In this document: piece after piece, positions 1 through 64,000 of the stretch
Numbering within the stretch: the stretch's first letter is position 1
Layout of the letters: every line of letters begins with the position of its first letter
From: Elusimicrobiota bacterium
Lineage (GTDB): Bacteria; Elusimicrobiota; Elusimicrobia; UBA1565; UBA9628
DNA length: 64,000 nt
Assembly (NCBI GenBank): GCA_016209035.1
Contig: JACQWX010000074.1
Location: forward strand, 1 to 64,000
Direction of reading: 5' to 3'
The notes under the pieces: generated by a model
What the model was told of the DNA's origin: nothing
Databases searched by the model: none
What the model saw: only the letters and a program-made list of their open reading frames with translations
Made by a program: the position numbers and the translations under genes

Positions 1-94
1 CCATAGGCCGAATACCTGCCGCTCTCCCCAGGGTCCTGTCAATGTCCAAGGGGAGGAAATACTCGGCGTAATGTGGACAGACTCTAGCATTTTT

Positions 95-255
95 TCACGC
101 AAGAACCCGCTGCGAATTCATCGCCGGGGGTACTAGTTCCCCGTTTTGCCCCCAGGGTATTTCTCCAACGATCCGTTGGAGATTTGAAACCTGTTCGGTC
201 CAGGCCAAGTAAAAGGCGCGCATGTACCAGACATTCTGCCGCGAGATCATCTCGC
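95..255 (-). pseudogene. Remnant of DUF1016 (YhcG-type) N-terminal domain
   Basis: Minus-strand reading gives ...ISRQNVWYMRAFYLAWTEQVSNLQRIVGEIPWGQNGELVPP..., typical of the DUF1016 N-terminal domain (SxRNxWxMRaFyxAW...IPWGHN); only ~55 aa and then a stop. Confidence 0.6.
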
Positions 256-1710
256 TGTTGACCTCGACCGCGCCGCGGACCGGGGGAGCCAGTCCGAGGC
301 GATGCGGTCCGCCATCCACAGGTCGAAGGCCGTCTTGACCCGGATGGACTCCTCGGGCAGCATCAGGATGTGGCCGACCCTCCTGCCCACGAAGTTCCGG
401 CGGTCGATGGCGCGGGTCCTGGTGAGGAGGACGGCGCCGTTCTCCTTGAAGATGGCCTTCTTCTCGATCTGGAGGTCGCGGGAGCGTCGGATGGGGGTCA
501 GGCCCCCGGCCCCGTGGTGGTAGCAGTAGGCCAGCTCCTCCGTCACCGAGACCACGCTGTCCACGTCGAAGATGGTCAGGGTGTCCACGGCCATGTCGAT
601 GTGCAGGGCCCTGCGCAGGGGCGAGTTGAGGTAGAGCAGCATGACGGCCTCGGGCCGGTAGCGGCGCTTGGCCAAGAGTTCTTTGAGGGTGTAGATCACG
701 GTTGGAGCGATGTGCGAGCCCGCCCCGGCCAGCCGGCTGGGCCGCTCGATGACGGCAGCCTTGCGCCAAGCCGGAGCCCGGCAGTACCGCACGACCTCGG
801 GGTCGTCCGTCGCGACCGCGACGCGGTCGAGCGTCCGAGCCTTCAGGGCCTGGGTCAGGGCGTGCCACAGGAGGGGCTTGCCCGCCACCAGGGAGAAGGC
901 GTGATCCGGCGTGCCCGGGGGGCGCTTCGCGGCCGGGATGATGGCGAGGACCTTGGGCGCCGCGCCGTCCTTGTGGCGGCGGACGAAGCCGCGGTTGATG
1001 GCGGCCCGGGTCTCAAGGATGCGGCGGCCGTCCCTGGTGAGGCTGCCCTCGTGTTGAGTGTAATAGAAGAGCGGGACGTTGACGTTGTACGGCTTGAAGG
1101 TCCGAAGGAACCTCAGCCAAAGGTCGTAGCCGTCCTGGCAGGAGAACTCCTCGGAATAGCCGCCGAGTTCCAACAGGCACTCCTTGCGGATCATGGTGCA
1201 GGCGCCGTGCGCCGGGAGGTCGAGCAGCTTGGCCTCGGAGCCGATCTTCTTGCGTCGCACGAATTCGAGGACCTCGCCCTGGTCGTCGACCAGGTAGTAG
1301 TCCGGATAGACCAGCCCGACATCGGGCTTGGTGGTCAGGACCTGCGCCATCACCAGGAGGGCGTTCTCGTCGAGGAAATCGTCCGCGTCCAGCCGCATGA
1401 CATATGGCGTGTTGGCCAGGCGCAGGGCGATGTTGTTGGAAACATTCAACCCCTTTTTCGTCTGGTGCAGGACGCGGACTTTGGGGTGGTCCTCGTAGCG
1501 TTTGAGGATGTCCGCCGTGTCGTCCGTGGAGCCGTCGTCGATGACGATGAGCTCCCAATCCTTCATGGTCTGGCGGAACACGCTCTTGATGGCGCGCTCG
1601 ACGAAGCGGCCGTAGTTGTGGGTGGGGATGTAGACCGTGACCAGGGGCGGCCGGAGGGATTCCTCGTCCGGCAGTCCCGATCCCTGCCGCCGCGGACTGG
1701 CGTCCTTCAT
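247..1710 (-). CDS. Fusion: family 2 glycosyltransferase + acylneuraminate cytidylyltransferase (NeuA)-like domain
   Basis: N-term VTVYIPTHNYGRFVERAIKSVFRQT..VIDDGSTDDT..LDADDF (GT2); C-term VLAIIPAAKRPP..GKPLLWHALTQAL..DRVAVATDDPEVVRYC..LLYLNSPLRR..DSVVSVTEE (NeuA-like). ATG at 1710 has a GGAGG upstream; the 1755 start in the ORF track is less likely. Confidence 0.85.
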   Translation of the reverse strand: MKDASPRRQGSGLPDEESLRPPLVTVYIPTHNYGRFVERAIKSVFRQTMKDWELIVIDDGSTDDTADILKRYEDHPKVRVLHQTKKGLNVSNNIALRLANTPYVMRLDADDFLDENALLVMAQVLTTKPDVGLVYPDYYLVDDQGEVLEFVRRKKIGSEAKLLDLPAHGACTMIRKECLLELGGYSEEFSCQDGYDLWLRFLRTFKPYNVNVPLFYYTQHEGSLTRDGRRILETRAAINRGFVRRHKDGAAPKVLAIIPAAKRPPGTPDHAFSLVAGKPLLWHALTQALKARTLDRVAVATDDPEVVRYCRAPAWRKAAVIERPSRLAGAGSHIAPTVIYTLKELLAKRRYRPEAVMLLYLNSPLRRALHIDMAVDTLTIFDVDSVVSVTEELAYCYHHGAGGLTPIRRSRDLQIEKKAIFKENGAVLLTRTRAIDRRNFVGRRVGHILMLPEESIRVKTAFDLWMADRIASDWLPRSAARSRSTAR

Positions 1711-1801
1711 GTGCCTCCAATCAAAGTCGGACCGGCAATCCCCATCATAGAACATTATGGCGGCCGTTCGGAAGGCAAGGTATTGAAATCTCGCCGGCTT
1801 G

Positions 1802-1810
1802 TGCTATACT
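1802..1810 (+). promoter_or_regulatory. Putative extended -10 promoter of toxin-antitoxin operon (TGCTATACT)
   Basis: TGnTATACT located 37 nt upstream of the ATG at 1848. Confidence 0.5.
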
Positions 1811-1813
1811 AAT

Positions 1814-1836
1814 AGTAGCTACTTTGGTAGCCACTT
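1814..1836. promoter_or_regulatory. Putative autoregulatory operator of toxin-antitoxin operon
   Basis: Perfect palindrome AGTAGCTACT (1814-1823) plus direct repeats GTAGCTACTT (1815-1824) and GTAGCCACTT (1827-1836), 12 bp apart, between the -10 and the start codon. Confidence 0.45.
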
Positions 1837-1847
1837 ATGGAGGTCTC

Positions 1848-2126
1848 ATGACCCTGTCTCAGATGCTTCGGGCGCAGCATGTCGGCGTGAAGGACCTCAA
1901 GAATCATCTATCCATGTTCTTCAAATCCCGCAAGCCCATCGTCGCCACCGACAGAGGGCGGCCGGCCTACTTCCTGGTCCCCTATGAGGATATGGTGGAA
2001 CTGATCGAAATGCTGGATGAGGCCAAGGACGCGGAACTGGTCAAGCTGGTGAAAACCGGCAGGCAAGCCTACGCAAGAGGCGGCTGGATCCCTGTCTCGG
2101 GCCTATGGAAAAAGCTGGGGGCGTAG
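1848..2126 (+). CDS. Phd/YefM-family antitoxin
   Basis: VGVKDLKNHLSMFFKSRKPIVATDRGRPAYFLVPYEDMVELIEMLDE; small ORF directly before a RelE/ParE-like ORF. Confidence 0.8.
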   Translation: MTLSQMLRAQHVGVKDLKNHLSMFFKSRKPIVATDRGRPAYFLVPYEDMVELIEMLDEAKDAELVKLVKTGRQAYARGGWIPVSGLWKKLGA

Positions 2127-2132
2127 CTCGCC

Positions 2133-2435
2133 ATGCCCCGCTATTCGATCGGATTCCCCAGCGGGTCCGTCGAGAAACACTTCCTGAAAGAACTTTCGAA
2201 ACTGGACAAAACCGATATGGCGCGGATCAGGCGTGCTATCGAGTCTCTGGCTGACAATCCGCGCCCGCAAGGCGATAGAGTGAAGCCACTGCGTCCGCCG
2301 CTATCGATCTATTCGTTGGTGGCCACGCACCGCCTGCGCGTGGGTGATTATCGGATACTCTACGACATAGACGACGGTTCGAGGAGAGTCGTGCTCCTGT
2401 CCGTCAGGCGGCGTTCCGAGAAGACGTATCGTTAG
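2133..2435 (+). CDS. RelE/ParE-family toxin
   Basis: SVEKHFLKELSKLDKTDMARIRRAIESLADNPRPQGDRVKPL...HRLRVGDYRILYDIDDGSRRVVLLSVRRRSEKTYR, typical RelE fold signature. Confidence 0.85.
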   Translation: MPRYSIGFPSGSVEKHFLKELSKLDKTDMARIRRAIESLADNPRPQGDRVKPLRPPLSIYSLVATHRLRVGDYRILYDIDDGSRRVVLLSVRRRSEKTYR

Positions 2436-3312
2436 CCCTTCCCAGCAGCCTGCGGAGCTCCCGGCAGCTCCGGATCACGGCCCGGGTGGTGGCGAGGTCC
2501 ACGGTCTGGACCGCGTCGCTGATGGAGCGGGAGGGCCGGGGGTGCGATTCGATCATGAGCCCGTCGGCGCCCGCGGCCGTGGCCGCCAGGGACATGGCCG
2601 GCACGAACGGGGCGTATCCGGTCGAGTGGCTGGGGTCAAAGAAGACCGGGATGCGGGTGAGGCGCTTCAAGGCCGGGATCATCATCAGGTCCGGCGCCCA
2701 GCGGACGGAGGGGAAGACGTGGCGGTAGGAGGGCATGCCGACCACCCCGCGCAGGCAGACGACCAGGTCCCGGTTGCCGCCGTGCATGACGCGCTCGCAG
2801 ACCCCGAGGATCTCATCGATGGTGCCCCAGCTGCCGCGCTTGAGCAGGACGGGCTTGCCCTGCCGGCCCACGGCGTCGAGCAGGCCGTAGTTCTGGAAAT
2901 TGCGCATGCCGATTTGAAGGAAGTCCGTGTGCCGGCAGACCAGCGGCAGGTGCCGCACGTCGAGCACCTCGGTGATCACCTTCAGGCCCGAGGCCTCGCG
3001 CGCCTCGGCCAGGAGCTCGAGGCCTCGCTCTCCCAGGCCTTCCCGCCAACCGTAGGCCTGCTTGGTCTTGATGGGGAAGGTGCAGGGCTTGTAGGCGCCG
3101 CCGCGCAGGAGGTCCGCGCCCGCGTCGCGGAGCTTCTTGGCGTAGTCCACGATCTGGCGTTTCGTCTCGACGGAGCATGGGCCGGCGATGACGACGAAGT
3201 CGCGGCCGAAGGCCTTGCCGTTCACCTTCAGGCGCGGCCGGTATCCCGGGTCGACCGAGTGAAGGAGCTTGCCCTGGCTCTTGAGGGATTCGATGAACTC
3301 GTTAGCGGCCAT
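2404..3312 (-). CDS. 3-deoxy-7-phosphoheptulonate (DAHP) synthase-like / PEP-condensing aldolase
   Basis: FVVIAGPCSVET..LRGGAYKPCTFP..LKVITEVLD..LQIGMRNFQNYGLL..KPVLLKRGSWGTIDE..DPSHSTGY..GADGLMIESHPRPSRSISDAVQ, type I DAHP synthase signature. Confidence 0.8.
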   Translation of the reverse strand: MAANEFIESLKSQGKLLHSVDPGYRPRLKVNGKAFGRDFVVIAGPCSVETKRQIVDYAKKLRDAGADLLRGGAYKPCTFPIKTKQAYGWREGLGERGLELLAEAREASGLKVITEVLDVRHLPLVCRHTDFLQIGMRNFQNYGLLDAVGRQGKPVLLKRGSWGTIDEILGVCERVMHGGNRDLVVCLRGVVGMPSYRHVFPSVRWAPDLMMIPALKRLTRIPVFFDPSHSTGYAPFVPAMSLAATAAGADGLMIESHPRPSRSISDAVQTVDLATTRAVIRSCRELRRLLGRANDTSSRNAA

Positions 3313-4759
3313 CCTTCCTCCTGGCTGCGCTTGCGCCTTTCCGTTCCCTGGGTTGTCCAGGTCCTTCAGAGGTTCGTTCTCCCTGCTCGGTCGCTCCGAA
3401 CGCGGCCGCGCCGCGCTCGAGCGCGGCCGAGATGACCGCCCTGCTGAACGCGTCCCCTTCCCGGAGACGGATGGAGTAGAGGGCCGATCCCAAGGGCACC
3501 AGGGCGACCTCGTCTCCGATGAGCTGGCCGCGGCGGATGAACTCGGAGCTCGTCACGCATCCCAACCCGATGATGCCCTTGTGGAGGGGGGCCTTGAACT
3601 GCCGCGGGAGCAGCCCTTCGTCGCAGCGCACGATTTTGCCCTGGGCCTCGGTCCAGAACGGCTGGAAGTCCTTGAGCGTCGGGACCAGGGTGTCCACCCC
3701 GGTCCGGGCGAACTCGTCGACCATGGCGTCGAAGAAGCCCTGAGGCCGGAAGGGGTAGAGATAGTTGACGTAGACCACCGAGTCGAAGAAGACGTCGCCC
3801 TCCTCGCAGCTCTCCAGGGCGTAGCGCAGGACTTCCTCGGTGCCGGTGCGAGGTGCGGCAAGCTTCGCCGGCCTGGGGACGGCCAGCGCCCCCGACCGGC
3901 GCGCGAGCTTCAGCGCTTCCGGGGTCTCGCTGATGACCGCCGCCTTGGCGATGAACCGGGCCTGCCGGACCTGGCCCAAGGCGAGCTCCAGGAGATCGCG
4001 TCCGGCGATCTTCTGCACCGCGCCTTGGACCGGGAGGATGGCGAGCGTCCTCATGGTCTCCGGAAGGAAGCCCTCCGGCAGGGCCGGGTGGCCGTTGGGG
4101 CTCTCCAGGGACTCCATGACCCGCACCACCGAGCTCGCCCGGTGTTCGTCCAAGGCCTGGTGGATGCCGTGGTAGTGGTAGACCGCCGCCTCGGGCTCGT
4201 AGGCCAGGTGGTATCCCTTCTTGATGACGGCTTCGCCCCAGATGCGGTCCTCGATGTTGGGGGCGGTTTCGTCGAAGGGCACCTCCTCCCACACGCTGCG
4301 GCGGATCAGGCTGTTGGCGTTATGGAAGAACCCGTCCTTGACCTGCACGCGGCGATCCAAGCCGAAGGTGATGAGGAGGTCGCGCTTGTCCACGTCGGAG
4401 CTGTAGGACATGGGGAGCTGCCTCCCGTAGACGCCCGCGACCGCCGGGTCCTCCATGTTCTTGAGCAGGGTCTCGAGCCAGGACGCGTCCTTGGGGATGC
4501 AGTGGGCGGAAAGGCAGGCGACGAAGCGGCCCGAGGAGGCCCGGATGCCAGCGTTGAGGGCGGTTCCTGGGCGATAGCCCTCTATTCGCACAGTCTTGAC
4601 CGGGAATTTGCCCGCGATGGCCAGGGTATGGTCCGTGCTCCCGCTGTCCACCAGGACGACCTCGAAATCCTTCATCCCTTGCTGGAAGACCATGCGCAGG
4701 CAGCGCCCGATCCAGCGCTCCTCGTTCTTCGCGCGGATGATGATGGAGACAGTCGGCAT
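3302..4759 (-). CDS. Fusion: family 2 glycosyltransferase + degenerate NeuA-like cytidylyltransferase domain
   Basis: N-term MPTVSIIIRAKNEERWIGRCLRMVFQQ..VLVDSGSTDHT (GT2); C-term RTLAILPVQGAVQKIAGRDLLELALGQVRQARFIAKAAVISETPEALKLARRSG..VVYVNYLYPFRP has NeuA-like spacing without the RxGSK motif. Confidence 0.7.
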   Translation of the reverse strand: MPTVSIIIRAKNEERWIGRCLRMVFQQGMKDFEVVLVDSGSTDHTLAIAGKFPVKTVRIEGYRPGTALNAGIRASSGRFVACLSAHCIPKDASWLETLLKNMEDPAVAGVYGRQLPMSYSSDVDKRDLLITFGLDRRVQVKDGFFHNANSLIRRSVWEEVPFDETAPNIEDRIWGEAVIKKGYHLAYEPEAAVYHYHGIHQALDEHRASSVVRVMESLESPNGHPALPEGFLPETMRTLAILPVQGAVQKIAGRDLLELALGQVRQARFIAKAAVISETPEALKLARRSGALAVPRPAKLAAPRTGTEEVLRYALESCEEGDVFFDSVVYVNYLYPFRPQGFFDAMVDEFARTGVDTLVPTLKDFQPFWTEAQGKIVRCDEGLLPRQFKAPLHKGIIGLGCVTSSEFIRRGQLIGDEVALVPLGSALYSIRLREGDAFSRAVISAALERGAAAFGATEQGERTSEGPGQPRERKGASAARRKDGR

Positions 4760-4794
4760 GTCATGGGCGCGCCCGGGAAGGGGCTCGCCGTACA

Positions 4795-4805
4795 ATCATA
4801 CCAAA
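4795..4805 (-). promoter_or_regulatory. Putative extended -10 promoter (TTTGGTATGAT)
   Basis: TGGTATGAT on minus strand, 35 nt from the ATG at 4759; same motif as other operon heads. Confidence 0.5.
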
Positions 4806-4886
4806 GAAAGCCATGCGTGGAGGTACTGAGCTGCGACCGTTTGCCGCAGCTGAACGCAGCGACTCGCGTGGCAGCACGGGGTCTCG

Positions 4887-4902
4887 GGGCATATGATATA
4901 AT
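4887..4902 (+). promoter_or_regulatory. Putative extended -10 promoter GGGCATATGATATAAT
   Basis: TGATATAAT = perfect TGnTATAAT; identical 16-mer at 50343-50358 upstream of a paralogous gene. Confidence 0.6.
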
Positions 4903-5007
4903 CCCGTCGGACGGCCGATGTGCTTACGATTGGCGACGGACGTGTGCCACCGCGAAGGGATTGGCCGGGCTACCTGGAAGTCATGAAACCATCTGTCTAT
5001 TTGTAGA

Positions 5008-6993
5008 ATGACGAAGATAGCCCCCGGCATCGGCTTGCGAACGGGGCTGGCGGTTTTCGTCGTCGTCAAATGCCTTTTCGTCCTGCTCTTCACGAAAGCA
5101 TCGGCAGTCCCGCGTCTCGGGGATGATTCTTTCGTCTACCTCTGGCAGGGTCAGCTCATGGTGTCCTCCATCGAGAAGACCTCCCCGGCGGTCAAGGACA
5201 TCAAGGAGCTTTGGGCTCTCGACGATCGTCCGTCGCTGCCGACGAGCATCTTCCGCGCGTATACGCAGATGCAGGTTTCCACGCTGTATCCGTTTTCCGC
5301 CCACTCCCTGCTGACGGGAGGGCTGCTGGCCCTGGGGATCCCGGCCCGATGGGCCTTCTGCGCCACGGAGATTATCATCGCCATCCTTCTCGCGGTCGGC
5401 ATCGCCGCATTCTTGAAGGAGCTGTTCGGCGAGGGGGCTGCGGGTTTCGCGTTGGCGCTTCTGAGCGTCTCGGTCTTTCCTCTCCACGGCCTGCAGCAAC
5501 TCGTCCCCAGCGTCATGTGCCTGGCGCTGGCGCTCATCCTCTGGGCGCGGATACTGGCGAACGCGAATCCCTGGCCCGGTCCCTTCCTCCTGGCCTTGGC
5601 CCTGGCGGGGATACATCAGATCGCCAAGGCCTATCTTGTGGGCGCGTTGGCGCTGGCCGTCGTGGCGGCCCTGGCGGCGAGAGACTGGTCCTCCCGCAGA
5701 TGGTGCATGATCGGCGGGATGGTCTTGGCCCTCGCCTCGGCCTTCATCTTGGCGCGCCCCATGCTGCCCTATCATCCCCCGGGCACGGTCGCATGGGACG
5801 TTGGGACCGTGACCCTGGCTAACGCCAGGATCAACTGGCCCGCGGCGAGAGGCTTCCTTTTGGAATACGCGGGGAACAATCTCCTGACCCTGGGTCTCTG
5901 TTGCGGCGGGGTGGTCTTCTTCGGCCGGTGCCACCTGACGCGGCTGGGCGGATCCGTCCTTGTCCTGTGCTCCGCCATGCTTGCCGGGTCGCTGCTGCAT
6001 CTTATTCCCCATTTTGAGGCAGACCTCTTCTGCCGTCTCCTGGTGCCCTGCGTGATCCTGGTGGCTGGGTGTGCCGGACTCTTCTGCGCGCGGCTGGTGG
6101 CTGGGAGACCTCCAGCGGCCGGATGGGCGTTGGTGGCACTCTTCTGCCTGTCCATCTGCCATGGCATCCAGCGGTACGCCGCATATTGCTACGTCCAGCT
6201 CAACAAGCATTCGGCCATCGAAACCCGGGCTTTGCACGCGCAAATCCAGGATATCCCGGACGGGACCAGCATGCTCTATCTTGATCATCCGTCGGTCATG
6301 ATCGCCTGCCTGCTGGAAGGAGCTTGGCGCCTTCCAGCGATGTCCTGGGCTATGATCAAGGGATCTGGAAGCCAGGAGAAATACCTGTCGGGCCATCCTC
6401 CAGGCATGGTGGTGGCGTATCCATATCGGTGGCTCAACACCCTTGCGCTATTGGGCGACCAGACCCTTACCCGGCGGCGCCACGGGTTCCGGCTCAAGGA
6501 TTTCGCCGGTCTCTCAGTGGAGGGGCAAGGGCTTTCGGGGAAGATGCTGGCCATCTTTGTGAAGAACGACGGGCCTGGATTCGCCATCGAGGTCGACGGG
6601 GCCGCTGACTGCGGTCCGCTTCAAGTGCCCACCCATCATGCGGGATGGCTCTCCATTCCACCTGCCTGTTCCGCCGGGAAACGGGTCAGCTTCAGCCTTC
6701 CCGACCACCCAGCCTGGGTGGCGGGAGTCTCTCTGGGCCCCCCGCGCAGCCGCGTCTATTGGCCTTGGTCCCAGGAACGGACGGTCGTCGAAGCCCGCTT
6801 CAGGCGTCCGCTGGGGATGCAGCGCTCGGAGCCGGGCTGCGAGATCGCTCCGGAGCGACTGTCGTTCGATTTTTCATTCGCCTCGCTGCTGTCCTATGAC
6901 GGAGCCTCGGGAGCGGCGGCCCTGCTGCTGCGGCCCTTGGAGGTCGTCTCGGACGAAAGCGGCCTGGTCTTCATCAGGAATGCACGCTCATGA
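5008..6993 (+). CDS. Large multi-pass membrane protein, probable GT-C type glycosyltransferase (paralog of 50416..52425)
   Basis: Repeated hydrophobic segments; MTKIAPGIGLRTGLAVFVVVKCLFVLLFTKASAVPRLGDDSFVYLWQG aligns to MTIRPPSIGLWSGVAVFLSLKGLFLLAFTFASGAPRLGDDALIYLWQG. Confidence 0.7.
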   Translation: MTKIAPGIGLRTGLAVFVVVKCLFVLLFTKASAVPRLGDDSFVYLWQGQLMVSSIEKTSPAVKDIKELWALDDRPSLPTSIFRAYTQMQVSTLYPFSAHSLLTGGLLALGIPARWAFCATEIIIAILLAVGIAAFLKELFGEGAAGFALALLSVSVFPLHGLQQLVPSVMCLALALILWARILANANPWPGPFLLALALAGIHQIAKAYLVGALALAVVAALAARDWSSRRWCMIGGMVLALASAFILARPMLPYHPPGTVAWDVGTVTLANARINWPAARGFLLEYAGNNLLTLGLCCGGVVFFGRCHLTRLGGSVLVLCSAMLAGSLLHLIPHFEADLFCRLLVPCVILVAGCAGLFCARLVAGRPPAAGWALVALFCLSICHGIQRYAAYCYVQLNKHSAIETRALHAQIQDIPDGTSMLYLDHPSVMIACLLEGAWRLPAMSWAMIKGSGSQEKYLSGHPPGMVVAYPYRWLNTLALLGDQTLTRRRHGFRLKDFAGLSVEGQGLSGKMLAIFVKNDGPGFAIEVDGAADCGPLQVPTHHAGWLSIPPACSAGKRVSFSLPDHPAWVAGVSLGPPRSRVYWPWSQERTVVEARFRRPLGMQRSEPGCEIAPERLSFDFSFASLLSYDGASGAAALLLRPLEVVSDESGLVFIRNARS

Positions 6994-7931
6994 GCCTCGA
7001 ACCTCAGGAGGTTTCGATCGTCGTCCCCGTGTTCAACGGGGAACGTTCCTTGCCGGAGCTCGTGCGTCGGCTGGAGTCCGTCCTGACCGACCGCTGGCTG
7101 GGCTTCGAGGTGATCCTGGTCAACGACGGGAGCAGAGACGGGAGCTGGGACGTCATCTGCGGTTTGGCCAAGACCAGGGCCTGGCTGCGCGGGATGGACA
7201 TGATGCGCAACTACGGCCAGCACAGCGCCGTGCTGTGCGGGACCCGGGCGGCGCGGTACAGCGTCATCGTGACGATGGATGACGACCTGCAGCATCCTCC
7301 GGAGGAGATTCCGAAGCTGCTGGAGGAACTCTCCCGGGGCTTCGACATCGTCTATGGGACCCCGGAGCGGGAGGAACACGAGTTTTGGAGACGATGGGCC
7401 TCCCGGTTGACCAAGATGGCGCTCACCCATTTCCTGGGAGCCAGGACGGCGCGGCATGTGAGCGCCTTCAGGGCCTTGCGCTCCGAATTGAGGGAGGTCT
7501 TCGATCACTACAACGGCCCGTTCGTATCGTTCGATGTCCTCCTCTCCTGGGCGACGGACCGGTTCTCGGCCGTGTTCGTCAGGCATGAGACCAGGCGCGG
7601 GAGCGAATCGAACTACTCGGTCGGAAGGCTCGTCGTTCACGCCATCGACATGGTGACCGGGTTCAGCAGCTGGCCTCTGCGGGGGGCCAGTCTCCTGGGG
7701 TTCGGATTCACGATCCTTGGGGGGGGACTCCTGGTCTACGTCGTCGGCCGGCGCCTCCTGATGGGCGCGGCGGTGCAGGGGTTCGCCTTCCTGGCGTCGG
7801 CCATCAGTCTGTTCGCCGGGGTGCAGTTGTTCTCCCTCGGCGTCCTCGGGGAATATGTGGCTCGCTTGCACGCCCGCGGGATGGGGCGTCCGCCCTACGC
7901 GGTGCGCAGGACGGTGCAGGCGGATCGATGA
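6990..7931 (+). CDS. Membrane-anchored family 2 glycosyltransferase (ArnC/GtrB/DPM1-like)
   Basis: VSIVVPVFNGERSLPELVRRL..VILVNDGSRDGSW..MRNYGQHSAVLCGTRAA..MDDDLQHPPEEIPKL plus two C-terminal TM segments. Confidence 0.85.
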   Translation: MSLEPQEVSIVVPVFNGERSLPELVRRLESVLTDRWLGFEVILVNDGSRDGSWDVICGLAKTRAWLRGMDMMRNYGQHSAVLCGTRAARYSVIVTMDDDLQHPPEEIPKLLEELSRGFDIVYGTPEREEHEFWRRWASRLTKMALTHFLGARTARHVSAFRALRSELREVFDHYNGPFVSFDVLLSWATDRFSAVFVRHETRRGSESNYSVGRLVVHAIDMVTGFSSWPLRGASLLGFGFTILGGGLLVYVVGRRLLMGAAVQGFAFLASAISLFAGVQLFSLGVLGEYVARLHARGMGRPPYAVRRTVQADR

Positions 7932-9088
7932 CCGGGCGTTCCCCCGATCGGAGTCTCCGCGTCCCGTTCAACAAGCCCTCGTTCGCGGGCAAAGAGCTTC
8001 AGTACATCGAGGATGCGGTGCGCTCAGGCCATATCTCGGGGGATGGGAAATACACGGAGCGGTGCCAGGCTGTCCTGGAGGCCTGGTACCAGGGGTCCAA
8101 GGTGCTCTTGACGACCTCCTGCACCGACGCCTTGGAGATGGCGGCGCTCCTTCTGGACCTGCGCCCCGGCGACGAGATCATCGTGCCCTCCTTCACCTTC
8201 GTCTCCACGGTCAACGCGTTCGTCTTGTCCGGCGCCCGGCCGCGGTTTGTCGACATCAGGCCGGACACGCTCAATTTGGACGAGGGCCAGGTCGAGCGGC
8301 ACCTGACGTCCCGCACGAAGGCCATCGTCCCCGTCCATTACGCCGGCGTCGGCTGCGCGATGGACCGCATCATGGAGACGGCGCGACGGCATGGGATCGC
8401 GGTCGTCGAGGACAACGCGCACGGGCTTTTCGGGATTTGCGCGGGGAAGCCGTTGGGCATGTTCGGCGCGCTCGCGGCGTTGAGCTTCCACGAGACCAAG
8501 AACGTCATCTGCGGCGAGGGAGGGGCGATCGTCATCAACGACCGCCGTCTCGTCGAGCGAGCCGAGGTCGTGCGGGCGAAGGGGACCAACCGGTCCCGGT
8601 TCGACCGGGGCGAAGTGGCGAAGTATGAGTGGATCGACAGCGGCTCCAGTTTTCTCCCGTCAGACATCCTGGCGGCGTTCCTGTTGGCGCAACTGGAGGC
8701 CAAAGACCGTATCCAAGCCAAGCGAAGAGGGCTTTGGGATGCCTACCGCAGGAGCCTCGCGGGTTGGGCCCAGGAGCATGGGGTCGGCCTGCCGACGGTG
8801 CCGGAGCAGTGCGAGCAGGCCTATCACATGTTCTATCTACTGCTCCCTTCCCCGGCGCATCGGGACGGGTTGAAGGCCTACCTCGGGTCCCGCGGCTGTC
8901 TCAGCGTCTTCCACTACTCGCCTCTGCACGTTTCGCCGATGGGGCGGCAGTTCGGCGGCAGGGAAGGGGATTGCCCCGTCGCGGAGGACGTCAGCCGGCG
9001 CCTGCTCCGGCTGCCTTTCTACACGGGGATGACCGACGAGGAGCAGGCGGTCGTCCTCGATGCGGTCCTGGAGTACGCCTGGGGTTAG
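7928..9088 (+). CDS. wecE: dTDP-4-amino-4,6-dideoxyhexose transaminase (WecE/RffA type, DegT family)
   Basis: VPFNKPSFAGKELQYIEDAVRSGHISGDGKYTERCQ..LLTTSCTDALEMAALLL..PSFTFVSTVNAFVL..FHETKNVICGEGGA..AKGTNRSRFDRGEVAKYEWIDSGSSFLPSD, close to WecE. Confidence 0.85.
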   Translation: MTGRSPDRSLRVPFNKPSFAGKELQYIEDAVRSGHISGDGKYTERCQAVLEAWYQGSKVLLTTSCTDALEMAALLLDLRPGDEIIVPSFTFVSTVNAFVLSGARPRFVDIRPDTLNLDEGQVERHLTSRTKAIVPVHYAGVGCAMDRIMETARRHGIAVVEDNAHGLFGICAGKPLGMFGALAALSFHETKNVICGEGGAIVINDRRLVERAEVVRAKGTNRSRFDRGEVAKYEWIDSGSSFLPSDILAAFLLAQLEAKDRIQAKRRGLWDAYRRSLAGWAQEHGVGLPTVPEQCEQAYHMFYLLLPSPAHRDGLKAYLGSRGCLSVFHYSPLHVSPMGRQFGGREGDCPVAEDVSRRLLRLPFYTGMTDEEQAVVLDAVLEYAWG

Positions 9089-9100
9089 TCGGAGCACCGT

Positions 9101-9883
9101 ATGAGCTATGTGTCCGTTCTCAAGTGGGATTCGGGATTCTTCGGCCGGGTGACGGCCCGGATCCGGAAGGGCGTCGTCGTCACTCCCGCGAATAGCCGGC
9201 GGATCGGGGATGAGATCCGGCGGAAGCGAGTCGCGTTCCTGTACTACTTCCAATCCGTCGGCCATCTCGACAATCTCGGCCTTGTGCTGAAAATGGGGTT
9301 GAGGCCGGTCGACGTCACGGCGGTCCTCCGCAAGGAGCTGGCGGCGGATGCGCCGGGAGCCGGGCCCCTGGAGGTCCGCGACATCCTGCGGGGCGGGCCT
9401 TCCGTCCGCCTGGGCGCTCTCAAGGACCTGGCCCGCGAGTTGTCCCGGGAGAGTCGTTTCCATGCCGACCGGGAGTTGGAGCGATCGGCCGCCGTGAGAC
9501 TCTATGAGAGCTGGCTGGACCGGGCTGTCTCCGGGACCTACGCCGATTTCTTCTTCGTCATCGGTCCTTCGGAGGCCCCCAAGGGCTTCGTCGTCTACAG
9601 GACGACGGGCGCGCGAGAGGTCGAACTGTCTCTGCTGGTGGTCATGAAGCATGCCCGCGGACGCGGGCTGGGCAGGAAGATGATCGAGCAGAGTCTTGGC
9701 GAGTTGCGCAGGCGGGGGTTCAGGCGTTGTCTGGTGAGGACGCAGCTTCGGAACACGGCCGCCCTGAACGCCTATGAGTTCTGCGGCTTCAAGTTCCAGG
9801 AGGCGAGCTTCGTCTTCCACGGGCACTACGCGTCCCGCGCGGCCTCCGGCCCGCGCGCGTTGCGGTCGTCGCGTCAGACTTGA
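9101..9883 (+). CDS. GNAT acetyltransferase, WecD-like (dTDP-4-amino-4,6-dideoxyhexose N-acyltransferase)
   Basis: LKWDSGFFGRVTARI start and C-terminal GNAT motif VVMKHARGRGLGRKMIEQSLGELRRRGFRRCLVRTQLRNTAALNAYEFCGF; directly follows wecE. Confidence 0.7.
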   Translation: MSYVSVLKWDSGFFGRVTARIRKGVVVTPANSRRIGDEIRRKRVAFLYYFQSVGHLDNLGLVLKMGLRPVDVTAVLRKELAADAPGAGPLEVRDILRGGPSVRLGALKDLARELSRESRFHADRELERSAAVRLYESWLDRAVSGTYADFFFVIGPSEAPKGFVVYRTTGAREVELSLLVVMKHARGRGLGRKMIEQSLGELRRRGFRRCLVRTQLRNTAALNAYEFCGFKFQEASFVFHGHYASRAASGPRALRSSRQT

Positions 9884-9905
9884 GCCAGATTATGAAGGGG
9901 TGAGA

Positions 9906-11597
9906 GTGCCGCTTAGTAGCACCCATGGCGGAGTCTTGTTGGGTCCAAGGATAGCGGCATGGGCTCGGCGGCTGCTGATGGTCGTCGTGCCACTCATCCC
10001 GGCGATCGTGGGGCTCTCCATCCCCCAAATTTTCTTCAACCGCAGCATCGCGGACTTCGTCCCGCGGCTCAGCGACGAACTGGTCTATACGCTGGAAGCG
10101 CGCGGTTTCGCTGAGGTCGGCCTGGACACCGGGTACTTCGTGTACAATGAACGGCCCGCTCTGGTCAAGGCCAGCCGTTTTGGCTACCATGGCCCGATCT
10201 TCCCCATTCTGCTTGGCTGCTGGGCCAAGATATGGGGATGGAGTTTGTCATCCGGCGTCACGTTCAACCTCTTCGTGGTGACGGCTTCTCTGGCTCTGTT
10301 CGTGTCCGTCGTCCCATTGAGCGGAGTGCGTCTGGCGCTGTTGGGGGCGTTCCTCGCGACATTCTGGCCCATGCACTTCAATAATTCCTTTGCGATGCAG
10401 GAATCCCTGCATTACGCCTTCGCCCTGATCATAGCATGCTTGTTTCACCGTTTGCTGGAGAAAGGCGCGGATCAGGCACTGACGTTCCGGGCGGCCGTTG
10501 TCGCATTGCTGATGTGCTTCGCCGTGATCAGGCCCTCCTGGGTCATGCTTCTGTTCCCGGCTATGATACTCGGCCGGACCAAGAAAGGCACAAGACAGGT
10601 GGCCTTGGCGCTCGTTGTCACCGGAATCCTCGCCGTGGTGGTCGTCTGGGGCTGGCTGGCGCTGTCCGCGCCGTGGCCGGTGGACGTTCGGCTTGAGGGT
10701 ACCTTTGGCCTGAAATACGGCCTCGGAGAGATCCTGGATTACACGACGCGCAACCTCCGAGCGCTGGCCGCTTCCTGCGCCCCATCCTGCCGTCCTTGGG
10801 AGGCCCTGTGGCTGGCGAATCGCAGGCAGATGTTCCTGATCATGGCGTGGTGTCTTGGCCTGGCGGCTCTTCGCGTCCTTCCGCCGAGACTCAAGCCCCG
10901 GTTCTTCCTGCCGGAATGGCAGCTCCCGATCCAGGAGCCGCTGTTCCACCTCTACAATATCGGCACGATCGTCTTCAGCATCTGCGTCCTCTACAAAGTC
11001 CATGAGGCGACGGACTACCGTGTTTCCTCGCCGTATGTGCTGTTGTCCGCGGTGCTGATCTTGGCGTCGAGAAGCCGTCTGTCGCTGGCTCTCGGGGTGC
11101 TCCTCATCCTCGGCAATGCCTTGAAGACGCGGGATTACGTGCGGTTCATTCCGGAACACCGGCTCCAGTACGTCGACTACGACAAGCAGCGGGTCGAGGA
11201 TTTCCGCGCAGCAGTCAGTCCTTTTGTCTCATATCAGCGGGGCGCCGACCCGTGGTGCAATACGGCGCTCTCCTGCAATATGACGTGGGTCTATTATGAG
11301 TTGGCGGGGTTGCCGGCGGGAGTGGGTGTGAGCATGCTCTACTCTTGGGAGAGAACCGCCCAGCCGCTCAAATCGAGGTTCATCCTCCTGGATATCGGGC
11401 GTTTTCGTGAGACGAATGAGTTCTCTGCTCCCATTACGAGCACGACGGTCGGTGACGGCGGAACCTGGATCCAGTTCGGGGAGGTAGGGGCCGTCAATGT
11501 CCGACGCTTGGCCCAGACCCCGGTCGGGGCCCTCTATCTGAACCTCGATGCGCGCTGCCCATTGAGCGGGGATCGGCCCAGAGATGGGGGCCGTTAA
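9906..11597 (+). CDS. Multi-pass membrane protein, probable GT-C glycosyltransferase
   Basis: Many hydrophobic segments; FVPRLSDELVYTLEARGF N-terminal loop. GTG start at 9906 preceded by AAGGGG; the ORF-track start at 9774 overlaps the upstream gene. Confidence 0.6.
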   Translation: MPLSSTHGGVLLGPRIAAWARRLLMVVVPLIPAIVGLSIPQIFFNRSIADFVPRLSDELVYTLEARGFAEVGLDTGYFVYNERPALVKASRFGYHGPIFPILLGCWAKIWGWSLSSGVTFNLFVVTASLALFVSVVPLSGVRLALLGAFLATFWPMHFNNSFAMQESLHYAFALIIACLFHRLLEKGADQALTFRAAVVALLMCFAVIRPSWVMLLFPAMILGRTKKGTRQVALALVVTGILAVVVVWGWLALSAPWPVDVRLEGTFGLKYGLGEILDYTTRNLRALAASCAPSCRPWEALWLANRRQMFLIMAWCLGLAALRVLPPRLKPRFFLPEWQLPIQEPLFHLYNIGTIVFSICVLYKVHEATDYRVSSPYVLLSAVLILASRSRLSLALGVLLILGNALKTRDYVRFIPEHRLQYVDYDKQRVEDFRAAVSPFVSYQRGADPWCNTALSCNMTWVYYELAGLPAGVGVSMLYSWERTAQPLKSRFILLDIGRFRETNEFSAPITSTTVGDGGTWIQFGEVGAVNVRRLAQTPVGALYLNLDARCPLSGDRPRDGGR

Positions 11598-11639
11598 ACC
11601 CGTTGCGCGGCCGGCGGTCTCGGGGAGGAATGGGGGGCG

Positions 11640-13076
11640 TCAGCCACTGTTTCCTAGGAGAAATCGCAGTATGCGGAGCCCGTCCTTCACGAATTTCGCC
11701 GCCACGGAGGGCCTGAGGCTGCGCTTTAGGTAGCCGTAGATGGGGCGCGGCCTGAAGTAGAACTCCCGGTAGGCCCGCATGGATTCCTTCTCCATGGTTT
11801 CCTTCGAGAGGCCGTGCGGAATGAACTGCGGAGTCCAGATGTGCATATGATCCAGCTCTTTGGCGAAGGACCCGTATCGGTCGGCCATCGCGTGGAGCTC
11901 GGTCCCTGGGAACGGGACCATGAAGGACATCTGGAAGATATCGAGGTCGATCCTCTTGACGAAGTCGATGGTCTCTTGGATGGACTCGAGCGTCTCGGTC
12001 GGGTGGCCTATGATGAAGTAGCCTTTCGTATTGATCCCGGCAGCCCTGGTCATCGCCAGGGCCTCCTGGATTTTTTTCAAGGTCGTCCCTTTCCTGATGA
12101 AATCAAGGATCCTCTGCGACCCGCTCTCGATGCCGTAGTTGATCTGCCAGCACCCGGCCTTCCTCATCAGGGCCAATATCTCGGGCTGGACCGCGTTCAC
12201 ATTAGAGGCGCAGTCCCACACGATGTCCACCCCCTCGCTGACCAGCCGCTCACAGAGATCGACGAGCCTCTTGCGGAAGACGACGAAGTTGTCGTCCTCG
12301 AAGCTGATGCTCTTGATCCTGTAGCGCTCGATCAGGCGCCGGATCATCCTCATGACATAGTCGGCCGAGTGCGCTCGCGTCACGTTGCCGAAGACGGTCC
12401 GGTTGCAGAAGATGCACTGGAAGGGGCAGCCGCGCGAGGTGATGATGGACACGTTGGGCAGGCGGCCGATGCGCGCCGCCGACTGCTGGTAGCGCTCCAG
12501 AAGGTCGGGAAGCATGTCCCATGCCGGGAATGGCAGGGTGTCGAGGTCTTGGATGAAGGGTCGCGGGGGGGTCCTGCGCGGCCCGGAGGAGCCTCTATAG
12601 ATGATGCCCTTCACCCCGTCGAGCGGCGACTTTCTCTCGATGGACTGCAGGAGCTCCAGGATCGTGTTCTCTCCCTCGCCGATGACGCCGATGTCGACCC
12701 CGGGATAGGATTCCATCGTCTCCTTGGGAACGGCCGTGAGGTGGGGGCCGCCGACGATGGTGACGATGTCCGGGGCGCTGTCCTTGACCGCCTTCGCGAT
12801 CCTGCCCGCGGTGGAGATGAGCATGGTCGGGGCGGTGATGCCGACGAACCGCGGCGACCAGCCGAGAATCCGGCGTGTCGTTTCTTCCGGGGTCAGGCCG
12901 AGCGCGTTGGCGTCGAGGAGTCTCACCTTGAAGCCGCGTTGCCGGAGGACGGCCCCGAGGTTGATCAGGGGTTGTGGCGGGATTTCATGTCCGGTGGCAA
13001 CCTGGGAGTATCTCCCGGTCCTGACCACCGGGGGATAAACGATGACAATGTCGCACGCTTCTGCGTTCGCCGTCAC
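11640..13076 (-). CDS. B12-binding-domain radical SAM protein
   Basis: N-term cobalamin-binding-like domain (ACDIVIVYPPVV..PPQPLINLGAVLRQRGFKVRLLDA..IVGGPHLTAVP); SRGCPFQCIFCNR (CxxxCxxC). GTG start at 13076 inferred from an adjacent -10-like motif. Confidence 0.85.
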   Translation of the reverse strand: MTANAEACDIVIVYPPVVRTGRYSQVATGHEIPPQPLINLGAVLRQRGFKVRLLDANALGLTPEETTRRILGWSPRFVGITAPTMLISTAGRIAKAVKDSAPDIVTIVGGPHLTAVPKETMESYPGVDIGVIGEGENTILELLQSIERKSPLDGVKGIIYRGSSGPRRTPPRPFIQDLDTLPFPAWDMLPDLLERYQQSAARIGRLPNVSIITSRGCPFQCIFCNRTVFGNVTRAHSADYVMRMIRRLIERYRIKSISFEDDNFVVFRKRLVDLCERLVSEGVDIVWDCASNVNAVQPEILALMRKAGCWQINYGIESGSQRILDFIRKGTTLKKIQEALAMTRAAGINTKGYFIIGHPTETLESIQETIDFVKRIDLDIFQMSFMVPFPGTELHAMADRYGSFAKELDHMHIWTPQFIPHGLSKETMEKESMRAYREFYFRPRPIYGYLKRSLRPSVAAKFVKDGLRILRFLLGNSG

Positions 13077-13086
13077 GGCTACACAG

Positions 13087-13095
13087 AATCTACCA
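13087..13095 (-). promoter_or_regulatory. Putative extended -10 (TGGTAGATT), 10 nt from GTG start
   Basis: Minus strand CATGGTAGATTCTGTGTAGCCGTGACG. Confidence 0.35.
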
Positions 13096-13184
13096 TGTTG
13101 ACGCCCCCGCATCAATGACGACGCGCCTCATAGGTTCGGTGCGCCTATTCCTGGGCAGAACCGTCCAATCGGCTTCGGCGACCG

Positions 13185-14624
13185 TCACGAGTTGCGCAGG
13201 GCCGCCAGGAAGGTCAGGCCCATCCGCAGGAACATGGCGATGTCATCGAGCGACCGGCATTTTTGCAGGACCCGTCCGGCCATCACGGGGCGGAAGTAGA
13301 ACTCCTTCAACGCCTTCCTGTAATATTCCTGGAGTAGGGCGGGGGGCACCGCATCTGAGCCGACGATGGCTGTCTGGAAGCGGCAGTAGTCGTCCCAGTC
13401 ACGCCCGTAGCACCGGAGGACCTTGCCTTCCTGGACGACGGTCCAGGCGCTGGAACCCGGGAAGGGGACGAACATGGCGAACTGGGCGAAGTCGAGCCGA
13501 AGCTTCTTGGCGAAAGCGATGGTCCTGCGCATGCTCTCGACCGTTTCGTACGGCAGCCCCAACATGAAGTAGCCGTAACTCTCCAAACCTTCCTCGGCCA
13601 GGATATCGACCGCCTTCTCAACTTGCGCCAGGCTGATTCCCTTGTGCGTCTCCCGGAGTACGCGCTCGTCGCCGGACTCGATGCCGATTTCGACCATTTT
13701 GCAGCCCGCCTTCTTGAGCGTCCTGGCTACTTCCCGAGTGATGTGATCCACCCGGGACAGACAATTCCAGCGGATGGAGAGATTTCTGTGGAGGATGAGC
13801 TCGCAGATTTCGACGACGCGCTCCGGCTTGGACGTAAAGCTTTCGTCGCCGATCACGAACCGGCTGATGCCGAAGTCACGCTTAAGCCTCTCCAGCATGG
13901 AAACGAAGTACTCCGGACTGTTTACCCGGTACCTATTCTTGGAGATTACCCTGGTGGCGCAGAACGAACAGTTGAACGGGCAGCCCCTGCCACTGTAGAC
14001 AATCAGGCTCCGGTCCAAGGCGATGTAACCGTACCGGTCGTAGGGTAGAAGATCGTAGGCGGGCATCGGCAGGCTGTCGAGGTCCTCGATGAGCGGCCTC
14101 GGCGGGTTGAGCCTTGCCCGGCCGTCGGAGTCGAGATAGCAGATGCCCTGGATGGTTTCGAGGGGACGGCCCTGTGCCAGTTCCAGCAGGGATTGCTCTC
14201 CCTCGCCGAGGACCGCGACGTCAATGCCGCCATGACCGAGGGATTCCTCGGGGAGGGCCGACGGATGCGGCCCGCCGACCACGACCTTGATGCCTGGGTC
14301 GATTTCCTTGATGACCTTTGCCACCTTCGCGATGGACAGGATTGCCGGGGTAACGGCACTGAATCCCACGATCCCCGGTCGGTCGCGCCTGATTCGCTCG
14401 AAGACGGTTTCCCAGCCCCCTTCAAGGTACTGCAGATCGAACAGCTCGACCGGGATCCCGTTGGCGCTTAGAAAGGCTCCGAGGCATGCTAGTCCAATGG
14501 GGGGAACCCCGTACTTGATCAACGAAATCTTGATCTTCCCGTAGATGTGACCAGACGGGATGCCGATCAGGAAGACCTTCTTATGCGAGCTGCCCAAGGG
14601 TAGCGCCCTCCCAGCGCGGCCCAT
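13185..14624 (-). CDS. B12-binding-domain radical SAM protein
   Basis: KYGVPPIGLACLGAFLSANGIPVELFDLQ..VVGGPHPSALPEE..YSGRGCPFNCSFCATRVI (CxxxCxxC)..GIESGDERVLRETHKG. Confidence 0.85.
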   Translation of the reverse strand: MGRAGRALPLGSSHKKVFLIGIPSGHIYGKIKISLIKYGVPPIGLACLGAFLSANGIPVELFDLQYLEGGWETVFERIRRDRPGIVGFSAVTPAILSIAKVAKVIKEIDPGIKVVVGGPHPSALPEESLGHGGIDVAVLGEGEQSLLELAQGRPLETIQGICYLDSDGRARLNPPRPLIEDLDSLPMPAYDLLPYDRYGYIALDRSLIVYSGRGCPFNCSFCATRVISKNRYRVNSPEYFVSMLERLKRDFGISRFVIGDESFTSKPERVVEICELILHRNLSIRWNCLSRVDHITREVARTLKKAGCKMVEIGIESGDERVLRETHKGISLAQVEKAVDILAEEGLESYGYFMLGLPYETVESMRRTIAFAKKLRLDFAQFAMFVPFPGSSAWTVVQEGKVLRCYGRDWDDYCRFQTAIVGSDAVPPALLQEYYRKALKEFYFRPVMAGRVLQKCRSLDDIAMFLRMGLTFLAALRNS

Positions 14625-14643
14625 GGAGGCCCGCCGTGCGGAG

Positions 14644-14652
14644 ATTATAGCA
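14644..14652 (-). promoter_or_regulatory. Putative extended -10 promoter (TGCTATAAT)
   Basis: Perfect TGnTATAAT on minus strand, 19 nt upstream of ATG at 14624. Confidence 0.55.
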
Positions 14653-14764
14653 TGGTGTCTGGTGAGAACGGCTGTCCGGGGCCCGGACGTTGCGCCGGAG
14701 GAGCCGTTGGTGAGGGACGATGGAAATTACTATGATTTGCCCGTCACCCTGAGGGAACGCTGGC

Positions 14765-15718
14765 ATGGCCGAATTATCCGGCATCAACATCAATTTCGAT
14801 TCTTTGGGCTACGCCCTTTCTCTTGATCCGCGACAGAATCGAGACCCTTCCTATTTTGAGGTTGCGGACCGGTTCCTCGATCTTGCGGACCGGCATGGGT
14901 TCCGGTACACCATCTTTGTCATTGGACAGGATCTGGAGAACCCCGAAGTGGCAGTCCGTGTCCGGGAATGGCATCAGCGCGGGCATGAGGTCGGGAATCA
15001 TTCCTACAGCCATCCGCATAACCTGGGTTCCCTCGGCCGTTCGGCCATCGAGCGGGAGGTCATGAAATCCCATGAGTTGATCTTCAATGCTTGCGGTCGG
15101 GAGCCCAGAGGCTTCATCGCGCCGGGATGGGCCACCTCGACCGATCTCCTTGATGTCCTGATTGAACACCGGTATCTCTACGACACGTCGTTGCTGCCGT
15201 CCTGTTTCATGTGGCTCGCATCCGCCAAGGTTTATTGGAACTACAGGGACCACGAGCGGCGACGCAGCGTCCTGCAGCGCCGGGATTGGCTCGCCAACCT
15301 CGTGGGCAGCCGCGAACCCTTCTTGACGGACGGGAAGTCCCTCGTCCGCCGATGCGAGAAGGGGCTGGTCGTTTTGCCGCTCCCAGCGACGCCTGTGCTG
15401 AGGCTGCCGCTATGGCATTCGATGTCTTTCGTATTTCCGATCAAGCTATTTGAATATGTTCTGGTATCCACCCTCGGGATGCGTTATTTCTATTACCTCC
15501 TTCACCCATCCGATCTTGCGGGGCTGGAGGACATCCCCCCCGGCTACGCGGCGCGCAGCCGTGCCCAAGATCCGGGCAGGATGGCGGTTCCGTTGGAGCA
15601 AAGAACCAGACATCTGGACGAGATCCTGGGCGAGATCAAACGAAGAAGCCGGAAGATGGTGACGCTCGAGACCATGGCGGAGAGTTTTCTGGCAGAGCAA
15701 GCATCGGCAAGGGCATGA
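14765..15718 (+). CDS. Polysaccharide deacetylase (NodB-homology) family protein
   Basis: INFDSLG..FTIFVIGQDLENPE..REWHQRGHEVGNHSYSHPHNLGSL..GREPRGFIAPGWATSTDLLDVLIEHRYLYDTS, NodB motifs including HSYSH. Confidence 0.8.
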   Translation: MAELSGININFDSLGYALSLDPRQNRDPSYFEVADRFLDLADRHGFRYTIFVIGQDLENPEVAVRVREWHQRGHEVGNHSYSHPHNLGSLGRSAIEREVMKSHELIFNACGREPRGFIAPGWATSTDLLDVLIEHRYLYDTSLLPSCFMWLASAKVYWNYRDHERRRSVLQRRDWLANLVGSREPFLTDGKSLVRRCEKGLVVLPLPATPVLRLPLWHSMSFVFPIKLFEYVLVSTLGMRYFYYLLHPSDLAGLEDIPPGYAARSRAQDPGRMAVPLEQRTRHLDEILGEIKRRSRKMVTLETMAESFLAEQASARA

Positions 15719-16494
15719 GGGTCGCAGTCTTCTTGGAGGAAGATTATACCTTCACCTTTGGGATGCTGGAAGCCCTCATCCCCAGGCTGCGTTCGGGGCA
15801 CGAAGTGGCGGGGGTCGTGGCCTTCCCCAATCGGCTGACCCGCCATCAGGGGATCGGCATCTACCGGAAGTATGTGGAGGTCTTTGGGTTCGCGGTCTTC
15901 ATGAGGCTGGCCTGCAAGACCATTGCCGGCAGGCTCCGCCGGCTCTCGAATGTCATCCTTGGCAAGTCCGCCTGCTGGACGTTCGCGGGTCTCTGTACAT
16001 CCCGCGGAGTCCCTTATCTCCATTCCCGCGACCCCAACGGCGAGGAGGTGGTCGCCTGGGTCAAGGACCGGCGTGTCGACGTGGTTCTGGCCTTCGTCGG
16101 ATACATTCTCAAACAGCATATTCTTGCCGCGCCGCGGGTCTGCGTCATCAATAAGCACGCGGCCATCCTTCCGGCCAGTCGGGGGGTGTTCCCGGTGTTC
16201 TGGTCGCTGCTCCACGATGAGCCTGTCGGCGTGACCATCCACAAGGTGGATGAGAGGATCGATGCAGGCGAGATCGTGCTCCAGAAGGTCTATGAGAAGC
16301 GGAAAGACTGGAGTGTGTGGGATTATTACCAGCTCGTCTATTCGGAGGCTCCGGACCTGATCGTGGAGAGCCTGGCCCTGCTGGAGAGCGGCGGTCGACG
16401 GCCCGTTGCCGACCGTCCGTCCCCTTCTTACCGGGGCCTGCCCACCCGGCAAGACTACCTGGAGTTCAGGGGGCGCGGATTCAGCTTCGTCTGA
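15715..16494 (+). CDS. Formyltransferase family protein (sugar N-formyltransferase-like)
   Basis: VINKHAAILPASRGVFPVFWSLLHDEPVGVTIHKVDERIDAGEIVLQK has the N-H-D formyltransferase catalytic triad spacing; overlaps upstream CDS by 4 bp. Confidence 0.8.
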   Translation: MRVAVFLEEDYTFTFGMLEALIPRLRSGHEVAGVVAFPNRLTRHQGIGIYRKYVEVFGFAVFMRLACKTIAGRLRRLSNVILGKSACWTFAGLCTSRGVPYLHSRDPNGEEVVAWVKDRRVDVVLAFVGYILKQHILAAPRVCVINKHAAILPASRGVFPVFWSLLHDEPVGVTIHKVDERIDAGEIVLQKVYEKRKDWSVWDYYQLVYSEAPDLIVESLALLESGGRRPVADRPSPSYRGLPTRQDYLEFRGRGFSFV

Positions 16495-16571
16495 TTGAGG
16501 GCTCAACCAGGGCGCATCGCTCCAGACTAGCGAATTGGCTGGATGAGTCCTCAGGGGGGAAGGTCATCAGA

Positions 16572-18011
16572 TCATGTCCGACTGAGGGATATCCTGTGGA
16601 CGAAGTCCTTCAGCTGGGTGAATCCCAGCGGAAGGAAGACCGGCCAAATGCTCACCATCCCCAGGAGATACCGGGGATCCATGAACACCCGCTCTTGCTC
16701 CAGGCTGTGGAACGCTTCACCGCACTGGGTGAAGACATGTCCCACCAGTACACCGAAGTAGATCGTCATGAGCGATAACATGGCCGCGTCACGCCTGCAC
16801 GTCCAAACGCCGATGACAAAAACCGCGAAGATCGTGTAGTCCAGGTATTTCAAGCCCTGATAGCGCTGACTGAACTTGTGATTGAACTGATTGTACCAAA
16901 CACCCATGAACTCTCCTCGATGAGGGCCTGTGACGAACTTGATGATGCAGGCGAAAAAGGGATTAGCTGGCAGATAGCAGAAGGTCCTTGTGATGATCCA
17001 ATCGGCGTAGAGGATCGGTTTTGCGACGATGACCTCGCGAACATAGGCGGCCAGGAGTGCGTTGTTTCCGAGCATCTTCTTCAAGACCTTGTAGGTCTTG
17101 TCGCCGTTTGATTCGTATAGCGCGGATCGGGCTTTTGCATAATCGTATACGACGCAATCACTAAAGAGTCGGAGGCCTGCGTATGTGCTCGGATACTCCC
17201 CCAATGCGTTGTAGAGGGCCACGCCGATGGATGGCTTGCGGTCGCTTGGCGACGTCATGTTCATGGAGTGAGTGAAGCCGGCGGGACCAATGACGGAAGC
17301 GATGGTCTTGTGGACTAGCAGACAGGAAAGAGCGAAGCCTGCCAGCAATATCCCGACCCGAAAGGCGGCTTGTCGCTTCTGTCGCCAATGCATGACTAAG
17401 ATGAACAGGGCGAACGCGGGGAGAATTAGGATGTTGTCGAACCGAGTGTAGGCGACCACCGCGCAGACAAGGCCTGCGATCCCATACCATGCGTACCCTT
17501 GCTTCTCGGCGACGCTCCGCATAATTGCATAGCCGAATGCCAGCATCAGGATGGGAGTATAGGCTTCGCCCAATATCTGCGACGAGTAGAAGAGCGACGG
17601 GAGCCAAATCGCGTACAGGGCAGCTCCCCTCAAGGCGGTGCCCGCGGGAAAGCGAATCCTCAGCATCCCAAAGACCAAGAAGCAGCCCGAAGAATCAATG
17701 ACGCCTTGGATGATCATTTTGACTGAGGATGTCCACTGGCTTGGATATGCGAGAGCGTCGATGTGCTTGCCCAGCCAGACCAGCGAGAGATTCGTCAGAA
17801 AGGCCGTTTCCGTGTAGCAGGCTGTTTGGAATCCTTCGTGGATGGCGTCGGGCGTTTGCGAGGCGATGAGGAAGAGCGGGATAAGAAGCCGAAGAAAGAC
17901 CGCGACAGCCCAGATCCCGAGCAGCGCCACCCCCGGGCCGGCCAGCATGAGAATCCTGCGCATCCCGCGCAATGCTCGATTGCTTCCGATCCCCGGCGTC
18001 CAAAAGGTCAT
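16572..18011 (-). CDS. Multi-pass membrane protein, probable GT-C (paralog family with 33410..34804 and 37360..38838)
   Basis: LRLLIPLFLIASQTPDAIHEGFQTACYTETAFLTN...LYNALGEYPSTYAGLR...GLKYLDY...LVGHVFTQCGEAFHSLE...DPRYLLGMVSIWPVFLPLGF; same landmarks in the paralogs. Confidence 0.7.
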   Translation of the reverse strand: MTFWTPGIGSNRALRGMRRILMLAGPGVALLGIWAVAVFLRLLIPLFLIASQTPDAIHEGFQTACYTETAFLTNLSLVWLGKHIDALAYPSQWTSSVKMIIQGVIDSSGCFLVFGMLRIRFPAGTALRGAALYAIWLPSLFYSSQILGEAYTPILMLAFGYAIMRSVAEKQGYAWYGIAGLVCAVVAYTRFDNILILPAFALFILVMHWRQKRQAAFRVGILLAGFALSCLLVHKTIASVIGPAGFTHSMNMTSPSDRKPSIGVALYNALGEYPSTYAGLRLFSDCVVYDYAKARSALYESNGDKTYKVLKKMLGNNALLAAYVREVIVAKPILYADWIITRTFCYLPANPFFACIIKFVTGPHRGEFMGVWYNQFNHKFSQRYQGLKYLDYTIFAVFVIGVWTCRRDAAMLSLMTIYFGVLVGHVFTQCGEAFHSLEQERVFMDPRYLLGMVSIWPVFLPLGFTQLKDFVHRISLSRT

Positions 18012-19015
18012 GGGACGCCTCCTCCCAAGGCCCGCTGCCACTCGATGGTCTGGCGCAGGCCCTCCTCTAGGCTCACGATGGGCTCGAACCCGAGCGTTTT
18101 GCGCGCCTTGGCGATGTCCGGGACGCGGCGCAGGACGTCCTCATACGGCCTGCCGCTGAGCTTTTCGTACGGGATGAATTCGAGGCGAAGTTCGCCAGGG
18201 GTCCCGCTGAGTCTCTTGATGAGGCGGGCAAGCTCGACAATGGAGATCTCCTGGGTGCTCCCCAGGTTGAAGACCTCCCCATTGGCGGCGTCCTTCTCGA
18301 TGGCTGTGACGATGCCGGCCACCGTGTCCGAGACGTACGTGAAGCTCCGGGTTTGGCGGCCGTCCCCGTGCACGGGAACGGGCTCTCCGCGCAGGATGTT
18401 GCCGATAAAGACGGACTGCGGCCCTCCCCACCATGTGAGGTTCTGGCGGGGGCCGTAGGAGCCGAAGATGCGCAGGATGACCGCAGGGACGCCGTACGCG
18501 TCGGCGTAGCCCAGGGCGAGGTGCTCGTCGAAGAGCTTGGACACGGCGTAGGCCCAGCGCGCGATGGTGGAGGGGCCCAGCATGGAGTCGCCGGTCTCGG
18601 AGAACGGGATCTTGGGATTCTTGCCGTAGACGTCCGAGGTGGAGGTCAGCACGAATTTGGCGCCAAGCTCCCGCGCTGCGTCCAGCGCGCTGCGGCATCC
18701 CTCGGAGTTGACGAGGAGGGTCTCCACCGCCTTGCCGTAGCGCGGGATCTTGAGCGCGGCCAGGTGCGCGACTGCCCGGGCGTCTCGCGCTGCATTCCGC
18801 AGGTCGTCGCGCCGACAGACGTCCAGGACGTGAAAGGTGAAGGCCGGATTCGCCAGTGCGGTGCCAAGGTTCTCCCTGCTGCCGTGGGAGAGGTCGTCGA
18901 CCCCGATGACACGGTGGCCGCGCGTCAGGAGTGCGTCCACGAGGTGGGAGCCCAAGAACCCGGCTGCCCCGGTCACAAGGACCGTGCTTGCGCTGGCCTC
19001 ACTTGAAGCGGGCAT
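18008..19015 (-). CDS. NAD-dependent epimerase/dehydratase (extended SDR, sugar nucleotide)
   Basis: STVLVTGAAGFLGSHLVDALLTRGHRVIGVDDLSHG..STSDVYGKNPK..WAYAVSKLFDEHLALGYADAYGVPAVILRIFGSYGPRQ..GQTR/ QTRSFTYVSDTV. Confidence 0.85.
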   Translation of the reverse strand: MPASSEASASTVLVTGAAGFLGSHLVDALLTRGHRVIGVDDLSHGSRENLGTALANPAFTFHVLDVCRRDDLRNAARDARAVAHLAALKIPRYGKAVETLLVNSEGCRSALDAARELGAKFVLTSTSDVYGKNPKIPFSETGDSMLGPSTIARWAYAVSKLFDEHLALGYADAYGVPAVILRIFGSYGPRQNLTWWGGPQSVFIGNILRGEPVPVHGDGRQTRSFTYVSDTVAGIVTAIEKDAANGEVFNLGSTQEISIVELARLIKRLSGTPGELRLEFIPYEKLSGRPYEDVLRRVPDIAKARKTLGFEPIVSLEEGLRQTIEWQRALGGGVP

Positions 19016-20120
19016 GCTCCTCCATGATGCGGACCACCCGGTCGGAAGCGCGGCCACCCCCAAAGTCGCTCAGGATGGGCCTGGGCCTGGGTCGGCCATC
19101 GGCAAGCAGGCGCTCGATCCCCCGGCGGACCTCCTGCGCGGAAACGCCCACGACCCTGTTCCATCCGTGCGTGAAGGTCTCGGGCCATTCCGTCTCCCCG
19201 CGCACCGTGAGACAGGGTACGCCCAGGAAGTACGCCTCGCGCTGGACGCCCCCGGAGTCGGTCATGATGACATGGGCCGAAGCCTCGAGGCAGAGCATGT
19301 CGCGGTAGGAGACGGGGGCGGTCAAAAGCAGGCGGGGCTCGCTGCGCATGCGGCGCCAGACCGGCAGGCGCGAGAGCCGGTGGCGCAGGCGGGGATGCAT
19401 CGGCAGCACTACCGGCCCTTCCAGGCTGAGAAGGCCATCGGCGATCCGGGCCAGCCTGCCCGTGTCGTCGGTATTCTCTGCGCGGTGTATCGTCGCCAGG
19501 ATGTATCGTCCTGGCCGCAGTCCCAGCCTACGCAGGACACGGGATCGGCGCGCGGCATCTCCTGCGAACGTCGCCACGGCGTCCAACATTACGTCGCCGG
19601 TCAGGAAGACCCCGCGGCGCATGCCTTCCCGCGCTAGGTTGCGCACAGCGGTCCGGGTGGGGCAGAAAAGAAGGCTTGAGAGCCGGTCCGCGACGACGCG
19701 GTTGACCTCCTCCGCCATCAGGGGGTTGAAGCTCCTCAATCCCGCCTCCACGTGCACGACCCGGATACCGAGCTTGGCGGCGGCCAGGGTCCCGGCGAGG
19801 CTGGAGTTGGTGTCGCCATAGACGATGACGACATCCGGCCTCTTCTTGAGCAGGACTGACTCGATTCCCGCGAGCATCCGCGCGGTCTGCTCGCCGTGGG
19901 AGCCCGAGCCGACGCGGAGGTTATGGGCCGGCTTGGGCAGGGGCAGCTCCCGGAAGAAGACGTCGGAAAGTCTGGGATCGTAGTGCTGGCCCGTGTGCAG
20001 CAGGGCGTGGCGGATGCGCCTCCCGGGCGGTAGGGCTCGGTTGCGGCGCCGGATTGCGGCGACGACCATGGCGGCCTTGACGAACTGGGGCCGGGTCCCC
20101 ACGACCGAAAGCCACTTCAT
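18999..20120 (-). CDS. wecB: UDP-N-acetylglucosamine 2-epimerase (WecB/WbpI type)
   Basis: MKWLSVVGTRPQFVKAAMVV..HTGQHYDPRLSDVFF..VIVYGDTNSSLAGTLAAAKLGIRVVHVEAGLRSFN..MPEEVNR-like..TIHRAENTDD..TDSGGVQREAYFLGVPCLTVRGETEWPET. Start trimmed to the internal ATG at 20120. Confidence 0.9.
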   Translation of the reverse strand: MKWLSVVGTRPQFVKAAMVVAAIRRRNRALPPGRRIRHALLHTGQHYDPRLSDVFFRELPLPKPAHNLRVGSGSHGEQTARMLAGIESVLLKKRPDVVIVYGDTNSSLAGTLAAAKLGIRVVHVEAGLRSFNPLMAEEVNRVVADRLSSLLFCPTRTAVRNLAREGMRRGVFLTGDVMLDAVATFAGDAARRSRVLRRLGLRPGRYILATIHRAENTDDTGRLARIADGLLSLEGPVVLPMHPRLRHRLSRLPVWRRMRSEPRLLLTAPVSYRDMLCLEASAHVIMTDSGGVQREAYFLGVPCLTVRGETEWPETFTHGWNRVVGVSAQEVRRGIERLLADGRPRPRPILSDFGGGRASDRVVRIMEEHARFK

Positions 20121-21301
20121 CCGCGGAAAAGGGCCTGGATCACGGAGACGACGCGCCGCTGCTGGGTCGCCTTGAGCTCGGGATAGACCGGAAGCGCCAG
20201 GACTTCCGACGCGGCGCGCTCGGCCTCGGGGAAATCCCCGGCTCCGCAGCCCAAGTGCTTGAAGCAGTCCTGCAGGTGGAGGGCGCGCCGGTAATAGACC
20301 GCGCACCCGATGCCGTTCTCCTTGAGATGCTGTTCCAAGCGGTCGCGCTTGTCCGGGACCCGCACCACATACTGGTTGTAGACGTGGCGGCAGCCCGGGC
20401 GCTCGGTCGGAAGGCCCAGCGCACCCGCAGCAAGACCCGCGCGGCGGAACAGGGACCCATAGAGCGCCGCGTGCGCTCGCCGGCGCTCGGTCCATCGCTC
20501 GAGGTGAGAAAGTTTGACCGAGAGGATGGACGCCTGCAAGGCGTCCAGCCGGGAATTCGTGCCGACCATGACGTGGTGATCCCTCTTAGGGGACCCGTGC
20601 ACGCGCAGCAGCCGGACTCGGGCCGCCAGGTCGGAGCGTTTGGTGACGACCATGCCGCCGTCGCCGAATCCCCCGAGATTCTTGCTGGGGAAGAAACTCA
20701 AGGCTCCGGCGTCGCCGATCGCTCCGCACGAGCGTCCATGGTCCCGGGCCCCGATCGCCTGCGCCGCGTCTTCGATGACGGCCAGGTCATGTTCCTTCGC
20801 CAGGTGCATGATGGGATCCATCTCGGCCGGCTGGCCGAAAAGATGCACGGGCAGGATAGCGCGCACGCGGCAGCCGCTCGGGCGGTGCGTGAGGGCGCGC
20901 TTCCCGGCATCCCAGGCGCAATCTTGCCGGACCAGCCGCGTCAGCGCTCCTGGATCCAGGTTGTAGGTGGCGGGGTCGATGTCCACGAAGACCGGGCGGG
21001 CCCCCGCGTTGCAGATGGAGCCGGCGGTGGCGAAGAAGGAGAACGTCGTGGTGATGACGGCGTCGCCCGGGCCGACTCCGACCGCCTTGAGGGAGAGGAT
21101 GAGGGCGTCCGTGCCGTTGGCGACCCCCACGGCGTCGGGGGTTCCGACGTAGGACGCCACGGCCTTCTCGAAGGACTCGACGGCCGGGCCCAGGATGAAC
21201 TCCTGGTTCCGGAGGGAGTCGCGCACGGCTCGGCGCACCTGACCGCCGATCGTCCGGTATTGGGCTTTCAAGTCCAGCAGGGGGATCGTTCCTGACGTCA
21301 T
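20117..21301 (-). CDS. DegT/DnrJ/EryC1/StrS aminotransferase (WbpE-like)
   Basis: IPLLDLKAQYRTIGGQVRRAVRDSLRNQEFILGPAVESFEKAVASYVGTPDAVGVANGTDALILSLKAVGVGPGDAVITTTFSFFATAGSI..FFPSKNLGGFGDGGM. Confidence 0.9.
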   Translation of the reverse strand: MTSGTIPLLDLKAQYRTIGGQVRRAVRDSLRNQEFILGPAVESFEKAVASYVGTPDAVGVANGTDALILSLKAVGVGPGDAVITTTFSFFATAGSICNAGARPVFVDIDPATYNLDPGALTRLVRQDCAWDAGKRALTHRPSGCRVRAILPVHLFGQPAEMDPIMHLAKEHDLAVIEDAAQAIGARDHGRSCGAIGDAGALSFFPSKNLGGFGDGGMVVTKRSDLAARVRLLRVHGSPKRDHHVMVGTNSRLDALQASILSVKLSHLERWTERRRAHAALYGSLFRRAGLAAGALGLPTERPGCRHVYNQYVVRVPDKRDRLEQHLKENGIGCAVYYRRALHLQDCFKHLGCGAGDFPEAERAASEVLALPVYPELKATQQRRVVSVIQALFRG

Positions 21302-22041
21302 TGGTTGTCGAGCAACTGCTCCTTGGGGACGTCGCGCCAGATCTTAGCGGGGGCGCCGGCAACGATCTTGCGCGCTGGCACGTTGCGCCTGACCAGTGAC
21401 CCGGCGGCCACGAGAGCGTCGGCGCCGACTGTCAGCCGGGGTAGGATCGTGGAATTGGCCCCTACGCGCGCCCCGCGACGCAGGGTCACGCCCTTGTGAA
21501 ACTTGAAACGCTCAGCCGTCCGCCCCACGAAATTGTCGTTGGTGAAGGTGACCTCAGGCGCCACGAAGCAGCCATCCTCGATCCCGGAAAGCGCCGTAAT
21601 GTAACTGCCGGTCTCAAGCTTGCATTTCCGGCCGATCTTGACTTTGTTCTCGACCGCGACGCCCCGGCCGACGATCGTCAGTTCTCCGATCTCGACGTCC
21701 TCGCGGATGGAGGCGAAATCGGCGACCATCACTCCCCGGCCGATGCGGCAGCCTCGATAGACCACGGCCATCGACCCAAGGATGCAGCCGTCGCCGATGA
21801 CGCAGGGATCGAGCTTCCTTTGCTGCGTCATGGCGCTCAAGGAGGAGCGCATCGGGGATTTCCCGACGACCGCGTTGTCGTCGATACGCACGCCCCTGCC
21901 GATGACGGTGTCCGGGTGGATGACGACCCCGTGCCCGATCCGGCAGCCCTCTCCGATGACGGCGTTCTCCAGGATGACGGCGTTGAAGCCGACGTCAGTC
22001 CGGGTGCCGATGCTGGCCGTGGGATGGATGTGGTTGGGCAT
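21298..22041 (-). CDS. Hexapeptide-repeat acyltransferase (WbpD/WlbB-like)
   Basis: MPNHIHPTASIGTRTDVGFNAVILENAVIGEGCRIGHGVVIHPDTVIGRGVRIDDNAVVG.. left-handed beta-helix repeats; VAGAPAKIWRD end. Confidence 0.85.
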   Translation of the reverse strand: MPNHIHPTASIGTRTDVGFNAVILENAVIGEGCRIGHGVVIHPDTVIGRGVRIDDNAVVGKSPMRSSLSAMTQQRKLDPCVIGDGCILGSMAVVYRGCRIGRGVMVADFASIREDVEIGELTIVGRGVAVENKVKIGRKCKLETGSYITALSGIEDGCFVAPEVTFTNDNFVGRTAERFKFHKGVTLRRGARVGANSTILPRLTVGADALVAAGSLVRRNVPARKIVAGAPAKIWRDVPKEQLLDNQ

Positions 22042-23038
22042 AGATATTCTGGGGGACGCCGTTAAGCTGGAGAGACCGCTGCGCTGCGTCGAGGATCCTG
22101 AGGATTTTGAGCCCGTTGCGGCCGTCGGTGATTGGGGATTCTCGGGACTCCAGGCAGTCGCAGAAATGCCGGCATTCGAGCTTGAGCGGCTCCGCCATCT
22201 CGACCCGGGGGATGAGGATGTCGCCGAACCGGAGCTGGATGGCGTCCCCGTAGGTGCGCACCTGGGGGGGGTGGGCGCATCGGTCGTAGATCCGCAGCTT
22301 CTCGGTGGTCTCAATGTCGTCGAAAACCGCCATCTTCTTCGACCCCACGACGGTCACTCGCCTGATCTTGTGCGGGTCGAGCCAGCTGACGTGGATGTGG
22401 GCCATCGCCCGGTTCGCGAAGGAGAGACCCAGGAAGACCACGTCCTCGATGCCCTGCTGGATGTAGCTCTGTCCCTGGGCGGCCACCTCGACCGGCTCGT
22501 CGTCCAGCAGGTAAAGGGCCTGGGAAATGTCGTGCGGAGCGAAGCTCCAGAGGACGTTCTCGTCGCCTCTGATGCGGCCCAGGTTGACGCGCTGCATTGT
22601 GAGATAGTAGACCGAGCCCAAGTCCCCCGATTGGATAATCTTCCTGAGGTGCCGGAGCACTGGGTGGAACAGCAGGATGTGGCCCACCATCAAGACCCGG
22701 TGTCTCGCGTCCGCCAGGGTCAGCAGTTCCTCGGCCTCGCGCACGCTTAGAGTCAGGGGCTTCTCTACGAACACGTCGCGCCGGGCGAGCAGGGCCTTGC
22801 GCGCGAGCTCGTAGTGCGTGACGGCCGGCGTGGCGATGACCACGGCGTCCAACTCCTTGGAGAGGAGGGCGTCGAAATCCGGGACCGCCTTGGTATGGGG
22901 GTAGGCCGCTTCGAATGCCTCGCTGCGCTTGTGGTTGGAGTCGCAGCAGTAGAGCAGCCTGCATTCCTTCATCTCGGCGAAGGCCCGCCCGAGGTTCCAA
23001 CCCCAATTTCCGAGACCAACGATGCCGAGGCGGGGCAT
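21995..23038 (-). CDS. Gfo/Idh/MocA family oxidoreductase (WbpB/WlbA-like)
   Basis: MPRLGIVGLGNWGWNLGRAFAEMKECRLLYCCD..AVVIATPAVTHYELARKALLARRDVFVEKPLTLSVREAEEL. Confidence 0.85.
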   Translation of the reverse strand: MPRLGIVGLGNWGWNLGRAFAEMKECRLLYCCDSNHKRSEAFEAAYPHTKAVPDFDALLSKELDAVVIATPAVTHYELARKALLARRDVFVEKPLTLSVREAEELLTLADARHRVLMVGHILLFHPVLRHLRKIIQSGDLGSVYYLTMQRVNLGRIRGDENVLWSFAPHDISQALYLLDDEPVEVAAQGQSYIQQGIEDVVFLGLSFANRAMAHIHVSWLDPHKIRRVTVVGSKKMAVFDDIETTEKLRIYDRCAHPPQVRTYGDAIQLRFGDILIPRVEMAEPLKLECRHFCDCLESRESPITDGRNGLKILRILDAAQRSLQLNGVPQNIYAQPHPSHGQHRHPD

Positions 23039-23040
23039 GC

Positions 23041-23877
23041 TCAACCCGGACGCGCGGCGCTTGCGTTCCGGTCGAGCCGTCCCCGGAGGATCCGATCGAT
23101 CAGGCGCAGGTGCCCGAGGATGGTCTTCCAGACGGGCAGCTTGGACCTGCCGGACTGCCGCACCCGCAGGGGCATCGGGACTTCCAATATCCGGCGCCCT
23201 TGCGCGGCGGCCAGAAAGAGAATCTCCGCCGCGCAGATGAAGTCCGAGGCTTGGAAGGAGACTCGCCGGATGACGGGGCGGCGGTATGCTCGGAAGATGC
23301 TCGTATAGGTGTGGATCCGCACCGGGGAGACCCGGCGGTAGATGAACGACAGCCCCCGGCTGAGGAAGAGCCTCCACGGCACGGCGTTCGTAACCCCTGC
23401 CTCAGGATGGTAAGGTGAAGCGGTGGCTACGTCGGCACCTGTCTGCTCCAGAGCCGCGACAAGCCGGGAGAGTTCCTCCGGAGGATAGGTGCAGTCGGCG
23501 TCGATGGTGCAGACGATCTCGCCGCAGGCCCGGTCGAAGCCCGTGCGGAAGGCGGCGCCGACGCCCAGGTTCGTCTCGTGCCGCGTGAGCTTGTAGTCCC
23601 ACTTCGGGCAGAAAACCTTGTGGATGCGATCTGCTGTCCCGTCGGTACTGCCGTCGTCGATGAAGACCAGTTCTAGCCGCTTGTCGTTCAGGGCGTCGCG
23701 AAGCTTGGAGAGGCTTGCCTCCAGGGCCTCGATCCCCGCGCTCTCGTTGCGCAGGGGCACGACGACCGATATCATCCCCTTGATCCCGGCATCCGGGTCT
23801 GCGGGCGCCGCATGCGGGGGTGCTGCGGTGGCGAGTTCGGCTTGTGGTCGATAGCCGCTGACCTCGGCATTTGTCAT
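23041..23877 (-). CDS. Family 2 glycosyltransferase (DPM1-like)
   Basis: MISVVVPLRNESAGIEALEASLSKL..LVFIDDGSTDGTADRI..GVGAAFRTGFDRACGEIVCTIDADCTYPPEEL. Confidence 0.85.
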   Translation of the reverse strand: MTNAEVSGYRPQAELATAAPPHAAPADPDAGIKGMISVVVPLRNESAGIEALEASLSKLRDALNDKRLELVFIDDGSTDGTADRIHKVFCPKWDYKLTRHETNLGVGAAFRTGFDRACGEIVCTIDADCTYPPEELSRLVAALEQTGADVATASPYHPEAGVTNAVPWRLFLSRGLSFIYRRVSPVRIHTYTSIFRAYRRPVIRRVSFQASDFICAAEILFLAAAQGRRILEVPMPLRVRQSGRSKLPVWKTILGHLRLIDRILRGRLDRNASAARPG

Positions 23878-23887
23878 CAGGACCTAG

Positions 23888-23900
23888 ATGATACCAAAAT
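23888..23900 (-). promoter_or_regulatory. Putative extended -10 promoter ATTTTGGTATCAT
   Basis: TGGTATCAT on minus strand; only 10 nt between the hexamer and ATG at 23877. Confidence 0.55.
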
Positions 23901-23953
23901 TCAGGCGTCCGGCCATCAATCGGGATTGAAATAGAAGAAGAACAATGCTCGCG

Positions 23954-24757
23954 TCAGGTCCTCTTAAGGGTGACGGCCATGGTCACCGCGAACTGCTTGG
24001 AGACGTTCCTGATGACCCAGTTCTCCAGCGCGAACAAGGCCGACAGCGCGGCCGTCGGGAGGAGTTGCCGGATGCGGAAGCCCCCGGAGAGGAGGAACGA
24101 CAAGCAGGTGCTGTACTCCACCCTGGTCAAGACGAACTCGGGATACTCTCTCCTGAAGGCCTCGGCGTCCCGGAAGAAGACGATCCAGGCGAGCGCGATA
24201 TTGCTGTCGCTGAGCCGGCCTTTGCCGTCGAAGCCCCACGAGGGGGCTTCGCAATCGAGCTTATCCACGTGGATCTTGTAATAGACCCTGGACCAGAGCG
24301 TGATGGCGGGGTCGACGATGACCAGCTCGCCTCCAGGCTTCAGGCACCGACGGGCCTCGTCCAGGAAGCTCCGCGCGCGGCTGAAATGGTGGAAGGAGAA
24401 CATCGAGAAGATCCTGTCCAAAGAGGCGTCGGCCAAGGGCAGGTCGAACGCCGAGCACACCAGGTCGAGCCAGGGAAGAGAGACGACGTCGCTGCAGATG
24501 AGCCGGGGGAGCCTTTCCTTCAGCGGGCTCGTGCCAGACCCGAGCTCCAGCATCTTGGCCCCCGCGGGCAGGCCCCTTGCGGATTCCACGAAAGGACGGC
24601 AGTATTCCTCGTAGAGGACGCCCAGGATCGTCTTCTTCCGGAGGACTTCCCTTTCCCTGAGAGCGGCCTCCGGGGTGTCGAAATCCGTCCCCTTGAATCC
24701 CCGCATTTCGGGGAGCCGCAGCAGCTTGTCCCCGGCGTCGCGCAGGAGATGGAGCAT
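23954..24757 (-). CDS. SAM-dependent class I methyltransferase
   Basis: AKMLELGSGTSPLKERLPRLICSDVV..FDLPLADASLDRIFSMFSFHHFSRARSFLDEARRCLKPGGELVIVDP. Confidence 0.8.
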   Translation of the reverse strand: MLHLLRDAGDKLLRLPEMRGFKGTDFDTPEAALREREVLRKKTILGVLYEEYCRPFVESARGLPAGAKMLELGSGTSPLKERLPRLICSDVVSLPWLDLVCSAFDLPLADASLDRIFSMFSFHHFSRARSFLDEARRCLKPGGELVIVDPAITLWSRVYYKIHVDKLDCEAPSWGFDGKGRLSDSNIALAWIVFFRDAEAFRREYPEFVLTRVEYSTCLSFLLSGGFRIRQLLPTAALSALFALENWVIRNVSKQFAVTMAVTLKRT

Positions 24758-24770
24758 GCCGGATGTCCTC

Positions 24771-25319
24771 CTACTTCCGCTCGGCCACCTTCCGGGCCGG
24801 GACCCCGACGTTGATGGAATAGGGCTCCGTATCCTTCGTCACCACGGCGCCCGCCCCGATGACCGAGCCCTTCGCGATCGTCACCCCGCCGCAGACGACC
24901 GTGTTGGCGCCGATCCAGCTGTCTTCCTGGATGACGATCTTCTCCTCCTTCGACGCCCGTTCGATCATGGGCAGGCCCCGGGACATGTCGTGGTCGCCCG
25001 CCACGATGGAGCAGTTCGGCGAGATGAGGACATGGTCGCCGATCTCGATGCCGCCCCTCCCGTAGATGTAGGAGTTCGAGTTGATGAGGGCGCCCTTGCC
25101 CAGGGAGATGTTCTTCATGAAGACGAACCGGACCCCCGAGTAGATGTACGGGACGGAGTCGATGCGTTTGAACAGAGGCTTGTACGCGAGGTAGCGGATG
25201 ATGAACCCGCAGATGCCGGGCAGGCTCCTGACCAGGAAGCCGACATCCTCCTCCAGCTCCGCCCGCGCGGCTTGGCGGAGGGAATAGTTCTTCAGGATGG
25301 TGCCCAGGAATGACGCCAT
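24771..25319 (-). CDS. Acyltransferase, hexapeptide-repeat (WcaF/maltose O-acetyltransferase-like)
   Basis: ISLGKGALINSNSYIYGRGGIEIGDHVLISPNCSIVAGDHDM..IQEDSWIGANTVVCGGVTIAKGSVIGAGAVVTKDTEPYSINVGVPARKVAER. Confidence 0.85.
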   Translation of the reverse strand: MASFLGTILKNYSLRQAARAELEEDVGFLVRSLPGICGFIIRYLAYKPLFKRIDSVPYIYSGVRFVFMKNISLGKGALINSNSYIYGRGGIEIGDHVLISPNCSIVAGDHDMSRGLPMIERASKEEKIVIQEDSWIGANTVVCGGVTIAKGSVIGAGAVVTKDTEPYSINVGVPARKVAERK

Positions 25320-25320
25320 G

Positions 25321-26112
25321 TCAGCTCCTCCCGGGGCTGGTCGCCCCGGTCTTCTCCAACGCCAGGATCAGGATGTGGCCTCGGAACAACCTGCACAGCA
25401 GGAGGTCCTCGGCCACGAAGAACAGGTGCATCAGGGGGAACGCCCTTCGGTAGGCGCGGAACAGGGGCGACTTCTTGACGCCGATGAGGTCGGAGTGCTC
25501 TTTCAGCTTGTTCTTCCTGAAGTAGACCCACTTTACCATGTCCATGAAAAGCTCGGACGCGAGGAACATGGAGTAGGTCTTGTCCGCCACCCGCAGGCCG
25601 GGGATCCTCCCGAGCATCCCGCTCATGGCCGCCCACGAATAGCCCATGCGGTAGTGGTATTCGCCGCTCCCGGGCGTCTCGTGCCCGAGATTCCGCAGGG
25701 AGGTCGTCGCCCGCAGCCCTTCGAGGGAGGGGACCGTGAGGTAGAGCCGGCCGCCCGGCTTGAGGACGCGGCACGACTCGCGCAGGGCTTCCTCGTCGAG
25801 CCCTTCCGGCAGGTGTTCCAGTACCTCGGAGCAGATGATGGCGTCGATGCTGTCAGGCTTGAAGGGCAGTCGCGAGGCGCTTCCCCTCACCATGTTGGCG
25901 AGGCCGCGGCTCTTGTTGAGGGCCAGGGATTCCGGGTCGGCTTCGAGTCCCACGCAGGTGAAGCCTTCCCCGAGCGTCTCGGACAGATACCCCAGTCCGC
26001 AGCCCACGTCGAGCAGGATCCCGCCGCGGCGGCCGGACATGAGCCTCCTCAGGTGGAACTCGCGCAGGCGCGAGTGGACGGAATACCTCAGCGGGTGGTC
26101 GGTTGAGATCAT
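25321..26112 (-). CDS. SAM-dependent class I methyltransferase
   Basis: GGILLDVGCGLGYLSETLGEGFTCVGLEADPESLALNKSRG..IDAIICSEVLEHLPEGLDEEALRESCRVLKPGGRLYLTVPS; start trimmed to 26112 (4-bp overlap with upstream gene). Confidence 0.85.
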   Translation of the reverse strand: MISTDHPLRYSVHSRLREFHLRRLMSGRRGGILLDVGCGLGYLSETLGEGFTCVGLEADPESLALNKSRGLANMVRGSASRLPFKPDSIDAIICSEVLEHLPEGLDEEALRESCRVLKPGGRLYLTVPSLEGLRATTSLRNLGHETPGSGEYHYRMGYSWAAMSGMLGRIPGLRVADKTYSMFLASELFMDMVKWVYFRKNKLKEHSDLIGVKKSPLFRAYRRAFPLMHLFFVAEDLLLCRLFRGHILILALEKTGATSPGRS

Positions 26113-27236
26113 AGCTTGCAGCAGCGCGAGCATGCCGGGAAAAGCCCTCGCTTCAGGCCCCACCTGAACTCCCTCATCCTGTCGCCGTTCCACAGGGACA
26201 GAATGTCCCCGTGGCGCAGGTCTCCCAGTTCCAGATGGATTTTGGAGCACGGGTAGAGCTTCCCAGCGGCATCGATGAGGATGCCGCGCCAGGGATAGAG
26301 GCACTTGCGGCACGTCGCGAACTCATCCGCGGAATACCAGTTGCGGATCTCGTCGTGAGTGAGGGTCGGCGCCCATTGGATGGGGATCTGCGAGCCCCGC
26401 TCCCGGATCGTCCCCATGAAGGAGATGAGCCTCTCCGCGACGCCCCCGAGGTCGGCCGCATCCTCGATCTCGACGGCCGGGCCGGCGGCGCCGAAGAGGG
26501 CGGACATCCTGCGGTCCTGGGCCTGGAACTCGGCCGGCCGCAGAAAATTGTAATGCTGGAACCTGACGCCGTCGAGGGCGAACCGCTCCGCAAGCTGCAA
26601 GGCATGCCCGATGTCATCCAGCGAGCAGGGGGTGATCGTGTAGTTCAAGACGACCTTCGTGCCCCCGCGATGCCCGGCGAAATATTCCAGGTTCTGCAGC
26701 AGCATCCGATAGCTGGCGGGCGCCCCGGCCACGGCGGGGTGGGACCGCTCGTCCCCCAGCAGGGTGAAGTCGATGTAGTCCAGGCCGCACGCCACCAGTT
26801 GGTCCGCGATGTCCGGCCCGGCCAGAGTGCCGTTCGTGAAGATCTGCACGGGCAGGCCCTTGCCCTTCGCGTACCGGACCATGGCGACCAGGTCGGGATG
26901 CAGGAAGGGCTCCCCGCCGGACAGGATGACGCAGGGGCGGCTCTTGGCGGCTCCGTCGATCGCCTTCTGGAACAGATCGAGCGGCAGCGTCCTCCTTTGG
27001 GCGAGTTCCGTGTGGAAATAGCACATCGAGCAGCGGAGGTTGCACTTGTCCGTGATCGCGAAGGTCAGATTCCTGACGGCGGTGGAACGGTTCCTGATGT
27101 AGTCGATCGGGAACAGGACGGCATCCTCGGCGATGGCCGAGAGAGGGTACATCTTGTTGAAGAAATAGATGCGCCTGAACACGTTCGCCCATACCCTCAA
27201 GGTCTCGACCACTCCGCCGCGCCCAGGTCCCGTCAT
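26109..27236 (-). CDS. Radical SAM/SPASM-like protein
   Basis: LTFAITDKCNLRCSMCYFHTE (CxxxCxxC); C-terminal Cys-rich CRKCLYPWRGILIDAAGKLYPCSKIHLELGDLRHGDILSLWNG..FPACSRCCKL. Confidence 0.85.
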   Translation of the reverse strand: MTGPGRGGVVETLRVWANVFRRIYFFNKMYPLSAIAEDAVLFPIDYIRNRSTAVRNLTFAITDKCNLRCSMCYFHTELAQRRTLPLDLFQKAIDGAAKSRPCVILSGGEPFLHPDLVAMVRYAKGKGLPVQIFTNGTLAGPDIADQLVACGLDYIDFTLLGDERSHPAVAGAPASYRMLLQNLEYFAGHRGGTKVVLNYTITPCSLDDIGHALQLAERFALDGVRFQHYNFLRPAEFQAQDRRMSALFGAAGPAVEIEDAADLGGVAERLISFMGTIRERGSQIPIQWAPTLTHDEIRNWYSADEFATCRKCLYPWRGILIDAAGKLYPCSKIHLELGDLRHGDILSLWNGDRMREFRWGLKRGLFPACSRCCKL

Positions 27237-28759
27237 CCCAGCGCCTTGAGCCGCGGCATCAGCTTGGTAATCCATCTCCATGCCTCGTACTCGACCGGGC
27301 ATTGATGGAGGTCGTGCCTCAGCCGGAAGAGCGCGATCGGCTTGTAGATCCGAGAGAACAGCCGGAGCATGCGGAAAAGCAGGCTCTTGTTGCCCGCTGA
27401 CTCCTTGATGATCTTGTCATCGATGACGAAGGACGAGACCTGCATTAGCTTGATGAGGTTGTTGTGTCTGCGGGTATACCAGGGGTACGCGATCTTCCTC
27501 TCGGCATCGGAGGAATCCATCTCGATCCATTCGTCCATGGTCCGCGGCGGCTGGTAGGAGTATTCGGCCTCGGCCACGGCGAGGGTCCGGGTGCCGGGGA
27601 TGGGCTTCCAGTCGCCTCCGAACCCGAAATAGGCGTTCGGGTTGTCCCGGAGCAGCTGCAGCGCCACGTCTTTCGTCTCGAGCAGGTCCTCATAGGTCTC
27701 GCCCGGGGTACCGTAGATGAAGTTGTAGTGGGCTGTGATGGGGAAGCGCGCGAGCTTGCGGTTCGCCCTTAGGATCTGGTTGCGCGTCACGCCCTTCTGC
27801 AGGTTCTTCAGGACGTTGTCGCTTCCGGACTCCACACCGACCATGATCATGCTGCCGCCGGCTCGCGTCATCAGCTCCAGGAAGGCGTCATCCATCCGGT
27901 CGATCTCGTTGATGCGCGCGCCGCGGAACTCCAGCGTGGCCCGTATCCCGCGCCGGAGGATCCCCTCGAAGAGCCGGCGCATCCTAGCGAGGTCCGGGAA
28001 GCTGGTGTCGTCGATGAAGACGATGCGGTCCGTGGAGTAGTTCTTGAGGATGTGCTCGATGTGGTCCAGGACCTCGTCCTCGTCGAGCGGGCGCCACTTG
28101 GGACCGTTGATCTCCGCGTAGATCGTGGGGTGGACGCAGAAGGAGCACCGGTAGGGACACCCGATGCTGCTGAAGATCGGGAACGACCTGCTCTTGCTGA
28201 AGGAGCGGGCATACTTGCTCGACATCACGTCGAGCAGGCCGTAGGGGATGTCCCGGAAGCCGATGACCTCGAACAGGCCCGACCTGGGGTTGTGGACGGC
28301 CTGACCGTCCCTTTTGTAGGAAAGGCCCTTGACGCCGGTGTAGTCTTGCGCGCCCGCCTGCAGCCGCTCGATGAGCTCGGCCAGGGCGCAGGAGCCGTAT
28401 CCGCGCACGAGGAAATCGATGTAGGGCTCCTGGATCGTGTCAGGCAGGACGGTGGGATGCGGCCCTCCCCAGACGACCCTGGTGGAGGGGGACTTCTCCC
28501 TGATGAAGAGGGAGATCTCCCGGGCATGCTTGAGGGGGTTGCCCGTCATGACGGACACCCCGGCCAGCCTCACCCCCTCCCGCAGGCAGTCATCCACCTC
28601 GGATCTCCAGCGCTCCCCCTCGAGCCTCAGGTCCAGTATCCGGACGCGGTAGCCCCGCTTGACGCTCTCCGCGGCCGCGTAGAGCACGCTGAGCGGCAGG
28701 TCGACGACCATGCTGTCCATGCTCCCCAGCTGCGGGTAGATGAGCAGGGCGTCGATCAT
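27233..28759 (-). CDS. B12-binding-domain radical SAM protein
   Basis: DLPLSVLYAAAESVKRGYRVRILDLRLEG..VVWGGPHPTVLPDT..SSIGCPYRCSFCVHPTIY (CxxxCxxC)..GVESGSDNVLKNLQKG. Confidence 0.85.
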   Translation of the reverse strand: MIDALLIYPQLGSMDSMVVDLPLSVLYAAAESVKRGYRVRILDLRLEGERWRSEVDDCLREGVRLAGVSVMTGNPLKHAREISLFIREKSPSTRVVWGGPHPTVLPDTIQEPYIDFLVRGYGSCALAELIERLQAGAQDYTGVKGLSYKRDGQAVHNPRSGLFEVIGFRDIPYGLLDVMSSKYARSFSKSRSFPIFSSIGCPYRCSFCVHPTIYAEINGPKWRPLDEDEVLDHIEHILKNYSTDRIVFIDDTSFPDLARMRRLFEGILRRGIRATLEFRGARINEIDRMDDAFLELMTRAGGSMIMVGVESGSDNVLKNLQKGVTRNQILRANRKLARFPITAHYNFIYGTPGETYEDLLETKDVALQLLRDNPNAYFGFGGDWKPIPGTRTLAVAEAEYSYQPPRTMDEWIEMDSSDAERKIAYPWYTRRHNNLIKLMQVSSFVIDDKIIKESAGNKSLLFRMLRLFSRIYKPIALFRLRHDLHQCPVEYEAWRWITKLMPRLKALG

Positions 28760-30750
28760 GCCGCGCCCCCTGCCGCCCACCCCTTTCCTGATGGCGCAGG
28801 GGACGCTCGGCCTCCGGCCTCGACCGCGCCTCCGGCGGGGGCTTCCCGGTCGACGAACGTCTGGAACCAGAGCTCCAGCATCGCCAGCGCCGTCAGCTGG
28901 CGGTTCAGGAGCATGCTCTCCTCGCTGGCGAATGCCTGGAGCAGGCTCTCAACGCGGGGCCACAGGAACAGTCCGCGCCGCTCGACGCTCTCCTTGCTCA
29001 ACAGGGAAGAGGCCCAGTCGAAGAAGGGCCGTCGGTAGCGCGGCGGCACGGGCATGTAGAACGCCTGCTTGCCCTTCTCCCGGAACTGCGGGGGGAACAT
29101 CCTCTCGATCACTCGGCGCAGGATTTCCTTGTTCCTGCCCTTGGCGACCTTGCCTTCGCGAGGCAGGTTGAGGGCCATCTCCACGACCCGGTAGTCGAGG
29201 AAGGGGCTGCGCGTCTCCACTGCGTGGGCCATGTTCAGCTTGTCCAGCCTGAAGACCACGCTGTAGGGGATCCAATACTTCAAGTCCAGGAGGCCCAGCC
29301 TGGAGAGGTACGGGAAATCCGAGAAGGAGGCCATGTCGCGATCGATGGCCTGGGCCAGCGGGTCGGCCGAGGCCTGGGACCGCCAGGACGGCGCGTACAA
29401 GGCGTCCCTCTCGGGCTGGGAGAAGGTTGAGGTGAGGCCCTCGTAGAAAGAGCCGAATCCGCCGCATCGGCCCAGCGCCAGGGACAGCTTTCCTTTCTCC
29501 CGTTCCCCGAGTTCGGCGGGGTAGTCGAAGAAGCGGTTGAGGACCGCTGTCGGCACGCAGTCCAACAGCCGGGACAGCGCCCTGCCGGAGCCGGGGAGCC
29601 TGAGCCACGGTTTCCACCGGTCCCAGCCGCACATCACCCGCTGGTGGAAGTACCCGCCCAGGACTTCATCGGCGCCGTCTCCGGTCAGCGCCACCGTGAG
29701 TTTCTCCTTCGTCTTCTTCGCAAGGAGGAACGCCGGCATGCTGATGAGGTCGCCGAACGGCTCGTCCAAGTGGTAGGTGATGGCGGGGAGCAGGCCGAAG
29801 TCCTCCGGCGCTACCGAAACCGGGTTGAACTCGATGTCCAGATGCTTGGCGACGGCCTGGGCCCTGCGCCGCTCGTTATGCTCGTAATCGACGCTCAGGG
29901 TGAACGAGACGAGCCGCCCTTGGGTTAGGGAGCGCATCATGCCGGCGACGGCCGAGGAATCGATCCCGCCGCTCAGGTAGAGGCCCAGGGGGACATCGCT
30001 CTGCAGCCGGAGCTTCACTGCATCCTTCAGGAGCGATTCGAAGGCATCGACGGAAGAGTCATCGAAACCGGCGGAGGGGCGGTGTCTGGGCTTCCAATAG
30101 GTCCGGACCGAGCAGCGGCCCTCCGCACAGGTCAGCATGGTCGCGGGCTCGAGCTTCCTCACCGATTTGAGGATCGTCATGGGAGCCGGAACGTAGCGCA
30201 GGCAGAGGTATCGGTCCACGGCCAAGGGGTCGATGTCCCTGCCGATCCAGGGGAAGATCAGCAAGGATTTCATTTCGGACGCGAGGATCAGCTGGTCGCC
30301 GGACACGGCGTAGTAGAGCGGCTTCTTCCCGAACCGGTCCACGGCGGCCAGGACCCTGCCGCGGCGTTCGTCGGAGAGCACGAACGCGAACATCCCGTTG
30401 ACCTGCTCCAGGAATGCATCCCCATGTTCCTCGTAGAGATGGAGCAGGACCTCGCAGTCGGAATCCGACCGGAAAACGTGGCCTTTGGCCTTGAGCTCGG
30501 CGGTCTTCTCCTTGTAGTTGTAGATCTCGCCGTTGCAGACGAGATGGATGCTCCCGTTCTCGTTGGACATCGGCTGACCCGCGGCCTCGGAGAGGTCCAG
30601 AATGGCGAGCCTGCGGTGCCCCAGGCTCACCCTGGCGCTCGGGCGCAGGCCGCCGCTGTCCGGGCCGCGGTGGCGCAGCAGCTCGGTCATCTCGCCGAGA
30701 CGGGCGTGATCGGCCTGGTGATCGCTAACGATCGCAGTGATTCCGCACAC
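28756..30750 (-). CDS. asnB: Asparagine synthetase (glutamine-hydrolysing)-like amidotransferase, copy 1
   Basis: MCGITAIVSDH..RHRGPDSGGL (class II Gln amidotransferase, Cys2) and SGGIDSSAVAGMM PP-loop. Confidence 0.85.
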   Translation of the reverse strand: MCGITAIVSDHQADHARLGEMTELLRHRGPDSGGLRPSARVSLGHRRLAILDLSEAAGQPMSNENGSIHLVCNGEIYNYKEKTAELKAKGHVFRSDSDCEVLLHLYEEHGDAFLEQVNGMFAFVLSDERRGRVLAAVDRFGKKPLYYAVSGDQLILASEMKSLLIFPWIGRDIDPLAVDRYLCLRYVPAPMTILKSVRKLEPATMLTCAEGRCSVRTYWKPRHRPSAGFDDSSVDAFESLLKDAVKLRLQSDVPLGLYLSGGIDSSAVAGMMRSLTQGRLVSFTLSVDYEHNERRRAQAVAKHLDIEFNPVSVAPEDFGLLPAITYHLDEPFGDLISMPAFLLAKKTKEKLTVALTGDGADEVLGGYFHQRVMCGWDRWKPWLRLPGSGRALSRLLDCVPTAVLNRFFDYPAELGEREKGKLSLALGRCGGFGSFYEGLTSTFSQPERDALYAPSWRSQASADPLAQAIDRDMASFSDFPYLSRLGLLDLKYWIPYSVVFRLDKLNMAHAVETRSPFLDYRVVEMALNLPREGKVAKGRNKEILRRVIERMFPPQFREKGKQAFYMPVPPRYRRPFFDWASSLLSKESVERRGLFLWPRVESLLQAFASEESMLLNRQLTALAMLELWFQTFVDREAPAGGAVEAGGRASPAPSGKGWAAGGAA

Positions 30751-30756
30751 GGTGGT

Positions 30757-32421
30757 TCAGGGACGGATACCGGCCAGCTTCCAAGAGGGGCCGGGCACGT
30801 AGGTCTTGGTGATGGTCAGCTCCGTCAGCGTCTTCGAAAGCCCAGGCAGATGGACGGCGACCGGCGTCAGGGTCATCACGCCATCCTCATTGGCGGTGAG
30901 GAAAGAGATCCTGTCGCTGCGAACAGGCCGGTCGAAGCGGAGCGTGTCCGCGAGGATCACCCTGTCATCCTCGCGGCGGACGCTCCGCGCCAACGCCCAT
31001 CGGGATGAGGATTTGAGGTTGGCGGAGGATTGGTTGATGGCGGTCCCCTTCCGTTTGCGGACGACGTCGATGCACCGCCTCGCGAGCCTGGACCCCGCCG
31101 CTGTGGAGCACGCCACGCGCAGCGCGATTCGCGCCCAGAAGGGGGGCATGAATTTCCTGACCGGGGAGAGGGGGGCCAGGACGGCGTATTCACGGCCCAG
31201 ATCGTCCGCCTGGATGGCCCTGTCGTAGGTGAGGTTCGTCGCGTACCCGTCCTCGGTCTCCACGGCATAGCCGTGGTCGGAGAGGACCCGTCCCTCCTCT
31301 CCGAAGAACCTCGTCAGCCCTCCGGCGCACGCCGCCACGACGAGCGGCCTGCCTTGGACGGCGAACCGCGCGAGGTTCGCCAACGCATAGACGCGCGAGT
31401 CCGCGTCCGTCCGCGCCAGCGGGAGGGCTTCGTCCGGCGCCTCCGCGGGGAGGGGGAAGCGGCCGGAGTATTCGTGGGCGAGCAGCGGCTGGAAGGCCCA
31501 GCGAGGAAGGCGCAGGTCATCCGCGAGAGTGGAGCGAAGGCCTTTGAACCCGACCGGCCCCGCATCGAGCATCCTGCGCAGGCGCCGGGCCCGGCCGCTG
31601 AAGCGCGACATGAGGATGACGGCGATCCTGGAGACGTACGGATTGTGGCAGACCCCGTACTCCTCCCCGACCGTCGTGTCCGGGTGGACCCATTCGGTCG
31701 CGAAGTCGAAGGCGCGCGCGAACGGGTCGCTCAGCGAGTGGTCGTCCATGACCTCCATGGCCATCGCGGCGAACTCGACCGTGAGGAACGTGTAGCCGAC
31801 GTCCATATGGCCGACTTCAGGGAACCAGCCCTCGGAGGTCTGGGTGCGCACGATGGAGGCGAGCTTTTCCTTGGCCGCGTTCGTGTAGCGGGGCTCTTTG
31901 AGCGTGTGCCCGGCCCAGGCCAGAGCGCAGGCCCCGACGGCTTGGTGGTTCGTCTTGAAAAGATCGTCACGGCGCATGAGCCAGCCGGCGGTTCGGGCCA
32001 GGCTCGCCTCGGCACGCGCCAGGAGTTCCCGGGGCAGATGCTCGCGCATGACATCCAGGGTGCGGGCGACGGCGTGGGCGGAGAAGGCCGCCGCGGCGTA
32101 GGCGCGCTCGCCTTTGTACCATTCGTCGTGAGACCCGTCCGTGTATTGACCGCGCATCCAGAAGGTCAGGAGCGCCCCGACGGCGCGCTGGAGCCGGACA
32201 TCGCCCTGGAATGGCGAGCCGGGGAAGCGGCGGGCGAACAGCAAGGCCAGCGGCAGCATGGCTTCCTGCCGCCTGGTATCGGCAACGTCCGAGGTCTTGT
32301 CCCGCCAGTAGGCCAGGTGGGCGCAGCCGTAGGTTGGGGAAAGGATGTCGCCGTCGATCTGGCTGAGCAGCCTCTCTACGGAGGACACGACGAACGACAC
32401 TTGGTCCTCGATGTCCGTCAT
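30757..32421 (-). CDS. Conserved hypothetical, alpha/alpha-toroid-like (heparinase II/III-like) protein
   Basis: YGCAHLAYWRDKTSDVADTRRQEAMLPLALLFARRFPGSPF..GWFPEVGHMDVGYTFLTVEFAAMAMEVMDD; helical repeats, weak resemblance to heparinase/alginate lyase-like proteins. Confidence 0.45.
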   Translation of the reverse strand: MTDIEDQVSFVVSSVERLLSQIDGDILSPTYGCAHLAYWRDKTSDVADTRRQEAMLPLALLFARRFPGSPFQGDVRLQRAVGALLTFWMRGQYTDGSHDEWYKGERAYAAAAFSAHAVARTLDVMREHLPRELLARAEASLARTAGWLMRRDDLFKTNHQAVGACALAWAGHTLKEPRYTNAAKEKLASIVRTQTSEGWFPEVGHMDVGYTFLTVEFAAMAMEVMDDHSLSDPFARAFDFATEWVHPDTTVGEEYGVCHNPYVSRIAVILMSRFSGRARRLRRMLDAGPVGFKGLRSTLADDLRLPRWAFQPLLAHEYSGRFPLPAEAPDEALPLARTDADSRVYALANLARFAVQGRPLVVAACAGGLTRFFGEEGRVLSDHGYAVETEDGYATNLTYDRAIQADDLGREYAVLAPLSPVRKFMPPFWARIALRVACSTAAGSRLARRCIDVVRKRKGTAINQSSANLKSSSRWALARSVRREDDRVILADTLRFDRPVRSDRISFLTANEDGVMTLTPVAVHLPGLSKTLTELTITKTYVPGPSWKLAGIRP

Positions 32422-32439
32422 GGTGTTCGCCCGCGTGGC

Positions 32440-33405
32440 TCAACCATTCCCTTCCTTGTCCTTGCGGATGTAGGCCCCGTAGTTCTTCGGGAACATGATG
32501 TGGTAGGTCACCAGCTCTCCGATCAGGCCGAAGAAGATCATCGCGACCCCGATCGAGAACAGGACGGGCGACAGGATCCACAGGGGGTGCTCCGCCAAGC
32601 GCCAGGCCGGGTTGCCGTTGAAGAAGGAGAGGAAATGCATGCAGACAAAGAACGCCCCCATCGGCACGGCGACCGCGATCGCGCTCACCCCGTAGAACCC
32701 GAAGAAATACAGGGGTGAACCGAGGAACCGGGTGATGAAGAAGACGGTCAGCAGGTCCATGAACCCGTGGTAGATGCGCTTCACGCCGTATTTGGAGCGG
32801 CCGTACCGCCTGGGGGAATGCCACACCTCCACCTCTCCCACCTTGAACCCGTGCGCGGCGATGAACATGAGGATGAACCGATGCAGCTGCCCGTACAGGA
32901 AGAAGGACTGCATGCACTCGCGGTAGAAGGCCTTCAGTCCGCAGTTGAAATCATGGATCTCGATCCCGGACATCTGGCGGGCCATCAGGTTGAAGCCGCT
33001 CGAAAGGAGCGTCTTGATGAAGGGGTCTTGCCGGCGGACCTTCCATCCGCTCACCGCGTCGAGCCCGCGTTCCCCGAGCGCCTGGACCAGCTTCGGGATC
33101 TCCTCGGGCTGGTCCTGCAGGTCGGCGTCCATCATCACGATGATCTCGCCGGACGATTCGTTGAAGCCCGCCTGCAGGGCCACTGACTTGCCGCAGTTTG
33201 TGCGCAGGTGGATCGCTTTCACGATGCCGGGATGCTCGGCGCGCACCGATTCCAGCTCCTTTTCGGTCCCGTCTGTGCTGCCGTCATTGACGAGGATGAC
33301 CTCATGCGTGCCCAGCGGGGCGAGCGCGGACAGGAGACGGTCCGTCAGAGGACGGATCGAATCGGCTTCGTTGAAGGCGGGGATGACGACAGAGATGCGC
33401 ATCAT
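32440..33405 (-). CDS. Membrane-anchored family 2 glycosyltransferase (DPM1/GtrB-like)
   Basis: ISVVIPAFNEADSIRPLTDRL..VILVNDGSTDGTEKEL..CGKSVALQAGFNESSGEIIVMMDADLQDQPEEIPKL, C-terminal TM pair; start trimmed. Confidence 0.85.
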   Translation of the reverse strand: MMRISVVIPAFNEADSIRPLTDRLLSALAPLGTHEVILVNDGSTDGTEKELESVRAEHPGIVKAIHLRTNCGKSVALQAGFNESSGEIIVMMDADLQDQPEEIPKLVQALGERGLDAVSGWKVRRQDPFIKTLLSSGFNLMARQMSGIEIHDFNCGLKAFYRECMQSFFLYGQLHRFILMFIAAHGFKVGEVEVWHSPRRYGRSKYGVKRIYHGFMDLLTVFFITRFLGSPLYFFGFYGVSAIAVAVPMGAFFVCMHFLSFFNGNPAWRLAEHPLWILSPVLFSIGVAMIFFGLIGELVTYHIMFPKNYGAYIRKDKEGNG

Positions 33406-33409
33406 GTTC

Positions 33410-34804
33410 CTACCCTTCCAGGGTCTTTCCCCTGATGAGATTTCGGATCCCATCGAGCCCAAGCGGGAGGAAGACGGGCCAGATGGCCACCATGCCGAGC
33501 AGATAGCGCGGATCGATGAAGACCTCCTCGGCCTCCATCCGGTGGAAGACCTCGCCGACCTGGGTGAATACGTGGCCTGCGAGCACCCCGAGATAGATGG
33601 CCAGCAGCGACAGCATCGCGTTGTCGCGCCGGCACAGCCATGCTCCGAGCGCGAAGACGGCGAATAAGGCGTAGTCAACGTATTTCAATCCTTGGTAGAC
33701 CTGGCTGAACCTGTACCCGTACTGGTTCATGTACGCGTTGCCGCGCGAGCCGGATACGAACGTGATGACGGAGGCGATGCAGGGATTCGCCGGCAGGTAG
33801 GCGACGAACCTTCGGAAAAGCCAGTCGGCGTAGAGGATGGGCTTGCCGACGACGACCTCGCGGACATAAGTCATGAGGAAGGGGTTGCCCGGCCAGAGCC
33901 TGCACAGCCAGCGGTGGATCCGGTCCCCGCTGGAGGCGTATCGGGCGGACTGTGCTTTCATGTGCTCGAAGGCCGCGTCGTCCCGGAAGATCCTGAGCCC
34001 CTTGTAGGTGCCTGGATACTCCCCGAGCGCATTGTAGAGCGCCACGGGAAGGGAGGGCCGGTATTCCCCTGGGGACGACACATTGAGGGAGTGGGTGAAT
34101 CCGGCGCGGCCCGCAGAGAGGGTGATCGCTCCCTTGACCAGCACGCAAGACAGCCCGAACGCCCCCAGGAGCACGCCGACTCTCGCGGCCGCCTGCCATC
34201 TCGTCTTCCGATAGGCCCAGAGGACGAACAGGGCGAAGAAGGGGAGGATCGCGATGTTGTCGAAGCGAGTGAAGGCGACCAGGGCGCCGACGATGCCCGC
34301 GAGCCCGTACCATGGCTGCCATCGTTCCCGGGACAGGCCCTGCATGATGGCGTAGCCGAACGTCAGCATGAGGACCGGCGTGTAGGCTTCTCCGAGGATT
34401 TGCGACGCATAGAAGATGGACGGCAGCCAGACGGCGTACAGAAAGGCGCCTTTCAAGGCGACATCTCTGGAGAACCGCGTCCGCAGCATCCCGAACACGA
34501 GGAGGCAGCCGGCGGAATCGAATGCCCCCTGGATGATCATCTTCGCCGTTGCCGTCCCTTGGATCGTCGTCGAGAACAGCCGGTTGAACACGCCGAGCAT
34601 CCACAGAACGAGGTTCGTCAGGAAGGGCGTCTCGACGTAGCACGCGGTCTGGAAGCCGTCATGCGTCGCGTCCGGCCTGCCCGACGCGATCAGGTACAGG
34701 GGGATGATGAGCCGCAGGCCCATGGCGGCCGTTAGGATCTTTAAAAGTGCGATTTCGGCGGAACTCCATCCCGACGGCCTTCGAATCAGTCGTGCCAAGC
34801 CCAC
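33410..34804 (-). CDS. Multi-pass membrane protein, probable GT-C (paralog of 16572..18011 and 37360..38838)
   Basis: LRLIIPLYLIASGRPDATHDGFQTACYVETPFLTN..LYNALGEYPGTYKGLR..GLKYVDY..LAGHVFTQVGEVFHRME..DPRYLLGMVAIWPVFLPLGL. Confidence 0.7.
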   Translation of the reverse strand: MGLARLIRRPSGWSSAEIALLKILTAAMGLRLIIPLYLIASGRPDATHDGFQTACYVETPFLTNLVLWMLGVFNRLFSTTIQGTATAKMIIQGAFDSAGCLLVFGMLRTRFSRDVALKGAFLYAVWLPSIFYASQILGEAYTPVLMLTFGYAIMQGLSRERWQPWYGLAGIVGALVAFTRFDNIAILPFFALFVLWAYRKTRWQAAARVGVLLGAFGLSCVLVKGAITLSAGRAGFTHSLNVSSPGEYRPSLPVALYNALGEYPGTYKGLRIFRDDAAFEHMKAQSARYASSGDRIHRWLCRLWPGNPFLMTYVREVVVGKPILYADWLFRRFVAYLPANPCIASVITFVSGSRGNAYMNQYGYRFSQVYQGLKYVDYALFAVFALGAWLCRRDNAMLSLLAIYLGVLAGHVFTQVGEVFHRMEAEEVFIDPRYLLGMVAIWPVFLPLGLDGIRNLIRGKTLEG

Positions 34805-34811
34805 GCGAAAG

Positions 34812-34823
34812 ATGATACAAAAA
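34812..34823 (-). promoter_or_regulatory. Putative promoter TTTTTGTATCAT, 7 nt from GTG start
   Basis: Minus strand TTTTTG-TATCAT-CTTTCGC-GTG. Confidence 0.5.
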
Positions 34824-34859
34824 GTCTATAATGCTCTGTAATGCAGAACAGGGATGCGG

Positions 34860-36299
34860 CTACGCGGCGTTTCCCAGGCATTTGACACCGTCTGTCGTGG
34901 TTGCATACTTCTGGATGCGGCTTCGAGGCCTGTCAGGCACCGTCGGCGCCAAGAGCCCGGACTCGATCAGGGACTTCACGCAGGGCATGGCGTGATCCCG
35001 CTTCTTGATGCCGATCTCGACCATGATCTCCTTTAGGAACCGCGGGGTCTTGCAGAATTGGAGGATGGTCCGGTCCCGGGGACTGACTTGCCCCCCACTT
35101 GCCCCCCACTTGCCCCCCACTTGCCCCCCTGCGGCCGGACGGCGCGCAAGAAGAAGCTCGAAGAATGAGGTGAACCGGAATTCCGGTGCCGCGCACTTGG
35201 CCTGAGCCAGCGCGTCGCGCATACGGCCGATGCCCGTTCCGGTGCGTTCGATCTTGTGGGCTCGGAAGAGCAGGTCCGCCACGAGGGGATTGCGCCGGAC
35301 GCTGCGCCGGCCGAAATCCTCCGGGCTCAACCCGGGCGGCAAGCCGCCGGGGTTGACGATGGCCACGCGGTCCGGGAACACCTCGATGGAGATGTTCCCG
35401 CCCCTGACCGAGTAGTCACGGTGCGCGAAGGCGTTGACCAAGCCCTCGCGCAAGACCGCCACCGGGAATTCAGGGTGTTCGACGCGGTCCATGCCCCGGA
35501 TTTCATAGCGCACCCGCAGGTGCTTGAGAAGGAAGACCTCGGCCTGCTGGAGGTTCTCCAATAGGCCGCCTTCGAGGTCCTTACGGTCCAGGATGTGCAG
35601 GCGTTCGGGCGTCTGGAACAGGACGCAGGCTACGCGGGCTTGCGGAAGGAAGCTCGGCGGGTTCTTGGCAAAGAAGAGAGCCCCGGCGTTGTTGAGCACC
35701 AGTCGTCGCCCCTGCCGCCGGCCGCAGCCCAGGTTGATGAGTAGGTCTTCCGCGGAGAGCCCGCCGACGGAGGCGCCGGACTCGCGGAGGAACGCCCGGA
35801 ACGCCGCCTCGTCGAAATCCGCAGGATACCGGAAAGCCGGACAGTCCTGATGTTCGACGATGACAGGCTCAAGCGAGCGGACGAACTCGACGAGTTCGTG
35901 CCGGTTGAGCTTCTGGCTGTTGGGGCCGGTCCGAAGAAAATAGCCCGAGGCGCAGCCGTGAGGCTTGTGCTTGCCCTCGGCCACCTCGATCATCAGAAGT
36001 CCGTGGCCTTCGTGCTTGAACGGGACCACGCGGACGGAGACCGGAGGGTCGCAATGGCGGGCGATGTCAACCACCTGGGAAAGCAGGCGGTTGGTGACCG
36101 CCACGCCTTTGATCTGTTTGTCGTCCGCCACTCCGACGAAAATGCGTCCGCCGGCCGAATTGGCGAACGCCACGAATTCCCGCGCCAGCGAGTCCGAGAC
36201 GGACTCCTTGAACTCGACAAACTGGCCTTCCCAGGCAGAGAGCGCCAGGGCGAATTCAGACGCGGCGGGAAGTCGGGCGGTCATCTCTCGGCGTGGCAT
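34860..36299 (-). CDS. AlbA_2/Schlafen-type DNA-binding, ATP-binding regulator with C-terminal wHTH
   Basis: EGQFVEFKESVSDSLAREFVAFANSAGGRIFVGVADDKQIKGV..LREGLVNAFAHRDYSVRGGNISIEVFPDRVAIVNPGGLPPGLSPEDF..ERTGTGIGRM; C-term wHTH. Confidence 0.85.
   Translation of the reverse strand: MPRREMTARLPAASEFALALSAWEGQFVEFKESVSDSLAREFVAFANSAGGRIFVGVADDKQIKGVAVTNRLLSQVVDIARHCDPPVSVRVVPFKHEGHGLLMIEVAEGKHKPHGCASGYFLRTGPNSQKLNRHELVEFVRSLEPVIVEHQDCPAFRYPADFDEAAFRAFLRESGASVGGLSAEDLLINLGCGRRQGRRLVLNNAGALFFAKNPPSFLPQARVACVLFQTPERLHILDRKDLEGGLLENLQQAEVFLLKHLRVRYEIRGMDRVEHPEFPVAVLREGLVNAFAHRDYSVRGGNISIEVFPDRVAIVNPGGLPPGLSPEDFGRRSVRRNPLVADLLFRAHKIERTGTGIGRMRDALAQAKCAAPEFRFTSFFELLLARRPAAGGQVGGKWGASGGQVSPRDRTILQFCKTPRFLKEIMVEIGIKKRDHAMPCVKSLIESGLLAPTVPDRPRSRIQKYATTTDGVKCLGNAA
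35086..35129. repeat. 4 x 11-bp perfect tandem repeat (ACTTGCCCCCC) inside the AlbA_2 regulator CDS
   Basis: Four exact consecutive units at 35086, 35097, 35108 and 35119; encodes GGQVGGKWGASGGQV on the minus strand; 11 bp is not a multiple of 3. Confidence 0.95.
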
Positions 36300-36400
36300 T
36301 CGGATATGAAATGAAATTGAAGGCGATGAGGCAAACCTTGCACGATTCCCTTATCCGACACGCGAACTCGTGGCATTAAGATGGAGTGTCAAGCGCCCGG

Positions 36401-37315
36401 CTATTCGTGGACGCCCTGTTCCCATTCCTCCGGCGCAAGCCGGTCGATCCGGCCGTAGCGGACGAAGGGCGCCCGGCGGAGGATCACCCAGCGGAACCAG
36501 CACAGCAGGACGTCCTTCGCCGCGGCGAAGATGGCGGCCGGCCGGGTGCCTTTGGCCGTCCCCTCCGTCCGGGGGATGAAGGAGATGGGCACTTCCTTGA
36601 CCTTCGCTCCCATCCAGTAGGCCTTGATCAGCCCCTCGGGATTGGCGAAGGAGCTCGTGGCTTCGAACGAGATGGACTGCAGCAGTTTCGTCCTGTAGAA
36701 CACGACGTTCTGGTAGTCGGACAAGGGCACCCTGAAGAGGATGCGGACCAGGACATAGTTGATGATCGACACCAGCGCCTTCGGGACGGTGTCCGAGCGC
36801 CTGGTGATGTGCCGGGCCCCGAAGAGCCGCATGAGCGCGGCGGTCGGCTTCGCCAGGGGGCCGGACACCGTGACAGGCGACCGGCGGACCCCCGCGACCA
36901 CGTCGTGGGTCCGCAGGAACTCGAGGAAGATGCGCAGGTAAGTGATGTCGTAGGACCAGTCGATGGTCTGCCAGAACAGGAACTCCTTCGACGCGTTCTG
37001 GATGGCTTTCCGCGAGGAGTGGCCGACGTTGAGGTTGACGGGGTTGCGGATGAGGCGAATCCGGGGAATCTCGGCCGCCAGGCCGCGGACAATCTCGTTG
37101 GTGCGGTCCGTGCTCCCGTCGTCCACGACGACGATCTCGTAGTCGTGGACCGTCCGGCGCAGGAGGTCGTTCATCCGGCGCAGGAACCCGGCGATGAGTT
37201 TCTCCTCGTTGTAGGCCCAGCAAAGGCAGGAGACGCCCCGGTCGAAGGGGGGCAGCGAGTCGCAGAAGTCCGGGGAATATCGAGGCAGAGTCCAATGGTA
37301 GCAAAATCTCTGCAA
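36401..37315 (-). CDS. Family 2 glycosyltransferase
   Basis: VSCLCWAYNEEKLIAGFLRRMNDLL..EIVVVDDGSTDRTNEIV..NVGHSSRKAIQNASKEFLFWQTIDWSYDI; N-terminus uncertain. Confidence 0.8.
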   Translation of the reverse strand: MQRFCYHWTLPRYSPDFCDSLPPFDRGVSCLCWAYNEEKLIAGFLRRMNDLLRRTVHDYEIVVVDDGSTDRTNEIVRGLAAEIPRIRLIRNPVNLNVGHSSRKAIQNASKEFLFWQTIDWSYDITYLRIFLEFLRTHDVVAGVRRSPVTVSGPLAKPTAALMRLFGARHITRRSDTVPKALVSIINYVLVRILFRVPLSDYQNVVFYRTKLLQSISFEATSSFANPEGLIKAYWMGAKVKEVPISFIPRTEGTAKGTRPAAIFAAAKDVLLCWFRWVILRRAPFVRYGRIDRLAPEEWEQGVHE

Positions 37316-37359
37316 AATCCCTGCGGTTACAAGCCTGCGGGCAATTTGTCATACTAGCG

Positions 37360-38838
37360 ATGGGTCCGCCCCTCGGCGCGGCCCGTGGAGAGATGCGAAA
37401 GACCGGCCGTAGCCCTTTCTGGGCCTGGCTGTTCCGGGAGGAGGTCCTGCTGTGCGGCGCGTTCCTGCTGGCGCTGGGGCTGCGCCTCATCATCCCGCTC
37501 TACATCGCGGCGCATTCCCAGGACAACGATATGCGAGTCTACCGCAGCCTGGTGTTTGGCAGGACTGCATACGAAGTGAGCTTCGTGACCAGCCTGCTCT
37601 ATCATTGGTCCGCGGGCATGCTTAAGTTCCACCCGGAGTACTATCCCCCCTATGCCCCCTACTGGTCCGTCCCGTTCCTGCAGGGCGTCGTCGACGCTTT
37701 CGGCGTAGTCCTCGTCTTCATGATCCTTTCGACCTTGTCGACGCGGAAGAACGCCCTTTGGGGAGCTCTGATCTATGCCGTCTGGCTGCCCAGCATTGTT
37801 TACGCGGCTCAGGCGATATCGGAGGGGGGGCTGCCCATCGCCCTGCTGGCGCTTTCTTTCTGCATGGTGAAGGCCTTCACGGCGCAACGCAGGCTCCGTT
37901 GGCTCTCGGCCGCCGGCGCGCTGACCGCCGCGGTCCTTTTCATCCGATTCGACAACGGCCTGATCGCCGTGTTCCTGCCGGCGTTCATCGCCTGGACGCT
38001 GCGCGGGAGCATGGCGGAGAGCGTCAAGGGCACGCTCGCCTTCCTCTGCGGAGGCGGCGCTTTCTGCCTTCTCTTCGTGTTCTTGCTCGCGCCGGTCGCG
38101 GGCTACTCCCACAGCCTCGCGTTCCGGAGCAGCAAGGAGGCGACCACCCCGTCCATGGCGCTGGCGCTTTACAATTCCATGGGCGAGTATCCGGCCACGT
38201 ATCCAGGATTGCGTTTCTACAAGGATGAGCCGGCCTTCGAGCACATGACGGCCAAGGTTGAGGCATTGCGGGCGTCGGGGAACCGCGCTTTCGCCTTCCT
38301 ATCGAAAGTCTGTCCGGGCGACCCCAACCTGGCCGCCTACGCGACCGAGGTCATCGTCGAGCATCCAGCGCGCTATGCCGGCTGGATCGCGGCCCGTTTC
38401 GTCCACTTCCTTCCTGCGCATCGTTTTATCGCTACCATCACTACCTGCCTGCTGAGGCCTGCCGAAACGCCCAAGATGTCGGGAATGTATGGGAGATGGT
38501 TCCAGGAGGGCACGCCGGTGGCCAACAGCCAGTTCGGCTGCCGCAGTTCTAGCGTCTACCAAACGCTCAAATACGTGGACCTGGGGTTGTTCGGGGTATT
38601 CTGCGTTGGAGTTTTCGCCTTGCGCCATAGCCGAGCCGCCATGTCGCTTGTTGCCATGTATCTGGGCGTTCTGGTCGGCCATGTCTTCACCTGTTGCGGG
38701 GATATCCGATTCATCAACAATACCCCTGCGGACCTCCTTGAACCGAGGTATCTTATCGGCATGGTCTCGATCTGGCCGTTGTTCCTGCCCGTGGGATTCT
38801 CGACTCTCTGCGGTCTGGTCAAGAGAAGAAGGGCTTGA
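37360..38838 (+). CDS. Multi-pass membrane protein, probable GT-C (paralog of 16572..18011 and 33410..34804)
   Basis: LRLIIPLYIAAHSQDNDMRVYRSLVFGRTAYEVSFVTSLLY..LYNSMGEYPATYPGLRFYKDEPAFEHM..LKYVDLGLFGVFCVGVF..LVGHVFTCCGD..EPRYLIGMVSIWPLFLPVGF. Start may be 37393. Confidence 0.7.
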   Translation: MGPPLGAARGEMRKTGRSPFWAWLFREEVLLCGAFLLALGLRLIIPLYIAAHSQDNDMRVYRSLVFGRTAYEVSFVTSLLYHWSAGMLKFHPEYYPPYAPYWSVPFLQGVVDAFGVVLVFMILSTLSTRKNALWGALIYAVWLPSIVYAAQAISEGGLPIALLALSFCMVKAFTAQRRLRWLSAAGALTAAVLFIRFDNGLIAVFLPAFIAWTLRGSMAESVKGTLAFLCGGGAFCLLFVFLLAPVAGYSHSLAFRSSKEATTPSMALALYNSMGEYPATYPGLRFYKDEPAFEHMTAKVEALRASGNRAFAFLSKVCPGDPNLAAYATEVIVEHPARYAGWIAARFVHFLPAHRFIATITTCLLRPAETPKMSGMYGRWFQEGTPVANSQFGCRSSSVYQTLKYVDLGLFGVFCVGVFALRHSRAAMSLVAMYLGVLVGHVFTCCGDIRFINNTPADLLEPRYLIGMVSIWPLFLPVGFSTLCGLVKRRRA

Positions 38839-38848
38839 ACCCGCCGGG

Positions 38849-40918
38849 TCAGAACAGGCGGTACGGGGGAGAGTAGCTGAAGGTCACGTTCCTGTCGCCC
38901 GGGCCCATGACGACTCCCCAGAATGCCCCGTAGGCGGGGACGATGGCCCGTTCCTTGCCGTCCACCAGGCATCTCCAGTAGGGATTGAGGCTGTTCGAAA
39001 CCACCAGGACCGCCGGGCCGTCCAGGAAGACCTCCAGGTCCAGGCGGTCCGTTCGATAGCCGGAGATCGCGACGCGTCCTTTTCGGTAAGCCCTGGAGAG
39101 CGTCCCGGAGCGCCAGCGGGACGCCTCGACATAGACGGCTTCCTTGAGGTCGTCGAGGGTCGCGTCGGCCATGGCGGCCCAGAGCGCCTCCTCGTCCGGG
39201 AGCGTCTTGACGCCCCGTACGAGGAAGGCGCGGGGAAAGGCGGAGGTGTTCTCGTAGATGAAGAAGTAGCGTTTCCCGGTGAAGAGCTCTTTGATCCTCA
39301 GCCAGATCCGTTCCTTGCGGGGCATGCTGCGCCAGGAAGGCTGAGGAGCCAGCAGCCTCAAGCTCGGATCCTCCAGCGGGTGCCTTGAGATGATGTACCT
39401 CGTGTTCGCGAGGGACAGCAGATGAAGCCGGTAGTGGTCCGTGAACCTGATCCCCGCCGGCCAATCGTCCACCGAGTGCAGGAAGAGGTATATTTCGTTG
39501 CCCCATCGGCCGAAATAATCTTCTAGGTAGGGTTCGCGTCTCATGACCGGCTCGATCACTTTCCGCCACAGGTTGAAATAGGCCCGGGGATAGTTGTTGA
39601 CGTAGCCGTCCACCGATTCCAGACCGTAGGAGGTGGCGTAGCCTGGAAGGAGGCCGTGGGTGAACGTCGCGACCCGGAAAGGCTCGGAGGAGCTCCGCTG
39701 ACGGGCCAGCGCCGAGAGGACCGGGCTGCGATAGTTCGAGGTGTAGCCGCCCTGGAAGAAGTACTCCCATAGGGCCTTCGATTTCGATTGGAGCGTCTGG
39801 CCAAACAGCAGCGCCATCGCCAAGGGGAAGACCCATCTCCGACCAGGCAGCAGTTCGATCCCGGCTGCGCCGACCAAGCCGCCGGCGAGCGGCAGGATGA
39901 GGAAGAAGCGGTGAAGATGGAGCCCGCTGAGAGTGCCGGAGGCGAGGCCGAGGCAGGTCTTGACCCACTCTCCGGTCCCGGAGGCGACCACGGTGAACAG
40001 GAACAGCGCGAACACGCCTGCAAAGCGGCCCGGGCGGAATCGGGACGCGGCGAGTCCGAGCAGGCCGACGGCCGCGGGGACGTTGCAGTTGCTCCAGGTC
40101 CAGCGCAGGCCTTGGGCGAGCGCTCGGCCCAGGTCGGCTGCGGAACAGGCCCACACCGTTCCCCACTGGGCGCGATGGGAGAATTGGGCATTGAGCCACA
40201 TGGCGATCATCTCCTGGAGGTGCATCCCGACGGCGAACAGGCCGAGGGTCGCGCAGAGAGCCAGGAACCTGGCGGAGAAGCGGCGCCGGACCACCGAGAA
40301 CCAGAGGAACGCCCAAGCGAAGCAGAAAGGCAGGCAGGCCACGGCGGAAGAGAACATGGAGAAGAAGAGCCCGAGCAGCGCGGCGCCGAGGATCCCCCGC
40401 CTCCATCCGGCGTCAAGCAGCCGCTCGAATGCCCACAGCGCGAAGGGGAAGATGGAGTTCCCAATCCCCCCCGTGAACGCGTTGAAATAGGCCACGGCGA
40501 AGCCTGCCAGGATGCCCGCCCGCGCGGAGGTCTTGAGGTCGTCGGTGCAGAGTCGGCAGGTGAAGTAGCCGCCGAAGAAGTAATGGATGAAGAGGAAGGC
40601 CTGGTAGGCCGCCCACCCGGGCAGGAGCCACATCAGGAATGCCAGCGCCTGCGGGTACATCAAGCTGTTCGCGAGCCGGTCCACGCCGCACGCGACCGAA
40701 GGCAGCCAGTAGTGGCTGCCGGAGCCGAGCAGGCCGGAGGTGATGACCTGCCAGTAGGGGAAGGGGTTGTCCCCGAATTCGTTGAGCTGCATGTAGGAGA
40801 ACGGGCCCAGAGCGAAGCTCTCTAGGCCGAGCCACAGGGTCAGGAGGACGAAGACCCAGTCCGGCCGCCGGAGCAGGGCATCCAGGCGGGAACGAAGTCG
40901 GTCCATGGCAGCGGGCAT
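38849..40918 (-). CDS. YfhO-like large membrane protein (paralog of 52428..54482)
   Basis: LGPFSYMQLNEFGDNPFPYWQVI..WLPSVACGVDRLANS..LLPGWAAYQAFLFIHYFFGGYFTCRL..PAVLVVSNSLNPYWRCLVDGKERAIVPAYGAFWGV..FSYSPPYRL; start trimmed. Confidence 0.75.
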   Translation of the reverse strand: MPAAMDRLRSRLDALLRRPDWVFVLLTLWLGLESFALGPFSYMQLNEFGDNPFPYWQVITSGLLGSGSHYWLPSVACGVDRLANSLMYPQALAFLMWLLPGWAAYQAFLFIHYFFGGYFTCRLCTDDLKTSARAGILAGFAVAYFNAFTGGIGNSIFPFALWAFERLLDAGWRRGILGAALLGLFFSMFSSAVACLPFCFAWAFLWFSVVRRRFSARFLALCATLGLFAVGMHLQEMIAMWLNAQFSHRAQWGTVWACSAADLGRALAQGLRWTWSNCNVPAAVGLLGLAASRFRPGRFAGVFALFLFTVVASGTGEWVKTCLGLASGTLSGLHLHRFFLILPLAGGLVGAAGIELLPGRRWVFPLAMALLFGQTLQSKSKALWEYFFQGGYTSNYRSPVLSALARQRSSSEPFRVATFTHGLLPGYATSYGLESVDGYVNNYPRAYFNLWRKVIEPVMRREPYLEDYFGRWGNEIYLFLHSVDDWPAGIRFTDHYRLHLLSLANTRYIISRHPLEDPSLRLLAPQPSWRSMPRKERIWLRIKELFTGKRYFFIYENTSAFPRAFLVRGVKTLPDEEALWAAMADATLDDLKEAVYVEASRWRSGTLSRAYRKGRVAISGYRTDRLDLEVFLDGPAVLVVSNSLNPYWRCLVDGKERAIVPAYGAFWGVVMGPGDRNVTFSYSPPYRLF

Positions 40919-40923
40919 GCCGC

Positions 40924-41967
40924 CTAGTGCAGTTCCCTCTTGCCCGTCTTGGTGATGATGGGGACGGTCCTCATCCAGAGCTGCTTGCTCCAGATCTCCC
41001 GATTGTGGCGGTACCAATCGATGGTCTCCTGGAGCCCCCGCTCCCAGGTGACTCGGGGTCTCCAGCCCAGGACTTTGCGGATCCTGCCGATGTCTCCCGT
41101 GTGGCGGAAGACCTGCCCGGGGCGATCACCGATGAAGGTGATGAGCGATTCGCTCTTGCCCATCATCTTGACGATCGTGCGGGCGATGGAGAGCATCGAG
41201 CGATGGGTGCCGGCGCCGATGTTGAAAATCTGCCCCCTGACCTTGGCGATGTTGGCGTGGAGTACCTTGTCCACCGCGGCGCAGAGATCCTTGACATAGA
41301 CATAGTCGCGGGCCGCCATGCCGTCGCCATGGAGACGGATGGGATCGCCGAGGATGCAGCTGGTGATGAACCGCGGGATCGCCTTCTCCAGGTGCTGGTA
41401 GGGGCCGAAGTTGTTGAAGGGCCTGAGGATGACCGCCGGTACCTCGTAGGTCGTCCAATATGAATAGACCAGGCGGTCCGCTCCCGCTTTGGCCGCCGCG
41501 TAGGGGCTCAGCGGGACGAGGGGATGGTCTTCGCCCATCTTCGGGGTGAGCGCCGTCCCGTAGACCTCGGAGCTGGAGATGTGGATGAATCGCTCGATGC
41601 GGTCGCGGTACTTGAGCACCGCGTTCGCCACCGTCTGCGTGCCGAGGACGTCCGTTTCGAAGAAGAGCAGGTTGTCGTAGATGGAGCGGGTGACATGGGT
41701 TTCCGCCGCGAAATGGACCACGGCATCGGATTGCTCCACCAGCGTGTCGACGAGCTCGCCGTTGCGGACGTCGCCGTACCAGAAGGACAGCCGTTCGCCC
41801 TCGTTGGCGTTGATGTCGACCGGGAGGTTCTCCACGCTGCCCGCGTAGGTCAGCGCGTCAAGGACGAGGATCCTGTAGGAGGGGTACTTCTCGTAGAGGT
41901 GCCTCACGAAATTGCTGCCCATGAAGCCCGCGCCCCCGGTGACCAGGATGGTCTTCTTCGTTTTCAT
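40924..41967 (-). CDS. rfbB: dTDP-glucose 4,6-dehydratase-type SDR (RmlB/RfbB-like)
   Basis: ILVTGGAGFMGSNFVRHLYEKYPSYRILVLDALTYAGSVENL..VHFAAETHVTRSIYDN..SSSEVYGTALT..SPYAAAKAGADRLVYSYWTTYEVPAVILRPFNNFGPYQHLEKAIPRFI. Confidence 0.85.
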   Translation of the reverse strand: MKTKKTILVTGGAGFMGSNFVRHLYEKYPSYRILVLDALTYAGSVENLPVDINANEGERLSFWYGDVRNGELVDTLVEQSDAVVHFAAETHVTRSIYDNLLFFETDVLGTQTVANAVLKYRDRIERFIHISSSEVYGTALTPKMGEDHPLVPLSPYAAAKAGADRLVYSYWTTYEVPAVILRPFNNFGPYQHLEKAIPRFITSCILGDPIRLHGDGMAARDYVYVKDLCAAVDKVLHANIAKVRGQIFNIGAGTHRSMLSIARTIVKMMGKSESLITFIGDRPGQVFRHTGDIGRIRKVLGWRPRVTWERGLQETIDWYRHNREIWSKQLWMRTVPIITKTGKRELH

Positions 41968-42668
41968 GTCGTTTCTCCAGCGATGCGTCCCGTCAGGATG
42001 TCCAGGCTCTCCGGCCCGCAGTTGAACAGCAGGTCCACGACCGAAAGATACGGCACGAACTCTCCGTAGAGCTGCCGGTAGACCGGGTGTCGGTAGTCCT
42101 GGAACTCGAGCCTGATCCCATGCGGCTCGAAATCGGACTGCCGCATGTAGTCGCGGCCGGCGGCCCCTTCATAGAAGACGTCCGCCCCCAGATTCTTGCA
42201 TATGGCGACCAGCCGTTCCACCCGCCGTCCCTCGACCCCGAGGGAGGAGGACAACACGATCCTCTTCGGGCCCAAGCCGAGCGCCTCGGCCAGCCTCAGG
42301 ATGAGATGCACGTCGAGGTCCACGAGCTTCTCCCAAGGTCGGGCGTAGGCCTCCTTGAAGAGCCCGATGTGGTCGCGGAAGAAGGGCGCTTGGGAGTAGT
42401 TCTGCTTGATGGAAAGGAGATGTTTGCGCCGCCAGTCGGTCCGGCTGTCGATGCGCACGCTGTTGACAGCGGGGTGCTGGGAGAAGTCGACCGACACGGG
42501 CACGGTCAGCCATTGGGCGCCGGCGGCGGTCTTGATCCTGTTCCTGTTGCGCCAGCCGTGCTTGTCGTACTGGACATCGTCGTAAAGGACGAACACGTCG
42601 CTGCGGGCGAGCTGCTCGAAGAATCCCAGCCAAGGGATGTAGCCTGGCTGAAGGATGCCGATGACCAT
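41964..42668 (-). CDS. WbqC-like family protein
   Basis: VIGILQPGYIPWLGFFEQLARSDVFVLYDDVQYDKHGWRNRNRIKTAAGAQWLTVPV, characteristic WbqC N-terminus. Confidence 0.85.
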   Translation of the reverse strand: MVIGILQPGYIPWLGFFEQLARSDVFVLYDDVQYDKHGWRNRNRIKTAAGAQWLTVPVSVDFSQHPAVNSVRIDSRTDWRRKHLLSIKQNYSQAPFFRDHIGLFKEAYARPWEKLVDLDVHLILRLAEALGLGPKRIVLSSSLGVEGRRVERLVAICKNLGADVFYEGAAGRDYMRQSDFEPHGIRLEFQDYRHPVYRQLYGEFVPYLSVVDLLFNCGPESLDILTGRIAGETT

Positions 42669-42671
42669 GCG

Positions 42672-43691
42672 TCACTCCGAGACGACGCCCTCGGCCGCGA
42701 GCGGGCCGGCGAGCCCGGCCCTCCGCCGGCGCTTCTTCTCGGCGGTCTTGACGATCTTCCAGTAGTTGTGTTTCCACGACCGGTACTTCCAATCCGGGCA
42801 GTCCCGGCAGAGCTCGATCTCGCGGCCGCGTCCCTCCAGGTGGAGCCGGCGCAGGCGGGAGAATCTCTCGCCGTGCCATATCTCGCGGATCGAACGTTCG
42901 CGGACGTTTCCCATGTCCGTGCGCGCGGCGATGTCGAGCCCGCACATCATGACCTTGCCTCGCGAATCGATGTTGAGGCGCTCGAACAGGAAGGGACAGG
43001 GGACGAGCTGGTCGGGTGGCAGATAGGGCTCGGGGTCGGCGGACCGCGATGGGTCGTTGATCCCCCAGGTCAGGTACTTCCTCTTCTGGAATTCGTCTAC
43101 GAGAGGGCTCCAAAAGGCCGCGACCGCCGAGATGTCCACGCCCACCTGGTTGACGGCGCTCGCGATGACCTTCGTGGGCGCCTTGAGGCTGTCGCGCAGG
43201 CGCACCATGAGCCTGACGCTGCGCACGAGCCTTTTCCAGTCAAGGCCGGGCCGGACCCGGGCGTAGGTCTGCGGGTCGGCCGCATCCACGCTGAATTCGA
43301 TCATGTCCACTCGCGCCGCGAGCAGGCGGCGGGAGTTGGCTTGCGTGAACCGGGACCCGTTGGTGATCAGGCCGACTCTGGCGCCGGCCCTCTTGGCGTA
43401 TTCGATGAGGGGCACGGCCTGCGGGTGGAGCATGGGTTCGCCGCCGCCGGAAAGCCGGAGCCAGGCCTTGAAGGGTCCGCTTTCGTCAGCGATCTTGCAA
43501 AACAGCGGCGGATCCATGAACAGGGCGTCCTTGTAGGTCCTTCGGATGTCCGAGTTGGTGTAGGGGCAGTTCGGGCAGCGTGCGTTGCAGACGTAGACGA
43601 AGGACAGGACGCACATCATCGGGAAGTCGCGGGCCCCGGGCCGGATGCCGTATGAATCCTGGATATGCTTCAGGGGTCGTTTCTTCTTCAT
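42672..43691 (-). CDS. Radical SAM/SPASM-like protein
   Basis: LSFVYVCNARCPNCPYTNSDIRR (CxxxCxxC); C-term CPFLFERLNIDSRGKVMMCGLDIAARTDMGNVRERSIREIWHGERF..ELCRDCPDW; start trimmed to 43691. Confidence 0.85.
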   Translation of the reverse strand: MKKKRPLKHIQDSYGIRPGARDFPMMCVLSFVYVCNARCPNCPYTNSDIRRTYKDALFMDPPLFCKIADESGPFKAWLRLSGGGEPMLHPQAVPLIEYAKRAGARVGLITNGSRFTQANSRRLLAARVDMIEFSVDAADPQTYARVRPGLDWKRLVRSVRLMVRLRDSLKAPTKVIASAVNQVGVDISAVAAFWSPLVDEFQKRKYLTWGINDPSRSADPEPYLPPDQLVPCPFLFERLNIDSRGKVMMCGLDIAARTDMGNVRERSIREIWHGERFSRLRRLHLEGRGREIELCRDCPDWKYRSWKHNYWKIVKTAEKKRRRRAGLAGPLAAEGVVSE

Positions 43692-44149
43692 CCCGCGGCC
43701 TTCTCCGACAACAGTCTCCGGTACTCGATGCCTTGCTCGGGCCTGCCGCCGCAGGTCCGCGTGGTCTCTCCCGCCTTCGAAAAGCCGGCCTTCTCGAACG
43801 ACTTCTGCGCCGGGAGGTTCCTCTTGAGCGCCCAGGCCCAGACCTTGTCCAGGCCGCTGCGGCGAGCCTCGTCGACGACGATCTCCAGAAGTCGGGTGCC
43901 AACGCCCTTGCCCGGCTCCTTGACGAAGAACGCGATCTCGTTGGCCCGGTCCAGGTAGAGGATGGCCGCGCCGAGCAAGTTCTGGCCTGCGGCCAGTCCC
44001 AGGACTTTGACGCGAGCCTTCCTCAGCCACTCCCTCGTCTCGGCGACGGTCACGGGCCCGGTCAGCAGCAGGTCCAGGTAGCTGTTCCTGATGGCCACGT
44101 ACTGCTCCACCATGGCCGGCTCGCGCTTGAGGTCGACGATCCTATCCAA
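43688..44149 (-). CDS. GNAT-family N-acetyltransferase
   Basis: LGAAILYLDRANEIAFFVKEPGKGVGTRLLEIVVDEARRSGLDKVWAWALKRNLPAQKSFEKAGFSKAGE. Confidence 0.8.
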   Translation of the reverse strand: MDRIVDLKREPAMVEQYVAIRNSYLDLLLTGPVTVAETREWLRKARVKVLGLAAGQNLLGAAILYLDRANEIAFFVKEPGKGVGTRLLEIVVDEARRSGLDKVWAWALKRNLPAQKSFEKAGFSKAGETTRTCGGRPEQGIEYRRLLSEKAAG

Positions 44150-46004
44150 AGCAGCCTTCCCACCAGAGCTGGAACATCATCAGGTTCCACACCTTGCCTG
44201 CCAAGCGGTTCTCGCCCCCGCGGAAGGCCGTCGTGAGCGCCGTCGCCGCGCTTGCGTCCAAGAACCCGTGCCGGGCCATGCGTTCCTGGGTGAGGACTTC
44301 CTCCGGCCAGCCCTTCAGGGCGCCGCCCAGCCAGTCGAAAATCGGCAGGACGAACCCTTCCTTGGGTCGGTCGACCACTCCCTCGGGGAGGAGCTGGCGC
44401 ACAGCGCTCTTGAGGACGTCCTTCACGACGCCGTCTTTGATCTTGAGGTCGCCGGGGATGGAGGCCGCCAGTTCGACGAGACGGTAGTCGAGGAAAGGCG
44501 AGCGCACCTCGACCGAATGCGCCATGGAGAGGAAGTCCACGAAGGCGAGGACTTGGTCCGGGAACTGGGTCTTGTACTCCATCTCCAGGACCCGGTTCAG
44601 CGGGTCCTGGGCGCGGACGTTGCGGAAGGCCTCCCGCACAAGGTCCAAGGACCGCTCCTCTCCGATGCCGGAGAGGAGCGCGGGGCTCAGCAGCTTCTTT
44701 TTCTCCTCATCGGTGAAAAGGTAGAGCTGGAAGCGCCACTGCGCCTCGTTCCCCTTGGACTGCTGGAAGAGCCGCTCCAAGAAGGCGGTGTCGCACGGTC
44801 GGAGGGATATTTCCTCCTCGCGGGAGAGGCTCCCGCTTCGGATTCTCTCCCTCAGCGCGCCGAACCGGCTCATGGGCCCGGCGGCCCGGTGGGAGAGATA
44901 ACTGCCGAAGAGCTCGTCGGCGCCGTCGCCGGACAGGGCGACCTTGACGTGACGGGAGATCAGTTTGGTGAGGAAGAAGGTGGAGACCGTGCCGGAGAAC
45001 GGCTGATCGAAGGCGCCGAGGATCGCGCCGGCGTCCTCCTTGAGCTCGGCCGCGGACATGACGTACTCATGATGCTCCGTCCCCATCGCCCGGGCTACCG
45101 CCCGGGCGGAAATCAGGTCGGACTCCTTGTTCTTGAAGCACTCCTCGTAGCCCAGCGAGAAGGTGCGGATTGGGACGCTCGATGCGCGGCACATGAGCGC
45201 CACGACCGCGCTCGAGTCCATCCCGCCGCTCAAGTAAGCGCCGAAGGGGGCGTCGCTGCGCATCCGGACCCGGGTCGCGTCGGCGAGCGTGCCGAGGAGC
45301 CTTTCCTGGATCTCGGCCTCTCCCAGGTCCCGGTTCTCGCGGAACGACGGACTCCACCAGGTGCGCGGGGAGAGCCGGCCGTCCTCCAGGGTGAGCATCT
45401 CCCCGGGCCTCAAAGCCGAGATCCCGGCAAAGGCGGTCCGGGGAGAAGGAACGTGCTTGAAGGTGAAGTAGTGGTACAGGGCGGCGCGGTCCGGTTCCTT
45501 GGGGCAGTCCGGATGGGCCAGCAGGGCCTTGATCTCCGAGCCGAAGATCAGCCTGCCGCCGCCCCAGCGGTAGAAGAGGGGCTTGACTCCCATCCGGTCC
45601 CGGACCAGGACCAGCCGGCGCTTAGGTCCGTCCCAAAGCGCGATGGCGAACATGCCGTTCAAGCCGTCCGGGAAGGAGTCGCCATGCTCCTCGTAGAGGT
45701 GGACGATCGTCTCGGTGTCCGAATGGTCGGTGTAGAACCGGTGGCCTTGGCGCTTGAGCTCCGTCCGCAGCTCGGGCGCGTTGTATATCTCGCCGTTCAT
45801 CACGACCCAGACGGACGAATCCTCGTTGTGGATCGGCTGCCTGCCGGTGGCTGGGTCGATGATGCTCAGCCGCCGCATCCCGAGGCTCACGGAGTCGTCG
45901 GCGTAGAACCCGTCCTCGTCAGGGCCGCGATGGACGATGGCGCCTGACATGCGGCGCAGGATATCGTCGCGGGGGGGGCCTGAGAAACCGCAGATGCCGC
46001 ACAT
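44142..46004 (-). CDS. asnB: Asparagine synthetase (glutamine-hydrolysing)-like amidotransferase, copy 2
   Basis: MCGICGFSGPPRDDILRRMSGAIVHRGPDEDGFYADDSVSLGMRRLSIIDPATGRQPIHNED..AYLSGGMDSSAVVALM. Confidence 0.9.
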   Translation of the reverse strand: MCGICGFSGPPRDDILRRMSGAIVHRGPDEDGFYADDSVSLGMRRLSIIDPATGRQPIHNEDSSVWVVMNGEIYNAPELRTELKRQGHRFYTDHSDTETIVHLYEEHGDSFPDGLNGMFAIALWDGPKRRLVLVRDRMGVKPLFYRWGGGRLIFGSEIKALLAHPDCPKEPDRAALYHYFTFKHVPSPRTAFAGISALRPGEMLTLEDGRLSPRTWWSPSFRENRDLGEAEIQERLLGTLADATRVRMRSDAPFGAYLSGGMDSSAVVALMCRASSVPIRTFSLGYEECFKNKESDLISARAVARAMGTEHHEYVMSAAELKEDAGAILGAFDQPFSGTVSTFFLTKLISRHVKVALSGDGADELFGSYLSHRAAGPMSRFGALRERIRSGSLSREEEISLRPCDTAFLERLFQQSKGNEAQWRFQLYLFTDEEKKKLLSPALLSGIGEERSLDLVREAFRNVRAQDPLNRVLEMEYKTQFPDQVLAFVDFLSMAHSVEVRSPFLDYRLVELAASIPGDLKIKDGVVKDVLKSAVRQLLPEGVVDRPKEGFVLPIFDWLGGALKGWPEEVLTQERMARHGFLDASAATALTTAFRGGENRLAGKVWNLMMFQLWWEGCFG

Positions 46005-46006
46005 CG

Positions 46007-46936
46007 TCAGGAGTAATAATCGGCTCGAGCTGACTGCCAGTCGCGGCAGTCAGCGCAGAGGCGGGGCAGATGGTCCCAATCGCGGCGCTGATGGATGTCC
46101 CGGAGGTCCTTGAGCTTGCCGTTCCAGACCTCTCTAAGGGACTTCTTGGTCACGTCTCCCGCGATGTGCTTGGCGTCGAGGTCCACGGCGCAGAGCACGG
46201 CCTTGCCCGTGTCGGTGATGGACAGGGTGCGCATGGCCCAATAGCATGGCCAGCGTTGGTCGTTTCCGAGCACGAGGTTCCGGGCCTCGATCTGGCCGGC
46301 CCAACTCACCTTGGGCCGGATCTTGACCGTGGCGCCGTGCTTCTTCCAGAACCGGATGAAGCCCTTCTTCTCTCGCGCGTTCTCAATCATCTCCACGAAC
46401 TGGACGAAGACCGCGGGACGGACGGACTTGAGCTCCTTCTTGAGCGCGAGCAGGCGGACCACGTTGTCGACCGTGCGGCGGTAATCCCCGCCCACGCGCA
46501 CTCGGGCGTAGGTCTCGGGGCTGAACGCGTCGATGCCGATGTAGAGGGCGTCCAGGCCCGAGGCGATCAGGCGCCGGGCCGCCGCAGCGTCCAGGAGGTT
46601 CGCGTTCGAGTTGAGGACCACGTCCCGCAGGCCCGCCTTCTTGGCGTAGGCGATCATGTCGAAGATGCTGGGCTTGGTGTTCTTGAGGATCAGGGCCTCG
46701 CCGAAGAACACGAGCCACACCCGGGCGCCCGGGTCCTCTCGGGCCACCTCGTCGATGATCTTGGTGAAGAGGCCCCAGGGCATGATGCCCTTCTTGCGGG
46801 TCATGCGGGAATGGACGCACATGGAGCACTTGAGGTTGCAGTGGCTCACCGTGTCGATGAGCACCACCTTGGGGAACTCGCCGGAGCTCGCCAGGCGCCC
46901 CCGTCGCTGCTGTTGAAGGAATACCTCCTCAGGCAT
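46007..46936 (-). CDS. Radical SAM/SPASM-like protein
   Basis: VVLIDTVSHCNLKCSMCVHSRMTRKKGIMPWGLF (CxxxCxxC); C-term VLCAVDLDAKHIAGDVTKKSLREVWNGKLKDLRD..LCADC. Confidence 0.85.
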   Translation of the reverse strand: MPEEVFLQQQRRGRLASSGEFPKVVLIDTVSHCNLKCSMCVHSRMTRKKGIMPWGLFTKIIDEVAREDPGARVWLVFFGEALILKNTKPSIFDMIAYAKKAGLRDVVLNSNANLLDAAAARRLIASGLDALYIGIDAFSPETYARVRVGGDYRRTVDNVVRLLALKKELKSVRPAVFVQFVEMIENAREKKGFIRFWKKHGATVKIRPKVSWAGQIEARNLVLGNDQRWPCYWAMRTLSITDTGKAVLCAVDLDAKHIAGDVTKKSLREVWNGKLKDLRDIHQRRDWDHLPRLCADCRDWQSARADYYS

Positions 46937-48065
46937 GGCGCGACACGACCCGCCGGACGGTCCGGACCACGGTCTCCGCCTCGCGGTCGCTCAGCTTCGG
47001 GTAGAGCGGCAGGGAGATGGTCTCGCTTCCGATCCTCTCGGCCACGGGGAAGGCCCCGGGCTTGAAGCCGAACCGGGTCCGGTAGTAGCGCAGGAGATGG
47101 ATGGGCCGGTAGTTCACCGCGACTCCGACCCCCGCCTCCTGGAGGGCGACGAGGACCTTGTCCCTCCGGGCTGGCCGGACCCTGATGGTGAAGAGGTGGC
47201 GGGCGTGCTCCGTGCAGGGAGCCGTGCGCATCAGCGTGAGCCCGGGGACGCCTTCGAGACCCCGCTCATACTCCTCGGCGATCCGCCGGCGCCTGCGGCA
47301 GCGGGCGCCGACGTCGTTCATCTGGCCCATGAGCAGAGCGGCCTGGATGTTGTCCATGTTGTACTTCCAACCCAGGATCGGCATGTCCCAATGGCGGTAG
47401 CGCTTGGTGTAGCGGTCCGCAGCCCCCTTGTCGATGCCATGGAGCCGGAGGTGCCGGAGCAGGTCCGCCTTCGGGGCGTCGTGGACCGAGATCGCCCCGC
47501 CTTCGCCGGAGGTGATGCTCTTGGTGGCGTAGAAGCTGAAAGCGGCCGCGTCGCCGAGCTGTCCCACCCGGATGCCGTCCCGGCGGCCTTCCAGGCAGTG
47601 GGCCGCGTCCTCGATGACGGCCAGCCCTCGTCGGCCGGCGATGCTCCGGATGCGGCGCATGTCGGCCAGGTGCCCGTAGAGGTGGACAGGCATGATCGCC
47701 TTGGTCCGGCGGGTGATCCTTCCTTCGATGAGCTCCGCGTCGATGTTGCCGGTCCCCTCCTCCGAGTCCACGAAGGCCGGGACCGCTCCCGCGTGCAGGA
47801 TGGCGTTGGAGGTGGCGCAGAAGCTCATGGCCGGGGTGATGACCTCGTCTCCCGGCCCGACGCCCCAAGCCTCGAGTCCGAGGTGCAGGGCCGCGGTGCA
47901 GCTGGTGAGGCCTACGACGTGCTCCGAGCCCAGATACCGGCGCATGCCGTCCTCGAAGGCCGCGACTTCCGCCCCGGTCGTGAGGAAGACCGAGCGCAGG
48001 ACCGCCGCCGCGCGGCGGATGTCCCGCTCGTCGATGTTATGCCTGAAAAACTCGATCTTTCTCAC
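46929..48065 (-). CDS. DegT/DnrJ/EryC1/StrS aminotransferase
   Basis: RRAAAVLRSVFLTTGAEVAAFEDGMRRYLGSEHVVGLTSCTAALHLGLEAWGVGPGDEVITPAMSFCATSNAILHAGAVPAFVD..FSFYATKSITSGEGGAI. GTG start. Confidence 0.9.
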   Translation of the reverse strand: MRKIEFFRHNIDERDIRRAAAVLRSVFLTTGAEVAAFEDGMRRYLGSEHVVGLTSCTAALHLGLEAWGVGPGDEVITPAMSFCATSNAILHAGAVPAFVDSEEGTGNIDAELIEGRITRRTKAIMPVHLYGHLADMRRIRSIAGRRGLAVIEDAAHCLEGRRDGIRVGQLGDAAAFSFYATKSITSGEGGAISVHDAPKADLLRHLRLHGIDKGAADRYTKRYRHWDMPILGWKYNMDNIQAALLMGQMNDVGARCRRRRRIAEEYERGLEGVPGLTLMRTAPCTEHARHLFTIRVRPARRDKVLVALQEAGVGVAVNYRPIHLLRYYRTRFGFKPGAFPVAERIGSETISLPLYPKLSDREAETVVRTVRRVVSRHA

Positions 48066-48073
48066 GAGGTGAA

Positions 48074-48085
48074 ATCATACAAAAT
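48074..48085 (-). promoter_or_regulatory. Putative promoter ATTTTGTATGAT, 8 nt from GTG start
   Basis: Minus strand ATTTTG-TATGAT-TTCACCTC-GTG. Confidence 0.55.
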
Positions 48086-48480
48086 TTCCGCGCGGCGCCC
48101 CCACGCCAGGTATCCTCGTATTGACCGCCTCGCTGGCCTTCTTGGCCAGCTCGGTGGCGATCTCCTGGATTGTGTTCCCGCCGGCCAGTCTTCCAGCCCG
48201 CCCGGGCCGGTCACCATGAAGGAAGGCGGGAATCTTCGAAGAAAGCAAGGCCTTTCTTCGACGGAGAGGCCAGGAAATTCGCCGAATTCGCAACGTGTTT
48301 GCACGTTCGGGCCGATACCGGGCAGAGCCGAATCCGGGGACCTCGACAGCTACCGCCGTCCCCGAGGTCCAATTCGTCTACCTTCGCGGCGGCTGGCGAC
48401 CCTCGCCATGGACAGGACTACCTTCTCAAGCGGCCGGAAGGCAAGGCGAATCCGTCGCCATGAACCGTCGCGGCGGCATT

Positions 48481-48489
48481 TGCTATTCT
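48481..48489 (+). promoter_or_regulatory. Putative extended -10 (TGCTATTCT)
   Basis: CATTTGCTATTCTTG 40 nt upstream of ATG at 48530. Confidence 0.4.
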
Positions 48490-48529
48490 TGAAAGGCGGC
48501 GGCAATGCCCTGCCCCGCCCCGAAAACCT

Positions 48530-48850
48530 ATGTCCATCGATATCGAGAAACTCAGCCTGGAGGAACTGCTGGACCTCAACAGGAGGATCGTCAGGCGCAT
48601 CGAATACCTCCACGGCTTGAAGACCCGGGCCCACCTCGACCGCTTCGAGGTCGGCGACCGCGTGAGCTTCCAGAGTGACGGCCGCGCCGTGGAGGGCTTG
48701 GTCGTCCGGGTCAACCGCAAGACCCTGAGCGTACGAACCGGGGATTCCCATTGGACCATCCCTCCCAAGTTCGTGACCAAGCTGCCCGGGCCCAAGGCCG
48801 AGCTGCCCCAGGATGTTCGGGACATCCTCAGGGGGGGTCCAGCTCAATGA
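48530..48850 (+). CDS. Small conserved hypothetical protein
   Basis: MSIDIEKLSLEELLDLNRRIVRRIEYLHGLKTRAHLDRFEVGDRVSFQSDGRAVEGLVVRVNRKTLSVRTGD; 4-bp overlap with the next CDS. Confidence 0.7.
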   Translation: MSIDIEKLSLEELLDLNRRIVRRIEYLHGLKTRAHLDRFEVGDRVSFQSDGRAVEGLVVRVNRKTLSVRTGDSHWTIPPKFVTKLPGPKAELPQDVRDILRGGPAQ

Positions 48851-50241
48851 CGGGTTCGCCCCGAGGGCTCCCGGCGTTCATCCGCAAGGGGGAGTCCGAG
48901 ACCCTGGAGTTCAAGAAGTCCTTCGGCCGGGAGGCCATTGAAGTCCTCTGCTCTTTCGCCAATACCTCGGGTGGAACCGTCCTTGTCGGGGTGAATGACA
49001 AGGGCGTTGCGACAGGCATCCCTGCCCCGCGCAAGGCGCTCAAGGACTGGTCCGACCAGATTGCCCAAGCCACGGGACTCCATCCTTCAATCGTGGGAAC
49101 ATCCATCAACGGCAGGCCCGTAGTCTGCATCAGGGTTCCCGGAAGCCGCATCAAGCCGGTCATGTTCCAGGGCCGGGCCTTCAAGCGCTCCGGCTCCACG
49201 ACGCGCCAGATGAGCATTGAGGAGATCACCCGCGCGGCCATGGATAACGTGGACGTCACTTGGGATGAGATTCCCGAGGTGCGGGCCAGCATGGCTGACA
49301 TCTCCGCGGCCAAGGTGAAGGCCTTCATCCGGATGGCGAACGAGAAAGGCCGACGGCCGATGCCAGCCAGGACTCCCACCGCTGAGCTTCTGCAAAAGCT
49401 CAAGCTGATCCGCCAGGGCCGGCCGACCCGCGCCGCGATCCTCCTGTTCGGCAAGGCCCCTCAGAGCTTCTATCGCCAGGCGCTGCTCAAGGTCGGACGC
49501 TTCAGGAGCGAAACGCTCATCGTGGACGACCGGGAGATCGAGGGTACCGTTTTCGAGCAGATAGAAGGGACGATGGGCTATTTCCGCGAGAAGCTGGACA
49601 CGCGCTTCGTGATGACGGGCAGGCCGCAACGCGATGTCGTTTGGGAGTATCCCTTGGAAGCCCTCCGTGAAGCCGTGACCAACGCCGTTTGCCACAGGGA
49701 TTACCTGAGCAATGCTCACGTCCAAGTCAGAGTTTATGACCGGGAATTGCTGGTCATGAATCCCGGGGGACTTCCGGCGGGTCTATCGGTCGAGGCACTC
49801 AAGCGCAGCCACCACTCGATTCCCAGGAACCGCCAGATTGCCGAGATGCTCTTCTACGCGGGGCTCATCGAGCAGTGGGGCAGTGGAATCGAGAAGATGA
49901 TGGGCGAGTGCTCTGCGGCCGGGATGCCGGAGCCCCTCTTCGAGTCCGACATGGCCTTTAAGCTCACTTTCAAGAAGGCGGCCCAAGAAGCGCCTGGCGC
50001 ATCGCATGGGACCTCCCATGAGACCTCCCATGAGCGTCCCATGAGCTCGACGGAGGAAAGAGTGCTGTCCTTCTGCAAGAGACCGCGTTCAAGGGAGGAG
50101 ATCGCCGTAGAGCTCAGACTCAGCCCTGAATATGTCCGCAGACACGTCTTGCCCGGGCTGATTCGTGCCGGGAAGCTGGAGCATACCATCCCTGGAAAGC
50201 CGCAAAGCAGGAAGCAGCGATACTTGGCGAAGCCAACCTGA
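48847..50241 (+). CDS. AlbA_2/Schlafen-type DNA-binding, ATP-binding regulator with C-terminal wHTH (second copy)
   Basis: GESETLEFKKSFGREAIEVLCSFANTSGGTVLVGVNDKGVATGI..LREAVTNAVCHRDYLSNAHVQVRVYDRELLVMNPGGLPAGLSVEAL..EQWGSGIEKM; C-term FCKRPRSREEIAVELRLSPEYVRRHVLPGLIRAGKLEHTIPGKPQSRKQRY. Confidence 0.85.
   Translation: MTGSPRGLPAFIRKGESETLEFKKSFGREAIEVLCSFANTSGGTVLVGVNDKGVATGIPAPRKALKDWSDQIAQATGLHPSIVGTSINGRPVVCIRVPGSRIKPVMFQGRAFKRSGSTTRQMSIEEITRAAMDNVDVTWDEIPEVRASMADISAAKVKAFIRMANEKGRRPMPARTPTAELLQKLKLIRQGRPTRAAILLFGKAPQSFYRQALLKVGRFRSETLIVDDREIEGTVFEQIEGTMGYFREKLDTRFVMTGRPQRDVVWEYPLEALREAVTNAVCHRDYLSNAHVQVRVYDRELLVMNPGGLPAGLSVEALKRSHHSIPRNRQIAEMLFYAGLIEQWGSGIEKMMGECSAAGMPEPLFESDMAFKLTFKKAAQEAPGASHGTSHETSHERPMSSTEERVLSFCKRPRSREEIAVELRLSPEYVRRHVLPGLIRAGKLEHTIPGKPQSRKQRYLAKPT
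50011..50045. repeat. Short tandem repeat (ACCTCCCATGAG x2 + CGTCCCATGAG) in linker of regulator CDS
   Basis: Encodes ..SHGTSHETSHERPM..; units read directly at 50011, 50023, 50035. Confidence 0.8.
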
Positions 50242-50342
50242 GCCAGAGTGCGGTGGGCGGATAGACCCCGCCTCAACATCGCCGGGTCTCTCACCTTGCG
50301 CCAAGGTTCGGCCGGAGTCGCCGGCCGGAGCGGGCGAAGAAC

Positions 50343-50358
50343 GGGCATATGATATAAT
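50343..50358 (+). promoter_or_regulatory. Putative extended -10 promoter GGGCATATGATATAAT
   Basis: Identical 16-mer to 4887-4902; TGATATAAT 57 nt before ATG 50416. Confidence 0.6.
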
Positions 50359-50415
50359 TCTCCGCGCGTTTCGGCGGCATGCCCGATGGAGACCGCCTCA
50401 AGGGGTGGAGAAAGA

Positions 50416-52425
50416 ATGACGATAAGGCCCCCTAGCATCGGCTTGTGGTCGGGGGTGGCGGTCTTCCTCTCCCTCAAGGGTCTTTTCCTCCTTGCCTTCA
50501 CCTTCGCTTCGGGGGCTCCGCGCCTCGGAGACGACGCTCTCATCTACCTTTGGCAGGGCCGAATTCTCGGATCTCGTTCTGTCGCGGCCTCTCCCGCCGT
50601 GAGGGACATCCGCGATTTGAGCCATCTCGATGAAGGTGCGCCGTCCAAGCTGATGATACCCCGCGTAGCCCTGCATATGCAGACGACCGGCTCGGGGATG
50701 CCTTTCTCCATCCACGCATGGCTCATTCGAGGGCTGCTGGCCACGGGTCTTCCTGCGAAGTGGGTTTTTTTCGCTACAGAGGCCGTCATCGCCGCTCTTC
50801 TGGCCGTCGGCATCGGAGCTCTTGTCAAAGTCCTCTTTGGCGGAGAGGCCGCGGGTTGGGCTTTGATGATTCTGAGCGTCGCAATCTTGCCCCAGCACGG
50901 ACTACAGCAACTGGTGCCGAGTGTCATGGCCCTGGCCTTGGCGCTCATCCTATGGTCGTGCATCCTAGCGGACGCCGGCGGTTGGCCGGGGACGTTCCTG
51001 CTGGCCTTGGCATTGGCGGGAATCCATCCAATCGCCCAGCCGTATCTCCTGGCTGCTTTGGCGCTGGCTGCGGCGGCATCTTTGGCGGAATGCGGCTTTT
51101 CTCTTCGGAGGCTGCGCATCATCGGGCTGATTGCCCTTGCCCTCGTGGCCTCATTCTTGGTGCAGCGACCCCATCTGCCGCATTTCCTGCCGAAAGGGAT
51201 GATTTCGGAGATCTATGGGAGCGCAGGTTTCGGCAGCATCTCAGTCAATCTGCCGGGGGCGGGACAGGCCTTGTTGGAGGCGGCCAGAGACAATAGGCTG
51301 ACGGTGGGGCTGGGCCTGGGCGGCGTCATCTTCTTTGGCCGGGGTCTGTTGTCGACATGGCGGGTCTGTTCCGTCCTTCTGGTTTGCGCGGCCATGTTGG
51401 CTGGCTCCCTTCTGCATCATGCCCCGGGCCTCGAGGGGGTGCTTTTCGTCCGCATGCTGGTCCCTTGCGGCATTCTGGCGGCGGGTTGGGCCGGGCTTTT
51501 CTGTGCGCGCGTGATCTCGCGCAGCCCCGTCTGGATGGGATGGGTGCTGCTGGGCTTGTTCCTGACCTTCCCCGTCTACAAAGGGGCGCGACGGTACGAG
51601 GCGTACATGTACACTCAGCTCAACAAGTTCTCCGTCATCGATTCCCGCGCCCTGCGCAGGCAGATCGAGGATGTCCCGGAGGGGGCCTCGGTGCTCTACC
51701 TCGACCATCCGACGCTCATGATGGCGTGCCTGCTGGAGGGGGCCTGGCGCTTGCCCGCCGTGCCGTGGGCCATGATCAAGGGCTCCGGGCTCATGAGCTC
51801 CGTTCTGCGTGACCGGCGGCCGGACCTGATCGTGGCGTATCCCTACCGCTGGCTCAACTCGCTCGCGCTGATAGGCCGCAATGAACTGATCCAGCGGCGT
51901 CACGGGTTCTACATGAAGGATTTCTCCGGGATCGCCGTCGAAGGGCCTGCGCTCAAGGGTCGGCCGGCGGCCATCCTGGTGGACAACCCCGGGTCTGATT
52001 TCGTCTTGGCGGTCTCCGCTCCCGCCGGCTGCGCCGCCCTCCGGGTCCCTGCGGTGTTCTCTGGTTGGGTCTCCATCCCGCCGGCCTGTTCCGTCAAGGG
52101 CCGGGTCAGCTTCGATCTCCCGGATCGCCGCGCTTGGATACTGGGGGTCTCAGTGGATGCCCCCCGGAACCACGTGCGCTGGCCTTGGGGTCCGGAACGG
52201 ACCGTGGTCACGGCCCGCTTCAGGAGCCCGTTCGGGATGCGCTCCGTCGAGCCTGGCTGGGAGGTCTCGCCGGAGAGCCTGTCGTTCGACTTCTCCTGGG
52301 GGTCGCTGTTCTCTTACGACGGAGCGGCGGACGCGCTGCCGCTCCTGCGCCGGCCGTTCGAGATCCTCGGAGATGACAGCGGGCTGGTCTTCATCAGGAC
52401 TGCCCGCCCGGCCGGGAAAGGCTGA
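50416..52425 (+). CDS. Large multi-pass membrane protein, probable GT-C (paralog of 5008..6993)
   Basis: End-to-end similarity to 5008..6993 (e.g. LYLDHPTLMMACLLEGAWRLPAVPWAMIKGSG vs LYLDHPSVMIACLLEGAWRLPAMSWAMIKGSG). ORF-track start 50386 trimmed to the aligned ATG. Confidence 0.7.
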   Translation: MTIRPPSIGLWSGVAVFLSLKGLFLLAFTFASGAPRLGDDALIYLWQGRILGSRSVAASPAVRDIRDLSHLDEGAPSKLMIPRVALHMQTTGSGMPFSIHAWLIRGLLATGLPAKWVFFATEAVIAALLAVGIGALVKVLFGGEAAGWALMILSVAILPQHGLQQLVPSVMALALALILWSCILADAGGWPGTFLLALALAGIHPIAQPYLLAALALAAAASLAECGFSLRRLRIIGLIALALVASFLVQRPHLPHFLPKGMISEIYGSAGFGSISVNLPGAGQALLEAARDNRLTVGLGLGGVIFFGRGLLSTWRVCSVLLVCAAMLAGSLLHHAPGLEGVLFVRMLVPCGILAAGWAGLFCARVISRSPVWMGWVLLGLFLTFPVYKGARRYEAYMYTQLNKFSVIDSRALRRQIEDVPEGASVLYLDHPTLMMACLLEGAWRLPAVPWAMIKGSGLMSSVLRDRRPDLIVAYPYRWLNSLALIGRNELIQRRHGFYMKDFSGIAVEGPALKGRPAAILVDNPGSDFVLAVSAPAGCAALRVPAVFSGWVSIPPACSVKGRVSFDLPDRRAWILGVSVDAPRNHVRWPWGPERTVVTARFRSPFGMRSVEPGWEVSPESLSFDFSWGSLFSYDGAADALPLLRRPFEILGDDSGLVFIRTARPAGKG

Positions 52426-52427
52426 CC

Positions 52428-54482
52428 ATGCCCGCAGGGAATCCTGCTGACGATGCGGCTCGCCCCGCGCCCGCCGGCCGCCCGCGCGCGGCCCTGTTCC
52501 TGGCGCTGGCATCGCTGTGGCTTTGCCTGGAGTACTTCATCCTCGGGCCCTTCTCCTACGTCCAGACCCTCGAGACCGGCGATTCCTACATCCCGCGGCA
52601 TCTGGCCGTGGCGTCGGGGAGCTTCGTCCCCAGGACCAGCCTCTGGCTCCCCTGGCTGGCGTGCGGGACCGACCGCCTTTCCATCGACTTCTCGTTCTTC
52701 CACGCGTCCTCGCTCCTGTTCGGGCTCCTGCCCGGGTGGCTGGCCTACCAAGCCGTCATCGTCCTGCAGATATTCCTCTGCGCCTACTTCACCTACAGGC
52801 TCGCGCGGGACCGTCTTGGGATCGGCGAACTCCCCGCGGTCTTCGCCGGCATCGCCGCCGGGTTCTTCATCGATTCGCCGGTCATCTACCAATCGGGGTT
52901 CTCGCTCCTGCCGCTCATGCTCTGGTCCCTGGAGAAGATCCACGAGCGGCGCGGGGGGGCCGCCTGGGGCCTGGCCCTCGGGCTCGGCCTGCTCAACGCT
53001 TCGTGTTCGTCCATCGTGTACTCCCTGCCGTTCACCCTGGTGGCCGGCGCCGTGTGGTTCTCCGTGGTGCGCCGCAGCGCGAGCCCGCGCTTCTGGGCGC
53101 TCTTCCTCGTCTTCTGCCTGGTCTCGACCCTGCCGCATCTGCGCTCGGCCTGGGCCGCGGCGCTCAACTCGGACTTCTCCCATCGCGTGAGCTGGGCGTC
53201 CCAAGCATTGCCCGTTTCCGGATGGATGGACCTCGCGGGGAGTCTCCTGCGGCAGCACGGCCCTCTCCTTGCCCTCGCCGCGGCCGGGCTGGCCTTCGGC
53301 AGGCGGGATGACCGTGTCCTGTGGGGCCTTCTGGCCGGGCTTCTGGCGAACGTCGCGTGCGCGCTGGGCTTGGACGGGCTCAGGGCCTCCTTTGCCGGCC
53401 ATCTCGGATTCCTCAAGGGGTTCCAGTTCGCCAGGCTCCACATGCTGTCCACCTTGTTCGCAGTCCTCTGCGCGGCGCGGGGGCTCGATCTGCTGAGCGC
53501 GCGGGGCAGGGTCTTCCGGGCCGCCATGCTGGTCCTGGCCTGCCTCTCCTTGCCGGGCAAGGCGACGAGGCTCGCGGAGTGGTATTTCCAGGGAGGGTAC
53601 ACGGCGAACTACGGCAGCCCGGTCCTCAAGGAGCTGGCGAGCCGCCGGGAGGAGCCTTTCCGCGTCGCGTCCTTCACGCACGGGCTGCACCCGGGCTACG
53701 CCAACGCCTACGGCCTGGAAACGGTCGACGGCTACGTCGGCATCTACCCGAAAGCCTATCAGCGGTATTGGTCGAAGGTGATCGAGCCGCTGACGGCCCA
53801 GGACCGGAGGTTCGACGAGTACTTCAACGCTTGGGGCAACAGGATCTACCTCTTCTTCGAGAGCGTGGACATGTTCCGCGAGGGGATCGAGTTCTCGCGA
53901 TACTATCGGCTGCCTCTGTTGTCGCTGGCCAACGCCAGGTACGTCATCTCGCGGCATCCCCTGCTCGACAAGGACCTGGTCCCGGTCGCCCCGGTCCCGC
54001 CGTGGCCGTGGAACGACCGGAAAGAGCGCGTTCTCTTGAGGCTCAAGGAGAACTTCACCGGGAAGACCCATCTCTTCGTCTACGAGAACAAGACCGCGCT
54101 TCCCCGGGCCTTCCTCGTCGGCCAGGCCCGCTTCTTCCCGGAGGGCGAGGACCTGATGAAGGCCCTCTCCTCCGCGGACGGCCGGACGCTGCGGGACACC
54201 GTGTTCCTCGATGACCGCTTCTTAGGGGCGGTCGGACGCGGCCCGTTCTCCCGGGGCGCGGTTTCCTTCGTCGAATATCGGGCCGACCGCATCACGCTCC
54301 GGTTGGCCGCGGCCGGCCCGGCCCTGCTCGTCGTTTCCAACAACTACAGTCCGTTCTGGACCTGCGAGGTGGACGGGGCATCCAAGACCATCATGCCGGC
54401 CGACGGCGCCTTCTGGGCGGTCCGCGTCGAGGCTCCGGCCGGTCAGGTCGTGTTCCGCTACAGCCCGCCTTACCGGCTGTGA
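52428..54482 (+). CDS. YfhO-like large membrane protein (paralog of 38849..40918)
   Basis: FILGPFSYVQTLETGDSYIPRHLAV..WLPWLACGTDRLSID..LLPGWLAYQAVIVLQIFLCAYFTYRLARD..PALLVVSNNYSPFWTCEVDGASKTIMPADGAFWAV..FRYSPPYRL. Confidence 0.75.
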   Translation: MPAGNPADDAARPAPAGRPRAALFLALASLWLCLEYFILGPFSYVQTLETGDSYIPRHLAVASGSFVPRTSLWLPWLACGTDRLSIDFSFFHASSLLFGLLPGWLAYQAVIVLQIFLCAYFTYRLARDRLGIGELPAVFAGIAAGFFIDSPVIYQSGFSLLPLMLWSLEKIHERRGGAAWGLALGLGLLNASCSSIVYSLPFTLVAGAVWFSVVRRSASPRFWALFLVFCLVSTLPHLRSAWAAALNSDFSHRVSWASQALPVSGWMDLAGSLLRQHGPLLALAAAGLAFGRRDDRVLWGLLAGLLANVACALGLDGLRASFAGHLGFLKGFQFARLHMLSTLFAVLCAARGLDLLSARGRVFRAAMLVLACLSLPGKATRLAEWYFQGGYTANYGSPVLKELASRREEPFRVASFTHGLHPGYANAYGLETVDGYVGIYPKAYQRYWSKVIEPLTAQDRRFDEYFNAWGNRIYLFFESVDMFREGIEFSRYYRLPLLSLANARYVISRHPLLDKDLVPVAPVPPWPWNDRKERVLLRLKENFTGKTHLFVYENKTALPRAFLVGQARFFPEGEDLMKALSSADGRTLRDTVFLDDRFLGAVGRGPFSRGAVSFVEYRADRITLRLAAAGPALLVVSNNYSPFWTCEVDGASKTIMPADGAFWAVRVEAPAGQVVFRYSPPYRL

Positions 54483-54485
54483 GGG

Positions 54486-54497
54486 ATTTTGTAGAAT
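54486..54497 (+). promoter_or_regulatory. Putative promoter ATTTTGTAGAAT, 13 nt from ATG
   Basis: ATTTTG-TAGAAT-CTCGACCACGGAC-ATG. Confidence 0.5.
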
Positions 54498-54510
54498 CTC
54501 GACCACGGAC

Positions 54511-55320
54511 ATGAGAAAGGCCTCGAGCGTCGACCCGCGCCGCGTCCGAGAGCTCGTCCTGGAGCGGTCCTGGAAGGCCCATGTCGGGCACATCGGCTGC
54601 TCCCTGTCCGTGGCGGATATCCTGGCCGCGCTCTATTCGGGCGTCCTGCGCGTGCCCCGCCCGAAGGATCCCGACCGGGACCGCTTCATCCTGTCCAAGG
54701 GGCATGCGGCGCTCGCGCTCTACGCCGTCTTCCACCTCAAGGGGTGGATATCCAGGAAGACCCTCGATTCCTACTGCCGGGACGGGAGTCTGCTCGGGGT
54801 GCATCCCGAGCGGGCGCTGGCGGGCGTGGATTTCTCGACGGGGTCGTTGGGGCAGGGCCTGTCCTACGGGGCCGGCGCGGCCTTGGCCGCGAGGCTCCAG
54901 CGTTCCGGGAGGCGGGCCTATGTGCTGCTCAGCGACGCGGAATGCGACGAGGGGGCCGTCTGGGAGACTGCCATGTTCGCGGCGCACCACCGGCTCGCGA
55001 ATCTCGTGGCCATCGTAGATCTCAACGGGCAGCAGGCCATGGGCTACACGAAGGACGTCCTCGACCTCTCCCCGCTGGCCCAGCGATGGCGGGCCTTCGG
55101 CTGGGAGGCGGTGGAGGTCGACGGGCATGATGCGCCGCGCCTGACGAGGGCGCTGGCCCGCCTTGACACCCGTTCCGGGCCGCCTCACGTCCTTATCGCC
55201 CGCACCGTGTTCGGCAAGGGCGTGCCCTACATGGAAGGCCAGATCAAGTGGCATTATTGGCCCATGTCGGAGGATGAGTACGAGGAGGCTCTGCGGGCCG
55301 TCAGGAGCGGGGGGGCATGA
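54511..55320 (+). CDS. Transketolase, N-terminal (TPP-binding) subunit
   Basis: GHIGCSLSVADILAALYSGVLRVPRPKDPDRDRFILSKGHAALALYAVFHLKGW..TGSLGQGLSYGAGAALAARL..LLSDAECDEGAVWETAMFAAHHRLANLVAIVDLNGQQAMG. Confidence 0.9.
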   Translation: MRKASSVDPRRVRELVLERSWKAHVGHIGCSLSVADILAALYSGVLRVPRPKDPDRDRFILSKGHAALALYAVFHLKGWISRKTLDSYCRDGSLLGVHPERALAGVDFSTGSLGQGLSYGAGAALAARLQRSGRRAYVLLSDAECDEGAVWETAMFAAHHRLANLVAIVDLNGQQAMGYTKDVLDLSPLAQRWRAFGWEAVEVDGHDAPRLTRALARLDTRSGPPHVLIARTVFGKGVPYMEGQIKWHYWPMSEDEYEEALRAVRSGGA

Positions 55321-56279
55321 GGAAAGCCTTCGTTCAGGCTCTCGTCGAGCTGGCCTTGGCGGAACGGCATCCGCGCATCCTGCTGTTGACGGGGGACCTC
55401 GGCTACACGGTCCTCGAGCCCTTCGCGGAGACCTACCCGGACCGTTTCTTCAACGTCGGAGTCGCGGAGCAGAACCTGGTGGGCCTGGCGACCGGATTGG
55501 CGGAGGCCGGGTTCATCCCGTTCGTCTACTCCATCGCGACGTTCGCGTCCTTGCGTCCGTATGAGTTCATCCGGAACGGTCCCGTCCTGCACCGGCTCCC
55601 CGTCCGCGTCGTGGGCGTCGGAGAGGGCTTCGGCTACGGCTGCGCGGGTCCGACCCACCATGCCTTGGAGGACCTGGGCGTCACCAGGATCCAGCCCGGG
55701 CTGACCGTCATCGCTCCGGCGGACGCCCAGCAGGCGCGGGCCGCCATCCACGCGACGAAGGACCTTCCCGGACCGGTCTACTTCAGGCTCGGCAAGGACG
55801 AGAAGCCGCTCGTCCCAGGGCTGGAGGGGCGGTTCGAACTCGGCCGCGCGGTGTGCCTGCGGGAGGGGCAAGACCTCCTGCTGATCGCGGCGGGGTCCGT
55901 GGCCCGGGAGGTCGTGGCCGCCGCCGACATGCTCTCGGCCCGAGGGGTCCGCTCCAGCGTCCTGCTGGTCTCGACCTTGAACCCGCCCCCCGTGGAGGAT
56001 CTGAAGGCGGCGCTGGCGGGGCACCGCGTCGCGCTCACGGTCGAGGCGCACTATGTCGTCGGCGGCCTGGGGTCCCTCGTCTGCGAGGTCGCGGCGGAGA
56101 ACGGCCTGTCCTGCCGGGTCGTGCGGTGCGGCGTCTGGTCCGCTCCGGACGGGGCCAGCGGCAGCCAGGACTACTACTACCGCCGGCACGGGCTCTCCCG
56201 CGGAGCCATCATGGAGGCCGCGCTCCGGGAGCTGCGCAAGCCTTCCTCCGGGAGGGGGAAGCGGTTGGGCCGCCGCTGA
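55317..56279 (+). CDS. Transketolase, C-terminal (pyrimidine-binding) subunit
   Basis: LTGDLGYTVLEPFAETYPDRFFNVGVAEQNLVGLATGLAEAGFIPFVYSIATFASLRPYEFIRN; 4-bp overlap with the N-terminal subunit gene. Confidence 0.9.
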   Translation: MRKAFVQALVELALAERHPRILLLTGDLGYTVLEPFAETYPDRFFNVGVAEQNLVGLATGLAEAGFIPFVYSIATFASLRPYEFIRNGPVLHRLPVRVVGVGEGFGYGCAGPTHHALEDLGVTRIQPGLTVIAPADAQQARAAIHATKDLPGPVYFRLGKDEKPLVPGLEGRFELGRAVCLREGQDLLLIAAGSVAREVVAAADMLSARGVRSSVLLVSTLNPPPVEDLKAALAGHRVALTVEAHYVVGGLGSLVCEVAAENGLSCRVVRCGVWSAPDGASGSQDYYYRRHGLSRGAIMEAALRELRKPSSGRGKRLGRR

Positions 56280-56282
56280 TCC

Positions 56283-57806
56283 ATGAGGGTCCAATTGGTC
56301 CGGCCCGCCACGGCCATCAGCGTCTCGGAGCTCAGGCCCGGGGCCGGCCTGCCCATCGGGCTGGCCTACGTGGCGGCCGGCCTGCGCGCCGCCGGGCACG
56401 AGGTGCGGGTCGTCGACGCGGTCGGAGAGGCGTTGGGCCGGTTCGAGCGGATCGAGGGCGTCGCGGGCGTTCGGCGGCACGGGCTCTCGGATGAGTCGAT
56501 CCTGGAGCGCATCCGGCCCGGAGCGGACTTGATCGGCGTCGCGTGCATGTTCTCGACCGAGTGGCCCCTCGCCAAGAGGCTGATCCGGGGGCTTCGCTCG
56601 CGGCACCCGGAGTCCCTGATCGTGGCCGGAGGGGAGCACGCTACCGCGTGCGCGTCCTTCGCGCTGAGGGATTGTCCGGAGCTGGACTGCTGCGTGCTCG
56701 GAGAAGGGGAGAAGACCATCGTCGCCTTGGCCGAGACGCGCGGCGCCGGGCGCGAGCCCTCGACGGTCGCGGGTATCTGCCGCCGGGACGGCGCCGCCAC
56801 CCTCCGCACGCCGGCGCGGGAGCGCATCAAGGACCTCGACTCCATCCCTTGGCCGGCCTGGGACCTCTTCCCGGTCCGGGAATACATCGCCTATCGGATC
56901 ACGCCGGGGGTGCATATGGGCCCCTCCCTGCCGATCATGGCCAGCCGAGGCTGTCCCTTCGAGTGCGCGTTTTGCTCCAACCCGGCCATGTGGGGGCGGC
57001 TCTGGAAGGCCAGGGACCCGGACCAGGTGCTGGCGGAGATGAAGCACGCCATGCGGGAATACGGCATCACCAATTTCGACTTCTTCGACCCGACCGCGAT
57101 CCTCCGGAAGGACTGGATCCTTCGGATGGCCCGGCTGATCGTCGACCATCGCCTGGGGGTCACGTGGCAGCTGCCTTCGGGCACCCGTTCTGAGGCCTTG
57201 GACGAGGAGGTAGCCTCCTGGCTGCATCGGTCGGGCTGCCGGAACATCATCTACGCGCCGGAAAGCGGTTCGGACGCCACGCTCGAACGCATCAGGAAGC
57301 GGATCAGCAAGCCGCATCTGGTCCGGTCTATCCGGGGGGCCGTACGTTCCGGGATCAAGACCAAGGCGAACTTCGTCATCGGGTTTCCTGACGAGACGGT
57401 GGGGAACGTCCTGGAGAGCATGGGCTTCGCGATACGCCTGGCCTGGGCGGGGCTCCACGATGCCTCGTTCTTCCCGTTCTCGCCCTATCCGGGTTCCGCG
57501 CTCTTCGACCGGCTCGATGCGCAAGGCAAGCTCGCGCTGGACGACGGGTTCTTCTACGGCCTGATCTGCAACAAGCGGTCCGTCGACGAACACATCCCCG
57601 GATGGCTGGCTCCGATCCTCGCGCATGCCGGCATGCTGGCGTTCTACCTCGTCAGCTTCACGCTGCGTCCCGGCCGCGTGTTCGGCCTGGCGCGTTCCCT
57701 TTGGCGGCGGGAGCCCCAGACCCGGCTGGAGTCCGCGCTCCTGAGATGGGCGGAGAACCGGTTCGGCCGTCACGGGGCGCCGGTCGAGCAGGGAGGACGC
57801 GCATGA
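56283..57806 (+). CDS. B12-binding-domain radical SAM protein
   Basis: PGAGLPIGLAYVAAGLRAAGHEVRVVDAVGEAL..IVAGGEHATACAS..MASRGCPFECAFCSNPAMWG (CxxxCxxC)..APESGSDATLERIRKRI. Confidence 0.85.
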   Translation: MRVQLVRPATAISVSELRPGAGLPIGLAYVAAGLRAAGHEVRVVDAVGEALGRFERIEGVAGVRRHGLSDESILERIRPGADLIGVACMFSTEWPLAKRLIRGLRSRHPESLIVAGGEHATACASFALRDCPELDCCVLGEGEKTIVALAETRGAGREPSTVAGICRRDGAATLRTPARERIKDLDSIPWPAWDLFPVREYIAYRITPGVHMGPSLPIMASRGCPFECAFCSNPAMWGRLWKARDPDQVLAEMKHAMREYGITNFDFFDPTAILRKDWILRMARLIVDHRLGVTWQLPSGTRSEALDEEVASWLHRSGCRNIIYAPESGSDATLERIRKRISKPHLVRSIRGAVRSGIKTKANFVIGFPDETVGNVLESMGFAIRLAWAGLHDASFFPFSPYPGSALFDRLDAQGKLALDDGFFYGLICNKRSVDEHIPGWLAPILAHAGMLAFYLVSFTLRPGRVFGLARSLWRREPQTRLESALLRWAENRFGRHGAPVEQGGRA

Positions 57807-58507
57807 GCTCGCCGCCGGGACTCTCCGTGATCCTGCCGGTCCTCAATCAAGCGGTCCATATCGGCGAGGTGGTGGAGGGCTACCGGGCGGTCCTCCTGAC
57901 GCTGAACGTCCCTTTCGAGATGATCCTTGTCGTGAACGGGAGCAGGGACGACTCCCTGGCCGTGTGCTCCGGTCTGGCGGCTCGGTTCCCGGACATCGTC
58001 GCCCTGGAGAGCTCGCCCCCGGGATGGGGCCTGGCCGTGCGGACCGGCCTGGCGCGGGCGAGGGGCAGGCTGGTGTGTTACACCAACTCGGCGCGCACCG
58101 ATCCCGAGCGGCTGAAGAAATTCGTCGCCTACGGCCTGCGCAATCCGGGCGTCGTCATCAAGGCGAACCGGCGCAGGCACAAGGATTCGGTCTACCGCCG
58201 CCTGGGGTCCCTGTTGTTCAACGTGCAGTGCCGGGCGTTGTTCGATCTGCCCATGTGGGACGTTAACGGCACCCCCAAGGTGTTCCCCGGCGAGCTTGTG
58301 CCGCGGCTGGACCTGCGATTCGACGACGACCTGATCGACCTGGAATTCAACGTGCGCTGCAACGCCCTGGAAGCGGAGATGCTGGAGGTGCCGGTGTTCT
58401 TCACCCGCCGTCACGGGGGGAGGTCCACGACGAGCTGGCGGTCGGCCCTCAAGCTCTATTGGGGGGCCTTGCGTTTCTGGCTGCGGGAGCGCCGATCCCG
58501 ATCATGA
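57803..58507 (+). CDS. Family 2 glycosyltransferase
   Basis: LSVILPVLNQAVHIGEVVEGYRAVLL..EMILVVNGSRDDSLAVCSGL..GWGLAVRTGLARARGRLVCYTNSARTDPERL; ATG at 57803 overlaps the upstream stop. Confidence 0.8.
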   Translation: MSSPPGLSVILPVLNQAVHIGEVVEGYRAVLLTLNVPFEMILVVNGSRDDSLAVCSGLAARFPDIVALESSPPGWGLAVRTGLARARGRLVCYTNSARTDPERLKKFVAYGLRNPGVVIKANRRRHKDSVYRRLGSLLFNVQCRALFDLPMWDVNGTPKVFPGELVPRLDLRFDDDLIDLEFNVRCNALEAEMLEVPVFFTRRHGGRSTTSWRSALKLYWGALRFWLRERRSRS

Positions 58508-59721
58508 AGGCCCGTTCGTTGTGGCGGCGGCACGATGAGCAGTGGCGCGAGCCTGGCCAGGTCATCAGTCACTGGCGGGACGGCGACCGGGTCGATCCGA
58601 CGCTGCTGGCATGCCGGGCCCAAGGCGCCTGGTGGGAGACGCTCGCCCGGGCAGGCGTCACCCTGCTCCTGACGAGGGAATACGAACACCTGGTGATGGC
58701 GGTGCGCTCGCGCGGCGGGAGGCCCCGCGTGTCCTTCATGCCGCTGCCCCACCCGTCCGGGCTGGTCGCGGACCGCGAGCGCGGCGTGGTGCACGTCGCC
58801 AGCACGCGCAATCCCAACGAGGTCTTCGAGCTCCGGCCCGCGCGCGGCGTCCCGCCGCGCGGGGATCCTCGGGGCGAGGCCTCGGCCGAGGAGACGGTCC
58901 TGATCCCGGGGCGTTCCCGGTTCTTTCCGGGACGCTCCTATATCCACGATTTGGCCGTCATCGGCGGGGATCTCTACGCCGCCTCCTCGGGGCAGAACGC
59001 GATCATCCGCCTTTCCGGCGGCGACGCCCCGCGTCCCGCGTGGTGGCCCCGCTGCATCGAGACTCCGCGCGGTCCGGTCTTCGAGAGGAACCATCTCCAG
59101 CTCAACTCCATCGCCGCTGGGGAGACCCTCAAGGAGAGCTTCTTCTCGGCCTCCACGGACCGGATGACGCGTCTGCGGCCGGGTCACCTCGGCTTTCCGG
59201 TCGACGGCCGCGGCGTGATATTCTCGGGAAGGACCCGCGACCCCGTCGCCCGAGGTCTGACCCGGCCGCACTCGGCGCGGCTTCATCGGGGAAGGGTCTG
59301 GGTCGACAACAGCGGCTACGGGGAGCTGGGCTTCGTCGAGGACGGCCGCTTCGTCGCCGTCGCCCGCCTGCCGGGGTGGACGCGCGGCCTGTGCTTCAAG
59401 GGAGACGTCGCCTTCGTGGGGACGTCGCGGGTGATCCCCCGGTTCGAGGCCTACGCTCCGGGCCTCGACCCGGCGCGCAGTCTCTGCGGCGTCCACGCGG
59501 TCGACCTCCGTTCCGGCAGGATACTGGGGAGCCTCCTGTGGCCGAACGGCAACCAGTTGTTCGCGGTGGACTGGATCCCGGGCGCGCTTGCCCGGGGGTT
59601 TCCCTTCGGTCCGGGATCCGGGCATGGCCCGCGGTCGCGAAGCCGGCTGTTCTACGCCTTCAGTACTTCCCCATCCGGCCGTAGGCGGATGGGGAAAAAG
59701 GTCGGCGTTGCCGTTCTTTAA
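58504..59721 (+). CDS. DUF4915/TIGR03032-like conserved hypothetical
   Basis: LPHPSGLVADRERGVVHVASTRNPNEVFEL..SYIHDLAVIGGDLYAASSGQNAIIRL..HSARLHRGRVWVDNSGYGELGFVEDGRFVAVARLPGWTRGLCFKGDVAFVGTS..CGVHAVDLRSGRILGSLLW. Confidence 0.65.
   Translation: MKARSLWRRHDEQWREPGQVISHWRDGDRVDPTLLACRAQGAWWETLARAGVTLLLTREYEHLVMAVRSRGGRPRVSFMPLPHPSGLVADRERGVVHVASTRNPNEVFELRPARGVPPRGDPRGEASAEETVLIPGRSRFFPGRSYIHDLAVIGGDLYAASSGQNAIIRLSGGDAPRPAWWPRCIETPRGPVFERNHLQLNSIAAGETLKESFFSASTDRMTRLRPGHLGFPVDGRGVIFSGRTRDPVARGLTRPHSARLHRGRVWVDNSGYGELGFVEDGRFVAVARLPGWTRGLCFKGDVAFVGTSRVIPRFEAYAPGLDPARSLCGVHAVDLRSGRILGSLLWPNGNQLFAVDWIPGALARGFPFGPGSGHGPRSRSRLFYAFSTSPSGRRRMGKKVGVAVL
59667..59696. other. Perfect 11-bp inverted repeat (TTCCCCATCCG-8nt-CGGATGGGGAA)
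   Basis: Read directly from sequence; lies in the last codons of 58504..59721, just before the sulfotransferase gene. Confidence 0.85.
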
Positions 59722-59733
59722 GGAGACCTTCCT

Positions 59734-60660
59734 GTGAACGAAGACTTCCGCTTGGTGATGATCGGGGCGATGTATGAGAACGGGGGCAACACGACCCACC
59801 GCTTCCTGGACGGGCACCCCCAGTTGCGCGTCTATCCGTTCGAGTCCCAGCTGGGGACGGCGCTCGTCCAGGACCGGATGGCTTCCCTGTTCCCCGTCAA
59901 GTACCGGTGGCCCGTCTTCGCGCTGCACGCGACGGCCGAGCAGGATTTCCGGTCCATCATCGACGAGGAGTGCCGGGTCCGCGCCCGCACGCCGCATGTC
60001 AGCAAGTTCCGCCACGTGCCTTTCGATTTCTCCGACGAGGAGCGCGGGGCGGCCTATGGCCGGCTGATCCGAGACTCGGGCCGCTCCCGCGGCAAGAACG
60101 TGGAGGCGTTCTTCCGGGCCACTTTCGAGGCATGGAAGGACTTCAAGCGGACCAAGGAGCAGTCCGTCTTCGTCGGCTACAGCCCCATCGTCACCGTGGA
60201 CGCGGACAAGATACTCGAGGACCTCCCGGGGGCCCACGTGCTGCACGTCGTGAGGAACCCCTGGTCCGCCTACGCGGACACCAAGAAGAGGCCCGTGCCT
60301 TTGGGCTTGGACGACTACGTGTTGGGCTGGACCTTGAACCAGTACCACGCTCTCCTGTTCCAGCGGAGGTTCCCCAAGCGGGTGCACGTCCTGCGCATCG
60401 AGGACGTACTGGCCGGCCCCCGGAGGACGCTGGGGGCGTTCTGTCGGAAGCTGGGGCTCGACGCCGCGGACGCCCTGGGGGCCCCCACCTGGAACGGGTC
60501 CACTCTCTCGGAGGTCTACCCGTGGGGCGCCATCCGCAAGGCCACCCCCGAGGCCAACCGGGCCGCCGCGCGCGAGTTGTCCGCTCGGGAGCGCGGAGAG
60601 GTCCGGGAGCGCGCTTGGCGGTATCTCGACGAGTTCGACTACCGGGATTTCCTGAGATGA
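59734..60660 (+). CDS. Sulfotransferase family protein
   Basis: LVMIGAMYENGGNTTHRFLDGHPQLRVYPFESQLGT..DLPGAHVLHVVRNPWSAYADTKKR..VHVLRIEDVLAGPRRTLGAFCRKLGL; P-loop-like and 3'-PB-like motifs. GTG start. Confidence 0.7.
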   Translation: MNEDFRLVMIGAMYENGGNTTHRFLDGHPQLRVYPFESQLGTALVQDRMASLFPVKYRWPVFALHATAEQDFRSIIDEECRVRARTPHVSKFRHVPFDFSDEERGAAYGRLIRDSGRSRGKNVEAFFRATFEAWKDFKRTKEQSVFVGYSPIVTVDADKILEDLPGAHVLHVVRNPWSAYADTKKRPVPLGLDDYVLGWTLNQYHALLFQRRFPKRVHVLRIEDVLAGPRRTLGAFCRKLGLDAADALGAPTWNGSTLSEVYPWGAIRKATPEANRAAARELSARERGEVRERAWRYLDEFDYRDFLR

Positions 60661-61622
60661 AGCGGGTCGTTCTCACGGGCGGGACGGGGTTCGTCGGCGC
60701 CAACCTTGCCCGGCGCCTGCTGCGGGACGGCCATGAGGTGCATCTTTTCGTTCGGCGGGGCCACGCGGGTTGGCGGCTTGAAGGCATCCGCGGGGACGTC
60801 GTCCTGCACGAGCTCTCCCTGTCGGATGAGGCCGCGATGGTCCGAGTCCTGCGCCGCGTCAGGCCGGACTGGATCTTCCACCTGGCCGCGCACGGAGCCT
60901 ACTCCTCCCAGCGGGACGTCCAGCGGATGGTCGAGACGAACGTGCTGGGGACCATGCGGCTGCTCGACGCCGCCGCGCGCGGCGGCTTCGAGGCCTTCGT
61001 CCACGCCGGGTCGTCTTCGGAGTACGGCGTCAAGGACCACGCCCCGTCCGAGGATGAGGCCCTGGAGCCCAACTGCCCCTACGGAGTCACCAAGGCCGCG
61101 GCGACCCTCTATGGCCGCCAGGTCGCGCGGCGCCTGGGGCTCAAGGTCCACACGCTGAGGCTCTACGCCGTCTACGGCCCCTACGAGGAGCCCTCAAGGT
61201 TCGTGCCTACGCTGATCACGAAGGGCCTGGCCGGGCGCCTTCCTGACCTCGTCCACCCTTGGGTCGGGCGGGATTTCATCCATGTGGAGGACGCCGTGGA
61301 TGCCTTCGTGCGGGCTGCTGCTGCGCGCCTTGCGCCTGGCTCGGTGTTCAACATCGGGACAGGGGTGCAGACCACGATCCGGCGGGCGGTCCAGGTGGCT
61401 CGCAGGGCGATGGAACTGCGCGCGCGCCCCTGCTGGGGCTCGATGCCGGACCGCTGCTGGGATACGTCGGTCTGGGTCGCGGACATCGGGAACGCGCGGC
61501 GCCGACTGCGCTGGAGGCCGGCAACCTCGTTCGAGGAGGGCTTCCGGGCCACGCTGAACTGGCTTCGGGCGCGTCCCTCCCTGAGGGCGTATTACCGGCT
61601 GCACCAGGATCGCCTTCCGTAA
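60657..61622 (+). CDS. NAD-dependent epimerase/dehydratase (extended SDR)
   Basis: MKRVVLTGGTGFVGANLARRLLRDGHEVHLFVRRG..IFHLAAHGAYSSQRD..HAGSSSEYGVKDHAPSEDEALEPNCPYGVTKAAATLYGRQVARRLGLKVHTLRLYAVYGPYEEPSRFVP. Confidence 0.85.
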   Translation: MKRVVLTGGTGFVGANLARRLLRDGHEVHLFVRRGHAGWRLEGIRGDVVLHELSLSDEAAMVRVLRRVRPDWIFHLAAHGAYSSQRDVQRMVETNVLGTMRLLDAAARGGFEAFVHAGSSSEYGVKDHAPSEDEALEPNCPYGVTKAAATLYGRQVARRLGLKVHTLRLYAVYGPYEEPSRFVPTLITKGLAGRLPDLVHPWVGRDFIHVEDAVDAFVRAAAARLAPGSVFNIGTGVQTTIRRAVQVARRAMELRARPCWGSMPDRCWDTSVWVADIGNARRRLRWRPATSFEEGFRATLNWLRARPSLRAYYRLHQDRLP

Positions 61623-61634
61623 GGTCCCGCGTCG

Positions 61635-61667
61635 CCGGACGCCAACGCCTTCCCCGAGGGCGTCCGG
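61635..61667. terminator. Possible bidirectional terminator hairpin between convergent genes
   Basis: CCGGACGCC (61635-61643) / GGCGTCCGG (61659-61667), 15-nt loop, between stops of 60657..61622 (+) and 61678..63435 (-); no U-tract. Confidence 0.45.
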
Positions 61668-61677
61668 GACGCTCGGC

Positions 61678-63435
61678 CTACGGCCTCGACCGCGCCGAGG
61701 CGCTGAAGTGCTCGAAGAGCTTCTGGGCGGCGCGGCCGAAGCCCTTCCGCCTCCCGCCGTCCGTCATGCCGCCGAGGTGCGGCGTGATGAGGAGGTTGTC
61801 GTGGGTGCGGGCGTAGTCGAGGAGCCTGGCCTTGGAGCGCTTGACCTTGTCGGTCCACTCGCCCTCGATCTCGCCTTCCAGAACGTCCAGGCCCGCCCCC
61901 GCGATGGTCTTGGCTAAGAGGGCGTCCGCCAGGGCGTCCTGGTCGATGACGGCGCCTCGAGAGGTGTTGACCAGATAGGCGGTCGGCTTCATGGCACACA
62001 GCTGTTCTCGGCCGATCAGGCGCCGGGTCTCCTGGCTGAGGTGGACGTGCAGGGCCACGAAATCGGATTGGCGGAGCAGGTCCTTGAGGTCCTGGACCTG
62101 GATGATGCCGGGCTGGTTGACCGCGACATAGGGGTCGCAGACGAGTACGCGCATGTCGAACGCGATGCAGTAGCGGGCGAAGATGGAGCCGAGCCGGCCG
62201 AAGCCCACGATGCCCGCTGTCTTGCCGTTGAGTTCGAGGCCCAGGAACCGCGTGTAGTCCCACCCGCCTTCCAGGGCGTGGCGGAAGGCCGGCATGGTCT
62301 TGCGGGCGCAGCTGAGCATCAGGTTGAAGGCGTGCTCCGCGGTCGAGGTGATGGTCTTGAGGACATCGAGGTCCTTGGTGATGGAAAGGACTTCGATTCG
62401 GTTGCGGGCCGCGGCCGCCTTGTCGATGTGGTCCGTGCCGGTCGAGGCCGTGCAGACGACGCTCAGCCGCGACCCGGGGATGCGGCTGAGCACGACCTCG
62501 TCCACCATGAGCTGGGTCGAGACGAAGAGCGCGTCGTAGCGCCGGGCGCAGGACCTCAGCTCCGAAACGGTCATGTCGGGCCGGTAGTCCACGCGGCCGA
62601 TGAGCTTGAGGGTCTCGAGCACGTCCGGGACCCCATCGAGATTGGCCGTGGCCAAGACCTCGATGCCGGACGGCAGGGGCCGGCGAGGCTCCCGTGCCTG
62701 CGCGGCGCGCCGTTCGGCCTCTGCCAACCGGCGCTGCTCCATCAGCGCGCGGGCCAGCATCAGGTCCTGGGGTTCGTCGATGTTGACGACGCGCTCCGGG
62801 GGCATGATGTGGGGCCGGCTCACCTTGCCCCGGCGGTTGCGCTGGTTGATTATGGTGTCCCGCTTCAAGGCGTAGACCGAGCCGCAGCGGATGTAGGCCG
62901 GAGGCTTCAAGTCCTGGCGCAGGGATTCCAGGATCTCCGGTGACCCAGGCCAATCCTGGATCTCATCGTCCACGATCTGCTTGATGCGCTGGGGGTGGTG
63001 GTCCCAGAGCCGGGTCACGGCCACGACCGAGTCCGCGCCCGTGGCGTGGAGTTTCTCGATGCAGGCGTCGAGGTCCTCTACGGTCTTCAAGGGGTTGGTG
63101 CACATGAACTCGACGATGTAGTCGTAGACCACGCCGGAATGCTCCTCGTACTTGAGGGTCGACCATCGGTTCGACTCGGCCGCGGTCGTGGTCTTTTGGG
63201 AGAGTTCCGGGGCGCGCAGGAAGGGGACCTTGACCCCCGCCTCTTCCGCGATCTTGGCGTAGAGGGGCGAGTCGGTCGAGACGCAGATGGCGTCCGCGTA
63301 GCGGCTCTTCTTCGCCTCCGACACGGAGTACCAAAGGACAGGCCGTCCGCAGAGGTCGGCGATGTTCTTGTCTTTGACGCGCGTCGAGCCGGACCGCGCA
63401 AGGATCATGACGAGGACGCGCTTGTCGCCGATCAT
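61678..63435 (-). CDS. Fusion: NeuA-like cytidylyltransferase + D-isomer-specific 2-hydroxyacid dehydrogenase
   Basis: N-term VLVMILARSGSTRVKDKNIADLCGRPVLWYSVSEAKKSRYADAICVSTDSPLYAKIAEEAGVKVP..MCTNPLKTVEDLDA..DSVVAVTRL; C-term TASTGTDHIDKAAAARNRIEVLS..GKTAGIVGFGRLGSIFARYCIAFDMRVLVCDP..LVNTSRGAVIDQDALADALLAKTIAGAGLDVLEGE..LLITPHLGG. Confidence 0.9.
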   Translation of the reverse strand: MIGDKRVLVMILARSGSTRVKDKNIADLCGRPVLWYSVSEAKKSRYADAICVSTDSPLYAKIAEEAGVKVPFLRAPELSQKTTTAAESNRWSTLKYEEHSGVVYDYIVEFMCTNPLKTVEDLDACIEKLHATGADSVVAVTRLWDHHPQRIKQIVDDEIQDWPGSPEILESLRQDLKPPAYIRCGSVYALKRDTIINQRNRRGKVSRPHIMPPERVVNIDEPQDLMLARALMEQRRLAEAERRAAQAREPRRPLPSGIEVLATANLDGVPDVLETLKLIGRVDYRPDMTVSELRSCARRYDALFVSTQLMVDEVVLSRIPGSRLSVVCTASTGTDHIDKAAAARNRIEVLSITKDLDVLKTITSTAEHAFNLMLSCARKTMPAFRHALEGGWDYTRFLGLELNGKTAGIVGFGRLGSIFARYCIAFDMRVLVCDPYVAVNQPGIIQVQDLKDLLRQSDFVALHVHLSQETRRLIGREQLCAMKPTAYLVNTSRGAVIDQDALADALLAKTIAGAGLDVLEGEIEGEWTDKVKRSKARLLDYARTHDNLLITPHLGGMTDGGRRKGFGRAAQKLFEHFSASARSRP

Positions 63436-64000
63436 GGTTGCCGCCCGCGGCGCCGGCCCTCCGGCGACGCGATCGAGGCCGGAGGCCGAGCGTCCCCGGG
63501 AAGGCCTTTCTGAGGGCCGTTCAGCTTGAAGGGGTGGGGTAGGCCCACGGCCAGCGTCTTGCCCGTGGCCACGTCCCAGACGCGCACGCTCCTGTCCCAG
63601 CCGCCTGATATGGCCTTCTTCCCATCAAGAGAAAAGGCCACGGCTTTGACCGGTTCGGAGTGCCCCTTCCACACGCCCAGGCACTCGCCCGAGGCCGCTC
63701 GCCAGAGCCGCACCGTGCGGTCCTCGCCGGCCGACAAGGCCAGGCTCCCGTCCGAAGAGAAGGCCACCCCGTGGACGACTCCCTGGTGCCCGCGCCAGGA
63801 GGCAAGCTCCCGGCCGGTTGAGGCGTCCCAGAGCTTGATGAGCCCGTCCTCGCTGCTGGAGAGCACCGCGTCGCCTTGACTCCGAAAGGCGACGCCGGTG
63901 ACGGTCTTGGTATGTCCCCGGCACTCCGCCAAGACGCGTTCCGACCGGACGTCCCAGATCTTGACCGTCTTGTCCCAGCTGCCTGATACGGCACGCAAGC
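63432..64000 (-). CDS. WD40-repeat protein (C-terminal part, truncated by window edge)
   Basis: Repeated ..GHTKTVTGVAFRSQGDAVLSSSEDGLIKLWDASTGRELASWRGHQGVVHGVAFSSDGSLALSAGEDRTVRLWRAASGECLG.. Confidence 0.85.
   Translation of the reverse strand, partial: LRAVSGSWDKTVKIWDVRSERVLAECRGHTKTVTGVAFRSQGDAVLSSSEDGLIKLWDASTGRELASWRGHQGVVHGVAFSSDGSLALSAGEDRTVRLWRAASGECLGVWKGHSEPVKAVAFSLDGKKAISGGWDRSVRVWDVATGKTLAVGLPHPFKLNGPQKGLPGDARPPASIASPEGRRRGRQP

Follow-up and report, generated by a model that had tools for sequence, protein, structure and literature searches.

A cytidylyltransferase fused to a D-2-hydroxyacid dehydrogenase in an Elusimicrobiota genome, and its probable origin in a gene cassette of phages and bacteria

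Introduction

Why would a bacterium join a CMP-sugar acid synthetase-like enzyme to a D-2-hydroxyacid dehydrogenase in one polypeptide? The question arises at a gene in the 64,000-base stretch of DNA analysed here (the window), which is the first part of contig C62 (83,075 bases) of an Elusimicrobiota bacterium. An original prediction, made from the sequence alone, had overlooked a conserved cassette in which these two domains are usually encoded side by side as separate genes, and also EpaA, an already characterised fusion of CTP_transf_3 with a reductase (PMC12053666). Here, we trace the two halves of the fusion protein (P0001) to two subfamilies that elsewhere are encoded by neighbouring, often overlapping genes, and we weigh what pathway they might share.

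The fusion gene

The gene and its parts are as follows.

61678..63435, minus strand: fusion protein P0001, cytidylyltransferase plus D-2-hydroxyacid dehydrogenase, 585 aa (open reading frame and Pfam)
62728..63435, minus strand: CTP_transf_3 domain, residues 1-236 (Pfam, alignment, AF2 and PDB folds)
62665..62727, minus strand: linker, residues about 237-257 (LAEAERRAAQAREPRRPLPSG), in frame with both domains
61681..62664, minus strand: D-2-hydroxyacid dehydrogenase domain, residues 258-585 (Pfam, alignment, AF2 and PDB folds)

As originally predicted, both enzymes lie in one polypeptide, encoded by an unbroken 585-aa minus-strand open reading frame with an ATG start and zero internal stops, and all of the motifs quoted at the time are present (ARSGSTRVKDKN at residues 13-24, GFGRLG at 411-416, LVNTSRGAVID at 488-498, and ITPHLGG at 550-556). 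The G+C content at third codon positions stays at 0.85-1.0 over the entire reading frame, including the linker, and there is therefore no sign of the frameshift that the original prediction had named as its possible undoing; on this continuous coding signal, a frameshift or the joining of two genes was rejected as the source of P0001. The linker, of roughly 20 residues, is P0001's own. In most pairs elsewhere, the dehydrogenase gene either begins in another frame, 1-4 nt before the cytidylyltransferase gene ends, or is separated from it by stops, and thus loss of one stop alone would not suffice to fuse them.

Directly upstream of P0001, within a glycan cluster, a minus-strand open reading frame for a WD40-repeat propeller occupies 63432..64000 and runs on to contig position 64463. 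The stop of this frame and the start of P0001 overlap by 4 nt, and the two are therefore probably co-transcribed. A split transketolase, with its N- and C-terminal halves as two open reading frames (54511-56279), lies in the same glycan cluster and is a possible source of an unusual ketose.

No second fused protein was found in 44 family genomes or 341 phylum genomes, nor any fused architecture among the related loci fetched from species genomes, and no phage record covered 80% of the P0001 query. One plasmid locus that does cover more than 80% of P0001 (L058) proved to be three separate genes, in the order cytidylyltransferase, SIS isomerase, dehydrogenase. P0001 is thus the sole fused copy in the collections searched, and the idea of a common fused family was dropped. 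The Paenibacillus plasmid locus just mentioned (L058, 7995-12907) and a Leisingera plasmid (L059, 4502-9603) carry a related gene set, consisting of a cytidylyltransferase, SIS isomerase, D-2-hydroxyacid dehydrogenase, inositol-monophosphatase-like phosphatase and Gfo/Idh oxidoreductase, which perhaps represents a sister pathway. Apart from EpaA, we found nothing direct on either the architecture or the cassette in the full-text literature.

The two domains and their subfamilies

A domain search, as the original prediction had suggested, returned CTP_transf_3 and both 2-Hacid_dh domains above their curated cut-offs, and the catalytic residues are retained in the alignments of each half, in keeping with the earlier view that both look catalytic. 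The halves were modelled separately, because a joint alignment with single-domain proteins misplaced dehydrogenase N-termini onto the wrong half.

Residues 9-138 belong to Pfam CTP_transf_3 (PF02348; 74.1 bits versus a cut-off of 22.6) and carry its nucleotide-binding motif ARxxS...KN; all 17 aligned cytidylyltransferases share R14, S17, K23, N24, N218, D220 and D224. Where NeuA has LLQPTSPLRT, P0001 has EFMCTNPLKT and the cassette subfamily ELMCTNPLKT or, more generally, LM[CA]TNPxKT; likewise, the NeuA motif IDID is replaced by VNID in P0001 (NID in the subfamily), such that N218 stands at the first metal-binding Asp. These changes in substrate and metal motifs set the subfamily apart from NeuA, and a NeuA-type identity was rejected for P0001 because neither LQPTSPLRT nor IDID is matched. 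Identities as PseF or KdsB were likewise discarded, as P0001 scores 118.5 bits with the PseF model (TIGR03584; equivalog cut-off 205.7) and at best 39.8 bits with KdsB models (NCBIfam cut-offs of 193 bits or more). Since P0001 stays below the cut-off of every standard pseudaminic or Kdo cytidylyltransferase model, the non-standard CMP-activated sugar acid of the original prediction, here an ulosonic acid, survives as the best reading of the sequence. The AF2 model of this half has a mean pLDDT of 92, and its fold is best matched in the PDB by CMP-Neu5Ac and CMP-Pse synthetases (Foldseek 6ifd, 1eyr and 9ftb). In the tree, it falls inside the cassette clade and away from generic paralogues (support 99/94), and it scores 307 bits with a leave-one-out HMM from which P0001 was excluded, compared with at most 216 bits for generic cytidylyltransferase controls (on a profile that included P0001).

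The C-terminal half matches Pfam 2-Hacid_dh_C (PF02826) at residues 371-555 (164.3 bits versus a cut-off of 25.1) and 2-Hacid_dh (PF00389; 42.4 bits versus 24.6), which together span residues 271-555. With both domains, an Arg/Glu/His triad and GxGxxG, it belongs to the D-isomer-specific 2-hydroxyacid dehydrogenases; among 18 aligned dehydrogenases, R493 of the triad is invariant, while E522 and H553 are each found in at least 90%. D434, which follows strand beta-2, suggests a preference for NAD. A phosphoglycerate dehydrogenase identity was rejected on a score far under the TIGR01327 equivalog cut-off (191.6 bits versus 454), and the top PDB folds for the AF2 model (mean pLDDT 91) are the phosphoglycerate dehydrogenase 1wwk and D-lactate dehydrogenases. 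This half, too, lies within the cassette clade and away from generic paralogues (support 98/97), scoring 300 bits in the leave-one-out HMM (P0001 excluded) versus at most 217 bits for generic dehydrogenase controls on a profile including P0001. P0001 lacks the NPNK loop kept by most free-standing cassette dehydrogenases and, given this loss, may act on a different substrate.

A cassette of separate genes in phages and bacteria

The unfused relatives were searched for from either side of the pair. With the cytidylyltransferase pair alignment as the query, ten loci were retrieved from 84,980 species genomes, and in nine of them the match spans the domain; in six of these nine cellular loci, fetched with the cytidylyltransferase only, a dehydrogenase like the C-terminal half of P0001 lies within two genes. 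Viral contigs scanned with the dehydrogenase alone gave 30 loci, or 24 after copies more than 90% identical were dropped, and a cytidylyltransferase lies within two genes of the dehydrogenase in 21 of the 24. Most neighbouring pairs overlap or are a few bases apart. Among the controls, a cytidylyltransferase occurs within 1.5 kb in none of 38 generic dehydrogenase loci, and only a weak dehydrogenase match was seen in one of 29 generic cytidylyltransferase loci. Within six genes of the pair, 28 of 30 loci encode a PEP-condensing synthase, and 17 of 30 have a GT2 glycosyltransferase near the pair. The synthase takes one of two forms, a DAHP-synthase-like protein (PF00793) or a short NeuB of about 265 aa (PF03102). 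SDR-type and UDP-glucose-dehydrogenase-like genes are frequent near the cassette; however, no partner oxidoreductase common to all loci was found, and none of the recurrent members was recognised as an acyl-activating enzyme or acyltransferase.

Versions of the cassette are present in SAR11, gamma-proteobacterial and Bacteroidota genomes. In the viral loci (L093-L122; e.g., L096, 1376-4433), it is compact and runs from cytidylyltransferase through D-2-hydroxyacid dehydrogenase and NeuB or DAHP-synthase-like protein to GT2. The uncultivated phage contigs bearing it are 4-548 kb long, and several viral contigs encode a late sigma factor, homing and HNH endonucleases, and an exonuclease, phage-type genes that support a viral origin. 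The usual cassette cytidylyltransferase has 225-240 aa, but a shorter form (about 176-202 aa) stands beside the dehydrogenase in most of L103-L107, L109 and L111-L114, with L105 as an exception that has the long form. The shorter viral form is more divergent (47-70 bits). The synthase is DAHP-synthase-like in L104, L106, L107, L109 and L114. No PHROG family matched the cassette cytidylyltransferase or NeuB, and searches for either protein among isolated-phage records gave a single match, of the cytidylyltransferase to a sequence labelled Moritella viscosa.

In two SAR11 single-cell genomes (L066 and L067, both at 6929-7978), the place of the dehydrogenase is taken by an Ldh_2-family dehydrogenase of the malate/L-lactate type, assigned by Pfam in L066 and by sequence likeness in L067. 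This is an apparent non-orthologous replacement of the D-2-hydroxyacid dehydrogenase. In L062, another D-2-hydroxyacid dehydrogenase lies beside an enolase-superfamily enzyme. These other dehydrogenases suggest that the cassette needs a hydroxyacid redox step, whichever enzyme supplies it. An archaeal carrier was considered and set aside: L068, from a Candidatus Pacearchaeota MAG, has a dehydrogenase nearly identical to that of viral L115 and neighbours that match phage loci. Both L068 and L062 (from a Candidatus Pelagibacter MAG) are probably mis-binned phage contigs, judging by their genes, and were left out as proof of cellular spread.

Related genes in the window and genome

Three further genes of the window resemble parts of the cassette.

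2404..3312, minus strand: DAHP-synthase-like (PF00793) synthase P0004, 302 aa (identity to phage cassette synthases)
3302..4759, minus strand: GT2 glycosyltransferase with a C-terminal degenerate cytidylyltransferase-like domain (identity and profile comparison)
247..1755, minus strand: second GT2, fused to a divergent CTP_transf_3 domain, P0003 (domain and locus comparison)

P0004 is 53-56% identical to six phage-contig copies (named loci: L104, L106, L107, L109 and L114). It was considered as a NeuB, but its weak PF03102 match is really DAHP_synth_1. The genome has only P0004 and KdsA (contig C30) as PF00793 matches and lacks PF01474, and for this reason P0004 might double as the housekeeping DAHP synthase. 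The GT2 gene at 3302-4759 overlaps the synthase gene, and its product is 40-43% identical over its length to the cassette GT2s of L060, L061 and L064. Its C-terminal domain is related to cytidylyltransferases by profile comparison (probability 94, E 1e-7); the domain is without a nucleotide-binding motif, is conserved in the same three loci, and looks like a pseudoenzyme. P0003 is probably related as well, as a candidate member of the cassette.

Other relatives lie outside the window. Shortly downstream of it on the same contig, at C62:68444-69889 (L006, 8444-9889), a second cassette-type cytidylyltransferase and a SAM-dependent methyltransferase domain form one protein, a NeuA-methyltransferase fusion (P0002, 481 aa). 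On contig C115 of the same genome (L007, 4158-6636), another cassette-type dehydrogenase, in the clade of phage loci L117-L120, is close to a NeuB gene, and the small open reading frames between them look like a toxin-antitoxin pair.

Proposed function and alternatives

We propose, with a probability of about 0.6, that P0001 is a bifunctional enzyme that arose by fusion of neighbouring cassette genes and combines CMP-ulosonate activation with sugar-acid redox chemistry in one pathway. The fusion origin is supported by the placement of both halves within the cassette subfamilies, in trees as in leave-one-out profiles. In such a pathway, synthesis of a 3-deoxy-2-ulosonic acid would fall to a PEP-condensing synthase, either NeuB-like or of the DAHP-synthase-like kind encoded at 2404-3312; the N-terminal domain of P0001 would couple this 2-oxo acid to CTP to give a CMP-ulosonate; the C-terminal domain would use NAD(H) to interconvert the 2-oxo and 2-hydroxy forms of one of the pathway's sugar acids; and the GT2 (3302-4759) would transfer the residue onto a surface glycan. 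Fusion would keep the redox step beside the CMP-capture step. We infer the ulosonate substrate, the order of steps and the glycan destination, the transfer of an ulosonic acid to a glycan because the conserved neighbours are a PEP-condensing synthase and a GT2. The synthase and GT2 genes (2404-4759) share the window with P0001 but lie 57 kb away, and the joint action of the three proteins is therefore likewise something that we infer.

The chemistry limits what the dehydrogenase might do. NeuA/KdsB-type enzymes require the 2-oxo (hemiketal) form, the hydroxyl of which attacks CTP. Direct reduction of the ulosonate at C2 is therefore unlikely as the main path, as it would remove that hydroxyl and block activation. 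Together with the synthase and GT2 neighbours, this requirement also speaks against the reduced or polyol-acid product that the original prediction had offered as a second option. Since C2 reduction would block activation, our guess is that, ahead of CMP capture, the dehydrogenase oxidises a hydroxy-acid centre or otherwise tailors it by redox chemistry; alternatively, it may act on a side substrate.

Three other explanations should be weighed against a shared CMP-ulosonate pathway. The dehydrogenase, with another oxidoreductase, could epimerise or oxidise a carbon other than C2 of a completed ulosonic acid, which the cytidylyltransferase then activates. D-2-hydroxyacid dehydrogenases require a carboxylate adjacent to the hydroxyl, a requirement that is poorly suited to chain carbons such as C8, and the partner oxidoreductase is not a fixed one across the loci; we therefore consider this unlikely, in spite of the candidate SDR-type and UDP-glucose-dehydrogenase-like partners often found near the cassette and of the phage-borne precedent of EpaA, which works together with the SDR EpaB to make 8-epipseudaminic acid from pseudaminic acid (PMC12053666). 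Less probable still is that the dehydrogenase leaves the sugar untouched and makes a D-2-hydroxy acid of the D-glycerate or D-lactate type, attached as an acyl or ether substituent. The nearest solved relatives, which are phosphoglycerate, glyoxylate/hydroxypyruvate and D-lactate dehydrogenases, would suit such a role, but the cassette has no recognised recurrent enzyme for acyl activation or transfer, and fusion to a cytidylyltransferase would bring no obvious gain.

It is also conceivable that two separate genes were joined by an assembly or sequencing artefact, given that a single fused copy turned up across all searches and that the genome is fragmented into 136 contigs. This seems very improbable, as the coding signal continues without a frameshift across P0001's own linker, the fusion lies about 20 kb from the end of an 83 kb contig, and the same contig carries other CTP-domain fusions.

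Overall, the fusion serves as a Rosetta-stone link, supporting placement of the cassette cytidylyltransferase and dehydrogenase in the same pathway. More tentatively, and at slightly below even odds, we suggest that an undescribed CMP-ulosonic acid pathway, defined by a dedicated D-2-hydroxyacid dehydrogenase step, is common to marine phages and aquatic bacteria, that two of its steps are fused in the present genome, that its product belongs to none of the sialic, legionaminic, pseudaminic and Kdo families, and that phages may rewrite the host surface with it. If so, activated acidic sugars would gain a further class, P0001 would offer a single-polypeptide reagent with which to find the product, and the alteration of host surfaces by ocean phages would be partly explained.

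Comparison with known systems

By its logic, the nearest characterised protein is EpaA of Acinetobacter baumannii prophages, a 542-aa fusion of CTP_transf_3 with an aldo-keto reductase that, together with EpaB, acts on an ulosonic acid in vivo (PMC12053666). EpaA and P0001 are alike in layout, with an N-terminal CTP_transf_3 domain, a C-terminal redox domain and similar length, and EpaA is carried by phages, as are the cassette genes related to P0001. However, the redox domain of EpaA (PF00248) belongs to another superfamily than the D-2-hydroxyacid dehydrogenase of P0001, the C-terminus of which matches 2-Hacid_dh and gave no match to PF00248. In addition, no PEP-condensing synthase has been described with EpaA, the partner of which is EpaB. 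For SAR11 myophages, one study reports a hypervariable region with lipopolysaccharide genes and glycosyltransferases, and its main text mentions neither a cytidylyltransferase nor a hydroxyacid dehydrogenase (PMC7029224).

At the level of the single domains, the N-terminal half of P0001 finds its best full-length family resemblance in PseF and NeuA-type CMP-sialate synthetases, with which it has the fold and catalytic core in common, but it differs in its fusion to a dehydrogenase, in LM[CA]TNPxKT for LQPTSPLRT and in NID for DID. The C-terminal half has the two-domain fold, GxGxxG, Arg/Glu/His triad and Asp after beta-2 of D-3-phosphoglycerate, D-lactate and glyoxylate dehydrogenases, whereas it forms a separate STGTxHID clade, has no ACT domain and is fused to a cytidylyltransferase. 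Bcs1/TarIJ-type CDP-ribitol synthetases also join or pair a cytidylyltransferase with a reductase in the synthesis of cell-surface polymers; unlike P0001, they combine an IspD-like CDP-forming transferase with unrelated dehydrogenases and handle a polyol phosphate rather than a sugar acid.
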